NCBI GenBank assembly: GCA_009885805.1
Contig: VFJZ01000026.1
Span: 1-45,616 of the forward strand
Source of the DNA: Actinomycetota bacterium
Lineage (GTDB): Bacteria; Actinomycetota; Thermoleophilia; Gaiellales; F1-60-MAGs149
Direction of reading: 5' to 3'
DNA length: 45,616 nt
Shown here: positions 1 to 45,616 of the stretch, piece by piece
Layout of the letters: every line of letters begins with the position of its first letter
Numbering within the stretch: the stretch's first letter is position 1
Notes under the pieces: generated by a model
What the model saw: the letters and a program-made list of their open reading frames with translations, nothing else
Databases searched by the model: none
Told to the model about the DNA's origin: nothing
Made by a program: the position numbers and the translations under genes

Positions 1-215
1 GCGCGGCCGACCTGATCGCCTGGACACAAGCCTTGTTGCTGGACGGCGCGCTCGCAACCGCCGAACCGAAAACGCTCCGCTACCGGATCCTGCACGTCGC
101 CGGACGCCTCACCCGCCACGGCCGCCGGCAGACGCTCCACATCCCGGCCGGCTGGCCCTGGCGCGACCAGATCCTCGCCGCCGCCCGCCGTCTCGCTGCG
201 CTCCCGGCACCGTAG
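1..215 (+). CDS. IS1380-family transposase, C-terminal fragment
   Basis: The open frame runs from position 3 to the TAG at 213-215 and continues off the left edge. The visible ~70 residues contain the family's C-terminal pattern: 'DLIAWTQALLLDG', 'AEPKTLRYRILHVAGRL', then 'HIPAGWPW' and a short helical tail. In this family the C-terminus follows the DDE catalytic domain, so no catalytic residue can be checked here. Full members are roughly 450 residues. It is not possible to say from this fragment whether the element is intact. Confidence 0.8.
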   Translation, partial: AADLIAWTQALLLDGALATAEPKTLRYRILHVAGRLTRHGRRQTLHIPAGWPWRDQILAAARRLAALPAP

Positions 216-397
216 CGGCAGTCTCGCACCGCCTTGCGATCACCAGCCCGGACACCCGCCCGCGCCACGCTACGCCGACACGAACCCGGAAGCCCGCCAA
301 GACCGACCGCAAACGCCATCCGCGACCGACACCGGCCGACACCCCGATCACACGCCCCAACCACCGCTCACGCCGCTTCCTGAGGAATCCGGGCTAG
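1..397 (+). mobile_element. Right end of an IS1380-type insertion sequence (left part outside window)
   Basis: The first reading frame encodes the C-terminal end of an IS1380-family transposase, followed by about 165 nt without a gene. The segment then ends in TGAGGAATCCGGGCTAG (381-397). Its complement, CTAGCCCGGATTCCTCA, resembles the terminal inverted repeats I know from actinobacterial IS1380 elements. The left end and target duplication are outside the window, so the exact boundary is inferred. The following gene starts 10 nt beyond this point. Confidence 0.6.
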
Positions 398-406
398 CCT
401 CTCCGG

Positions 407-1342
407 ATGACCGCGAGCGTCCGACTCGGTACCTGCTCGTGGGCGGACCAGAGCCTGATCGAGGCGTGGTATCCGCCGACGGCGCGCACCGCCGAGGCCC
501 GGCTGCGCCACTACGCCGAACACTTCGACACCGTCGAGGTGAACTCGAGCTACTACGCGATCCCCGAGGCGCGGACGGCAGCGCGATGGGCGGAGCGAAC
601 GCCCGACGGCTTCGTCTTCCACGTGAAGGCGTTCGGGATGATGACCGGCCACCGCGTGCTGCCGGAGCAGCTGCCCGCCGACCTGCGCCCGCTCGTCACG
701 ACGGTGACGGCGCGCGGCAACGTCGACCCCACCGAGAAGCTCGTCGACCTGGTCTTCCGCCGCTTCCGGCAGGCCCTCGAGCCGCTCGCCGCGGCCGACC
801 GGCTCGGTGGCGTGCTGCTGCAGTACGGCCCGTCGGTCGCGCCGTCGCCCGACGCGCTTGCCTTCATCGAACGCGGTGCAGCGCTCCTCGCGCCGTACGA
901 GGTCCTGGTCGAGTTCCGCCAGCGCGACTGGCTGTCGCAGGACAACCGCGCGGAGACGCTCGGGTTCCTTCGCGATCGCGGGCTAACCTACGTCGCGGTC
1001 GACGCGCCCGCGGTCGCGACGCCGAACGTGGCCCAGACGGTGGTGGCGGCGACGACCGGCACGGCGTACGTCCGCTTCCACGGACGCAACGCCGCGACCT
1101 GGAACGTCAGTGGCGGCGCCGCCTCCGACCGCTTCGACCACTACTACCGCGACACCGAACTGGCCGAGTGGGTCGAGCCGCTGCGCGAGCTGTCGCGTAC
1201 CGCGACCCGGGTCTACGCGATGTTCAACACGAACAACGGCGACCAGGGGCCCGTCAACACGGGCGCGCTCCGCGATCTGCTGCGCGCGGCCGAGGTGCCG
1301 GTGACCGGGGCGCCGGGACCGGCCCAGGGTACCCTCTGGTGA
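407..1342 (+). CDS. DUF72 (YecE-like) family protein
   Basis: A 311-residue protein with the DUF72 TIM-barrel signatures: 'GTCSWADQ' at the N-terminus, 'EVNSSYYAIP' around residue 45, 'FHVKAFGMMTGH' around 70, 'LVEFRQRDWL' around 168, 'YVRFHGRN' around 222, and the C-terminal 'AMFNTNNGDQGPVNT'. The biochemical role of this widespread family is not established. The ATG is preceded by TAGCCT (395-400) with a 6-nt gap and no Shine-Dalgarno, suggesting a leaderless transcript. That -10 box begins with the last TAG of the IS element end. murI follows directly, the ATG being the base after this stop. Confidence 0.9.
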   Translation: MTASVRLGTCSWADQSLIEAWYPPTARTAEARLRHYAEHFDTVEVNSSYYAIPEARTAARWAERTPDGFVFHVKAFGMMTGHRVLPEQLPADLRPLVTTVTARGNVDPTEKLVDLVFRRFRQALEPLAAADRLGGVLLQYGPSVAPSPDALAFIERGAALLAPYEVLVEFRQRDWLSQDNRAETLGFLRDRGLTYVAVDAPAVATPNVAQTVVAATTGTAYVRFHGRNAATWNVSGGAASDRFDHYYRDTELAEWVEPLRELSRTATRVYAMFNTNNGDQGPVNTGALRDLLRAAEVPVTGAPGPAQGTLW

Positions 1343-2077
1343 ATGATCGGCGTGTTCGACTCCGGGATCGGCGGGCTCACGGTCCTCGCCGATCTCGAGC
1401 GCGAGCTACCCGCCGAACGGCTCGTGTACGTCGCCGACCAGGCACATGCGCCGTACGGTGACCGGCCCGCACGCGAGGTCGTCGAGCGCAGCCTGACGAT
1501 CGCGCGCGGACTCGTCGACGAGGGCGCCCGGCTGATCGTCGTCGCCTGCAACACGGCGACCATCGCCGCGATCGGCGCCCTCCGGCTCGACCTCGCCGTT
1601 CCCGTCGTCGGCGTCGAGCCGGCGGTCAAGCCAGCCGCCGCGCGCACGCGGTCGCGGGTGATCGGCGTGCTCGCGACGGCCGGCTCGCTGGACGGCGCGA
1701 AGTTCCGCGGCCTCGTCGCCGACCACGCCGGCGACGTGCGCGTCCTCACACAGCCCTGTCCCGGTCTCGTCGAGCAGATCGAGGCGGGCGACCTCGACGG
1801 CCCCGCGACACGCGCGCTCGTCGAGCAGTTCACGCGGCCTCTGGTCGATGCTGGCGCCGACGTCCTCGTGCTCGGCTGCACCCACTACCCGCTCGTCCGC
1901 GACCTGATCGAGGCTGTCGCCGGCCCGGGGGTGCTCGTGATCGACCCGGGAGCGGCGATCGCGCGCCGCGTCCGCGAGGTACTGGCGGGCGATCTCCGGC
2001 CCGGCCCCGGCTCGGTCGAGCTGCGCTCGACCGCCGGCTGCGATCTCGACGGCCTCTACCGATCCCTGAAGCGATAG
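1343..2077 (+). CDS. murI: Glutamate racemase
   Basis: Interconverts L- and D-glutamate to supply D-Glu for peptidoglycan. The 244 residues begin 'IGVFDSGIGGLTVL', with the catalytic Asp region, then 'DQAHAPYGDRP'. Both catalytic cysteines are present: 'VACNTATIAAI' (around 70) and 'LGCTHYPLVRDL' (around 180). Length is slightly short for the family (250-270) but no core motif is missing. The start immediately follows the DUF72 stop, so the two may be cotranscribed. TACCCT (1330-1335) also lies 7 nt before the ATG, so an additional internal leaderless promoter is possible. It overlaps the convergent DUF3052 gene by 22 nt. Confidence 0.93.
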   Translation: MIGVFDSGIGGLTVLADLERELPAERLVYVADQAHAPYGDRPAREVVERSLTIARGLVDEGARLIVVACNTATIAAIGALRLDLAVPVVGVEPAVKPAAARTRSRVIGVLATAGSLDGAKFRGLVADHAGDVRVLTQPCPGLVEQIEAGDLDGPATRALVEQFTRPLVDAGADVLVLGCTHYPLVRDLIEAVAGPGVLVIDPGAAIARRVREVLAGDLRPGPGSVELRSTAGCDLDGLYRSLKR

Positions 2078-2475
2078 ACGATCCGCAGGCCCGACCAGGT
2101 CTCGTCGATCGCGCAGACCTTGTTGTCGACGAGCCCGGCCGCGAGCGCCACGTCCCGGATGACGTCCTCGGTAACGTCGGTCGCGACGCCGGACGCTCGC
2201 TTCGGCCAGCAGACCCACAGGCCGGCGTTACGCTCCATCCGCTCCGCCAGCTCCAGCAGCCGGCGTTCGAGCACCCGGCGCTCGGTGACGAACAGCAGCA
2301 CGACATCGAGCGGCGGGCGCGTCTGCCGCAGGAGAACGGCGCCGGCCGGCAGCGCGCCGATCAGGTCGGCAATGTGATCCGGCGCCGCGACGAGCAGGAC
2401 CCGATGGTGGTCGCGGATGCCGAGCTTACGCACGAGTGGCGTTCCCGAATAGCCGGCTGCGGCCGCGTCACGCAC
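2056..2475 (-). CDS. DUF3052 family protein
   Basis: A 139-residue protein opening with 'AAGYSGTPLVRKLGI', the hallmark start of DUF3052 proteins, followed by 'VLLVAAPD' and a C-terminal 'VDNKVCAIDETWSGLRIVYR'. These small actinobacterial proteins have no firmly assigned function. The open frame extends further upstream, but I chose the GTG at 2475: it fits the family start and has TATCCT (2482-2487) exactly 6 nt upstream. It converges on murI with a 22-nt overlap and diverges from the amidotransferase at 2522, leaving 46 nt for both promoters. Confidence 0.85.
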   Translation of the reverse strand: MRDAAAAGYSGTPLVRKLGIRDHHRVLLVAAPDHIADLIGALPAGAVLLRQTRPPLDVVLLFVTERRVLERRLLELAERMERNAGLWVCWPKRASGVATDVTEDVIRDVALAAGLVDNKVCAIDETWSGLRIVYRFRDR

Positions 2476-2521
2476 GTCGTGAGGATACGCCCGCCCGCCA
2501 CCTCCCGTAGCATTCCGCAGC

Positions 2522-3238
2522 GTGCAGATCCTGGTGCTCCAGCACGACGGCGATTCCGGTCTCGACAGCCTCGAGGAACCACTCCGCGAGGCCGGAGCCC
2601 GGTTCGACGTCTGGGAATCCCACCGCGAGCCGGCGCCGAACCGCCCGGTCACCGACTACGACGGCCTGGTCGTCCTCGGCGGCATCGCGAACCCGGACGA
2701 GGACGCCGAGCACGCCTGGCTCGCCACGGAGCGCACGCTGATGAGGGACGCGCTCGACCGCGAGCTGCCCGTCCTCGGCGTCTGCCTCGGCGGTCAGCTC
2801 CTGGCGCAGGTGGCCGGCGGGACCGCCGGGCCGGCTCCCGGTGGGCCGGAGATCGGCTGGCACGAGGTGCGCGCGACGCCAGCGCAGGCGTCGGACGAGC
2901 TGTTCGGCGGCCTGCCGCAGGCGTTCCGGACGTTCGAGTGGCACGGCTACTGTTTCCAGCCACCGCCGACGGCGACGCTGCTGTACGACAACGATCGCTT
3001 CAACCAGGCGTTCCGTCATGGCCGCAACGCGTGGGGAACGCAGTTTCACTTCGAGGCAGCACCGGACACGATCCGCGACTGGTTCGCGACGGCCCGCGAC
3101 GAGGCGTTGGCGTACGGCGTCGACATCGACGAGGTCGAGCGTGGCACCGTCCGCTTCGGCGACGCGCAGGTCGCGCTCTGTCGCACGGTCGCCGGTCGTT
3201 TCGCGGCCGTCGTCGCCCGCTACGCCGGCAGCAGGTAA
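2522..3238 (+). CDS. Class I glutamine amidotransferase-like protein
   Basis: A 238-residue stand-alone GATase1 domain. The nucleophile elbow is 'GVCLGGQLLAQ' (around residue 88), and the His and Glu of the triad lie in 'WGTQFHFEA' (around 178). The N-terminal 'LVVLGG' replaces the usual oxyanion strand. Such proteins resemble the amidotransferase half of GMP synthase but lack the synthase domain; the acceptor substrate cannot be told from sequence. Start is GTG, with TAGCAT (2508-2513) 8 nt upstream and no Shine-Dalgarno. The 3' end overlaps the convergent HAD phosphatase by 19 nt. Confidence 0.85.
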   Translation: MQILVLQHDGDSGLDSLEEPLREAGARFDVWESHREPAPNRPVTDYDGLVVLGGIANPDEDAEHAWLATERTLMRDALDRELPVLGVCLGGQLLAQVAGGTAGPAPGGPEIGWHEVRATPAQASDELFGGLPQAFRTFEWHGYCFQPPPTATLLYDNDRFNQAFRHGRNAWGTQFHFEAAPDTIRDWFATARDEALAYGVDIDEVERGTVRFGDAQVALCRTVAGRFAAVVARYAGSR

Positions 3239-3858
3239 CGCGCCAGGCCCTCGCGGACGTCCACGAGGTCATCGAACGGTTCGTACGCCACGCCCGTCGC
3301 GGTCAGGTGACGCGCGAGCGAGCTCCGCGCGAAGACGAGGTCGGCGGCCGCCGCGCCGCAGCGGTCGGACCAGCCGTCGCCCACGTAGGCGATCCGCCGA
3401 CCCGCGGCGAGGCGCGGCAACTCAGCACGCTTGCACGGCTCGCCGCAGACCGGACAGGGTGGGCGGTCGATGAAGGTCACCGCCGCACCGTTCGGGCCGA
3501 ACGAGACGGAGTGAGCGATCACCGGCAGCGAGACGTCGTGCCAGGCCAGCACCGGCTCGATCACCTCCGCGAAGCCGGAGGAGACGACCACGGCGTCGAC
3601 GAATCGCTCGCGGCAGAAGTCGACGAGGGCGGGCAGGCCCGGGCGCAGGGTGATCCGCTCACGGACGAGCGCCAGCACCTCGTCGAGGGACGACGTGACG
3701 TGCTCGAACTCGTACGCGATCACCTCGTTGAGGGTCATCGTGCCGGTCTGCAACGCCTTCTCGGCCTCGCGGAACACCCCCGGCGCGTGCTGCTCGACGA
3801 TGAAGTCGAGCGTGTCACGGTCGGTGATCGTGCCGTCGAAGTCGAGCACCAGGAGCAC
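3220..3858 (-). CDS. HAD-superfamily phosphatase (MtnX/SerB-like)
   Basis: Haloacid dehalogenase hydrolase of 212 residues. Motif I is 'LDFDGTITDRD' at the N-terminus, motif II the Ser of 'VVVSSGF' (around 95), and motif IV 'YVGDGWSDRCGAA' (around 167). A short cysteine cluster 'CPVCGEPCK' sits just before motif IV and may bind a metal. The overall pattern is closest to the MtnX/phosphoserine-phosphatase group, but the substrate is not predictable. The open frame extends upstream; I chose the GTG at 3858 because it places motif I at the N-terminus and leaves 16 nt after the upstream stop, consistent with an operon with the dimethylargininase-like gene. Confidence 0.85.
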   Translation of the reverse strand: MLLVLDFDGTITDRDTLDFIVEQHAPGVFREAEKALQTGTMTLNEVIAYEFEHVTSSLDEVLALVRERITLRPGLPALVDFCRERFVDAVVVSSGFAEVIEPVLAWHDVSLPVIAHSVSFGPNGAAVTFIDRPPCPVCGEPCKRAELPRLAAGRRIAYVGDGWSDRCGAAAADLVFARSSLARHLTATGVAYEPFDDLVDVREGLARYLLPA

Positions 3859-3874
3859 GGCGAACGCGACGGCC

Positions 3875-4789
3875 TCAGGCCGGGTCGCGACGGAGCTCGT
3901 GGCAGGAACAGTGGACGCCGCCCCCGCACAGCGCCATCTGGTCGTACTCGATCTCGACGACGTCGAGGCCCTCGGCACGCAACCGTGCGTTGACCGTCGT
4001 GTTCGCCGCCATCGAGAGGATGCGACCGCCCCCGAGCGAGACGAGGTTGCCGCCAAGTTGCACGCACTCCCGGTAGCTGACCGGCACGCGGCGAATGCCG
4101 CTCGCATCGAACCAGTCGAGCACGTAGCGCTCGAGGGCGTCCTCGCAGACGAGGGCGAGCTTGGCTGCCAGCATCACGACGACGGCATCGAGGTGGACGA
4201 ACTGCGGACCGAGCGGAACGGTCAGCGCCTCCCACCCCTCCCGTTCCAGCCAGCCGCGGACCTGCTCCGCACCCTCCTCCGTCGAGCGGTCCTGCGTGTA
4301 GCCGAGCAGGACGCGGCCGGGCTCGATGATGCCGAAGTCACCGCCCTCGAAGTACCCGGCAGTGACCCAGTTCCAGATCGGAATGCCGAGCCGCTCGTAC
4401 GTCCTGGCGACCACGGCGTAGTCACGGCGTCGCGCCTCCGTCTGGATCGCCGTCACGACCGGGCCCCACGGCGTCATGAAGGTGGAGTCCCGTGTGTAGA
4501 CGGAGTGCGTCAGGCCGGGATCGGCCTCGACCAGGTGGACGCGGACACCGGCGCCGACGTAGGCGTCGGCCATCGCCCGCCACTGCGTGAGCGCACGCTC
4601 CTTCGACCAGGTCGTGCCGAGCTTGGTGCGGTTGCGCAGCGCCATCCGCGCGATCGAGTTGATCGGGAGCCAGTCGAGGTTGTCGGGCGCGCCGAGCAGG
4701 ACGTCGGTCAGGATTCCGGTCTGGTTGTCGAGACCCCAGCCCTGCGGGAGGTGATCCGCGGCCGGGGCGTAGCCGATGACGGTCGCCAT
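3875..4789 (-). CDS. Dimethylargininase / arginine deiminase-family hydrolase
   Basis: A 304-residue amidinotransferase-fold (pentein) enzyme. Seen: 'YTRDSTFMTPWG' (around 98), 'EGGDF' (around 147), 'FVHLDAVVVML' with the catalytic His (around 197), and a C-terminal 'CGGGVHCSCHEL' that carries the nucleophilic Cys. Related enzymes hydrolyse the guanidinium group of arginine or methylated arginines to citrulline. No ornithine transcarbamylase or carbamate kinase is nearby, which argues against a fermentative arc operon. I chose the ATG at 4789, far downstream of the open-frame start, because it fits the family N-terminus and TACGGT (4797-4802) is 7 nt upstream. Confidence 0.82.
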   Translation of the reverse strand: MATVIGYAPAADHLPQGWGLDNQTGILTDVLLGAPDNLDWLPINSIARMALRNRTKLGTTWSKERALTQWRAMADAYVGAGVRVHLVEADPGLTHSVYTRDSTFMTPWGPVVTAIQTEARRRDYAVVARTYERLGIPIWNWVTAGYFEGGDFGIIEPGRVLLGYTQDRSTEEGAEQVRGWLEREGWEALTVPLGPQFVHLDAVVVMLAAKLALVCEDALERYVLDWFDASGIRRVPVSYRECVQLGGNLVSLGGGRILSMAANTTVNARLRAEGLDVVEIEYDQMALCGGGVHCSCHELRRDPA

Positions 4790-5136
4790 GCAGCTGACCG
4801 TAGCATCACCGGGCGCACGCCCGGAGCCGCGCGCGGCCGGCGTCGAGGTCCGGACGTCCCCGGGGCGGTGGCAAGCTGCGCACCGAGGCGCGCGACGTGC
4901 AACGCCACCTTCCCCGATCCGGTGCCTCCGCCGAGCCCGTTCGCGGCGTGCCAGCGGACGAACGCCTCGAGGTCCGCGACCGACAGCGTCCCGAGGTCGT
5001 CGCCAGTGGAGCGGCCGGCGCGGTCGAGCCAGAAGGCGACCAGCTGCAGTGTCCGACGGTAGGCGACCCGAGGGGTCAGCGGCCGCCCGGCGACCCACGT
5101 CCGATCGAACTGCGCGAGCGCCTCGGCGATCGTCAC
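4708..5136 (-). CDS. Orphan SAM-like core-binding domain protein (integrase N-domain-like)
   Basis: A 142-residue protein starting at a GTG that overlaps the upstream stop by 4 nt (GTGA). Residues about 5-65 look like the N-terminal core-binding domain of tyrosine recombinases, with 'RVAYRRTLQLVAFWLDRAG' and 'SVADLEAFVRWHAANGL'. No catalytic domain follows: the remaining ~70 residues are Arg/Pro/Ser-rich and the frame overlaps the next gene by 82 nt. It could be a domain reused in a small DNA-binding protein or the stump of a former recombinase. The real C-terminus is uncertain because of the long overlap. Confidence 0.5.
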   Translation of the reverse strand: MTIAEALAQFDRTWVAGRPLTPRVAYRRTLQLVAFWLDRAGRSTGDDLGTLSVADLEAFVRWHAANGLGGGTGSGKVALHVARLGAQLATAPGTSGPRRRPRAAPGVRPVMLRSAAWRPSSATPRPRITSRRAGVSTTRPES

Positions 5137-5687
5137 GAGGGTCGCTCGGCGCGCCGCGCGATCGCGCGCAGAAGGCTGCCGCGGACGAGGTCGGAACCGG
5201 GCCGGACGATCCACCAGTAGCGGCGGAACGCGCGGCGGGCCTGCGAGCCGACGGCGATCCGGGTCTCGGTGACGAGCAGCGTCCCGTACGCGGCGGGTGC
5301 GCAGCGCACCGATAGCGCCACCTTGACGCAGTCCACCGGCTCGTAGGCTCGCCAGGCGCTCGCGTCCAGCTCGAGCGGCGATCCGCCGCCCGGCCACGGA
5401 CGGCCCGCGAAGCCGACGACGACCTCACGGTCTGCCGAGGCGATCGGCACGAACCCCGCCTCCCCGTCGCCGGCCTCACCGATCGTCCCGGCCGGGCGGC
5501 GCAGCGACCGTCCACCGGTGCGCACGGCGAACAGCGCTCGAGCGAGTCGTGCTTCGGCGAGATCGGTCGTCCGGATCGCGGCGACGACACGGTCGATCTC
5601 GGCCCGCACGGGGTAGCCGTGCATCGTGCGGTGATCGAACCTCGGTATCAGCTCGTCGAGCAACGTCGGCGAGACCGGTGCAGTCAC
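5133..5687 (-). CDS. Uncharacterised protein
   Basis: A soluble protein of 184 residues without a signal peptide or membrane segment. N-terminal part reads 'LLDELIPRFDHRTMHG'; the C-terminal part has a conserved-looking 'YWWIVRPGSDLVRG' followed by a basic tail. I do not recognise the family with certainty, though the 'Y-W-W-x-V-R-P-G-S' tail recalls small actinobacterial SRPBCC/DUF2867-like proteins. Of the candidate starts (ATG 5696, GTG 5687) I chose GTG 5687 because TACGAT (5695-5700) lies 7 nt upstream; the ATG would fall inside that -10 box. It is the first gene of the minus-strand group running to 3220. Confidence 0.6.
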   Translation of the reverse strand: MTAPVSPTLLDELIPRFDHRTMHGYPVRAEIDRVVAAIRTTDLAEARLARALFAVRTGGRSLRRPAGTIGEAGDGEAGFVPIASADREVVVGFAGRPWPGGGSPLELDASAWRAYEPVDCVKVALSVRCAPAAYGTLLVTETRIAVGSQARRAFRRYWWIVRPGSDLVRGSLLRAIARRAERPS

Positions 5688-5716
5688 GCGGGGCATCGTA
5701 TGCCAGAATCGGGGCG

Positions 5717-5932
5717 ATGGCCGAACCGACGACCCGCGACGTCGATGCCCTGATCGGCCCGGCGACACCCCACTTCGCGTACCAGATCCGGGAGCGGGTT
5801 ACGAATCTCGTCGCCGGGCTCGACGAGTCCCATCCTGTCCGCCTCTATGCGCGTGACCGCCTGGCGCTCCTCGACGGCCTCGGCTGGACGACGTCGAAGG
5901 GCGAATGGGGCGACCCGTCGAGCCCACAGTGA
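5717..5932 (+). CDS. Small conserved-looking hypothetical protein
   Basis: A 71-residue protein with a compact, ordered composition: 'DVDALIGPATPHFAYQIRERV', then 'HPVRLYARDRLALLDGLG'. It lacks signal peptide and membrane segments. Start ATG at 5717 is 7 nt after CAGAAT (5704-5709), a weaker -10 match, and has no clear Shine-Dalgarno. Its stop overlaps the GTG of the DUF1802 gene, so the three genes 5717-7226 form an operon. Function unknown; the linkage to fabL is the only clue. Confidence 0.6.
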   Translation: MAEPTTRDVDALIGPATPHFAYQIRERVTNLVAGLDESHPVRLYARDRLALLDGLGWTTSKGEWGDPSSPQ

Positions 5933-6474
5933 GCCTCGCGCTCAGGGAGTGGCACGTCGTGACCGAGGCGATCGCGCGCGGCGACCAGCTGCTGACGTTC
6001 GTCCCCGACGGCGACGCACGCGCGACGGTCGGCGGTGCGTTCTGGCTCGTCCCGACCTGGGAGCACCAGCGGCCGGCGGCCATCAAACGCTCCTGGCACG
6101 GGGAGCTGAGCCGGTCGAACCGCGATCGGCCGGCCGGCGGCGGCACGGCGCTGCGGTGCCACGCCATGGTCGACAGCGTGCATGCGATCGCGGCCACGCA
6201 GCCGCTTGACGCCCTCGATCCGTGGCATCTGTGGACGACCCAGTACGCGGAGGCGCAGCGACCCGCGACCGTGCTCGTGCTGCGCGCGTCCGCGCTCGTC
6301 GAGCCGGTGGCGGTGGCGGTGACGGTGGCGGATGACGCGCCGGCATGGTTCGACCTCGACGGCGCTGCGCCGCCCCTCACGGCGCTCGTCCCCGCCCTCA
6401 TGGATCAGGCCTTCGCGATCCGCGCCGCGGCGGTCCTGGCCGCGCTCGGCGTCGATGCGCGGGCGACGGCGTGA
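5929..6474 (+). CDS. DUF1802 family protein
   Basis: A 181-residue protein with the DUF1802 layout: 'LREWHVVTEAIARGDQLLTF' near the N-terminus and 'FWLVPTWEHQ' around residue 39. Function of the family is unknown. An upstream ATG (5905) is in frame, but the GTG at 5929 gives the 4-nt GTGA overlap seen repeatedly in this window and brings the conserved 'LREW' close to the N-terminus. The stop in turn overlaps the GTG of fabL by 4 nt, implying translational coupling of all three genes. Confidence 0.78.
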   Translation: MSLALREWHVVTEAIARGDQLLTFVPDGDARATVGGAFWLVPTWEHQRPAAIKRSWHGELSRSNRDRPAGGGTALRCHAMVDSVHAIAATQPLDALDPWHLWTTQYAEAQRPATVLVLRASALVEPVAVAVTVADDAPAWFDLDGAAPPLTALVPALMDQAFAIRAAAVLAALGVDARATA

Positions 6475-7226
6475 CGCTCGAGGGACGCCTCGCGTTCGTC
6501 ACGGGCGGCTCGCGCGGCATCGGGCGCACGATCGCAGTCGACCTCGCGCGACGGGGCGCGGACGTCGCCTTCTCCTACCTCCGCAACGAGGAGGCCGCGC
6601 GCGAGACGGAGGAACTGGTTCGAGCCGAGGGCCGGCGCGGATTCGCGCTCCGCGGACGCGTCGACAGCGCCGAGCGGTGCACCGCCCTCGTCGACGAGGC
6701 CGCCGCAGCGCTCGGCGGCCTCGACCTGCTCGTCTCGAACGCGGCCTCGGGCGTGATCCGTCCCGCGCTCGCCACGACGGAGAAGCACTGGGACTGGACG
6801 ATCAACACCAACGCCCGCGCGATCCTGCAGCTCGCACAGGCGGCGGTGCCGCACATGACGGCGCGCGGCGGCGGCGCAATCGTCGGGCTGTCGTCGCTCG
6901 GATCGTTCCGAGTCCTCGAGAACTACACGCTCGTGGGGGCGTCGAAGGCCGCGCTCGAAGCGCTCATCCGCTACCTCGGCGTCGAGCTCGCGCCGCTCAA
7001 GATCCGCGTCAACGGCGTCTCCGGCGCCGTCGTCGACACCGGTGCCCTCGACCACTTCCCGAACCGCGAGCAGATGCTCCGGGACGGTCGCGAGCGAACG
7101 CCCGCCGGCCGCCTCCTGAAACCGCAGGACCTGGCGAATGCCGTGGCCTGGCTCGCCGGGCCCGAGTCGGCGATGGTGCTGGGGCAGACGCTGATCGTCG
7201 ACGGCGGCTTTTCGCTGCCGGCCTGA
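6471..7226 (+). CDS. fabL: Enoyl-[ACP] reductase, FabL type
   Basis: A 251-residue short-chain dehydrogenase that matches FabL better than generic SDRs. It has 'VTGGSRGIGRTIA' for NAD(P) binding, 'NAASGVIRPAL' where ordinary SDRs have NNAG, 'THWDW'-like 'KHWDWTINTNA', 'SSLGS' and 'ENYTLVGASKAALEAL' with the catalytic Tyr and Lys, then 'DHFPNREQML' and 'GQTLIVDGG'. FabL performs the last reduction of fatty acid elongation using NADPH and is best known from Bacillus. The frame is open upstream, but GTG 6471 overlaps the DUF1802 stop and matches the family N-terminus. Confidence 0.85.
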   Translation: MTLEGRLAFVTGGSRGIGRTIAVDLARRGADVAFSYLRNEEAARETEELVRAEGRRGFALRGRVDSAERCTALVDEAAAALGGLDLLVSNAASGVIRPALATTEKHWDWTINTNARAILQLAQAAVPHMTARGGGAIVGLSSLGSFRVLENYTLVGASKAALEALIRYLGVELAPLKIRVNGVSGAVVDTGALDHFPNREQMLRDGRERTPAGRLLKPQDLANAVAWLAGPESAMVLGQTLIVDGGFSLPA

Positions 7227-7241
7227 GGCGCCGGGCCGTTG

Positions 7242-7254
7242 GGGCCTGGCCCCT
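7242..7254. repeat. Short perfect palindrome between fabL and cupin remnant
   Basis: GGGGCC-T-GGCCCC forms a 6-bp perfect hairpin 15 nt after the fabL stop. There is no T-tract, so it is a poor intrinsic terminator. Its layout (GC arms around a central T or A) resembles the inner arms of the palindromic repeats at 13084 and 28505, but the relation is only suggestive. Confidence 0.35.
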
Positions 7255-7605
7255 ACGCCCGGTGCGCCGCTGGTCGAGATCGCGAGGATTCGCACCGCCT
7301 GGTCGGTGAAGTTCGCGACCTGGTGCGCGCCGACCTCGTGCGTCCCGAAACGGGCGGCCTCACCGGCGACGAGGTCGCGCCAGCCGTCGGGCGTGCGCAG
7401 GCTCGGCGAGCCGCTCGGTACGACGAGCAGTTCCTCCTCACCGGGGTGGAAGTGGTACGGGGTAGCCGGCCTGTCCGGGCAACACCCCCCCGACGCTCGC
7501 CCCGATGCGCTCCGTCCCGAGCTGCCAGCCGATGCGGGCGCGACGCGCGACGAAGCCCGGCTCGTCGCGTTGCTGATCGAAGACCGGCTCGAAGATGTTG
7601 CACAT
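7253..7605 (-). pseudogene. Cupin-domain protein, frameshifted and C-terminally truncated
   Basis: The N-terminal frame starts at ATG 7605 ('CNIFEPVFDQQRDEPGF' ... 'GASVGGVLPGQAGYP') and hits a stop shortly after. The cupin core 'YHFHPGEEELLVVPSG', 'SLRTPDGWRDL', 'GAHQVANFTDQAVRILAIS' continues in the next frame. Removing one base in TACCCCGTAC (forward 7457-7464) joins them as '...GQAGYP-YHFHPGEEE...', exactly the expected cupin sequence, so a 1-nt insertion is the likely cause. After 'ISTSGAP' the usual C-terminal part is lost and no in-frame stop appears before the fabL gene. A sequencing error could explain the shift but not the truncation. Confidence 0.75.
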
Positions 7606-7662
7606 CGCACCCTGTTCGGCGCTGCCGTGACCGGGCCTCCCGGCCAGCGCTACGGTTGCGCG

Positions 7663-8874
7663 GTGGCGACGCTGAGCCCCCTGCGCGAACGGCCGTTTCG
7701 GCGGTACTTCTTCGCGCACGTCATCAACGACCTCGGCAGCAGCGCCGGCTACATAGCGCTCGCCTTCGGCGTGCTCGAACACGGCTCGGCGACCGACCTC
7801 GGCATCGTCTTCTTCGGACGCGAGATCGCCTCGGTCGCACTCGTTCTCGCGGGCGGCGTCTGGGCTGACCGGCTCCAGCGGCGGGTGATCCTCGCGACGG
7901 GGTACCTGGCGGAGGCAGCCGCCACCGGCGCGATCGCCTTCCTGCTGTTCGCCGGCAGCCCTTCCTCCATCTTGCTGGCGCTACTCGCGGCGATCAGCGG
8001 CGGCGCCAGCGCGTTCGTCTACCCGGCCCAGGTCGGGTTCATCACCGAGCTTGTCAGCACGGAGAAGCTCCACGCCGCAAACAGCCTGAACAGCGCGACG
8101 TGGTCGATGACGGCGATCTTCGGCGCCGCCCTCGGGGGAACGCTGGTCGCATTCCTCGGCCCGCCGCTCGCCCTCGCCGTCGACGCCGTGACGTTCGTCG
8201 TCGCGGCCGTGCTGATCCTCGGCATCGGGCGCCAGACCTCACGCGCGCCTCGGGGCACGAGCCCCCTGGCCGACCTGCGCGAGGGCTGGCACGAGTTCGC
8301 GTCTCGCACGTGGGTGTGGGTGATGGTGCTGAGCTTCATGGCGTTCCAGGTCTCGTTCTTCCCGGCGATGTTCGTGCTCGGCACCGATGTCGCGAACCGG
8401 GATCTCGGGGGCGTCGCCGCCTGGACAGCCATCCTCGTGGCGCAGGGCGCCGGATCACTGGCCGGCAGCCTCGTCTCGACGCGCATCCGGACCACGTATC
8501 TGCTGCGGGCGTCTGCGTACCTTTTCGCACCGGTCGGCATCATGCTGGTGTTGCTCGGTGCCGGCGCACCACTGCCTGCGATCGTCGCCGGATCGGCCGT
8601 AACGGGGTTCGCGTTCGGCAGCGCGGGGCCGTTCTGGATGACCGCCTTGCAGCGGGCGATCCCGGCGGACGCCCTCTCCCGCGTCGCCTCGTTCGACCAG
8701 CTCGGCTCGATCATCCTCAACCCGGTCGGCTGGATCCTGATCGCTCCGCTCGCGGCCGCGACGTCGACCCACACCGTGCTGGTGGCGACGGGCGTCGCCG
8801 GGACGATCGTCGCCCTCTCGGTGCTGGCGGTGCCCGCCGTCCGGAACCTCAAGATCGTCGCCCCGGACGATTAA
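7663..8874 (+). CDS. MFS transporter (EntS/MFS_3-like exporter)
   Basis: A 403-residue integral membrane protein of the major facilitator superfamily, with about 11-12 hydrophobic segments. Typical features: 'PFRRYFFAHVINDLGSSAGYIAL' at TM1, 'GGVWADRLQRRVIL' for the 2-3 loop, a symmetric 'AFVYPAQVGFITELV' and 'LHAANSLNSATW'. The pattern is that of the enterobactin-exporter/macrolide-efflux group; the substrate is unknown. I chose GTG 7663 because the upstream open frame is not MFS-like and TACGGT (7651-7656) lies exactly 6 nt before it. It converges on the radical SAM gene with a 4-nt overlap. Confidence 0.85.
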   Translation: MATLSPLRERPFRRYFFAHVINDLGSSAGYIALAFGVLEHGSATDLGIVFFGREIASVALVLAGGVWADRLQRRVILATGYLAEAAATGAIAFLLFAGSPSSILLALLAAISGGASAFVYPAQVGFITELVSTEKLHAANSLNSATWSMTAIFGAALGGTLVAFLGPPLALAVDAVTFVVAAVLILGIGRQTSRAPRGTSPLADLREGWHEFASRTWVWVMVLSFMAFQVSFFPAMFVLGTDVANRDLGGVAAWTAILVAQGAGSLAGSLVSTRIRTTYLLRASAYLFAPVGIMLVLLGAGAPLPAIVAGSAVTGFAFGSAGPFWMTALQRAIPADALSRVASFDQLGSIILNPVGWILIAPLAAATSTHTVLVATGVAGTIVALSVLAVPAVRNLKIVAPDD

Positions 8875-9908
8875 CCGACGTCGAGCGCGAGCTGGTCGGC
8901 CTGCCAGCGCGACAGGGCAGGGCCGAGCACCGGAGGCGCGCCACCCCGCGCGCCGGCCGGCGTCGCGACGGTCGCGCCGTGCTCGTCGGCCAGCCGCTGT
9001 ACCAGGGAAGCGACGCGAGCGTGCTGCTCGTGCGCGTAGCCCGACTGGCGGTGGTAGAGCCGCTCGTAGTACGCGACGAGTTCGGGATGAACGTCTTCGA
9101 GCCACGGCATGAACACCTCGCGCACCCCCGGCCGGAGGTGGAGGAGGATCGGCGTCACGGAGGTCGCGCCGGCGTCGAGCGCGGCCTCGACGACCCGTTC
9201 GAGCCCAGCGGCGTCGTCGGAAAGCCCCGGCAGAATCGGCGCGATCAGCACCGCACAGGGAATGCCGGCCTCGGCGAGCGTCCGGAGCGCAGCCAGGCGC
9301 TGCGACGGCGGCGGCGTGCCCGGCTCGGACGACCGCCAGACGTCTTCGTCGAGCGTGCCGATCGAGAAGGCCGCCCTGAACAGGCCGCGCTCGGCCGCGG
9401 ACGCGAGCACGTCGAGGTCGCGGACGATCATGCTCGACTTCGTCAGAATCGAGAAGGGGCGCCCGGCCGCGGTCAGGACCTCGCTGATCCCGCGCGTCAG
9501 CCGGTAGCGGCCCTCGCACGGCTGGTACGGGTCGGTGTTCGTGCCCATCGCGATCGCATGGCGGCCGAGCCGCGGGTTGCGAAGCTCGGCGCGCAGCACC
9601 TCGACGGCGTTCACCTTCACGACGATGCGGCGCTCGAAGTCCTCGCCTGCGTCGAGGCCGAGGTAGGAGTGCGTGGGACGCGCGAAGCAGTACGTGCAGG
9701 CGTGGGTGCAGCCCCGGTAGGCGTTGATGGTGAACCGGAACGGCAACCTGGCCGCCTCCGGCACGCGGGAGATGATGCGCCGCGCCCGCACGTGCAGGTA
9801 GGAGACCGAGGGCAGGTCACGGTGCCCCGGCACGTCGTCGGAGAACAGCGCGGGATGACCGCCGTCATCGTCGGCGAGCCGCCAGCGGAGCGTTGCCGGA
9901 GCAGGCAT
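8871..9908 (-). CDS. Rv2578c-family radical SAM protein
   Basis: A 345-residue protein with the radical SAM cluster motif 'CTHACTYCFA' (CxxxCxxC, around residue 60), 'MGTNTDPYQPCEG' and 'FSILTKSSMIVRD'. The family is related to spore photoproduct lyase-like proteins; its reaction is not established. In-frame ATGs exist at 9920, 9917 and 9908. I chose 9908: a near-consensus promoter (TTGATA, 16 nt, TATGAT) overlaps the first two and places the predicted transcript start at about 9908, making the mRNA leaderless. A LexA box fills the promoter spacer, so DNA-damage induction is likely. Confidence 0.85.
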   Translation of the reverse strand: MPAPATLRWRLADDDGGHPALFSDDVPGHRDLPSVSYLHVRARRIISRVPEAARLPFRFTINAYRGCTHACTYCFARPTHSYLGLDAGEDFERRIVVKVNAVEVLRAELRNPRLGRHAIAMGTNTDPYQPCEGRYRLTRGISEVLTAAGRPFSILTKSSMIVRDLDVLASAAERGLFRAAFSIGTLDEDVWRSSEPGTPPPSQRLAALRTLAEAGIPCAVLIAPILPGLSDDAAGLERVVEAALDAGATSVTPILLHLRPGVREVFMPWLEDVHPELVAYYERLYHRQSGYAHEQHARVASLVQRLADEHGATVATPAGARGGAPPVLGPALSRWQADQLALDVG

Positions 9909-9915
9909 CACCGGC

Positions 9916-9943
9916 ATCATACACGAACATACGTTCGTATCAA
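9916..9943 (-). promoter_or_regulatory. Promoter of radical SAM gene with embedded LexA/SOS box
   Basis: Read on the minus strand: TTGATA (9938-9943), a 16-nt spacer, TATGAT (9916-9921), then 7 nt to ATG 9908. The palindrome CGAACATACGTTCG occupies 9924-9937, inside the spacer. It matches the Gram-positive/actinobacterial LexA operator (CGAAC-N4-GTTCG) at every fixed base. A repressor bound there would block RNA polymerase directly. Confidence 0.85.
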
Positions 9944-9950
9944 GTGTCGA

Positions 9951-10736
9951 TCAGGAAGCGAACATCCCGCGCGGCAGCCAGCCACCGCCGTCTAGCGTGA
10001 GCGTCGAGCCCGTCACGTACGAGGAGTCGTCGGAGAGCAGGAAGCGCGTCGCGGCGACGACGTCGTCGAGCGTGCCGAGTCGCCCGGCCGGAATCCGCGC
10101 CGACATCGCCGCCTGGATCTCCTCGGTCGGGAACAGGTTCTCCGTCGCACCGGGCGTCAGGATCGGGCCGGGGGCGATCGAGTTGCAGCGGATCCCGAGC
10201 GGCGCCCACTCCACCGCCAGCGTCATCATCAAATTCTGGACGCCAGCCTTGGCGGCAGCCGAGTGGGCGGTGCCGGCGTTCCCCGTCCAGGCATAGGTGG
10301 CGATCACGGAGACGATCGACCCGCGCTCGTGGCCAGCCTCGCGGTAGTGCTGTGCGAACGCACGCGAGCAGAGGAAGCTGCCGTTCAGGACGATCGAGAT
10401 GACCGCGTTCCAACCGTTGGGAGACAGGTCGATCGCCGGACAGATGAAGTTGCCGGCGGCGTTGTTGACGAGCAGGTCAGCGGCACCGAAACGCTCGCTG
10501 CAGGCGGCGAAGAAGGCATCGACCTGCGCCGGGTCGCGCACATCGCACGGCACGGCCAGCGCCTCGCCCCCACCGGCCTCGATCAGCGCCACCGTCTCGG
10601 CGATCGGCTCTGGGCGCCGCCCGCAGACGGCGACCCGCGCACCGCGGGCGGCGAGGTCGAGCGCGAACGCGCGTCCCATCCCGCCGCCGCCGCCCGTCAC
10701 CGCGGCCACGCGGCCGTCGAAGCGCACATCGCTCAC
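9951..10736 (-). CDS. fadH: SDR oxidoreductase, 2,4-dienoyl-CoA reductase-like
   Basis: A 261-residue SDR closely resembling Bacillus FadH: 'VTGGGGGMGRAFA', 'NNAAGNFICPAIDLSPNGWN', 'IVLNGSFLCSRAF', 'VIATYAW', 'HSAAAKAGVQNL' and 'IAPGPI'. The usual YxxxK catalytic Tyr is replaced by the SAAAKAG arrangement typical of dienoyl-CoA reductases. The role would be reduction of 2,4-dienoyl-CoA during breakdown of unsaturated fatty acids. GTG 10736 overlaps the stop of the upstream gene by 4 nt, so the two are probably cotranscribed. The symbol is assigned by similarity and is not certain. Confidence 0.78.
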   Translation of the reverse strand: MSDVRFDGRVAAVTGGGGGMGRAFALDLAARGARVAVCGRRPEPIAETVALIEAGGGEALAVPCDVRDPAQVDAFFAACSERFGAADLLVNNAAGNFICPAIDLSPNGWNAVISIVLNGSFLCSRAFAQHYREAGHERGSIVSVIATYAWTGNAGTAHSAAAKAGVQNLMMTLAVEWAPLGIRCNSIAPGPILTPGATENLFPTEEIQAAMSARIPAGRLGTLDDVVAATRFLLSDDSSYVTGSTLTLDGGGWLPRGMFAS

Positions 10737-11404
10737 AGGGTCTCCTCCAGCTCGATCAGGTAGTGGTCGACGACGTCGTCGGCGAACGCCTGCGCCGCAG
10801 CCATACCGCCCTCGACCGACTCGCGGAACCGGTCCGGCGCGCCGTCGCGCGCGAGGAGACGGACGGTCGACCACAGCTGCTCGGCAAGCTCCTCGCCGAC
10901 CTCGCCCGGCGTCCCGCCGAGCCGGGCGGAGACGCTGTATGCCGTCTCCTTCAGATAGTCGAAGCGATCGCCGACGAGCCCTGCCGCGACTGCGACGCGG
11001 TCGAGATAGCCGCCGTCGGCGACCCGCACGGCCGGTACCGTGACCACGAGCGGTGCGATCGCCTCGCGCATCGCGCGAACGGCCAGGGCGACGGGTTCGT
11101 CGTCCGCCGCGAACTGCAGCGCGCGGCGCAGGGCGGCGTCGGCCTCGGGCGCGGCCAGACCCGCGGAGGCCTCCTCGGCCGTCTCGCACATCGCGATGAT
11201 CTCGGCGATCTCGCGGATCTCGTGCACTGCGGTCAGCGGCCGGCCGTCGCCGTCGAAGACGAGCCAGCCGAGCGACTCCCCGCGCGGAAACGCACAGGCG
11301 AAGCGGATCTCGCCGGCCGTCGTGCGCGCCGCGAGCACCGCCGTCGGCTCGCCCCCGTGTCGTGACGCCAGCGCGGCCGCCTCGACGATGCGCACCTCGT
11401 CCAC
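10733..11404 (-). CDS. Uncharacterised acidic protein
   Basis: A soluble 223-residue protein, rich in Ala and Glu, that I do not recognise. It reads 'VRIVEAAALASRHGGEPT', 'RFACAFPRGESLGWLVFDGDGRPLT', then helical segments ending '...DVVDHYLIELEETL'. It has no signal peptide, membrane segment or cofactor motif. The open frame extends to 11479, but GTG 11404 has TACGCT (11411-11416) 6 nt upstream. It is the first gene of a two-gene unit with the dienoyl-CoA reductase-like SDR (GTGA overlap), the only functional clue. Divergent from 11457. Confidence 0.6.
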   Translation of the reverse strand: MDEVRIVEAAALASRHGGEPTAVLAARTTAGEIRFACAFPRGESLGWLVFDGDGRPLTAVHEIREIAEIIAMCETAEEASAGLAAPEADAALRRALQFAADDEPVALAVRAMREAIAPLVVTVPAVRVADGGYLDRVAVAAGLVGDRFDYLKETAYSVSARLGGTPGEVGEELAEQLWSTVRLLARDGAPDRFRESVEGGMAAAQAFADDVVDHYLIELEETL

Positions 11405-11456
11405 CTTGCGAGCGTAGCCGATTGCACTGGCCGCCGAGTCGGGTACACTCGGAGAT

Positions 11457-11654
11457 GTGACACAGACCAAGCAGCGCACGCGCCCTGACGTGCTCGAGGA
11501 GGTCGTCTCCTGGCGGCGGGAACAGCTGGAACGGTCCGGCTACGAGACCGAGATCGCGGACCAGATCGCGCGCTCCGAGGCCGACCTGCACCAGGCGATC
11601 AAGCTGCTGCAGCAGGGCTGCCCGGCCGAGACGGCCGCGCAGATCCTCCTCTGA
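11457..11654 (+). CDS. Small helical protein upstream of xseA
   Basis: A 65-residue charged protein ('PDVLEEVVSWRREQLERSGY', 'IADQIARSEADLHQAIKLLQQGCP'), predicted to be mostly helical. No family recognised. It starts with GTG 7 nt after TACACT (11444-11449) and without Shine-Dalgarno. Its stop TGA overlaps the CTG codon from which xseA appears to start, so it heads the xseA-xseB operon and may serve for translational coupling. Confidence 0.7.
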   Translation: MTQTKQRTRPDVLEEVVSWRREQLERSGYETEIADQIARSEADLHQAIKLLQQGCPAETAAQILL

Positions 11655-12868
11655 CGGCAACCGCCGGAGAGCGTCCGGTCTATTCGGTCGCCGCGTTCGC
11701 ACGCGGGCTCGCAAGCTGGCTCGAACGGCTGCCGGAGGTCTGGGTCGAGGGTGAGGTAACAGAGTTGCGGCGGCAGCCCGGCTGGGCGTTCGCGTTCTGG
11801 ACGCTGCGAGATCTCGACGGCCGGGCGGCGGTGAAGGTGCGGATGCCCGGAGGGCTGTTCGACGGCCTCGAGACCCCGCTCCGCGACGGCGAGCGCGTCC
11901 TCGTCCACGGCCGGGTCGAGCTCTTCATGCGCACCGGCGACGTCTCGCTGCGCGTCCACGCCGTCGAGCGGGCCGGCCTCGGCGACCTCCTCGCCCGCGT
12001 CGAGCGTCTGCGGCTGGCGCTCGCCGCCGAGGGCCTGTTCGCCGCCGACCGCAAGCGACCGCTCCCGGTCGTGCCACGCTGCATCGGCCTCGTCTGCGGC
12101 CGTGACGCCGCCGCCCGTCACGACGTCACGGAGCACGTCACCCGCCGCTTCTCGGCGGCGCGATTCGAGATCGTCGAGTGCGCCGTGCAGGGCGTGGCGG
12201 CGCCGCGCGAGATCGTCCGTGCCCTGCGCCAGATCGAGGCCGGCGGCGACGCCGACGTCATCGTGCTGGCGCGCGGCGGCGGCTCGCTGGAGGACCTCGC
12301 GGCCTTTTCCGACGAGAGCGTCTGCCGCGCCATCGCCGCCTGCGCCGTCCCGGTCGTCTCGGCGATCGGACACGAGCAGGACACGCCGCTGTCGGACCTG
12401 GTCGCGGACGCGCGCGCCTCGACACCGACCCACGCCGCCCGTCTCGTCGCCCCTGACGCGCGAGCCCTCGTCCGCGAGACTGCTGCGCGCGCCGACCGCG
12501 CCTACCGCGTGGTCGCGACGCGCGTCGCCCGTGAGCGCGAGACCCTGGCAGCGCTGCGCGCCCGGCCCGTCCTGCTGCGGCCCGGCGGCTTCCTCGACGT
12601 TCGCCGGGACGGGATCGGTGCGGCGCGCCGGCGGCTCACCGACGCCCAGGGGCGGCGCCTCGAGCTGGAGCGATCCGGACTTCAGGCCGCCGCCCGCCAG
12701 CTTCGGGCGCTCGGGCCGGCGGCGACGCTCGACCGTGGCTACGCGATCGCCCTCGACGGCGCGGGGCGGGTCGTCCGCGAGGCCGCGGCCGTCGCGACGG
12801 GTGACTCGCTTTCGCTCCGCCTGGCGCGCGGCCGCCTGACGACGCGGGTCGAGGAGGTCGAGCCGTGA
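11651..12868 (+). CDS. xseA: Exodeoxyribonuclease VII large subunit
   Basis: A 405-residue subunit of the ATP-independent exonuclease VII, which degrades single-stranded DNA. The N-terminal OB-fold reads 'VYSVAAFARGLASWLERLPEVW' and 'VEGEVTELRRQPGW'; the catalytic region has 'CIGLVCGRDAAARHDV', 'ARGGGSLEDLAAFSDE', 'VVSAIGHEQDTPLSDLVAD' and the C-terminal 'LDRGYAI'. The first in-frame ATG/GTG/TTG is TTG 11765, which would delete the first half of the OB-fold. The only candidate codon before it at a sensible place is CTG 11651, overlapping the upstream stop as CTGA. An unusual CTG start is therefore likely. Confidence 0.88.
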   Translation: MTATAGERPVYSVAAFARGLASWLERLPEVWVEGEVTELRRQPGWAFAFWTLRDLDGRAAVKVRMPGGLFDGLETPLRDGERVLVHGRVELFMRTGDVSLRVHAVERAGLGDLLARVERLRLALAAEGLFAADRKRPLPVVPRCIGLVCGRDAAARHDVTEHVTRRFSAARFEIVECAVQGVAAPREIVRALRQIEAGGDADVIVLARGGGSLEDLAAFSDESVCRAIAACAVPVVSAIGHEQDTPLSDLVADARASTPTHAARLVAPDARALVRETAARADRAYRVVATRVARERETLAALRARPVLLRPGGFLDVRRDGIGAARRRLTDAQGRRLELERSGLQAAARQLRALGPAATLDRGYAIALDGAGRVVREAAAVATGDSLSLRLARGRLTTRVEEVEP

Positions 12869-13077
12869 TCGATCCCGGCGAACTCCCGTTCGAGGCGGCG
12901 CGCGCGGAGCTCGACGAGGTCGTGCGCCGGTTGGAGGACGGCTCGACGACCCTGGAGGAGGCGCTCGCCCTGTGGGAGCGCGGCGAGGCGTTGCATCGGC
13001 GCTGCGCGGAGGTACTCGGCCTGGCCGAGGAGCGTCTGCAGGCGCTGCGGCCGCCGGATCCGCCGCCGTCGCCGTAG
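12865..13077 (+). CDS. xseB: Exodeoxyribonuclease VII small subunit
   Basis: A 70-residue helical protein with the XseB signature: 'PFEAARAELDEVVRRLEDGSTTLEEALALWERGEAL', followed by 'CAEVLGLAEERLQAL' and a Pro-rich tail. It binds the large subunit to form exonuclease VII. GTG start overlaps the xseA stop by 4 nt. The operon ends here; a palindromic repeat begins 7 nt after the stop. Confidence 0.93.
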   Translation: MIDPGELPFEAARAELDEVVRRLEDGSTTLEEALALWERGEALHRRCAEVLGLAEERLQALRPPDPPPSP

Positions 13078-13083
13078 GGTCGG

Positions 13084-13116
13084 GTGTCGCATTCGTGCCA
13101 GGCACCTTTGCGACAC
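13084..13116. repeat. Palindromic repeat family A, single copy
   Basis: A 33-bp imperfect palindrome: outer arms GTGTCGCA / TGCGACAC, inner arms GTGCC / GGCAC around a central A, joined by TTC and CTT. The reverse complement matches the repeats at 28505 and 28553, and the outer arms match those at 26979. It lies just after xseB and could act as a transcript-stabilising or terminating hairpin; there is no T-tract. Confidence 0.85.
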
Positions 13117-13126
13117 GCGCGCGCGG

Positions 13127-13157
13127 TGAAAGAATGGGATCTGATCCCTTTCTTTCA
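13127..13157. repeat. Palindromic repeat family B
   Basis: A 31-bp inverted repeat with 15-bp arms, one mismatch and a single central T: TGAAAGAATGGGATC against its right arm GATCCCTTTCTTTCA. Only one copy is present in the window. It starts 10 nt after family A and ends exactly where recognisable azlD sequence begins, so it marks the breakpoint of that remnant. The A/T-rich arms differ from the GC-rich surroundings. Confidence 0.8.
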
Positions 13158-13630
13158 AGGAGGGCGAGCGAGACCAGCGCGAACAGCCGCTGCAGCCGCT
13201 CCGGCATCTCCCGCGCGCCGAGGAGGACGGGGCCGGCGGCCTTCACGACATACGTGCCGAGCGCCGTCGCGCCGATCGCCCACCAGGTAACGCGGATCGT
13301 CTCCGCCAGACGAGGATGCCGAGCGCGCCCGCGATGGTGCCGCCGTTCCAGCAGCAGAACAGCGTCACGCCGACCGTGTAGAACGCACGTCGCGAGCGTG
13401 CCGGGTCGCGCTGCGCGAGGGCGAACGCCGTCGACTCGTCGACCCGCCGTGACGACGCCGACCAGCAGCAGCTGCGAGCCGCCGGCGAAGACGAGCAGCG
13501 ACATCGCGCAGGCGTGCAGGGCGGAGATGCCGGCAGCGCGGGCGAGCAGTCCGAACGACAGCCCGATGATGCCGACGGCGGCACCGATCGCGATACCGTC
13601 GCGCAGGAGCGTGCGATCCGCCGCGTCCAC
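13158..13630 (-). pseudogene. Decayed azlC-azlD (branched-chain amino acid exporter) locus
   Basis: Three fragments in order on the minus strand. (1) AzlC N-terminus from GTG 13630: 'IAIGAAVGIIGLSFGLLARAAG', 'AMSLLVFAGGSQLLLVGVVTAG'. (2) In another frame, AzlC middle: 'DESTAFALAQRDPARSRRAFYT', 'LFCCWNGGTIAGALG'. (3) Back in the first frame, AzlD N-terminus: 'TWWAIGATALGTYVVKAAGPVLLG', ending at 'LFALVSLAL' against the family B palindrome. The segment between (1) and (2) that normally carries the 'NARH' region is missing, and so are the AzlC end and most of AzlD. Internal deletions and frameshifts make it non-functional. Confidence 0.82.
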
Positions 13631-13640
13631 CGCCGGCGCG

Positions 13641-14414
13641 TCAGCGCCCGATGAAGCGCGGCGGGCGCTTCTCGGTGAAGGCGTTCAGGCCTTCCTTCGC
13701 ATCCTCGGTGGAGAAGAGGATCGCGAACAGGTCGGCCTCGTGCACGAAGTTGGCGCCGAGGTCGCCGTGCAGCGCGCGGTTCGTCGCCTCCTTCGTGTAG
13801 GCGACCGCGACCGGGCTCTTCGCGGCGATCTCCGCCGCCAGCGCCAGCGCGCGCGGCACGAGCTCGTCCGGCTCGACGATGGCCTGCACGAGGCCCCGCT
13901 GCAAGGCCTCGTCAGCAGACACCATGCGGCCGGTGAGGAGGATCTCCTTCGCGAAGCCGAGCGACGTCGTTCGCGCCAGCCGCTGCGTCGCACCCCAGCC
14001 CGGCATGATGCCGAGGTTGACCTCGGGCTGGCCGAACTGCGCCTTCGGCGAGCAGAGGCGGATGTCGCAGGCGAGCGCCATCTCGCAGCCGCCGCCGAGC
14101 GCGTAGCCGTTGACGGCGGCGATCGTCGGCTTGCGCATCGTCTCCAGCCGGTGCGCGATCTCCTGCCCGAGCTCGCCGTACGCACGGGCCTCCAGTGGCG
14201 TCTTCGTCGCCAACTCCGCGATGTCGGCGCCGGCGATGAATGCACGATCGCCCGCACCGGTCAGGACGACGGCGCCGACGGAGGTGTCGCGAGAGAGGTC
14301 GAGCAGCTCCGAGTGCAGCTCGTCGAGGTGATCCGTCGAGAGCGCGTTCAGCACCTCGGGCCGGTTGACGGTGACGAGCGCCACGCGCCCCTCGCGGACG
14401 ACGTCGATGGACAT
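13641..14414 (-). CDS. Enoyl-CoA hydratase (crotonase family)
   Basis: A 257-residue crotonase that hydrates trans-2-enoyl-CoA in fatty-acid or amino-acid breakdown. 'FIAGADIAEL' (around 60) and 'GYALGGGCEMALACD' (around 103) build the oxyanion hole. Both catalytic glutamates are present, in 'GGGCEMAL' and 'FGQPEVNLGIMPGWGATQRL'. These features make hydratase more likely than another crotonase activity. ATG 14414 overlaps the upstream B12-binding subunit stop by 1 nt (TGATG), suggesting coupling with the methylmalonyl-CoA pathway. Confidence 0.88.
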   Translation of the reverse strand: MSIDVVREGRVALVTVNRPEVLNALSTDHLDELHSELLDLSRDTSVGAVVLTGAGDRAFIAGADIAELATKTPLEARAYGELGQEIAHRLETMRKPTIAAVNGYALGGGCEMALACDIRLCSPKAQFGQPEVNLGIMPGWGATQRLARTTSLGFAKEILLTGRMVSADEALQRGLVQAIVEPDELVPRALALAAEIAAKSPVAVAYTKEATNRALHGDLGANFVHEADLFAILFSTEDAKEGLNAFTEKRPPRFIGR

Positions 14415-14809
14415 CAGGCGGCGACGTGAGCGCGGAGGTAGTCGACGATCGCGGTGGTCGGCGTGCCCGGCGTGAAGATGGCGGCGACGCCGAGGCGCTT
14501 CAGCTCCTCCGCGTCTGCCGCGGGGATCGTGCCGCCGACGAGCACGAGGACATCCGACATGTCCGCCGCCGCGAGGCCGTCGAGGATCCGCGGCACGAGC
14601 GTCATGTGGGCGCCCGACAGGATCGAGATGCCGACGGCATCGGCATCCTCCTGGATGGCGGTCTCCACGATCTGCTCGGGCGTCTGGTGCAGGCCCGTGT
14701 AGATCACCTCCATGCCGGCATCGCGCAGCGCGCGGGCGATCACCTTCGCTCCCCGGTCGTGGCCGTCGAGCCCGGGCTTGGCGATCACGACGCGGATTCG
14801 GGAGTCCAT
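14414..14809 (-). CDS. Methylmalonyl-CoA mutase, free-standing cobalamin-binding subunit
   Basis: A 131-residue B12-binding domain with the base-off signature '[18 protein letters not shown]' (DxHxxG), followed by '[14 protein letters not shown]', '[10 protein letters not shown]' and '[14 protein letters not shown]'. It matches the small C-terminal subunit of two-gene methylmalonyl-CoA mutases (mcmA2/mutase alpha chain), which rearrange methylmalonyl-CoA to succinyl-CoA with AdoCbl. The large catalytic subunit is not in this window. Of ATGs at 14824 and 14809 I chose 14809, which fits the usual N-terminus. TATGCT (14820-14825) is a plausible -10. Confidence 0.88.
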
Positions 14810-14845
14810 GACGGTTGAAAGCATACGCGGTACGTGACGACTACC

Positions 14846-15391
14846 ATGTCGCCGATGCGGCTCCGCTCCTGGCTCGTTCTCCTCCTCGTCGGCCTCGCCG
14901 GCTGCGGTGGCGGCCCGTCCGACGCGATCACCTTCAAGAACGCCGACGCCGGCTTCACGTTCACCTACCCGCGCGACTTCATCTCCGGCTTCACGGCCGT
15001 GTCGCGGGAGATCGACGGTCGCGAGCCGCGCTTCTCGACGAACGTCGGCATCGACGAGATCAACGTCGTCGTCGTCAGCCGCTACACGATCAAGCGCCCG
15101 TACGAGTCCTACAAGGCAGACGAGTTCCAGCCCTTCGTCGACGCCGCAGTGCGCGCCCTCGCACAGGCCGCCGACCTGCGCGTGACGAAGAAGGGACGCG
15201 TCGACCTCGGCGGACTGGAGGCGTACACCTACGACCTCGAGGGCGAGGAGGGAGCGGGTGGACGGATGATCCTGGGCTTCAAGGGCCGCGACCAGTGGTT
15301 CGTCCGCTGCAACTGGGACGCCGAGGGGCAGGCGCGCCTCCCGCGGGCCTGCGACGACGTCCGCGACAGCTTCGATCTCGCTACCGCGTAG
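14846..15391 (+). CDS. Predicted lipoprotein
   Basis: About 181 residues with a classical lipoprotein signal: basic 'MRLRSW', hydrophobic '[11 protein letters not shown]' and Gly-rich spacer 'GGGPSD', so Cys in 'LAGC' would be lipidated. The mature part ('[20 protein letters not shown]', '[24 protein letters not shown]') has the look of a PsbP/LpqN-like surface domain, but I cannot assign a function. Starts at GTG 14834, ATG 14846 and ATG 14855 are all possible and all keep the signal. It converges on the lipoprotein gene at 15395 with a 3-nt gap. Confidence 0.7.
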
Positions 15392-15394
15392 GCG

Positions 15395-15958
15395 TCAGCC
15401 GACGCCGAGCGTCGGGCGCGTGAGCGGCGTGTAGAACGCGACCTTCCACGCGCCGCCCTCCTCGACGAGCTCGATGAACCACTCCCAGGCGAAGTCCTGC
15501 CCGGTCCCTGCGACCGGCCCGCTCAGCCGGTAGCGGATCACGAGTTCCTCCTGCGGGAAGCTGCGCTCGAAGGCCGTGACCTGCTCGAAGTTCGCGAGCG
15601 TCCACTCGTCAGGCAACGGCACGACGGGGATCACGCCGGTCAACCACTTCTCCCGCGTGTACTTCGCCCGCCACTCCTCCGCCAGGAGGTCCCACGATCG
15701 CGGCAGGTCGTCGCGCGTCATCGAGGCGGTGATCCACTCCTTCGCCACAGCGACCGCCTCGGGCGGCGGCTCGACGAAGGTGACCGGGTCCGTGAAGACT
15801 CCCGTCTGCGCGGCGATCGACTCCCCCGCGATCGTCGTCGGCGGCGCGGCCGCGGGCTGCGTCGCCCCGACCACCTGCGGCACCGTCTCCGAATCGCCGC
15901 ACGCTGCCAGCAGCGTCGCCGCGGCGAGCGCGGCCACGATCGTCTTCGCCACCCTCAC
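15395..15958 (-). CDS. Predicted lipoprotein
   Basis: A 187-residue lipoprotein: 'MRVAKTIVAALAAATLLAACGDS' contains the lipobox 'LLAAC' and a Ser/Pro/Thr-rich linker follows. The mature domain has an NTF2/SnoaL-like flavour ('AVAVAKEWITASMTRDDLPRSWDLL', 'FAWEWFIELVEEGGAWKV'), a pattern common in actinobacterial cell-surface proteins of unknown function. GTG start with TAGGAT (15965-15970) exactly 6 nt upstream. It lies downstream of the terminator of the candidate small RNA. Confidence 0.72.
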   Translation of the reverse strand: MRVAKTIVAALAAATLLAACGDSETVPQVVGATQPAAAPPTTIAGESIAAQTGVFTDPVTFVEPPPEAVAVAKEWITASMTRDDLPRSWDLLAEEWRAKYTREKWLTGVIPVVPLPDEWTLANFEQVTAFERSFPQEELVIRYRLSGPVAGTGQDFAWEWFIELVEEGGAWKVAFYTPLTRPTLGVG

Positions 15959-15980
15959 GCGGCCATCCTACCAGCCACCA

Positions 15981-16010
15981 GAAACAACGAACCCGGCGCT
16001 GAGGCCGGGT
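15981..16010 (-). terminator. Intrinsic-type terminator after candidate small RNA
   Basis: Perfect 7-bp stem ACCCGGC/GCCGGGT (15991-15997 with 16004-16010), 6-nt loop. On the minus strand it is followed by TCGTTGTTTC, a moderately T-rich tail; on the plus strand no T-tract follows. It separates the upstream transcript from the lipoprotein gene at 15958. Confidence 0.55.
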
Positions 16011-16108
16011 CCGTCGTGGGAAGGAGTATGGAGGGCGAGAGTGATCTCGTCTCGTATGTTGGTCTCGCGGTGTCCGCACATTGGACTGTCACAAACTCCG
16101 CTCGACGT
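15981..16108 (-). ncRNA. Candidate small RNA with C-rich anti-Shine-Dalgarno motifs
   Basis: The 249-nt gap between two minus-strand genes has lower GC than its surroundings and a complete transcription unit. A promoter (16115-16143) predicts a start near 16108. About 125 nt later there is a perfect 7-bp GC hairpin followed by TCGTTGTTTC. No convincing reading frame lies between. The RNA would contain CCCTCC (forward 16030-16035) and CTCCTT (16021-16026), both complementary to Shine-Dalgarno sequences, as in several regulatory sRNAs. I do not recognise an Rfam family. Everything beyond the motifs is inference. Confidence 0.42.
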
Positions 16109-16114
16109 GGCTTG

Positions 16115-16143
16115 AATATAGGAGATACGACCGCACAAGGCAA
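16115..16143 (-). promoter_or_regulatory. Sigma-70-type promoter for candidate small RNA
   Basis: Minus-strand TTGCCT (16138-16143), 17-nt spacer, TATATT (16115-16120). This is among the best -35/-10 pairs in the window and it points into a gene-free stretch. Confidence 0.55.
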
Positions 16144-16207
16144 GTTGCGGAACGGTAGTGGGTATGCGAAGACCGTGTTAACCGCCGGCGCGCAAGCCGA
16201 CCGCGAA

Positions 16208-16789
16208 TCAGCGGGACGATCCGGGAACCCAGAGCGGCTCGGCGCCTGGCGGGTTGGCGCCGCGCGCGAGGATGAACAGCAGGTCCGACAGCCGGTTGAC
16301 ATAGGCGACGGCCTCGGTGGAGACGGGCTCGGCGACGGCGAGCGCGACGATCTCCCGCTCGGCGCGGCGGCAGACGGTGCGGCAGACGTGCAGTTGGGCG
16401 GCGAGTGGCGTCCCGCCGGGCAGGACGAACGACGTCAGCTCGGACAGCGTCGCGTTGACCTCGTCGCAGCGCTCCTCGAGCCACGTCACCTGCGCGGCCG
16501 TGACCCGGAGTCGGGTGCGGTCGCGCTGCGACGCGCGATCCGGACGCTCCGCGGATGGCACGCAGAGGTCGGCGCCGAGGTCGAACAGGTCGTTCTGGAT
16601 GCGGGCTAGCCACGGATCCCAACCGGCCGCTACGCCGGCCGCCCGCGCCACACCGAGGTGCGAGTTCAACTCGTCGACCGTCCCGTACGCCGCGATCCGC
16701 AGGCTCGCCTTCGAGACGCGGCGCCCGTCGCCGAGGCTGGTCTCGCCCGCGTCACCACCGCGCGTGTAGATCCTGGTGAGGTTGACCAC
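16208..16789 (-). CDS. PduO-type cob(I)alamin adenosyltransferase
   Basis: Adenosylates cob(I)alamin with ATP to form AdoCbl, cofactor of methylmalonyl-CoA mutase. The 193 residues begin 'RIYTRGGDAGETSLGDGRRVSK', the ATP-binding signature, then 'AYGTVDELNSHLGVA', 'IQNDLFDLGADL', 'LPGGTPLAAQLHVCRTVCRRAERE' and 'VNRLSDLLFILARG'. All typical helices are present. The GTG start has CATACT (16796-16801) 6 nt upstream. It is the logical partner of the nearby B12-binding mutase subunit and of meaB at 43875. Confidence 0.92.
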   Translation of the reverse strand: MVNLTRIYTRGGDAGETSLGDGRRVSKASLRIAAYGTVDELNSHLGVARAAGVAAGWDPWLARIQNDLFDLGADLCVPSAERPDRASQRDRTRLRVTAAQVTWLEERCDEVNATLSELTSFVLPGGTPLAAQLHVCRTVCRRAEREIVALAVAEPVSTEAVAYVNRLSDLLFILARGANPPGAEPLWVPGSSR

Positions 16790-16860
16790 GACCGCAGTAT
16801 GGTGTCGATCCCGGCGAGGGTCGTTCGTCGGACCATGACAACGACGGAGGAGTTGATGAC

Positions 16861-17220
16861 GTGCAGTACCTGCTGCTGATCCACGGCGACGAGTCCCTGT
16901 GGGGAACGATGAGCGAGGCCGAGTCGAGCGCGATCATGGGCGAGTACTACGCCTACAACGAGGCGATCACGGCGGAGGGGATCATGCGGGGAGGGAACGC
17001 GCTGCAGCCGACGGCCGCGGGGCGCATCGTCCGCGTCCGCGACGGCGAGCGGGTGGTGACCGACGGGCCGTACGCCGAGACGCGCGAGCAACTCGCCGGC
17101 TTCTTCATGGTCGAATGCGACACGCTTGACGAGGCGATCGACGCCGCCGCCCGCATCCCGGGTGCCCGCCACGGCACGATCGAGGTGCGGCCGGTCGCGA
17201 GTCACGACGCCGACCGCTGA
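16861..17220 (+). CDS. YCII/DGPF-domain protein
   Basis: A 119-residue protein of the DGPF type: 'QYLLLIHGDES', 'GEYYAYNEAI' and the signature 'TDGPYAETREQLAGFFMVE'. Such proteins are almost always encoded beside ECF42 sigma factors, as here, and are thought to cooperate with them, but the activity is unknown. Unlike most genes in the window it has a clear Shine-Dalgarno, GGAGG at 16846-16850, about 10 nt before the GTG, and a possible -10 (TATGGT, 16798-16803) well upstream, giving a leadered mRNA. Confidence 0.88.
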   Translation: MQYLLLIHGDESLWGTMSEAESSAIMGEYYAYNEAITAEGIMRGGNALQPTAAGRIVRVRDGERVVTDGPYAETREQLAGFFMVECDTLDEAIDAAARIPGARHGTIEVRPVASHDADR

Positions 17221-17232
17221 GAAGGTTTCGAC

Positions 17233-18444
17233 GTGGATGCCGGCGGCCTGTACCGTGAGCAATTCGGGCGTGCCGTAGGCGTCCTGGCCCGCTCGCTGCG
17301 CGATCTCGACCTCGCCGAAGAGGTCGTCCAGGAGGCGTTCACGACCGCCCTCGCGACCTGGCCCCGCGACGGCGTGCCGGACGAACCGGGTGCCTGGATC
17401 ATCCGCACCGCCCGGAACCGCGCGATCGACATCCTCCGCCGTCGGCACCTGGCGGCAGACCGGGAGCTGCAGGCGGCGGAACGGGTCGTCCGCGAAGGGC
17501 CGGCGATCGAGGAGGAACTCGGCGACGAGCGGCTCGCGCTCCTGTTCGCGTGCTGCCACCCGGAGCTGCCAGCCGAGGGACGCATCGCGCTGACACTCCG
17601 TCTCGTCGCGGGCCTCACGGTCGAGGAGATCGCCCGCGGCCTCCTGACGCGTCCAGACGCGATCGCGCAGCGCATCGTCCGCGCGAAGCGTCGCCTGCGC
17701 GACACCGGCGTCTCCCTCGCCGTACCGCCGCCCGCGCGACTCGGCGAGCGGGTCGCCCCCGTGCTCGCGACGCTCTACCTGACCTACAACGAGGGCGCGG
17801 CGACGACCACGGGCGACGAACCCGCTCGCGCCGACCTGTGCGTGGAGGCGATCCGACTGACGCGACTGCTCGTCCAGTTGATGCCGGCCGAGCCTGAGGC
17901 GCACGGGCTGCTCGCGCTGCTGCTCCTGACCGAGGCGCGGCGGCCGGCGCGCGTGGACGGACGCCGCTACGTCCCCCTCGACGAGCACGACCGCAGCCTG
18001 TACCGCGCCGATTTGATCAGCGAGGGCGACCAGATCGTGCGGCAGACGCTCGCCGAGCAGCCGGGCCGGTACACGATCGAGGCGGCGATCTCGGCCCTGC
18101 ACTCGACCGCGACCGACGCGGCCAACACCGACTGGCCCCAGATCGTCGCGCTCTACGGCGTCCTCGCAACGTTCGCCGATTCTCCGGTCGTCGCGCTCAA
18201 CCGCGCGGTCGCGATCTCCTACGCGGACGGCGCGGGCGTCGCGCTGCCGCTCCTCGCCGACCTCGCCGAGGACCTGGCGGCGTACGGCCCGTTCCATGCT
18301 GCCCGCGCCGATCTCCTGCGCCGCCTCGGCCGCTACGACGAGGCGACCGCCGCCTACCGCGAGGCGCTCACCCACACCGGCAACGCCGCCGAGCGCGCCT
18401 TCCTCGGCGAACGTCTGCGCAGCGTCCGCCGGCTCGGGCGCTAG
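17233..18444 (+). CDS. ECF sigma factor, ECF42 group
   Basis: A 403-residue RNA polymerase sigma factor. Sigma-2 region: 'LRDLDLAEEVVQEAFTTALATWP', 'PGAWIIRTARNRAIDILRRRH' (to about 75). Sigma-4 region: 'LTLRLVAGLTVEEIARGLL', 'AIAQRIVRAKRRLRD' (about 120-160). The ~240-residue C-terminal extension contains 'LYLTYNEGA' and TPR-like helices ('AVALNRAVAISYADG', 'LLRRLGRYDEATAAYREAL'), the mark of the ECF42 group, which has no anti-sigma factor. It follows the DGPF gene by 12 nt with a GAAGG ribosome site, so the pair is an operon. Confidence 0.92.
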   Translation: MDAGGLYREQFGRAVGVLARSLRDLDLAEEVVQEAFTTALATWPRDGVPDEPGAWIIRTARNRAIDILRRRHLAADRELQAAERVVREGPAIEEELGDERLALLFACCHPELPAEGRIALTLRLVAGLTVEEIARGLLTRPDAIAQRIVRAKRRLRDTGVSLAVPPPARLGERVAPVLATLYLTYNEGAATTTGDEPARADLCVEAIRLTRLLVQLMPAEPEAHGLLALLLLTEARRPARVDGRRYVPLDEHDRSLYRADLISEGDQIVRQTLAEQPGRYTIEAAISALHSTATDAANTDWPQIVALYGVLATFADSPVVALNRAVAISYADGAGVALPLLADLAEDLAAYGPFHAARADLLRRLGRYDEATAAYREALTHTGNAAERAFLGERLRSVRRLGR

Positions 18445-18446
18445 CG

Positions 18447-19631
18447 CTAACGCGGCGCCGCGACCTCGATCACCATCGCGTCGCCCTGACCGCCGCCGGA
18501 GCAGATCGCCGCGCAGCCGATTCCGCCACCGCTCCGACGGAGCTCGTGGATCAGCGTCACGATCAGGCGGGCGCCGGAGGCCCCGACCGGATGGCCGAGT
18601 GCGACCGCCCCGCCGTTCACGTTGACGCGATCTTCGGTCACGGCGAGCATCCGCGTCGCGTGGAGGGCGACCGAGGCGAACGCCTCGTTGATCTCCCAGC
18701 GGTCGACAGCGGCAGCGTCGATCCCGGCCTTCGCGAGCGCGATCTCGGCTGCCAGCGCCGGCACCCGTGCCAACCGGTCGGTGCGATCGGCGGTGTAGCC
18801 GACGGCGCGGATCACCGCGAGCGGCTCGATCCCGCGCCGCTCCGCCTCGGCCTCCGAGCAGACGACGACCGCCGCCGCGCCGTCGTTGACGCCCGGCGAG
18901 TTGCCTGCGGTATGCGTACCGCCGGCCACGAGGGGTTTCAGCGCGGCGAGCGCCTCGAGCGAGGTGTCACGGCGCGGCCCCTCGTCCGTGTCGACGACGA
19001 CCGCGCCCTTGCGACCGTCGATCGTGAGCGGCGCGATCTCCTCTGCAAACCAGCCCGCGTCGATCGCCGCGACCGCCCTGGCGTGCGAGCGCGCGGCCCA
19101 GGCATCGAGATCCGCGCGGTCGATCTCGAGCTCGGCGGCGACGGTCGTGGCCTGCTCGTACATCTGCCGGCCGGTCCAGGGGTCGCGCAGCCCATCCCAC
19201 AGCATCGCGTCGACGAGTGTCGCGTCGCCGAACCGGAAGCCCTTGCGCGCGCCGAGGGCGAGGTGGGGCGCGTTCGTCATCGACTCGGCGCCGCCGGCCA
19301 GGACGACCTCGTGGTCGCCGAGGCGGATCAGGCCGTCGGCGACGGCGATCGCCCGCAGTCCGGATGCGCAGACCTTGTTGACCGTCTCCGATCCGACCTC
19401 CGTGCGCAGACCGGCGGCGAGGGAGATCTGTCGCGACGGGATGTGGCCCTGGCCCGCCTGGATCACCGTGCCGAACGCGCAGTAGTCGATGTCCGCCGCC
19501 GGCACACCGGAGCGCTCGATGGCGGCGCGCGCCGCAACGGTGCCGAGCTCGACGGCGGAGAATGGGGCGAGGGCGCCGAGCAGTCGCGCGAACGGCGTCC
19601 GCGCGGCGCCGCAGATCACGGAGCGGGCCAC
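18447..19631 (-). CDS. Acetyl-CoA acetyltransferase (thiolase)
   Basis: Thiolase II of 394 residues, condensing or cleaving acyl-CoAs. The nucleophilic Cys is in 'VNKVCASGLRAI' (around 87); the other catalytic residues lie in 'NVNGGAVALGHPVGASGAR' (His) and 'CAAICSGGGQGDA' (Cys). 'INEAFASVAL' is also typical. ATG 19649 is in frame, but GTG 19631 gives the family N-terminus ('ARSVICGAARTPF') and is 8 nt from TAGAGT (19640-19645). The gene could serve fatty-acid breakdown, ketone or acetoacetyl-CoA metabolism. Confidence 0.9.
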   Translation of the reverse strand: MARSVICGAARTPFARLLGALAPFSAVELGTVAARAAIERSGVPAADIDYCAFGTVIQAGQGHIPSRQISLAAGLRTEVGSETVNKVCASGLRAIAVADGLIRLGDHEVVLAGGAESMTNAPHLALGARKGFRFGDATLVDAMLWDGLRDPWTGRQMYEQATTVAAELEIDRADLDAWAARSHARAVAAIDAGWFAEEIAPLTIDGRKGAVVVDTDEGPRRDTSLEALAALKPLVAGGTHTAGNSPGVNDGAAAVVVCSEAEAERRGIEPLAVIRAVGYTADRTDRLARVPALAAEIALAKAGIDAAAVDRWEINEAFASVALHATRMLAVTEDRVNVNGGAVALGHPVGASGARLIVTLIHELRRSGGGIGCAAICSGGGQGDAMVIEVAAPR

Positions 19632-19639
19632 GGCGAGCC

Positions 19640-19649
19640 ACTCTACCAT
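19640..19649. promoter_or_regulatory. Symmetric bidirectional -10 element (thiolase / RDD gene)
   Basis: ACTCTACCAT fits ANNNTANNNT. Plus strand: TACCAT (19644-19649), 6 nt before GTG 19656. Minus strand: TAGAGT (19640-19645), 8 nt before GTG 19631. The two -10 boxes share the central TA, so only one direction can be used at a time. Confidence 0.65.
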
Positions 19650-19655
19650 CCGACC

Positions 19656-20642
19656 GTGGTCGCAGATCCCCGACTCCGCGGGCGCCGGCTGGCGGCGACC
19701 GCGATCGACGTCGCGCTGGCCCTCGTCGGTGCGGTCACGATCGGTGCCGTCGCCGGCGAGCAGGCGGGCCTCGCCGTCGCGCTCGTCGCGCCTGCGCTGC
19801 TGACCGCGAGCTTCCTCGCGGTCGCCGGCACGACGCCCGGCAAGCGGGCTCTCGACCTCGCCGTCGTCGATCAGGCCGGGCGCACGGTGTCCGCCCGTCA
19901 GGCCCTGCGCCGTGAGCTTTGGGGTCGCCTCTGCCTCGAGCACGTGCTCCTCCTCGCCGGGGGAGCAGGAGCAATCGGGTACGGCGCCGGCCTCCGCGGT
20001 GACGGGCGCGCCTGGCACGACCGCGTTGCCGGCACGCGCGTGATCCGCCGCGGCGCTGCCCTGCCCGATCCCGGCCTCGGCCCGCGACACGTCGACGCAA
20101 CGACGAAGCCGGGCCCTGGCGGTCTCGAGTTCGCGGCATTCCTGCCGCGGGCCGGCGCGTACGCGATCGACTCGGCGCTGGTCGCGACGGTCTGGCTCCT
20201 CCTGTTCCTGCCGGCGGCGATCTTCACCGACCAGGTGAAGCTCGAGGGGGACGAGCCGGTGATCAGCGAAGGCTTCGCGTTCGTGGCGGTGGCGACGGTG
20301 CCGCTGCTGACGGCGCTGTACGCGATCGTCGCGCTGTACCTGCGCGAGACGACCGTCGGTAAGCACGCCGTCGGACTCGCCGTCCGTCGTGCCGATGGCT
20401 CGCGCCTGAGCCTCCGCGGCTGCGTGATGCGCGAACTCGTCGGCCGTCAACTCACCCTGGGCGTTGCCGGGGCGCTCATGACCGCCGGACTCGCGACCCT
20501 GGTCGACCTGCTCTTCCCGCTCTGGAACCGGGAGCGACGGTCGCTGCACGACATGATCGGCGGCAGCATCGTCGTCCGCGCGGCCGGCCGGCCGCGGCCG
20601 ACGCTTGACAGCGGGGCTCCGGCCGCTGACACTGACGCGTGA
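19656..20642 (+). CDS. RDD-family membrane protein with two RDD domains
   Basis: A 328-residue membrane protein made of two RDD-like halves. First half: 'LRGRRLAATAIDVALALVG', 'TTPGKRALDLAVVDQAG', 'ALRRELWGR', 'WHDRVAGTRVIRR'. Second half: 'LPRAGAYAIDSALVATVWLLL', 'TTVGKHAVGLAVRRADGS', 'CVMRELVGRQL', 'SLHDMIGGSIVV'. Each half has the family's R-x2-A-x2-D pattern and paired transmembrane helices. Function unknown; RDD proteins are proposed transporters. Its last codon region holds the trp promoter and its stop overlaps the trp leader ATG (TGATG). Confidence 0.8.
   Translation: MVADPRLRGRRLAATAIDVALALVGAVTIGAVAGEQAGLAVALVAPALLTASFLAVAGTTPGKRALDLAVVDQAGRTVSARQALRRELWGRLCLEHVLLLAGGAGAIGYGAGLRGDGRAWHDRVAGTRVIRRGAALPDPGLGPRHVDATTKPGPGGLEFAAFLPRAGAYAIDSALVATVWLLLFLPAAIFTDQVKLEGDEPVISEGFAFVAVATVPLLTALYAIVALYLRETTVGKHAVGLAVRRADGSRLSLRGCVMRELVGRQLTLGVAGALMTAGLATLVDLLFPLWNRERRSLHDMIGGSIVVRAAGRPRPTLDSGAPAADTDA
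20605..20633 (+). promoter_or_regulatory. Predicted trp operon promoter inside the end of the RDD gene
   Basis: Consensus TTGACA (20605-20610), 17-nt spacer, GACACT (20628-20633). The -10 is weak but keeps A2, A4 and T6. The start would fall about 7-9 nt downstream, at or next to ATG 20642 of the leader peptide, making the trp mRNA leaderless. Confidence 0.55.
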
Positions 20643-20704
20643 TGCACCGCTCCTCCCCCAGCACCTGGTCGTGGTCCGACGGGCGAGGCGACGGCTGCCG
20701 CTGA
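20642..20704 (+). CDS. trpL: trp leader peptide
   Basis: A 20-codon reading frame with two tryptophan codons separated by one Ser codon (W-S-W, TGG at 20666 and 20672). It is placed between a promoter and an intrinsic terminator in front of trpE. In a protein of 20 residues two Trp codons at this site strongly suggest ribosome-mediated attenuation: scarce Trp-tRNA stalls the ribosome and prevents terminator formation. The ATG overlaps the RDD stop by 1 nt and has no Shine-Dalgarno. GGGCGAG (20681-20687), inside the frame, can pair with CTCGCCC (20724-20730) next to the terminator. Confidence 0.75.
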   Translation: MHRSSPSTWSWSDGRGDGCR

Positions 20705-20730
20705 CCGGTTGCCGCATCGACGTCTCGCCC

Positions 20731-20756
20731 AGGCCTCCCCGGTGGAGGCCTTTTTT
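20731..20756 (+). terminator. trp attenuator terminator
   Basis: Perfect 8-bp stem AGGCCTCC / GGAGGCCT, loop CCGGT, followed by a run of six T. It is the strongest intrinsic terminator in the window and lies only 7 nt before trpE. The right arm contains GGAGG (20744-20748), the only Shine-Dalgarno-like sequence for trpE, so folding could also hide the ribosome site. Confidence 0.9.
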
Positions 20757-20762
20757 CTGCCC

Positions 20763-22138
<1,376 letters not shown>

Positions 22139-22142
<4 letters not shown>

Positions 22143-22717
22143 CCGGCCGCGTGCTGCTGATCGACAACTACGACTCCTTCACGTACAACCTCGCGCACGG
22201 CCTCGCCGAGGAGGGCGCCGAGGTTCGCGTCTTCCGGCATGACGCGATCGACGTGGACGACGCCGAGGCGCTCGCCCCGACACACCTCGTCATCTCCCCC
22301 GGCCCCGGTCGCCCGTCCGAGACCGGCATCTCGGCGGCGCTGATCCGGCACTTCGCCGGGCGCCTGCCGATCCTCGGCGTCTGCCTCGGGCACCAGTTGC
22401 TGGCCGAGATGCACGGCGGCGTTGTCGACCGCGCGGCGCGACTCGTCCATGGCAAGAGCGGCCTGATCGACGTCGTTGCGCCGGACCCGCTCCTCGCCGG
22501 ACTCGGCGGTCGTTTCGAGGCCGGGCGCTACCACTCCCTCGTGGCGATCGAGCCCCTGCCGCCCGAGTTCGTCCTCACCGCGCGCGCCGTCGACGGCGAG
22601 GTGATGGCGATGCGCCATCGCAGCGCCCCGACCCACGGGGTGCAGTTCCATCCCGAGTCGATCCTCACCCCCGCGGGGCCCCGGCTGCTGCGAAACTTCC
22701 TCGGACTCAAGGCATGA
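22139..22717 (+). CDS. trpG: Anthranilate synthase component II (glutamine amidotransferase)
   Basis: Supplies ammonia from glutamine to TrpE. A 192-residue GATase1: 'LLIDNYDSFTYNLAHGL' at the N-terminus, 'VISPGPGRPSETG' (around 55), nucleophile Cys in 'LGVCLGHQLLAEM' (around 80) and the His-Glu pair in 'THGVQFHPESIL' (around 170). Linked to trpE and trpD by ATGA overlaps. In many bacteria the same subunit also serves p-aminobenzoate synthase; no pabB is visible here. Confidence 0.95.
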
Positions 22718-23739
22718 AGGACGTCATCGAACACCTCGTCGCGGGAGAGGACCTCGGTCTCGAGGGCGCCCACCGGGCGATGGGCGTCGTCATGCGCGGG
22801 GAGGCGAACCCGTCCCAGATCGCCGGGTTCCTCGTCGCCCTCCGCGCGAAGGGCGAGACGCCGGGCGAGATCGCCGGCTGCGTCCGCGCCCTGCGGGAGC
22901 ACGTCGTCCCGGTGCGGCCCGCGCGCACCGACCTGACCGACGTCGTCGGCACCGGCGGCGACGGCGCCCACACGTTCAACATCTCGACGGCAGCCGGCAT
23001 CGTCGTCGCCGCTTGCGGTCACGGGGTGGCGAAGCACGGCAACCGTGCCCTGTCGTCGCTGGCCGGCTCGGCGGACGTCCTCGAGGCGCTCGGCGTCGCC
23101 ATCGACCTGCCGCCGGAGTCCATCGCGACGTTGATCGACGAGGTCGGGTTCGGGTTCATGTTCGCCCCGAACCACCACCCGGCGATGCGCTTCGCCGGCC
23201 CGGTGCGGCGCGAGCTCGGTATCAGGACCGTGATGAACCTGCTCGGGCCGCTGACGAATCCCGCCGGCGTGCCGACGCAGGTGATCGGCGTGCCGAGCCC
23301 CGACCTCGTCCCGGTCTTCGCGCAGGTCGCGGCCGAGCTCGGCACCGAGCGGACGGTCGTCGTCCACGGCGCCGGCGGCATCGACGAGCTGTCACCGGCG
23401 GGAGTGTCGCTGATGGCGATCGCCGAGGCGGGCGGAGTCCGCACCGAGCCCGTCTCGCCCCGCGCGCTCGGCTTCGCCGACTCCGAGCCGACTGCGCTCC
23501 GCGGCGGCAATGCCGTCGACAACGCGGCGACGATCCGGGCCATCTACGCGGGCGCGCTTGGCCCGAAGCGCGACGCGGTCGTCCTCAACGCCGCCGCCGG
23601 GCTGCTCGCCTGCGGCCGGGCGGCGTCGCTCGCCGAGGGCGTCGCCCAGGCTGCCGCCGCCATCGACGCGGGCGCCGCGGAGGAGACGCTGAACCGCGTC
23701 GTGCTGCGCAGCCGCGAACTGGCCGGGCTGGAGGTCTAA
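22714..23739 (+). CDS. trpD: Anthranilate phosphoribosyltransferase
   Basis: Transfers phosphoribose from PRPP to anthranilate. The 341-residue protein contains 'VVGTGGDGAHTFNISTAAG' (PRPP-binding glycine-rich loop, around 75), 'HGVAKHGNRALSSLAGSAD' and 'FAPNHHPAMRF' for anthranilate, then 'RTVMNLLGPLTNPAG'. The short helical N-terminal domain ('MGVVMRGEANPSQIAGFLVALRAKGET') is complete. Start ATG overlaps the trpG stop. It is unfused to trpG, unlike enterobacteria. Confidence 0.95.
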   Translation: MKDVIEHLVAGEDLGLEGAHRAMGVVMRGEANPSQIAGFLVALRAKGETPGEIAGCVRALREHVVPVRPARTDLTDVVGTGGDGAHTFNISTAAGIVVAACGHGVAKHGNRALSSLAGSADVLEALGVAIDLPPESIATLIDEVGFGFMFAPNHHPAMRFAGPVRRELGIRTVMNLLGPLTNPAGVPTQVIGVPSPDLVPVFAQVAAELGTERTVVVHGAGGIDELSPAGVSLMAIAEAGGVRTEPVSPRALGFADSEPTALRGGNAVDNAATIRAIYAGALGPKRDAVVLNAAAGLLACGRAASLAEGVAQAAAAIDAGAAEETLNRVVLRSRELAGLEV

Positions 23740-23740
23740 G

Positions 23741-24460
23741 GTGGACTACCTGAACGACATCGGCGCGTGGACGGCGGCCGAGTTGGCGAAGCGACGCGAG
23801 ACGCGTCACTTCGCCGGGGCGATCGCCGGCGAAGGCCTGTCGGTGATCGCCGAGGTCAAGCGGGCCTCACCGTCCCAGGGCACGATCACCCGCGACGCCA
23901 ACCCCGTCGCGATCGCCAAGGCGTACGAGGCCGGAGGCGCGGCGGCGATCTCGGTCCTCACATCGGGCCGTGACTTCGGCGGCTCGCTGGCCGACCTCGA
24001 GGCCGTCCGCCGCGCTGTCGACGTACCGCTGCTCGCGAAGGACTTCTACGTCGATCCGTGGCAGGTCGTCGAGGCGCGTACGCACGGCGCCGATGCGATC
24101 CTCGTCATCATGGGTCTCGTCGACGACGGCCTGGCCCAGGATCTCGCCCAGCAGGCCGAGGACCTCGACATGGACGTGCTCTGCGAGGTGCACACGGAGG
24201 AGGAGTTGCGTCGCGCGCTCGCCCTCGCCTTCCCGCTGATCGGCGTCAACGCCCGCGATCTGACGACGCTCGAGGTCGACCCGGCGCGTGGCCGCAGCCT
24301 GCTGCAGGTGGTCCCGCCCGCCTTCGTGCGCGTCGCGGAGTCGGGCATCGCCTCACGCGACGACGCGGTGCGGGCCCGCGACGCAGGCGCCCACGCGGTC
24401 CTGGTCGGCACGGCGCTGATGCGCGACCCAGCGCTGCTCGCGGAGCTGGTGGGCCTGTGA
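23741..24460 (+). CDS. trpC: Indole-3-glycerol phosphate synthase
   Basis: Closes the indole ring from CdRP. The 239-residue TIM barrel has 'VIAEVKRASPSQGTI' (catalytic Lys, around 36), 'VPLLAKDFYVDPWQV' (Lys), 'DVLCEVHTEEEL' (Glu), 'LIGVNARDLTTLEVD' (Asn) and 'VAESGIASRDD'. The start is a GTG one base after the trpD stop, preceded by GGAGG in the end of trpD. The family's N-terminal extension is shorter than usual. Confidence 0.94.
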   Translation: MDYLNDIGAWTAAELAKRRETRHFAGAIAGEGLSVIAEVKRASPSQGTITRDANPVAIAKAYEAGGAAAISVLTSGRDFGGSLADLEAVRRAVDVPLLAKDFYVDPWQVVEARTHGADAILVIMGLVDDGLAQDLAQQAEDLDMDVLCEVHTEEELRRALALAFPLIGVNARDLTTLEVDPARGRSLLQVVPPAFVRVAESGIASRDDAVRARDAGAHAVLVGTALMRDPALLAELVGL

Positions 24461-25053
24461 CGCTCGTCAAGGTCTGCGGACTCAACCGGGCGGCCGACGT
24501 CGCCGTCGCGATCGAGGCCGGCGCGGACATGGTCGGCTTCATCTTCGTCGACTGGTCGCCCCGCTACCTGGCGCCCGAGGACGCGGCCGCGGTCGTCGGC
24601 CGCGTGCCCGCCGGCACCGCCCGCGTCGGCGTGTTCGTCGATGCCGACCCGGACACGGTCGCCGCGATCGCCGACGAACTCGCGCTCGACCACGTCCAGC
24701 TGCACGGCGCCGAGCCGCCCGCGGTCGTCGAACGCTTCGGCGCCCGTGCGATCAAGGCCCATCGGTTGCCGGTCGACCACCCGCTCTACGGCGACACGAT
24801 CCTGCTCGACCGCCGGTTCCATGCAACGCCGACGGCCGCCGAGCTCGCGGAGCACTGGACGCTCGCCCGTGAGCTGGGCCGCGAGCGGCGCGTGCTGCTC
24901 GCCGGTGCGCTCGATGCCGGCAACGTCGGCGAGGCGATCCGCGTCGCCCGGCCGTGGGCGGTGGACGGCGTGCGTGGCACGGAGTCGGAGCCGGGCGTCA
25001 AGGACCACGCGAAGATCCGCGCCTTCGTGCGCGCAGCGAAGGAGGCGGCATGA
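24457..25053 (+). CDS. trpF: Phosphoribosylanthranilate isomerase, divergent
   Basis: Isomerises PRA to CdRP. The 198 residues start '[27 protein letters not shown]' with the catalytic Cys, then '[13 protein letters not shown]' and '[10 protein letters not shown]'. The catalytic Asp is kept in 'TILLDRRF'. However, the normal loop after it (YGGSGKTFDW-like) is replaced by '[13 protein letters not shown]', and the SSGVE phosphate loop by '[13 protein letters not shown]'. Position in the operon and the other motifs support TrpF, but with altered active-site loops. GTG start overlaps the trpC stop; stop overlaps trpB. Confidence 0.85.
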
Positions 25054-26237
25054 TCGGCACCCACCAGCCAGATTCGCTCGGCCGATTCGGCGCGTTCGGT
25101 GGACGCTTCGTCCCCGAGACGGTGATGGCGGCGCTCGACGAGCTGCAGGCCGCGGTCAACGAGGCGCTGGCCGACCCGGCGTTCCACGCCGAGCGCGATG
25201 CGCTCGCACGCGACTTCATCGGGCGGCCGACGCCGCTCTATTACGCCGAGCGCCTGTCGGAGGCCGTCGGCGGCGCGCAGATCTGGCTGAAGCGCGAGGA
25301 CCTCAACCACACCGGCGCCCACAAGATCAACAACGCCGTCGGCCAGGCGCTGATCGCGCGCCGGCTCGGCAAGCGCCGGATCGTCGCGGAGACGGGCGCC
25401 GGCCAGCACGGCGTCGCGGCGGCGACGGTCTGCGCGCGGTTCGGCCTCGACGCCGTCGTCTACATGGGCCTCGAGGACACGCGGCGGCAGCGGCCGAACG
25501 TCGTCCGGATGCACATGCTCGGGGCCGAACTCGTGCCCGTCACCGCGGGCGCCGGGACGCTCAAGGACGCGATGAACGAGGCGATCCGCGACTGGATCGC
25601 GTCCGTCGAGACGACGCACTACATGATCGGCTCGGCCGCCGGCCCGCACCCCTACCCGCTGCTCGTGCGGGAGTTGCAGGCGGTGATCGGCGATGAGGCG
25701 CGTGCGCAACTGCTCGACCGCGCGGGCCGGCTGCCCGATGCCGTGCTCGCGTGCGTCGGGGGCGGTTCGAATGCGATCGGGATGTTCCACGCCTTCCGGG
25801 ATGACGACGTGCGGCTGATCGGCGTCGAGGCCGGCGGCGACGGCGCCCAACTCCACGCAGCAACGCTCGGCGGCGGGCGCGTCTCGATCCTGCACGGCTC
25901 GCGCTCGTACGTGCTCGCGGACGGCGAGGGACAGGTGCTCGAGACGCACTCGATCTCGGCCGGGCTCGACTATCCCGGCGTCGGGCCGGAGCACGCGCAC
26001 CTCAAGGAGACGGGCCGGGCCGAGTACGTGCCGGAGACCGACGAGGCCGCGCTCGTGGCCTTCCACCGCCTCTGCCGGCTCGAGGGGATCATTCCGGCGC
26101 TCGAGTCGGCGCATGCCCTCGCGCGCGCCGAGCGCGTTGCGGCGTCACTTCCGCCCGCTGCGATCGTCCTCGTCTGCCTGTCGGGCCGCGGCGACAAGGA
26201 TGTCGACGCGATCGCCGATCGCGAGGCCGTGCGATGA
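25050..26237 (+). CDS. trpB: Tryptophan synthase beta chain
   Basis: PLP enzyme joining indole and serine. The 395 residues have 'FGRF'-like '[13 protein letters not shown]' at the N-terminus, '[20 protein letters not shown]' (PLP-binding Lys, around 87), '[15 protein letters not shown]', '[14 protein letters not shown]', '[15 protein letters not shown]' (phosphate loop) and '[17 protein letters not shown]'. Typical TrpB1 length and motifs, hence the alpha-dependent form. Overlaps trpF and trpA by 4 nt each. Confidence 0.96.
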
Positions 26238-26974
26238 GGCTCGTCACGCCCGCGCTCGTCGTCTACCTGATGGCGGACGACGGCGTCGCCGACCTTGCGG
26301 CGGCGGCCGTCGAGGCGGGCGCGACCGCGATCGAACTCGGCATCCCCTACTCCGATCCCCTGGCGGACGGGCCGACGATCCAGCGCGCCGGCCAGCGCGC
26401 GCTCGACGCCGGGATGACGCCCTCGCGCGCACTCGCCGTGCTCGCCGAGATCGACCGGCGCGTCGACGTCCCGCTGATCCCGATGACGTACGGCGCGATC
26501 GTCGAGGCGTACGGCGTCGAGCGCTTCTGCGCCGACGCAGCGGCGGCCGGTGCGGAGGGGCTGATCGTCGCCGACATCCCGCCCGAGGAGTCCGCACCGC
26601 TGCGGGACGCCGCGGGCGGGGCCGGAATCGACCTGATCCACCTCGTCGCCCCGACCTCTCGCGAGGAGCGGCTGCGCGCGGCGGCCGGCCTGAGCCGCGG
26701 CTTCGTCTACCTGGTCGCGTCGATGGGGACGACGGGCGCGCGGGAACGGCTCGACGACCGGCTCGCCGGGCTGATCGGGCGGACGAAGGCGGCGGCCGGC
26801 GCGACCCCGGTGATCGCGGGCTTCGGTATCTCCCGCCCGGAGCACGTCCGCGCGGTGCTGGCAGCCGGCGGCGACGGCGTGATCGTCGCCTCGGCGGCGA
26901 TCGACGCCCTGGACGAGGGCGGCGCGGAGGGGTTTGCGACGTTCGTGCGGTCGCTGGCGGGCGCGCTGGCCTGA
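26234..26974 (+). CDS. trpA: Tryptophan synthase alpha chain
   Basis: Cleaves indole-3-glycerol phosphate. The 246-residue TIM barrel has the catalytic Glu and Asp in '[19 protein letters not shown]' (around 35-50), '[19 protein letters not shown]', '[10 protein letters not shown]', '[15 protein letters not shown]' and '[13 protein letters not shown]'. The N-terminal '[10 protein letters not shown]' is a variant of the family's FITAGDP region. It is the last gene of the operon; two palindromic repeats begin 4 nt after the stop and may end or protect the transcript. Confidence 0.94.
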
Positions 26975-26978
26975 CTCG

Positions 26979-27052
26979 CTGTCGCAATGGTGCCGCACGC
27001 CTTTGCGACACGCCGCTGTCGCAATGGTGCCGCACGCCTTTGCGACACGCGG
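26979..27052. repeat. Palindromic repeat family A, two tandem 37-bp copies
   Basis: Two adjacent 37-bp units (26979-27015 and 27016-27052), identical except near the end (GCCG against GCGG). Each has outer arms TGTCGCAA / TTTGCGACA around GGTGCCGCACGCC. The outer arms are the same as at 13084 and 28505 but the centre differs. They lie between trpA and the adenosine deaminase-like gene, 8 nt before the -10 box of the latter. Confidence 0.85.
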
Positions 27053-27071
27053 CGGCGCGTAACCTTCCGGC

Positions 27072-28046
27072 GTGCCATACCCGAAGATCGAGCTGCACGT
27101 CCACATCGAGGGCACCGTGCGCCCGGCGCGGCTCATCGAGATCGCGCGTCGCAACGGCTATCCGCTCCCAGCCGACACCGTCGAGGGCCTCGACGAGCTT
27201 TACCGGTTCCGGGACTTCAGACACTTCATCGAGGTCTGGGTTCTCGTCACGAACGCGCTGCAGCGGGCCGACGACTTCCGCGAGATCCTGGTCGACTATG
27301 CCGCCGAGGCGGCGTCGCACGGCGCCGTCTACCTGGAGGCGATCTTCTCGCCCGCCGAGCGCGTGCGACGGGGGACGACGTACGACGAGGTCTTCGCCGG
27401 CTTCTGCGACGGCATCGAGCAGGCACGTGCGCTGCACGGCGTCGAGATCCGCCTGACGCCCGACATCACGCGTGGTTTCACCCTCGACGAGGCGGAGGCC
27501 GTCGTCCGGCATGCCGCGCAGTACCGCGACCGCGGCGTCGTCGGCGTCGGCCTCGGCGGCCTCGAGGCGGAGTACCCGCCGGAGCTCTACGCCGACGTCT
27601 TCGCACTCGCCCGCGGCCTTGGCCTCGCGAGCGTGCCGCACGCCGGCGAGGTGGCGGGCGCGGCCAGCGTCCAGGGAGCGATCGAGAGCCTCCACGCCGA
27701 CCGTATCCGCCACGGCATCCGCTGCCTCGACGACCCCGGGCTGACCCGGGAGATCGCCGGCCGCGGCCTCGTGCTCGACGTCTGCCCCTTGTCGAACCTC
27801 CGCACCGGCGCTGTCGCCTCGCTCGCCGACCATCCCCTGCCGCAGCTCCTCGACGCAGGCGTGCGCTGCTCGATCTCGACCGACGACCCGGCGATGTTCG
27901 ACACCGACCTCGCCCGGGACTACGAGGCAGCGTGCTCCTGGGGCCACTCGCCGCGGCTGTTCTACGAGGCCGGCGTCGACGGCGCCCTCTGTGACGAGTC
28001 GACGCGGGCACGGCTGCGTGCGGTGGGCAACGCGTTCGACTGGTGA
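27072..28046 (+). CDS. add: Adenosine deaminase-family protein
   Basis: A 324-residue metal-dependent aminohydrolase. 'IELHVHIEGTVRP' gives the HxH metal ligands, 'VPHAGEVAGAASVQGAI' the third His and catalytic Glu, 'RIRHGIRCLDD' the catalytic His, and 'SISTDDPAMFDTDLARDY' the Asp pair. Family members deaminate adenosine, adenine or 6-amino-6-deoxyfutalosine, and sequence alone does not settle which; no menaquinone gene is near. The GTG start is 6 nt after TAACCT (27060-27065) with no Shine-Dalgarno. Confidence 0.85.
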   Translation: MPYPKIELHVHIEGTVRPARLIEIARRNGYPLPADTVEGLDELYRFRDFRHFIEVWVLVTNALQRADDFREILVDYAAEAASHGAVYLEAIFSPAERVRRGTTYDEVFAGFCDGIEQARALHGVEIRLTPDITRGFTLDEAEAVVRHAAQYRDRGVVGVGLGGLEAEYPPELYADVFALARGLGLASVPHAGEVAGAASVQGAIESLHADRIRHGIRCLDDPGLTREIAGRGLVLDVCPLSNLRTGAVASLADHPLPQLLDAGVRCSISTDDPAMFDTDLARDYEAACSWGHSPRLFYEAGVDGALCDESTRARLRAVGNAFDW

Positions 28047-28056
28047 TAATGGGCCG

Positions 28057-28494
28057 ATGCGCGATCTTCATCTCGACCCGTCGACCCTGCCGTGGGTCGA
28101 GCAGTCGCCCGGTGTCTGGTTCAAGCTGCTCCGTGCCGCGCCTGCAGAGGAGCGCTACACGAACCTGCTGCGAGTCGCGGCCGGCGGACTCCTCGCCCGG
28201 CACCGCCATCCCGGACCGGTCGAGGCCTGGGTGCTGCAGGGTTCGTGGCGCTACCGCGAACACGACTGGGTCGCGCGGGCAGGCGACTACGTGTATGAGC
28301 CGATCGGCGACGTGCACACGCTCGTCGTCGACCCGGCCGAGGAGATGATCACCCTCTTCAACGTCGCCGGCGGCGTGGTCTACCTCGACACGGACGACAG
28401 CGTCACGCGCATCGACACGGCGCAGTCGAAGCTCGATCTGTACCGGGCGCACTGCGCGGCCAACGGACTGGACGTGGCGCCCGTCGCGTTTTGA
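28057..28494 (+). CDS. Cupin protein, 2,4'-dihydroxyacetophenone dioxygenase-like
   Basis: A 145-residue single-domain cupin. 'LLARHRHPGPVEAWVLQGSWRY' carries the two His and the Glu of cupin motif 1, 'DYVYEPIGDVHTLVV' the third His of motif 2. The C-terminal 'VVYLDTDDSVTRIDTAQSKLDLYRAHC' matches the dihydroxyacetophenone dioxygenase group, whose members cleave C-C bonds with Fe(II). The native substrate is unknown. ATG 28057 is 6 nt after GATAAT (28045-28050), which overlaps the end of the preceding gene by 2 nt. Confidence 0.8.
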   Translation: MRDLHLDPSTLPWVEQSPGVWFKLLRAAPAEERYTNLLRVAAGGLLARHRHPGPVEAWVLQGSWRYREHDWVARAGDYVYEPIGDVHTLVVDPAEEMITLFNVAGGVVYLDTDDSVTRIDTAQSKLDLYRAHCAANGLDVAPVAF

Positions 28495-28504
28495 CCGGGG
28501 CGGC

Positions 28505-28601
28505 GTGTCGCAAAGGTGCGCGGCACGAATGCGACAGTTCTACCCAGGCGGCGTGTCGCAAAGGTGCGCGGCACGAATGCGACACGGCACGAATGCGACA
28601 C
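28505..28601. repeat. Palindromic repeat family A, two copies plus a partial copy
   Basis: Two near-identical 32-33-bp copies (28505-28536 and 28553-28585), 48 bp apart start to start. Each has GTGTCGCA, AAG, GTGCG, C, GGCAC, GAA, TGCGACA. A third, partial copy GGCACGAATGCGACAC (28586-28601) follows directly, duplicating the right half. The copies are in the opposite orientation to the one at 13084. The partial copy abuts the promoter of the next gene. Confidence 0.88.
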
Positions 28602-28618
28602 TCTCTAGTGTTCGAGGC

Positions 28619-30124
28619 ATGCGGTACCGCCGCCGGCCCCCACTCCTCCTCCTGCTCGGCTTCGTCCCGCTCGCCGTCGCGATCTGGTGGACGATCGACG
28701 CCGGCACCAGCGCCTACCTCGAAAACCCGACGGTGCTCGTCGCCGCACCGCTGGCCGGCGCGTTCGTGATCACCGCCGCGTTCTGGACGTTCGGGCTCGT
28801 GGACAACCGGCGCCGGATGCGCGAGTGGCGGGCCCTCGCCGAATGGGGCGCCCCGCACGGCCTGGCGTTCGACATCCAGGGCTACACCGTCGGCGGCACG
28901 CTGGGCCGACGTGACGACGTCGCGATCGAGAACGTCATCTCCGGCTTCATCGCAGGCGCGCGCGAGGGGTCGATCGCGCACGTCGCGATCCCGCGACGCC
29001 GCTGGCGCTTCCTCGCGGCGATCCCGCTGATGGGGATCTTCGCGTTCGGCAGCTTCGACCTCTGGACGGTCGTCCGGTTGCGCCTGAACGCGGACGAGGT
29101 GCGGCCGTTCAGCCGGCTCCACCTCCGCCGCGGCGGCCTGCGCGACGCCTCGCTCCTCGCCGCCTTCAGCGACGTCGCAACGCCACTCCGCCACGTCGAT
29201 CTGGAATCCGTCGAGCTCCACGATCTCTACGGCCTCGAGGTGAATGACGACGCCGACGAGGTCGCCGTTCGCCGACTCTTCAGCCCCGTCTTCATCCGCT
29301 GGCTGATCGAGCGTGCCGCGCGTCCCCTCATGGTCGATGTCCACGGCGGTGAACTCGTCGTCGCCGTGCCGGGACGCCACCTGGCGACGGCGGAACTGGA
29401 CGAAGCGCTCGCGACCGCAGTGACGGTGGCCGAGAACGTCGCGCCGGCGATCCGCGACGAGGTGCCGCCGCCGCAGGCACCGGTCACCCCCGTCGTGTCC
29501 CACTCGTTCACGCTCGGCATCGTCATCTCGGGCGCTGCGCTCGTCGCCGCCTTCGGCGTCGGCGGCTACTTCGTCTTGCGCGGGACGGACGGCCTGTCGC
29601 GGCCGGCGGAGGCGAGGGATGAGGCGCGTGCCCTCGCCGCGTCCGCCCGGATTCCGCAGGACCGCGTGCTGGAGTACCGCGCCACGGTCGTCGGCGTCGG
29701 CGACCTCCTCGGCTCCGGCACCCTCACGATCGCCAGCTCGTCACGACGCCGTCTCGTACACCTCGATGTCACCACCGCGGCGGTCTGGCAGCGCTGGGAC
29801 GGCACGGCGGTCGAATGGACGTGCCGCGCACCGCTCGGTGGGACACCGACCTGCGCCCCGGGAGGCGACGCCCTGCTCGCACCCGTCGTCGCCCTGCTCG
29901 AGGGCGCCACCCTCGGCGAACACTTCGACCTCGACGGCTTCGCGACCACGAGCACGAGCGGCAGTGCCAGTTGCGCGTCGCTGCTCGGGGGCACGTTCTG
30001 CGTCCGGCCCGACGGCGTCGTCACCGCGGTTCGCGCCAACCGCGCCGGCGTCGTCACGCTCGACCTCACCGACGAGCGACCGCTCGAAGAGGGAGACCTC
30101 GCCGCGCCGGCGAAGGTCGGCTGA
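28619..30124 (+). CDS. Large membrane protein of unknown function
   Basis: A 501-residue protein with two N-terminal membrane helices (about 8-26 and 39-59), a central soluble part containing 'FDLWTVVRLRLNADEVRPF' and 'HDLYGLEVNDDADEVAVRRLFSP', another helix about 300-322 ('LGIVISGAALVAAFGVGGYFVL') and a C-terminal outer domain with four Cys ('WTCRAPLGGTPTCAPG', 'SCASLLGGTFCVRPDG') that could form two disulfides. I do not recognise the family. The open frame begins inside the repeats; I chose ATG 28619, 7 nt after TAGTGT (28606-28611), which sits in a small palindrome ACACT-ctct-AGTGT. Coupled to the nuclease gene by TGATG. Confidence 0.75.
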   Translation: MRYRRRPPLLLLLGFVPLAVAIWWTIDAGTSAYLENPTVLVAAPLAGAFVITAAFWTFGLVDNRRRMREWRALAEWGAPHGLAFDIQGYTVGGTLGRRDDVAIENVISGFIAGAREGSIAHVAIPRRRWRFLAAIPLMGIFAFGSFDLWTVVRLRLNADEVRPFSRLHLRRGGLRDASLLAAFSDVATPLRHVDLESVELHDLYGLEVNDDADEVAVRRLFSPVFIRWLIERAARPLMVDVHGGELVVAVPGRHLATAELDEALATAVTVAENVAPAIRDEVPPPQAPVTPVVSHSFTLGIVISGAALVAAFGVGGYFVLRGTDGLSRPAEARDEARALAASARIPQDRVLEYRATVVGVGDLLGSGTLTIASSSRRRLVHLDVTTAAVWQRWDGTAVEWTCRAPLGGTPTCAPGGDALLAPVVALLEGATLGEHFDLDGFATTSTSGSASCASLLGGTFCVRPDGVVTAVRANRAGVVTLDLTDERPLEEGDLAAPAKVG

Positions 30125-31509
30125 TGGAGATCCGGTCGTACGGCGCGGCGCGGACCGTGACAGGCTCGTGTCACCTCGTCGAGACCGGCGGCGCCCGCGT
30201 CCTGCTCGACTGCGGCCTCTTCCAGGGCACGGCGGAACTCTGGGCGCAGAACCGTGCCCCGTTCGGCTTCGACGCCGCGGGCATCGACGCCGTCGTCCTC
30301 TCCCACGCGCACATCGACCACGCCGGCCGCCTGCCGCTGCTCTTGAGGCGTGGGTTCACGGGCGAGATCCACGCGACGGAGGCGACGCGCCTGATCGCGG
30401 AGCACCTGCTACTCGACGCTGCGAAGCTCCAGATGGAGGATCGCGAGCGAGCGAAGCGCAAGGGACGACCGGCCGACCCCGAGCTGTACACGACCGATGA
30501 CGTCGTCGCGACGCTGGAGCGCTTCCGGCCCCTCCGCTACGACCAGCCCACCGCCGTCGCCGGCCTGAGGATCACGCCGCAGCGCGCGGGCCACGTTCCC
30601 GGTTCGGCGAGCTTCCTGATCGAGAGCGACGCTCGCCGCCTCGTCTTCAGCGGCGACCTCGGGAACGCGCGCAAGGTCGTCATGCCGGACCCCGTGCCAT
30701 GCCCGCCGGCCGACCTCGTCCTCGTCGAGTCGACGTATGGCGACCGCGACCACCGCCCGTTCGAGGCGACGCTGGCCGAGTTCCGCGACATCCTCCGCGA
30801 GGCCGCGCGACGAGGCGGCAAGGTGCTCGTGCCGACGTTCGCGCTGGAGCGCACCCACGACATCCTCTACCACCTCGCGCGCCTCGAGGAGACCCACGAG
30901 TTGGAGCCGCTACCCGTCTGGGTCGACTCCCCGCTAGCGCGCCGCATCGACACCGTCTACGACGTCTCCGTGGACGAGTTCTCGGCCGAGGTGCAACTGC
31001 TCTACCGCAAGGGCCGCGACCCGTTCCATCCGAAGCGCCTCGCCTACACCCAGAGCGTGGACGACTCCAAACGCATCAACAGCGCGACGGAGGCGACGAT
31101 CGTGATCGCGGGCTCCGGCATGATGACCGGCGGCCGCATCCTCCACCACCTCCGCGCGCACCTCGACGAGCCGTCCACGACGGTCGTCATCGTCGGGTTC
31201 CAGCCGGGCGGCGGCCTCGGCCGGCTCCTGGTCGACGGCGCCCCGCAGGTGAACGTGATGGGGCAGACGGTCGACGTTCGCGCCCGGATCGCGACCGTCG
31301 GCGGGTTCTCCGCCCACGCCGACCGCACCGAGCTCCTCGACTGGACGGCCGGCGCCGGCGGCGACGCCGAGATCCGCCTCGTCCACGGCGAGGTCAGCGC
31401 CATGACGTCGTTGCGCGACGCGCTGCGCCTGCGCGGTCAGAAGGCCGAGCTGCAGCCGTCCGCGATCCACCTGCCCGGGCCCGGCCGCCGCGACGAGGGC
31501 GGCGAGTAG
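30124..31509 (+). CDS. Metallo-beta-lactamase/beta-CASP ribonuclease-like protein
   Basis: A 461-residue MBL-fold RNA exonuclease of the YSH1/CPSF73 type. Motifs: 'RTVTGSCHLVE' and 'VLLDCGLFQG', metal-binding 'LSHAHIDHAGRLPLL' (around 60), 'GHVPGSASFLIE' (around 157), 'FSGDLG' and, in the beta-CASP part, 'VESTYGDRDH', 'VPTFALERT', 'IAGSGMMTGGRILHHL', 'VGFQPGGGLGRLL', 'GGFSAHADRTELL' (last His). All zinc ligands are present. ATG overlaps the upstream stop (TGATG), so it is cotranscribed with the unknown membrane protein. Confidence 0.9.
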   Translation: MEIRSYGAARTVTGSCHLVETGGARVLLDCGLFQGTAELWAQNRAPFGFDAAGIDAVVLSHAHIDHAGRLPLLLRRGFTGEIHATEATRLIAEHLLLDAAKLQMEDRERAKRKGRPADPELYTTDDVVATLERFRPLRYDQPTAVAGLRITPQRAGHVPGSASFLIESDARRLVFSGDLGNARKVVMPDPVPCPPADLVLVESTYGDRDHRPFEATLAEFRDILREAARRGGKVLVPTFALERTHDILYHLARLEETHELEPLPVWVDSPLARRIDTVYDVSVDEFSAEVQLLYRKGRDPFHPKRLAYTQSVDDSKRINSATEATIVIAGSGMMTGGRILHHLRAHLDEPSTTVVIVGFQPGGGLGRLLVDGAPQVNVMGQTVDVRARIATVGGFSAHADRTELLDWTAGAGGDAEIRLVHGEVSAMTSLRDALRLRGQKAELQPSAIHLPGPGRRDEGGE

Positions 31510-31510
31510 C

Positions 31511-32251
31511 TCAGGGCAGCCAGCGGTCGCCGGCGGGCGTCACGACCAGCTCGTGCGTCAGCCCGCGCACGTCCTGGCCGGCGAGGTAGAGCACGGCGGC
31601 GGCGACGTCGGCCTCCCGCGCAAGTGCACGCCGTGGCTGGGACGCAGCGCGGTCGGCGGTCTTCGGCGACTCGATCGTCGCGTCGACCACGAGCAGCGCC
31701 ACGTGGATGTCCTCGTCGCGCAACTCCTGCGCGGCGGCGTGGACGAGCGCGCGCGTCGCCGCCGCACCCGCGCCCCAGGCGCCGCGGCCGGGGAGCGACC
31801 GCCGCGCCGACCCGCCGGTGATCTGCACGAGTGCGCCGCCGCCGCCGCTCGCGCGCAGCGCGCGCACACCCAACTGGAGGAAGAGCGCGCACTGCTCCGC
31901 GACCGGGGTGCACCACTGGCGGACGGCGTCCGGTCCGGCATCAGCGATCGGTCCGCCACCCCAGACCGAGCCGGGATCCGGTCTGCTCGCCGAGATCGCG
32001 TTGACCAGGAGCGAGAGGGGGCCGACGGCAGCCGTCGCCTCGTCGATGGCCCGCGCGAGGTCCGCCGGGTCGGTTGCGTCGGCCTCGATCGCGACGGCGC
32101 CGACCGCGCGAGCCCGATCGAGCGAATCCGTTGAGCGGGCAACACACGCGACCCGGTAGCCATGCTCGAGAAGGTGCGCCGCAGTCGAGCCGCCGAGGTT
32201 CCTCGCGCCGAGTACGAGCGCTCCGCCGGCGCTCTCCGTGGATCGGCGCAT
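31511..32251 (-). CDS. SDR-fold protein lacking the catalytic Tyr-Lys
   Basis: A 246-residue Rossmann protein of the short-chain dehydrogenase type: 'ALVLGARNLGGSTAAHLLEHG' replaces the usual TGxxxGxG, 'EADATDPADLARAI' binds adenine, and 'LLVNAISAS' stands for NNAG. Where YxxxK should be, the sequence reads 'GAWGAGAAATRALVHA', without Tyr or Lys. It is therefore probably not a standard oxidoreductase; a binding or regulatory role is possible. ATG 32251 has TATCGT (32259-32264) 7 nt upstream. Converges on the nuclease gene with a 1-nt gap. Confidence 0.72.
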   Translation of the reverse strand: MRRSTESAGGALVLGARNLGGSTAAHLLEHGYRVACVARSTDSLDRARAVGAVAIEADATDPADLARAIDEATAAVGPLSLLVNAISASRPDPGSVWGGGPIADAGPDAVRQWCTPVAEQCALFLQLGVRALRASGGGGALVQITGGSARRSLPGRGAWGAGAAATRALVHAAAQELRDEDIHVALLVVDATIESPKTADRAASQPRRALAREADVAAAVLYLAGQDVRGLTHELVVTPAGDRWLP

Positions 32252-32258
32252 GCGGCAG

Positions 32259-32268
32259 ACGATACACT
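32259..32268. promoter_or_regulatory. Symmetric bidirectional -10 element (SDR / small protein)
   Basis: ACGATACACT fits ANNNTANNNT. Plus strand: TACACT (32263-32268), 6 nt before ATG 32275. Minus strand: TATCGT (32259-32264), 7 nt before ATG 32251. The start codons are 23 nt apart, the same arrangement as at 19640-19649. Confidence 0.65.
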
Positions 32269-32274
32269 CTGCCC

Positions 32275-32529
32275 ATGCCCTGGTGGCTGCACCATCTGCT
32301 GATCGGCTGGATCGGGATGAAGATCGTCCTGGTGCCGGCGTTCATCGCGATGCGTCGGGCGCTGCGGGCGACCGACGAGCAGGACCGGCTCGACGCGATC
32401 TGGCTCGCGGAGTACGAGGCGGGCCGCGGCGGCGGCGGCGACCCGATCGCGGTGCGCCGGCACCGGCCGCGACCGCGCAGCCCGCGCGACGGGGCCGTAC
32501 TCCGCACGCAACGCACGCGTGTCCCCTGA
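32275..32529 (+). CDS. Small membrane-anchored hypothetical protein
   Basis: An 84-residue protein with one hydrophobic N-terminal segment ('HLLIGWIGMKIVLVPAFIAM') and a basic, Arg/Pro-rich tail. No family recognised. It starts directly downstream of a -10 box (TACACT, 6-nt gap). The stop TGA overlaps the CTG from which the glycosylase-like gene seems to start, as in the pair before xseA. Real expression is supported mainly by the promoter position. Confidence 0.6.
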   Translation: MPWWLHHLLIGWIGMKIVLVPAFIAMRRALRATDEQDRLDAIWLAEYEAGRGGGGDPIAVRRHRPRPRSPRDGAVLRTQRTRVP

Positions 32530-33143
32530 CGATCCCGGCACTGATCGCCGCCGTCGCCGCCCTCCGCTGGGAGCAGTGCGTCAACCCGTATGCCGACGCC
32601 GACGAGGATCCCGCCCTCGACCGGCCCGGCGCCGCGGCCATCCGCCGCGCCAACCTCGCGGCCTACCTCGCCGAGCGCGCGGTCGCGCGGTTCCTCCTCG
32701 TCGGCGAGGCGATCGGCTACCGCGGCGGCCGCTTCAGCGGGATGGCCTTCACGAGCGAGCGCCAGCTGCTCGCCTGGGGTCCGCCCTACGCGGCCTCCTC
32801 AACGGCGACAGGAGGCTGGGCCGAGCCGTCGGCGACTGTCATCCACGGTGCGCTCGCCGCCGCCGGTCGCGAGCGCGACGCGGTTCTGTGGAACGTCGTG
32901 CCAGCCCACCCGCACCGACCGGGCACCCCGCTCAGCAACCGCCCGCCGACCCGGGCGGAGGTGGAACAGGGCGCGCCGCTGCTCGACTCTGTCATCGCCG
33001 TGACGAGCCCGCGCGTCGTCGTCGCGGTCGGCCGCGTGGCCGAGCGGCTCCTCGGCGCGCGTGCCGACATCGCCGTCCGCCACCCGAGCCAGGGCGGTGC
33101 CACGGCCTGTCGCGCGGGCCTCGCCCGGATCCTCGCCGGGTAG
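32526..33143 (+). CDS. Uracil-DNA glycosylase superfamily protein
   Basis: About 205 residues with glycosylase-like signatures: '[23 protein letters not shown]' (around 55), '[23 protein letters not shown]' (around 120) and '[12 protein letters not shown]' ending in 'VRHPSQGG', which corresponds to the C-terminal HPSP-like catalytic loop. Likely removes uracil or a related base from DNA, though the exact family is unclear. No ATG/GTG/TTG lies in frame between the upstream gene and the conserved core; the best start is CTG 32526 overlapping the preceding stop as CTGA. The stop TAG (33141) forms part of the next -10 box. Confidence 0.75.
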
Positions 33144-33153
33144 CATCTCCACC

Positions 33154-34713
<1,560 letters not shown>

Positions 34714-34722
34714 CGTTCGGCC

Positions 34723-35502
34723 ATGCCCGAGCCACTGCAGGTCACGCAGGATGGCGCCGTCGTGCACGTCACGATGACCCGACCGGAGCGTCGCAACGCG
34801 TTCGACGCGGACCTGATCGCCGCCCTGACGGACACGTTTCGCGGCGTCGTGGAGCGGCCGGACGCCCGGGTCGTGGTGCTAGCCGGCGCCGGGCCGTCCT
34901 TCTCCGCGGGAGCCGATCTCGACTGGATGCGCGGCGGGCTCGAGTTGACGCACGCCGAGAACGAGGCCGACGCCCTCCGCGCCGCCGAGATGCTGGCGGC
35001 GATCTCGACCTGCCCGCTGCCGGTCGTCGCTCGAGCACACGGCCACGCCCTCGGCGGCGGCGCGGGACTGGTCTGCGCCGCGGACATCGCGATCGCCAGC
35101 GCGGAGCTACGGATCGGCTTCAGCGAGGTCCGCCTCGGGATCGTTCCCGGCGTGATCTCGCCGTACGTGGTGCGCCGGATCGGGCCCGGTTGGACGCGGG
35201 CGCTGTTTCTCACGGGTCGCGCGATCGGCGCGGAGGAGGCGTACCGGATTGGCCTCGTCCACGCCGTCTGTCCCGCCGCTGCACTCGACGCGACGGTCGA
35301 GGCGACCGTCGTCGAGTTGCTCGCCGGCGGGCCCGGCGCGCTGCACGAGACGAAGCTGCTGCTGGACGAGGTGACCGCGCCGCTCGGGGACGACATCGCC
35401 GCCCGTACGGCCGGCCGGATCGCGCGGGTGCGGGTGGGGGACGAGGCGCAGGCGGGAATCCGCGCCTTCCTCGATCGCAAGGCGCCGCCGTGGCGCCCGT
35501 AA
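34723..35502 (+). CDS. liuC: Methylglutaconyl-CoA hydratase-like enoyl-CoA hydratase
   Basis: A 259-residue crotonase that would hydrate 3-methylglutaconyl-CoA, the product of the neighbouring carboxylase. 'FSAGADLDWMRGG' (around 65) is characteristic of this subgroup; 'HALGGGAGLVCAADIAIAS' and 'GFSEVRLGIVPGVISPYV' (catalytic Glu) follow. The first catalytic Glu is Gly/Ala here ('GGGAGL'), as in known methylglutaconyl-CoA hydratases. ATG 34723 is 6 nt after TAGCGT (34711-34716), whose TAG is the liuB stop. It overlaps liuD by 13 nt. Confidence 0.85.
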   Translation: MPEPLQVTQDGAVVHVTMTRPERRNAFDADLIAALTDTFRGVVERPDARVVVLAGAGPSFSAGADLDWMRGGLELTHAENEADALRAAEMLAAISTCPLPVVARAHGHALGGGAGLVCAADIAIASAELRIGFSEVRLGIVPGVISPYVVRRIGPGWTRALFLTGRAIGAEEAYRIGLVHAVCPAAALDATVEATVVELLAGGPGALHETKLLLDEVTAPLGDDIAARTAGRIARVRVGDEAQAGIRAFLDRKAPPWRP

Positions 35503-37211
35503 CCCGGGCCCTCGTCGCCAATCGCGGCGAGATCGGTCTGCGGCTCGTCCGTGGCCTGCAGGCGGCCGGAGTCGTCGCCGTCGCCGCGCGCGTCGCTGAC
35601 GAGGCGGACGCGCCGTACGTCGTGGCGGCCGACGGCAACGTCGAAGTCGACGGCTTCCTCGACGCGGCCCACCTTGTGTCGGTGGCGGCCCGCGCTGGCT
35701 GCGACGCCCTGCACCCGGGCTACGGGTTCCTCTCCGAACGCGCCGAGCTCGCCGAGGCCTGCGCCGAGGCGGGCATCACGTTCATCGGGCCGTCGCCGGA
35801 CGCGCTGAGGCGGCTCGGCGACAAGGTCGCCGCGCGGGAACTCGCCGTCACCGCCGGCTTCGCACTCGTTCCCGGCGGGCCGGACGCCCACGGCCTGCAG
35901 TTCCCGGTCCTCGTCAAGGCCGCGGCGGGCGGTGGTGGCCGCGGTATGCGTGTGGTGCGCGCCGAGATCGACCTCGCCGAGGCGATGGCTGCGGCCGGGC
36001 GCGAGGCGGCGGCGGCGTTCGGCGACGCGACCGTGTACGTGGAGCGGTACCTCGAAGGCGCGCGCCACGTCGAGGTCCAGGCCTTCGGCGATGCGCACGG
36101 CGGAGCGATCCACCTCGGCCTCCGCGACTGCTCGCTGCAGCGACGGCACCAGAAGGTGATCGAGGAGGCGCCGGCACCCGGCGTCGAGGCGAGCGAGGTC
36201 GCCGCCGTCGGCGCCGCCGCCTGCCAGCTCCTGCAGACGGTCGGCTACGTCGGCGCCGCCACCGTAGAGCTGCTGCGGACGCCGGACGGCGACGTCTACT
36301 TCCTCGAGGTGAACGCGCGCCTGCAGGTGGAGCACCCGGTCACCGAACTGGTCACCGGGCTCGATCTCGTCGCGTTACAGGTGGCCGTAGCGCGCGGGGA
36401 GCGACTGCTCGACACCGTCGACGCCCGCGCGCGCGGCCACGCCGTCGAGGCGCGACTGATCGCGGAGGATCCGGCAGCCGGTTTCCTGCCGACGGCCGGG
36501 CTGCTGCTCCGCCTCGACCTCCCGGACGGCGTTCGCGTCGACAGCGGCTACCGCGCCGGACAGACGGTGCCGACCCGGTTCGATGGGCTCCTCGCGAAGC
36601 TGATCGCTCACGGCGCCACGCGCGACGAGGCCTTCGACCGGCTGCGCGCGGCGCTCGACGCCACGGTCGTCCTCGGCGTCCAGACCAACCTGCCTCTCCT
36701 CCACCACCTCGTCCGCGATCCCGACGTCCTGGCCGGCCGTCTCGACACGGGCCTCGTCGAGCGGCTCGTGATCGAGGCGTCGCCGCCGTCGGCGGAGGTA
36801 CTGCGCACCGCGCGGATGGTGCAGGCTCGTGCCGGGCGGTTTCGGATCGGCCTCGCCGGCGCCGCCGCCATGCCAGCCGCCCAGGCGCCGGATGGCGCCG
36901 TCCACGTCCTCGAGAACGGCCGCGACCACCGCGTCCCGGCGGACGAGGCACCGGATATCGCGGTCGCCGCGCGTGAGACGGGCGGCGCCGGGGCGTCCGG
37001 CTCCATCACGTCCCCGATGCCCGGCCGGGTGGTGACCCTCCGCGTCGCGGTGGGCGACCGCGTCGCCGCCGGCGACGTGCTCGCGGTGCTGGAGGCGATG
37101 AAGATGGAGCATCCCGTCACGGCGCCGTACGACGCGGTCGTCCGCTCCGTCGGCGTCGCCGCCGGCGACCAGGTGACGGGCGGGGCCGGGCTGTTCGTGC
37201 TCGAGGCCTGA
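35490..37211 (+). CDS. liuD: Methylcrotonyl-CoA carboxylase, biotin-containing (alpha) subunit
   Basis: A 573-residue protein joining biotin carboxylase and biotin carrier domains. 'ALVANRGEIGLRLVRGL' opens the N-domain, 'DALHPGYGFLSERAELAEAC' and 'VLVKAAAGGGGRGMRVV' bind ATP, 'EVNARLQVEHPVTELVTGLDL' is catalytic. The carrier domain at the C-terminus has the biotin site 'AVLEAMKMEHPVTAP' (Lys biotinylated). It is shorter than typical 650-residue subunits, mainly in the middle linker region. Start chosen at GTG 35490, overlapping liuC by 13 nt, because it precedes the conserved N-terminus by 6 residues. Confidence 0.9.
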   Translation: MAPVTRALVANRGEIGLRLVRGLQAAGVVAVAARVADEADAPYVVAADGNVEVDGFLDAAHLVSVAARAGCDALHPGYGFLSERAELAEACAEAGITFIGPSPDALRRLGDKVAARELAVTAGFALVPGGPDAHGLQFPVLVKAAAGGGGRGMRVVRAEIDLAEAMAAAGREAAAAFGDATVYVERYLEGARHVEVQAFGDAHGGAIHLGLRDCSLQRRHQKVIEEAPAPGVEASEVAAVGAAACQLLQTVGYVGAATVELLRTPDGDVYFLEVNARLQVEHPVTELVTGLDLVALQVAVARGERLLDTVDARARGHAVEARLIAEDPAAGFLPTAGLLLRLDLPDGVRVDSGYRAGQTVPTRFDGLLAKLIAHGATRDEAFDRLRAALDATVVLGVQTNLPLLHHLVRDPDVLAGRLDTGLVERLVIEASPPSAEVLRTARMVQARAGRFRIGLAGAAAMPAAQAPDGAVHVLENGRDHRVPADEAPDIAVAARETGGAGASGSITSPMPGRVVTLRVAVGDRVAAGDVLAVLEAMKMEHPVTAPYDAVVRSVGVAAGDQVTGGAGLFVLEA

Positions 37212-37265
37212 AGCTCACCTGAACGGGGGACGTCTCGCCACCCGCGATCGGTCGATCCCTTTCGG

Positions 37266-37610
37266 GTGGCGCCCTCCCCGCACCGTGTGCACGAACTCAT
37301 CGTCCGCGTCTACGCGGGAAACGACGCCGCCCACGCCCTCGCCGGCAGCCTCGCCGGTGCGCGCGTCGCGATCCGCGGCGCGACCGGCGACGAGCGGCGC
37401 TGGCTGGAGACGGCGTTGACGGCATGCGCCGCCGAGATCGTCAGCGAGCACCCGGAGCTGGTGGTGGCCGGATCGCTCGCGACCCGCGCCGACCGGCACG
37501 GAGCGCTCACGACTGCGGACGTCGAGGCGATCTGGACGGTCCTCGGTGCCCTGCGCGGCCTCGCCGTCGCGCCGGCACCTTCGGCGCAGCCGCTCCTGCG
37601 CGCGGCCTGA
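37266..37610 (+). CDS. Small hypothetical protein, paralogue of the next gene
   Basis: A 114-residue soluble protein with an alpha/beta pattern: 'AGARVAIRGATGDERRWLETAL', then 'CAAEIVSEHPELVVAGSLATR'. The same pattern recurs in the neighbour at 37629 ('DGRLVAVLGATAAEWAELEPHL', 'CGADVVADLGPDVAAVIAGSA'). The order strand-GAT-helix-C/A-strand-AGS recalls a BRCT or response-regulator-like fold, but I cannot assign it. No -10 at the leaderless position or Shine-Dalgarno is obvious; GTG 37287 ('HELIVRV') is an alternative start. Confidence 0.55.
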   Translation: MAPSPHRVHELIVRVYAGNDAAHALAGSLAGARVAIRGATGDERRWLETALTACAAEIVSEHPELVVAGSLATRADRHGALTTADVEAIWTVLGALRGLAVAPAPSAQPLLRAA

Positions 37611-37628
37611 GCTGCCGATAGCAACGAC

Positions 37629-38084
37629 GTGGCCGACGGCTACCTTGCCCTCATCTCCCGTATCCACGCCGGCTTCAACGCCAACCGGCGCCTGGCGACG
37701 CTGCTCGACGGGCGACTCGTCGCGGTGCTCGGCGCGACGGCAGCGGAGTGGGCGGAGCTCGAGCCGCACCTCGCGTCGTGCGGCGCCGACGTCGTGGCCG
37801 ATCTCGGACCCGACGTGGCCGCCGTCATCGCCGGCTCTGCGGTGACCGAAGACGACCTCGTCGCGGCCGCTGTGATGGACGTCGCGGTGCTCCGCCCCGC
37901 CGACGTCGCGCTGCTCGTCCACGCCCGGCGCAAGGTCGCCGAGCAGGACGGCCGGCTCTACGACGAGGCCCTCGAACGTGTGCGGAACGAGGGGCGCCTC
38001 ATGGCCGCGACCCGCGAGCGGCGGGCGCGCGAGACCGTCGAACAGCCGACCAGCGAGCGCGGCATGCACATCCGGGAGCTGTAG
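37629..38084 (+). CDS. Hypothetical protein, paralogue of the previous gene
   Basis: A 151-residue soluble protein: N-terminal helix 'GYLALISRIHAGFNANRRLATLL', the domain shared with 37266 (about residues 27-75), then a helical C-terminus 'ALLVHARRKVAEQDGRLYDEALERVRNEGRLM' likely to form a coiled coil. Begins with GTG 18 nt after the previous stop, so the two are probably cotranscribed. Function unknown. Tandem location points to a duplication followed by divergence. Confidence 0.6.
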   Translation: MADGYLALISRIHAGFNANRRLATLLDGRLVAVLGATAAEWAELEPHLASCGADVVADLGPDVAAVIAGSAVTEDDLVAAAVMDVAVLRPADVALLVHARRKVAEQDGRLYDEALERVRNEGRLMAATRERRARETVEQPTSERGMHIREL

Positions 38085-38103
38085 CCCCGGCTAGGATCCC
38101 CGG

Positions 38104-38727
38104 GTGCGACGTCGCCGACGGATCGTGCTCGCACTGCTCGCCATACCGCCGCTGCTGGTGGTCGGCGCCGTCGGCTTCGTCCGTGCATCGGCCGCCGGTG
38201 ACGTCGGGGGCAACGCGGCCGAGATCCCGCCACGCGGCGTTGCGATCGTGCTCGGCGCCCAGGTGCGCCCGGACGGACAACCGTCGATGATGCTCGCCGA
38301 GCGGGTCGATGCCGCGGTCGACCTGTACCGGCGTGGCCGGGTCGAACGGCTCCTGCTCACCGGCGACAACTCGACCGTCTCCTACGACGAGGTGACCGCG
38401 ATGCGCGACCGGGCGATGTCGGCCGGCGTCCCGGCCGCTGCCATCACGCTCGACTACGCCGGCTTCGACACCTACGACTCGTGCTGGCGAGCGCGCCACC
38501 TGTTCGGCGTCACCTCGGCCGTCGTCGTCACCCAGGCGTTCCACGCGCCCCGAGCCGTGTTCACCTGCCAGGCCCAGGGCATCGACGCGGTCGCGCTCGG
38601 CGTTCCCGACTGGGGCCGTCATCCGACCGGGGTGATGGCACGCCTGGCGGCGCGGGAGCTAGTGGCGACGGTGAAGGCGCTCTGGGAGGTGGAGGTCGCG
38701 CGGCCACTGCCGGTATTTCCGCAATGA
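38104..38727 (+). CDS. SanA/YdcF-type DUF218 membrane protein
   Basis: A 207-residue protein with an N-terminal membrane anchor ('IVLALLAIPPLLVVGAVGFV') and a DUF218 domain outside: 'AIVLGAQVRPDGQPSMMLAERVDAAVDLYRRGRV', 'LLLTGDNSTVSYDEVTAMRD', 'YAGFDTYDSCWRAR' and 'VVVTQAFHAPRAVFTCQAQGI'. The arrangement is that of SanA, linked to envelope permeability, not of the longer YdcF. GTG start 6 nt after TAGGAT (38092-38097), no Shine-Dalgarno. Coupled to the rhomboid gene by ATGA. Confidence 0.85.
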   Translation: MRRRRRIVLALLAIPPLLVVGAVGFVRASAAGDVGGNAAEIPPRGVAIVLGAQVRPDGQPSMMLAERVDAAVDLYRRGRVERLLLTGDNSTVSYDEVTAMRDRAMSAGVPAAAITLDYAGFDTYDSCWRARHLFGVTSAVVVTQAFHAPRAVFTCQAQGIDAVALGVPDWGRHPTGVMARLAARELVATVKALWEVEVARPLPVFPQ

Positions 38728-39563
38728 TCCCCCCCGTGGACGAGCAACTGGAGTACTGCTACCGGCACCCCGACCGGGAGACCGCGCTCGCCTGTTCCAA
38801 CTGCGCGAGGCCGATCTGTCCAGACTGCATGACGGCGACGCCTGTTGGCCAGCGCTGCCCGGAGTGCCTCGGTAAGCAGCGCGTCCGGCGACCCTCGTCG
38901 ATGGCGCACGTCGCTCCGATCGTCGCGTATGGCCTGATCGCCGCCTGCGTGCTGGTCTTCATCGGTCCCCAGGGAGGATTGTCGGCCGGCCTCGGCGGCG
39001 GCCGCGTGAACTCCTCGATGTTCGAGTACGCGCTGTACGGCCCGGCGATCGCCAGCGAACCGTGGCGGCTCGTGTCATCGATGTTCATGCACGCCTCGCT
39101 GCTGCACCTCGGCTTCAACATGTACGCCCTCTACGCCTTCGGCCCCGCCCTCGAGGCGCGGTACGGCCGGGCGCGCTTCCTCGGCCTCTACCTCGCGGCC
39201 GGTCTGTTCGGCTCGGCGGGGGCGCTCCTGCTGGACCCCGAGAAGCTGACGGTCGGCGCGTCGGGCGCGATCTTCGGCCTCATGGGCGCCTACGTCGCGA
39301 TCGCGAAGGCGCGCGGGCTGCCTGACCTCGGCGGTCTCGGCGGCGTACTCGCCATCAACCTCGTGATCACGTTCTTGCTACCGGGGATCTCGATCGGCGG
39401 ACACGTCGGCGGCCTCGTCGGCGGCCTCGCCGTCGGGTTCTCGTACGAGCTCATCGGGCACCGACTACGGGGCCGGTCCGTGCAGGTGGCCGGGCTCGCG
39501 GCCGTCAGCACCCTCGCACTCGTCGCGGTCGCCCTCGGTCTCGTCCTCGCCAGCGGCGCCTGA
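38724..39563 (+). CDS. Rhomboid-family intramembrane serine protease with zinc-binding N-terminus
   Basis: A 279-residue membrane protease. The N-terminal ~45 residues form a B-box-like zinc motif ('CYRHPDRETALACSNCARPICPDCM', 'GQRCPEC'). The rhomboid core has 'MFMHASLLHLGFNMYALYAFG' (His/Asn), the catalytic Ser in 'VGASGAIFGLMGAYVA' and the catalytic His in 'IGGHVGGLVGGLAVGF'; six to seven membrane helices are visible. It should cleave membrane-anchored substrates. ATG overlaps the SanA-like stop by 4 nt. Confidence 0.92.
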   Translation: MIPPVDEQLEYCYRHPDRETALACSNCARPICPDCMTATPVGQRCPECLGKQRVRRPSSMAHVAPIVAYGLIAACVLVFIGPQGGLSAGLGGGRVNSSMFEYALYGPAIASEPWRLVSSMFMHASLLHLGFNMYALYAFGPALEARYGRARFLGLYLAAGLFGSAGALLLDPEKLTVGASGAIFGLMGAYVAIAKARGLPDLGGLGGVLAINLVITFLLPGISIGGHVGGLVGGLAVGFSYELIGHRLRGRSVQVAGLAAVSTLALVAVALGLVLASGA

Positions 39564-39576
39564 GGCGTCAAACCCG

Positions 39577-40270
39577 TCAGCGGGCGATCCGGATCTTGCG
39601 GACGGTGCTGCGGTCTCCGGCGGCGAGCGTCAGCGTCAGCACCAGCGGGGCCTGGCCGGGCTTGACCCTGATCGTCAGCCGCCGCGCCCTGCGGTCGACC
39701 ACGAACCGCTGGCTGCCGATGCGCAGGATCGCGACGATGCTCGACTGCACCGTCAGCTTCACTGTTCGTGCCCTACGCGACAGCGTCGCCGGGCTCTTGA
39801 CCGCCAGGAACTGCGGTGCAACAGGCGTCACGCGCACCTTCACGCGCCGCTCGGCGGTGCGTCCGAACCGGTCACGAGCGACGAGGCGGATCGTGCGCTG
39901 ACCGCGGCCGATCAGGCGGGCTCCGTCGTACCAGGACAGGGCCTTGCCGGACAGCGTGCGGCCGAGATCGTCGAAGGCCTGACCGCTGAGGTAGCCGGCT
40001 GGTCGGCGGACAGCGAGCCGCCCGCGGGGTCGATGATCTGCACCGTCGGGGGCACGCCGAGCGAGACCAGCGGGCCGGAGACGGCGGCCGTCTCCCGGAA
40101 TCCATCCTCTGCCCGCACGCGGATCCGCGCCTTTGTGCTGCGGGAGAAGTACCGGGCCGCAAGGCTGACGCTGCCGGTGTTCGGGCCGAACCAGATCGGC
40201 CGCCACGTCTTCCCACCGTCGACCGCGTAGTCGATGCGCACCTGGAGGCGGTTGCCGTCGGCATCGCATG
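39577..40270 (-). pseudogene. Frameshifted C-terminal remnant of a secreted beta-sandwich protein
   Basis: Two fragments in adjacent frames. Upstream: 'RLQVRIDYAVDGGKTWRPIW', 'RAEDGFRETAAVSGPLVSLG', 'VQIIDPAGGSL'. Downstream: 'AGYLSGQAFDDLGRTLSGKALSWYDG', 'IRLVARDRFGRTAERRVKVRV' and a Lys/Arg/Val-rich tail ending at 39577. They read as two Ig-like (fibronectin/big) domains of a longer extracellular protein, with the frame lost near 40000. The N-terminal part, including any signal peptide or catalytic domain, is missing: upstream of 40270 the sequence no longer continues. A sequencing error could account for the frameshift only. Confidence 0.65.
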
Positions 40271-40402
40271 GCCGGCGACGGACGGCGGACGAACGGTCGG
40301 GATACCGCCTTCGACTCGACACCGGTTTCCCTTAGATGGAAATGGCGGGCGGGGACCGGGCCTCGTCATCGCCCAGGGCGCTGGATCGGGTACCCTCGCC
40401 TG

Positions 40403-41545
40403 ATGGCGAGCGTGCTCGATCACCGCTACGGCACCGGCCCGGCGCTGACGATCGGCGTCGAGGAGGAATACATGCTGCTCGACGCGGGGACGTTCGAGCT
40501 CGCCGGCAAGATCGACGACGTCCTCGCAGCGTTGCCCGCCGAGCAGTGGGCGGCGCGGGTGATGCCGGAGCTGTTCGAGTCCTCGGCCGAGGTCGCGACC
40601 GGCATCTGCAGGGGCGTCGACGATGCCCGCCGTGATCTGACGGAGATCAGGCAGGGACTCGCTGGCGTGCTGCACGGGCTCGGCCTCCGACTCGGCAGCT
40701 CGTCCGCGCACCCGTTCAGCCTGACGGAGAACCAGCGGATCACGCCGCGCGACCGCTACCGGTACCTGCTCGAGCAGCTCCAGTACGTCGCTCGCCGCGA
40801 GCTCGTCTTCGGGATGCACGTCCACGTCGCCGTCCCCGACCCGATCGCCTGCCTGCAGGTGATGGAAGGGCTCCTGATCGAGCTGCCGGTGCTGCTCGCG
40901 CTGTCGACCAACTCCCCGTTCTGGCGTGGCCGGCCGACCGGCCTGCAGTCAACGCGGACGGCCGTCTTCGCGGCGTTCCCGCGCTCCGGTCTGCCGCCGC
41001 GCTTCGACTCCTACGACGACTACGTCGAGACGATCTCCTGGCTCGAGTCGACCGGCGCGATCGGCGACTACACGCACATCTGGTGGGACCTCCGCCCGCA
41101 TCCGCGGTTCGGGACGCTCGAGATACGAGTGATGGACGTGCAGTTCGACCTCGATGCGACGATGGCGCTCGCCGCGTACGTCCAGAGCGCCGTCGCCGAA
41201 CTGCTCGACCAGATCGGCCGCGGCATCACGCCACCGACCTACGCGCGCCCGCTGATCGCCGAGAACAAGTGGCAGGCAGCGCGGTACGGTCTCGAGGCAC
41301 CGTTGATGGACCTCGCCTCGGGACGTCGCGCCCGCGTCACCGCCGCGACCCTGGCCCGGCGGCGCCTGAAGCAGCTGCGGCCATTTGCCCGCGAGCTCGG
41401 CTGCTGGGACGCGCTCTCGCACGGGGTGTCGGCGATCCTCGAGAAGGGGTCCGGAGCCGACCGCCAGGTGCGGGTGTGGCGCGCAAACGAGGACCTCCAT
41501 GAGATGCTCGGCGAGCTCGCCGACCTGACCGAGCTTCGCACCTGA
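40403..41545 (+). CDS. YbdK-type carboxylate-amine ligase (GCS2 family)
   Basis: A 380-residue ATP-dependent ligase of the glutamate-cysteine ligase 2 family: 'LTIGVEEEYMLLDAGTFEL' at the N-terminus, 'RLGSSSAHPFSL', 'ELVFGMHVHVAVPD' with conserved His residues, 'TNSPFWRGRPTGLQSTRTAVF', 'HIWWDLRPHPRFGTLEIRVMD' and 'ENKWQAARYG'. Members form gamma-glutamyl-type amides; only some make gamma-glutamylcysteine. Start ATG 40403, 6 nt after TACCCT (40391-40396), ignoring the upstream open frame. Its stop overlaps the acyl-CoA dehydrogenase ATG (TGATG). Confidence 0.88.
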   Translation: MASVLDHRYGTGPALTIGVEEEYMLLDAGTFELAGKIDDVLAALPAEQWAARVMPELFESSAEVATGICRGVDDARRDLTEIRQGLAGVLHGLGLRLGSSSAHPFSLTENQRITPRDRYRYLLEQLQYVARRELVFGMHVHVAVPDPIACLQVMEGLLIELPVLLALSTNSPFWRGRPTGLQSTRTAVFAAFPRSGLPPRFDSYDDYVETISWLESTGAIGDYTHIWWDLRPHPRFGTLEIRVMDVQFDLDATMALAAYVQSAVAELLDQIGRGITPPTYARPLIAENKWQAARYGLEAPLMDLASGRRARVTAATLARRRLKQLRPFARELGCWDALSHGVSAILEKGSGADRQVRVWRANEDLHEMLGELADLTELRT

Positions 41546-42678
41546 TGGACTTCGACCTCTCCGACGAACACGCGGCGCTCCGCGACACCGTCCGCACCTT
41601 CGCCGAGAAGGTCGTCGCGCCGGTCGCCGAGGAGCTCGATCGCGAGCACCGCTTCCCCGTCGACATCGTTCGCCGGCTCGGCGAGATGGGGCTGATGGGC
41701 GTCCCGTTCCCGGTCGAGGTCGGCGGCGGTGGCGGCGACACGCTCGCCTACGCGCTGACGATCGAGGAGCTGGCGCGGATCGACTCGTCCGTGGCGATCA
41801 CGGTCGCCGCGCACACCTCGCTCGGCACGTCGCCGATCGCGAACTTCGGCTCCGCCGCGCAGACGGAGCGCTACCTGCCCGACCTGTGCTCCGGCCGTCG
41901 GCTGGCCGCGTTCGGCCTGACCGAGCCCGAGGCGGGCTCCGACGCCGGCGCGACGCGCACGCGCGCCGTCGAGCAGCCGGATGGCTCCTTCGTCGTCAAC
42001 GGCGCGAAGATGTTCATCACCAACGCCGGCACCGAGCTTTCCGGTGTCGTCACGATCACGGCCCTGACCGGCGACGGCGAGATCACGAACCTGATCGTGG
42101 AGAACGGCACGCCCGGCTACGAGATCTCGCCGCCGCTGCGCAAGATGGGGTGGCACGCGTCCGACACGCGGGCGCTGACGTTCGCCGACTGCCACGTCGG
42201 CCCGGACGCCGTGCTCGGCCCACGCGGCGCTGGCCTGCGCCAGTTCCTCGCGATCCTCGACGGCGGCCGGATTTCGGTCGCGGCCCTGGCGCTCGGTCTC
42301 GCCCAGGGCGCGTACGAGCAGGCCCTCACGTATGCGCGGCAGCGAAACGCCTTCGGCCGGCCGATCGCGGCCTTCCAGGCGATCCAGTTCAAGCTGGCGG
42401 ACATGGAGACCGAGATCGCCGCTGGTCGCCACCTCGTGCGGCACGCCGCCTGGCTGAAGGACCGCGGCCGGCCGTTCGCCCACGCCGCCGCCCTCGCGAA
42501 GCTCTACACCGGCGAGCTGTCACATCGCGTCGTCAACGAGGCGGTCCAGATCCATGGCGGCTACGGCTACATGGACGAGTACCCGATCAGCCGCTTCTAC
42601 CGCGACCAGAAGATCCTCGAGATCGGCGAGGGGACGAACGAGGTGCAGCGCCTCCTGATCGCCCGCGCGATCATCTGA
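41545..42678 (+). CDS. Acyl-CoA dehydrogenase
   Basis: A 377-residue FAD enzyme oxidising acyl-CoA to enoyl-CoA. Signatures: 'AFGLTEPEAGSDAGATRT' and 'MFITNAGTELSGVV' (FAD contacts), 'KMGWHASDTRALTF', 'ARQRNAFGRPIAAFQAIQFKLADM', 'QIHGGYGYMDEYPISRFYRD'. The catalytic Glu is in 'ILEIGEGTNEVQ'. The short-chain/branched type is likely but substrate range cannot be read off; it could be the missing first step beside the liuBCD genes 4 kb upstream. Coupled to the YbdK-type gene. Converges with ilvA, overlapping by 8 nt. Confidence 0.92.
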   Translation: MDFDLSDEHAALRDTVRTFAEKVVAPVAEELDREHRFPVDIVRRLGEMGLMGVPFPVEVGGGGGDTLAYALTIEELARIDSSVAITVAAHTSLGTSPIANFGSAAQTERYLPDLCSGRRLAAFGLTEPEAGSDAGATRTRAVEQPDGSFVVNGAKMFITNAGTELSGVVTITALTGDGEITNLIVENGTPGYEISPPLRKMGWHASDTRALTFADCHVGPDAVLGPRGAGLRQFLAILDGGRISVAALALGLAQGAYEQALTYARQRNAFGRPIAAFQAIQFKLADMETEIAAGRHLVRHAAWLKDRGRPFAHAAALAKLYTGELSHRVVNEAVQIHGGYGYMDEYPISRFYRDQKILEIGEGTNEVQRLLIARAII

Positions 42679-43882
42679 CGCGCTCGACCGGGTACCCGTG
42701 GCTCGCGACGAGGGCGACCACCGCCTCGGCGTGCTCGGCGCCGCGCGTCTCGACGGTCAACTCCACGCCGGTGTCGGTGACGACGATGTCGTGACCCTCG
42801 CGGTGGTGGACGATGTCGACGATGTTGACGCGCTCGGTCGCGAGGATCTGGAGCAGCGTCAGCAGCGCGCCCGGCCGATCCGGGATGCGCGTCGAGAGGA
42901 CGAGGTAGCGACCGGACACGGTCAGGCCGCGACGAACGACGGCCTGGATCAGCGGCAGATCGATGTTGCCGCCGCTCAGGACGACGGCGACCGTCTGTCC
43001 CGCGACGTCGCCGACGTGACCGGCGAGGAGTGCGGCGGCGGCGGCCGCGCCGGCGCCCTCGACGAGCAGCTTGTGCCGCTCGAGGAGGAGGTTGATCGTC
43101 TGCACGATCTCCTCGTCGCCGATCGTCACGACGTCGTCGACGAGGTCGCGGACGAGCGGATAGGTTAGTGCGCCGGGCTCCTTCACGGCGATGCCGTCGG
43201 CGATGGTGTCGGCGCGCACCGCCGTTTCGAGCGCGCCGCCGGCGACGGAGCGCGCCATCGCGTCGCAGCCCGCCGCCTGGACGCCGACGATCCGCACGCC
43301 GGGCAGCCGCGCGCGCAGGGCGATCGCGACGCCGGCGAGCAGTCCGCCGCCACCGCACGGGACGAGGACGACATCCGCCCGGGGAACGTCGGCGGCGAGT
43401 TCGAGACCGAGCGTTCCCTGGCCCGCGATCACGAGCGGATCGTCGAACGCGGAGACGAACAGGGCGCCGTCGCGCTCCGCGGCGGCTCGGGCGGCGGCCT
43501 GCGCATCGTCGAACGTCGCGCCGGCGAATTCGACCGTTGCGCCGTACGCCCTGGTCGCCGCGACCTTCGCCAGCGAGGCGTCGACCGGCATGAAGATCGT
43601 CGCCGGCACGCCGGCGAGCTGCGCGGCGAGGGCAACGCCCTGGGCGTGGTTGCCGGCGCTCGCCGCGACGACGCCCCGGGCCCGCTCGTTCCCGTCGAGC
43701 GCGCGGATCCGGTTGTACGCGCCGCGAATCTTGAACGAGCCGGTCCGCTGGAGGTTCTCCGCCTTCAGCACGACGTCGGCGCCGACACGCGCCCCGAGAT
43801 GACGTGACGGGATCAACGGCGTACGCACCGCGACGTCGTAGACGACGCCCGCCGCGCGCTCGACGGCCGCGATGTCACTCAT
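42671..43882 (-). CDS. ilvA: Threonine ammonia-lyase with C-terminal ACT domain
   Basis: PLP enzyme converting threonine to 2-oxobutyrate. The 403 residues have the PLP Lys in 'GSFKIRGAYNRI' (around 51), 'SAGNHAQGVALAAQLAG', the phosphate loop 'VPCGGGGLLAGVAIAL', and 'VVLSGGNIDLPL'. The C-terminal ~80 residues ('TRIPDRPGALLTLLQIL', 'NIVDIVHHREGHD') form one ACT domain, as in the short threonine dehydratases. 2-oxobutyrate yields propionyl-CoA, which links the gene to MeaB and methylmalonyl-CoA metabolism. ATG 43882; overlaps meaB by 8 nt. Confidence 0.9.
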   Translation of the reverse strand: MSDIAAVERAAGVVYDVAVRTPLIPSRHLGARVGADVVLKAENLQRTGSFKIRGAYNRIRALDGNERARGVVAASAGNHAQGVALAAQLAGVPATIFMPVDASLAKVAATRAYGATVEFAGATFDDAQAAARAAAERDGALFVSAFDDPLVIAGQGTLGLELAADVPRADVVLVPCGGGGLLAGVAIALRARLPGVRIVGVQAAGCDAMARSVAGGALETAVRADTIADGIAVKEPGALTYPLVRDLVDDVVTIGDEEIVQTINLLLERHKLLVEGAGAAAAAALLAGHVGDVAGQTVAVVLSGGNIDLPLIQAVVRRGLTVSGRYLVLSTRIPDRPGALLTLLQILATERVNIVDIVHHREGHDIVVTDTGVELTVETRGAEHAEAVVALVASHGYPVERVR

Positions 43883-44852
43883 CGCCGGGCCGGCGCTCGA
43901 AGGCCGCGTCGTACAGCTCGGCGACCGCGGCGAGCGGGTCGGTCTCGTGCCGGCCGAGGCGCCCGACGAGCTCGGGGCCGCGCTCGGCGAGCGTCCGCTC
44001 GACGACGGTGGTGGCGCGTGCGATGGCCACCGTGCGCACCTCCCGCTCGAGGTTCGACCGGCGGCGCGCCGTGAGACCGTCCGGCCCGAGCCCGGCCCGA
44101 CGCTCGCCGATCGCCGCCCACAGGTCGTCGATGCCATCGCCGGCGCGGGCGTCGGTCTCGACGACGAGCGGCCGCTCGCCCGGCGGCGCGAGCGACAGCG
44201 CGTGCCGCAACGCGGAGCGCATCGCCTTCGCCTCGGGGTGGTCGCGCTTGTTGATGCAGAGGACGTCGGGAATCTCCATGACGCCGGCCTTCAGCGCCTG
44301 CACGGCATCGCCCGAGCCGGGCTGCAGCACGAGCACGACCACGTCGACCACGCTCGCGACCTCGATCTCCGACTGCCCGACGCCGACCGTCTCGACGAGG
44401 ATCACGTCGCGACCGGAAGCGTCGAGGACGTGCAGCGCGAGGAACGTCGCCTCGGCGAGACCGCCGAGGTGTCCACGGCTCCCCATCGAGCGGATGTAGA
44501 CGCCCGGATCGAGGAAGTGTTCGGCGAGACGGATGCGGTCGCCGAGCAGCGCGCCGTGCGTGAAGGGGCTCGACGGGTCGACCGTCAGGACGCCAACGGT
44601 GGTCTCCGACCGGCGCAGGTGCGTCACGAGCGAGGCCGCGAGCGTCGACTTCCCCACCCCCGGCGGCCCCGTCAGGCCGACACTCGCGGCCCGCCCCGTG
44701 TGCGGCCACAGGTCGCGGATGATCGGTGCGGCAGCGGGCGCGGCATCCTCGAGCAGGGAGATCGCGCGGGCGACGGCGCGGCGGTCACCTCGCAGGACGC
44801 CGGCGACGATCTCGTCGGGCGTACGCGGTCGGCGCTGCGCGGACGCGGTCAC
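43875..44852 (-). CDS. meaB: MeaB/ArgK-type GTPase, methylmalonyl-CoA mutase chaperone
   Basis: G3E-family P-loop GTPase that protects and reloads methylmalonyl-CoA mutase with AdoCbl. The 325 residues have Walker A 'GLTGPPGVGKSTLAASLV' (around 53), 'LTVDPSSPFTHGALLGDRIRL', 'FIRS'-like 'YIRSMGSRGHLGGLAEAT', 'DVILVETVGVGQSEIEVASVVD' and the guanine motif 'NKRD'. GTG 44852 chosen by family length; TACGCT (44861-44866) is 8 nt upstream. It overlaps ilvA by 8 nt. The B12-binding subunit at 14414 and the adenosyltransferase at 16208 belong to the same pathway. Confidence 0.92.
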   Translation of the reverse strand: MTASAQRRPRTPDEIVAGVLRGDRRAVARAISLLEDAAPAAAPIIRDLWPHTGRAASVGLTGPPGVGKSTLAASLVTHLRRSETTVGVLTVDPSSPFTHGALLGDRIRLAEHFLDPGVYIRSMGSRGHLGGLAEATFLALHVLDASGRDVILVETVGVGQSEIEVASVVDVVVLVLQPGSGDAVQALKAGVMEIPDVLCINKRDHPEAKAMRSALRHALSLAPPGERPLVVETDARAGDGIDDLWAAIGERRAGLGPDGLTARRRSNLEREVRTVAIARATTVVERTLAERGPELVGRLGRHETDPLAAVAELYDAAFERRPGDE

Positions 44853-44877
44853 GGGCGGAGAGCGTAGCCCGGGCGGC

Positions 44878-45616
44878 TCAGCGACGACGCAGCGCGCCGA
44901 AGGCGACGCCGCCGACCAGCACGAGGCCGCCGGCGCCGGCGGTGACGACCGAGCCGCCGAGTAGGCCGACACCCGTCAGCGCGAGCCCGCCGAGGCCGAT
45001 GCGGGGGCCGCGGAGGGTCTCGCCCAGGCCGCGGCGGGCACCGAGGACGGTGGCGACTCCGGCTCCGGCGAGGCCCGTCACGAGCGCGAGCCACGCCCGC
45101 CACGGCTCGATCAACGCAGTCGCGGCACCCCCGGGGATCGGCAGATGCGAGATCACCAGCGCCGCCATGATCGCCACGCCGATCGTGAGCGAGAAGAACA
45201 CCACGAGCGCCGCATGGACCACGACGCGAGTGCGCTCGGCGCTCTCGACCCCACGGACGATGCGCTCCCGGCGGAACTGCTCGAAGTGGGAGATCGGGAC
45301 CGGCTGTGCCAGTTCGTGCCACTCGGCGACGGGGGCCGGGCTCACCTCGGGGTCCCAGATCAGGGTCGGTACGGGCTCGGGCGCGGCCAGGGCGGCTCGC
45401 GCCGGGTCGGGCTCCCAGGTCTCGTCCACCTCGAGCTCGTCCGCCACATCGGGCTCGTACTGGTGGTACACGGGCTCGGGCTCGTACCGGTACAGGGGCT
45501 CGGGCTCGTACTCGGGCTCCGGTTCGTAGACGGGTTCCGGGTCGCGCTCGTACACGAGCTCCGGCTCCGGCTCGAACACGGGCTCCGGCTCCGGCTCGAA
45601 CACGGGCTCCGGCTCC
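44878..45616 (-). CDS. Membrane protein with Glu-Pro-rich repeats (N-terminus outside window)
   Basis: The frame is open to the window edge, so the start is not seen. At least 100 residues form an acidic Pro-rich segment built on (F/Y)EPEPEPV-like units ('EPEPVFEPEPELVYERDPEPV', etc.), then a linker 'HFEQFRRERIVRGVESAERT', and three or four membrane helices ('VVVHAALVVFFSLTIGVAIMAAL', 'AWLALVTGLAGAGVATVLG', 'GLALTGVGLLGGSVVTAGAGGLVLVGGVAFG'). The repeat is also seen in DNA as copies of GGCTCCGGCTC-type units. Probably an envelope protein; function unknown. It is upstream of meaB by 25 nt. Confidence 0.72.
   Translation of the reverse strand, partial: EPEPVFEPEPEPVFEPEPELVYERDPEPVYEPEPEYEPEPLYRYEPEPVYHQYEPDVADELEVDETWEPDPARAALAAPEPVPTLIWDPEVSPAPVAEWHELAQPVPISHFEQFRRERIVRGVESAERTRVVVHAALVVFFSLTIGVAIMAALVISHLPIPGGAATALIEPWRAWLALVTGLAGAGVATVLGARRGLGETLRGPRIGLGGLALTGVGLLGGSVVTAGAGGLVLVGGVAFGALRRR

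Follow-up and report, generated by a model that had tools for sequence, protein, structure and literature searches.

A putative leaderless trp attenuator upstream of trpE and its conservation in an order of largely uncultured organisms

The window, i.e. the whole stretch of 45,616 nucleotides that was analysed, very probably contains a tryptophan-sensing attenuator. Sequence comparisons suggest that the genes trpEGDCFBA are controlled by ribosome-mediated transcription attenuation from a leaderless leader ORF, trpL. Judged in the same way, the element is a real regulatory leader that is conserved across the order, in at least three families, and a similar leader stands before trpS in some of the members. 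Leaderless trp attenuation would thereby be extended to an order whose members are largely uncultured and probably actinobacterial.

The leader and its conservation

The features of the leader region lie on the forward strand. The leader is preceded by a gene for an RDD-family membrane protein (19530..20642, with an approximate start; Pfam RDD, E 5e-31). The stop codon of this gene (TGA, 20640-20642) overlaps the ATG at 20642-20644, and the resulting TGATG is present as the first-pass annotation had described it. This ATG opens trpL, a probably leaderless ORF of 20 codons (20642..20704, stop codon 20702-20704) that is seen in the sequence itself and matched by a model built from family f3 (see below), and that encodes the peptide MHRSSPSTWSWSDGRGDGCR. 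The putative sensing codons form a W-S-W motif at 20666..20674, i.e. TGG at 20666-20668 and again at 20672-20674. A terminator hairpin, AGGCCTCC-CCGGT-GGAGGCCT (20731..20751, arms at 20731-20738 and 20744-20751), lies 26 nt past the trpL stop; it shows compensatory changes in relatives and is the only terminator-like site within 20400-20900, where 0.1 would be expected. A run of six T, read from the sequence, follows on its 3' side (20751..20756). The hairpin, the T run and their distance from the stop codon agree with the earlier annotation, but the eight base pairs and the six T share one base: since the first T doubles as the last stem base, the terminator consists either of 8 bp and five T or of 7 bp and six T. 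The trpE gene (anthranilate synthase component I; Pfam Chorismate_bind, E 4e-88, and Anth_synt_I_N) begins with GTG and covers 20763..22142, and the ORFs after it were read as trpG, D, C, F, B and A.

The regions upstream of trpE were compared in those genomes of the order that have a usable trpE start (52 regions). The same arrangement, i.e. a promoter with a start codon mostly 6-10 nt past the -10, a Trp-rich mini-ORF, a covarying helix and a terminator, is found in 45 of them, or in 45 of 48 if family f4 is excluded; the leader was not found before trpE in four f4 regions or in the f3 members G035, G039 and G023. ATG is the start codon in 40 of these leaders and GTG in 5. Clustered W codons are present in all 45 (three in 33 leaders, two in 11 and four in one), and tryptophan accounts for 14.4% of the leader residues. 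This bears out the earlier reading of the W-S-W ORF as a trp attenuator, for which a comparison with relatives had been proposed; both the W codons and a covarying stem proved to be conserved.

A covariance model, R1, was derived from family f3 alone (28 leaders), and a search of 81 genomes of the order gave matches in 57. The 3.56-Mb genome of the window has a single match, at 20642-20758 (E 4.5e-8), which covers the full length of the model; with the filters off, the next best site in the window scores 11 bits versus 44. Since the arrangement recurs in the order, and since an independent model matches this site alone in the genome, the leader is more than a chance combination.

An RDD gene upstream of trpE is absent in all sampled relatives. 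A divergent thiolase gene adjoins the leader in most members of f1 and f2 and in several members of f3, and in the window it lies beyond RDD; the two-domain RDD-family gene between this thiolase and trpL is seen in the lineage of the window only. The TGATG overlap is therefore either a local accident or something that arose late, and for the same reason termination-reinitiation from RDD is applicable to this lineage only, where reinitiation at trpL on a readthrough transcript is possible. The relatives also bear on a simpler reading, in which the hairpin is an ordinary terminator of the RDD gene and the short ORF is there by chance. The terminator does sit just past the RDD stop codon, but relatives in the order have the leader with its W codons and its covarying helix, and none of them has RDD there; this reading, to which we give practically no probability, is already refuted by them.

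Known regulators of other types were also sought. No Rfam family, including the trp leader and the T-box, scored above its gathering threshold in the window, and the weak Rfam matches around the leader were all far below the thresholds. The TRAP gene (PF02081) had no match in the genome, the B. subtilis control being positive, and TrpR was not found in this genome, which is about 95% complete. Its sole Trp_repressor-family protein (L228, G000:C65:11105-11353) is of the YerC/YecD type and falls below the TrpR cut-off.

Promoter, predicted RNA 5' end and trpE ribosome site

The promoter-like sequence TTGACA-N17-GACACT lies inside the end of the RDD gene, where the first-pass annotation had placed it. 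The -35 hexamer TTGACA (20605..20610), read from the sequence, corresponds to TTGAC[ACG] in most relatives, and the -10 hexamer GACACT (20628..20633) to CACCCT or TACNCT in the majority of them. The spacer is 17 nt, and ATG 20642 starts 8 nt past the end of the -10. GACACT is without the first T and is a poor match to the consensus, and a consensus promoter scan listed no promoters.

In the order, a script found a promoter in 43 of the 45 leaders. The start codon lies 6, 7, 8, 9 or 10 nt past the -10 in 7, 18, 10, 6 and 2 of the 43, respectively; 41 of them have a spacer of 17-18 nt, and most have a -10 that fits [TC]A[CTG]NCT. We note that the search rules demanded an A at position 2 and a T at position 6 of the -10 as well as a spacer of 16-19 nt, and permitted start codons only 4-12 nt past the -10, so the tightness between promoter and start codon is partly built in; yet a nearby promoter is found in almost all leaders. 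If transcription starts at the end of the -10 plus 7 nt, the RNA 5' end in the window is predicted at 20640 +/- 2. A GTG at 20639 is likewise in frame with trpL. Judged by the promoter spacing, ATG 20642 is probably leaderless or nearly so, and the earlier assignment of the transcript start to this ATG holds to within that range, although not to the exact base.

Ahead of GTG 20763, only GGAGG at 20744-20748, within the right arm of the terminator, resembles a Shine-Dalgarno sequence, and it had been proposed as the trpE ribosome site, through which a single hairpin could act on both transcription and translation. It might even be argued that the hairpin (20731-20751) serves mainly to hide this site, i.e. 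that the control is translational. The distance from GGAGG to the GTG is 14 nt, however, which is long for a Shine-Dalgarno site, and the script recorded no site within 16 nt of the GTG. No conserved trpE ribosome site in the terminator arm was found among the relatives, in which trpE starts 6-49 nt past the hairpin and many have a separate site or none. Since the sites before trpE are so varied, or absent, dual control by the hairpin is not a conserved property, and the proposed ribosome site must be regarded as weak. As the T run 3' of the stem is moreover retained in the trpE leaders, we consider mainly translational control quite improbable.

Pairings in the leader and the proposed mechanism

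Within trpL, segment A (GGGCGAGGCG, 20681..20690) is complementary to segment B (CGTCTCGCCC, 20721..20730). The pair GGGCGAG/CTCGCCC, annotated earlier as a helix competing with the terminator, forms part of this 10-bp helix (20681-20690 with 20721-20730). The helix was confirmed and its equivalent covaries in 28 relatives, but it abuts the terminator without sharing bases with it. In the 28 f3 leaders, 93.4% of the alignment cells in A:B and the terminator stem are paired, versus 87.7% in shuffles, and doubly changed cells number 31 versus 8.2 +/- 3.5, a value that none of 500 shuffles reached. Double changes affect 9 pairs, versus 3.9 in shuffles. If the partner is slid along the f3 alignment, the pairing drops to 33-56%.

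A third segment, N, is the 5' part of trpL (20644..20658), which a fold of 20642-20707 predicts to pair with A before B is made. In a swap test, ten candidate pairings between N, A, B and the terminator arms (T5 and T3) were evaluated over all leaders, uncorrected for kinship but with the unrelated pairings as internal controls. Native partners were better than swapped ones for A:B, N:A and T5:T3 alone (p < 0.001), and no co-evolution was detected in all leaders for A:T5, B:T5, B:T3, A:T3, N:B, N:T5 or N:T3. N:A also beats controls in which the codons of N were shuffled (mean z -1.25, window z -1.55), and in one relative (L143) twelve consecutive N:A base pairs run from codon 2 onward (z -3.3). 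On fixed columns 76% of the N:A cells are paired, versus 49-61% when slid; an excess of covariation was not found on these columns, and the fold of 20642-20707 in the window was no better than shuffles for N:A. Taking energies and swaps together, a pairing of the first trpL codons with A is likely, not proven. The comparisons support the view that the conserved competitor of the A:B helix is the start of trpL and not the terminator.

The leader could also be an attenuator of the classical overlapping kind, in which A pairs with the 5' arm of the terminator and A:B is a protector helix. The pairing in question would join GGG-C-GAGGC (20681-20689) to GCCTC-CCC (20733-20740), and its predicted duplex energy in the window, -16.5 kcal/mol, is near that of the terminator stem (-15.3 kcal/mol). 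The trp leaders of Streptomyces and Corynebacterium have been described with such shared triples (PMC1262725), and the leaderless leaders of family f31, inspected by eye, repeat a terminator-arm motif upstream. A:B is far stronger, however (-30.6 kcal/mol), and A:T5 lacks co-evolution whether all leaders (p 0.76), f3 (0.79) or f1 (0.15) are considered. We regard an A:T5 switch as unlikely and continue with N, A and B.

By analogy, the logic of the leader is that N, A and B act as segments 1, 2 and 3 of classical attenuation. Given the usual footprint, A would be accessible while a ribosome stands on the first W codon and masked once it is at the stop codon. The positions alone are in accordance with this: counted from its first base, the first W codon lies 10-20 nt before A (median 14; 15 in the window), and in the leaders of the order the median distance from the start of A to the stop codon is 22 nt, which mostly puts A within reach of a ribosome at the stop. 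In this scheme transcription would begin at ATG 20642 or no more than 1-3 nt from it, with a ribosome loading directly onto the 5' AUG. Until the ribosome displaces it, segment 1 would be paired to segment 2 (A, 20681-20698), as folding and co-evolution suggest. When charged Trp-tRNA is scarce, the ribosome would stall at the WSW codons and, given that the first of these is 15 nt before A, it would cover segment 1 and leave A free for B. A would then pair with B (20721-20730) and the terminator would be disfavoured. With ample tryptophan, the ribosome would run on to the stop codon at 20702 and cover A, so that A:B would be blocked and the terminator (20731-20756) would halt transcription before trpE. 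We infer both the direction of the regulation and the way in which A:B would antagonise the terminator.

The second of these points deserves comment. Across the leaders the distance between the end of B and the terminator stem is -2 to +4 nt, the overlap being limited by the search, and in the window the two are flush. The minimum-energy fold predicted for the window contains both A:B and the terminator, and it makes no difference to the predicted probability of the terminator whether the ribosome is placed at the first W or at the stop; simple thermodynamics therefore gives no switch here. Only genus g4 shows such an effect: there the outermost pairs of the terminator are lost to the helix, and the first of them has a probability of 0.12-0.53 with A free, versus 0.79-1.0. 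Such an overlap of bases between A:B and the terminator is seen in some relatives only, whereas the pair in the window is flush and compatible. A tentative suggestion, which we hold with considerable doubt, is that in this order a long, ribosome-gated A:B helix flush with the terminator hampers folding of the latter in the exit channel of the polymerase, or weakens its closing pairs, with no competition for bases; the 5' end of the mRNA, with the leaderless start codon in it, would then serve as segment 1. The steric effect in the exit channel is our own inference. If true, this would be attenuation by contact and not by strand exchange.

Known attenuators, wider distribution and neighbouring repeats

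The leader resembles the E. coli trp attenuator in its general plan, with 1:2 and 2:3 pairings, a terminator and a leader peptide with Trp codons. In E. coli, trpL is preceded by an untranslated leader and a ribosome site, and the antiterminator and terminator have bases in common. In the window the helix abuts the terminator instead, and segment 1 would be the very start of the mRNA.

In the trp attenuator of S. meliloti, trpL or rnTrpL, the RNA begins with the ATG of the leader ORF, according to Bae and Crawford 1990 as quoted in PMC7298713; this attenuator is alphaproteobacterial and has a 14-aa peptide. Trans-acting roles have been reported for both the rnTrpL RNA and its peptide (PMC7298713). 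In S. lividans, trpL1 before trpE is leaderless and encodes 18 aa with WWW, and a second leaderless leader, trpL2, belongs to trpS and is without a U-rich stretch (PMC8079986). The likeness to the window consists in a leaderless Trp-rich peptide before trpE, hairpins and a U-rich stretch (PMC8079986), and the second leader before trpS finds its counterpart in relatives of the window, not in the window's own genome. The S. lividans trpE is monocistronic, however, and the sequences of its peptide and RNA differ from those in the window.

Trp attenuators have also been predicted in Corynebacterium and Streptomyces, and these actinobacterial leaders have UGG repeats, a GC-rich terminator and a U tract (PMC1262725), in which they resemble the present leader. 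Their gGCC-rGCy-GGCC triple (PMC1262725), however, has no equivalent co-evolving pairing in the order, and the streptomycete antiterminator and terminator are described as sharing complementary triples (PMC1262725). A leaderless ilvB leader has been reported in C. diphtheriae, and the title of a cited paper names leaderless cysteine-responsive ORFs in mycobacteria. A leaderless leader peptide for an amino acid is hence less unusual than the first-pass annotation supposed, given S. meliloti trpL, S. lividans trpL1 and the C. diphtheriae ilvB leader. In view of the two trp examples and of the predictions in Corynebacterium and Streptomyces, leaderless trp attenuation is already a known kind. The detail that is possibly distinctive is the flush antiterminator: a contact between helix and terminator that is conserved without a co-evolving overlap raises the question of how the switch blocks termination.

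Beyond the order, short ORFs containing WW, WxW or three W were sought upstream of trpE, in 40 regions from the class and in another 40 from the phylum. Such an ORF is absent in 37 of the 40 regions of the class, and the other three all belong to family f7, where two have a different Trp-rich leader with a strong downstream hairpin and one ORF is probably unrelated. In the phylum, a WW leader that looks leaderless and has a terminator is present in two f31 genomes, and one f36 genome has a WWW ORF; two W-containing ORFs of f22 were not judged to be leaders. The f31 leaders before trpE (L198 in G239 and L208 in G208) have promoters of the form TTGACA-17-TATAAT or TATACT, and a repeated motif, noted by eye, suggests that their antiterminators are of the apparently classical overlapping kind.

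A similar leaderless-looking, Trp-rich leader with an A:B-type helix was observed before trpS in five genomes (L259-L263 in G053, G048, G044, G033 and G023). R1 has a second match before a trpS-like gene in the first four and its sole match before such a gene in G023. The downstream gene in G053 is a tryptophan--tRNA ligase (TIGR00233, E 5e-95), and the other four were read by eye. The terminator is kept in G048 and G023, and others are without a T run, which might mean another mode of control. A trpS leader was not found in the genome of the window itself.

At the other end of the trp genes, between trpA and an adenosine-deaminase gene, two tandem units of 37 nt with a TGTCGCAA...TTGCGACA dyad occupy 26977-27050. 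A 31-nt core of the unit occurs 50 times in the genome at no more than 3 mismatches (control 0), and its copies often form pairs at a distance of 37 nt, their orientation being either direct or opposed. The 37-nt unit is a REP/BIME-like dispersed palindrome.
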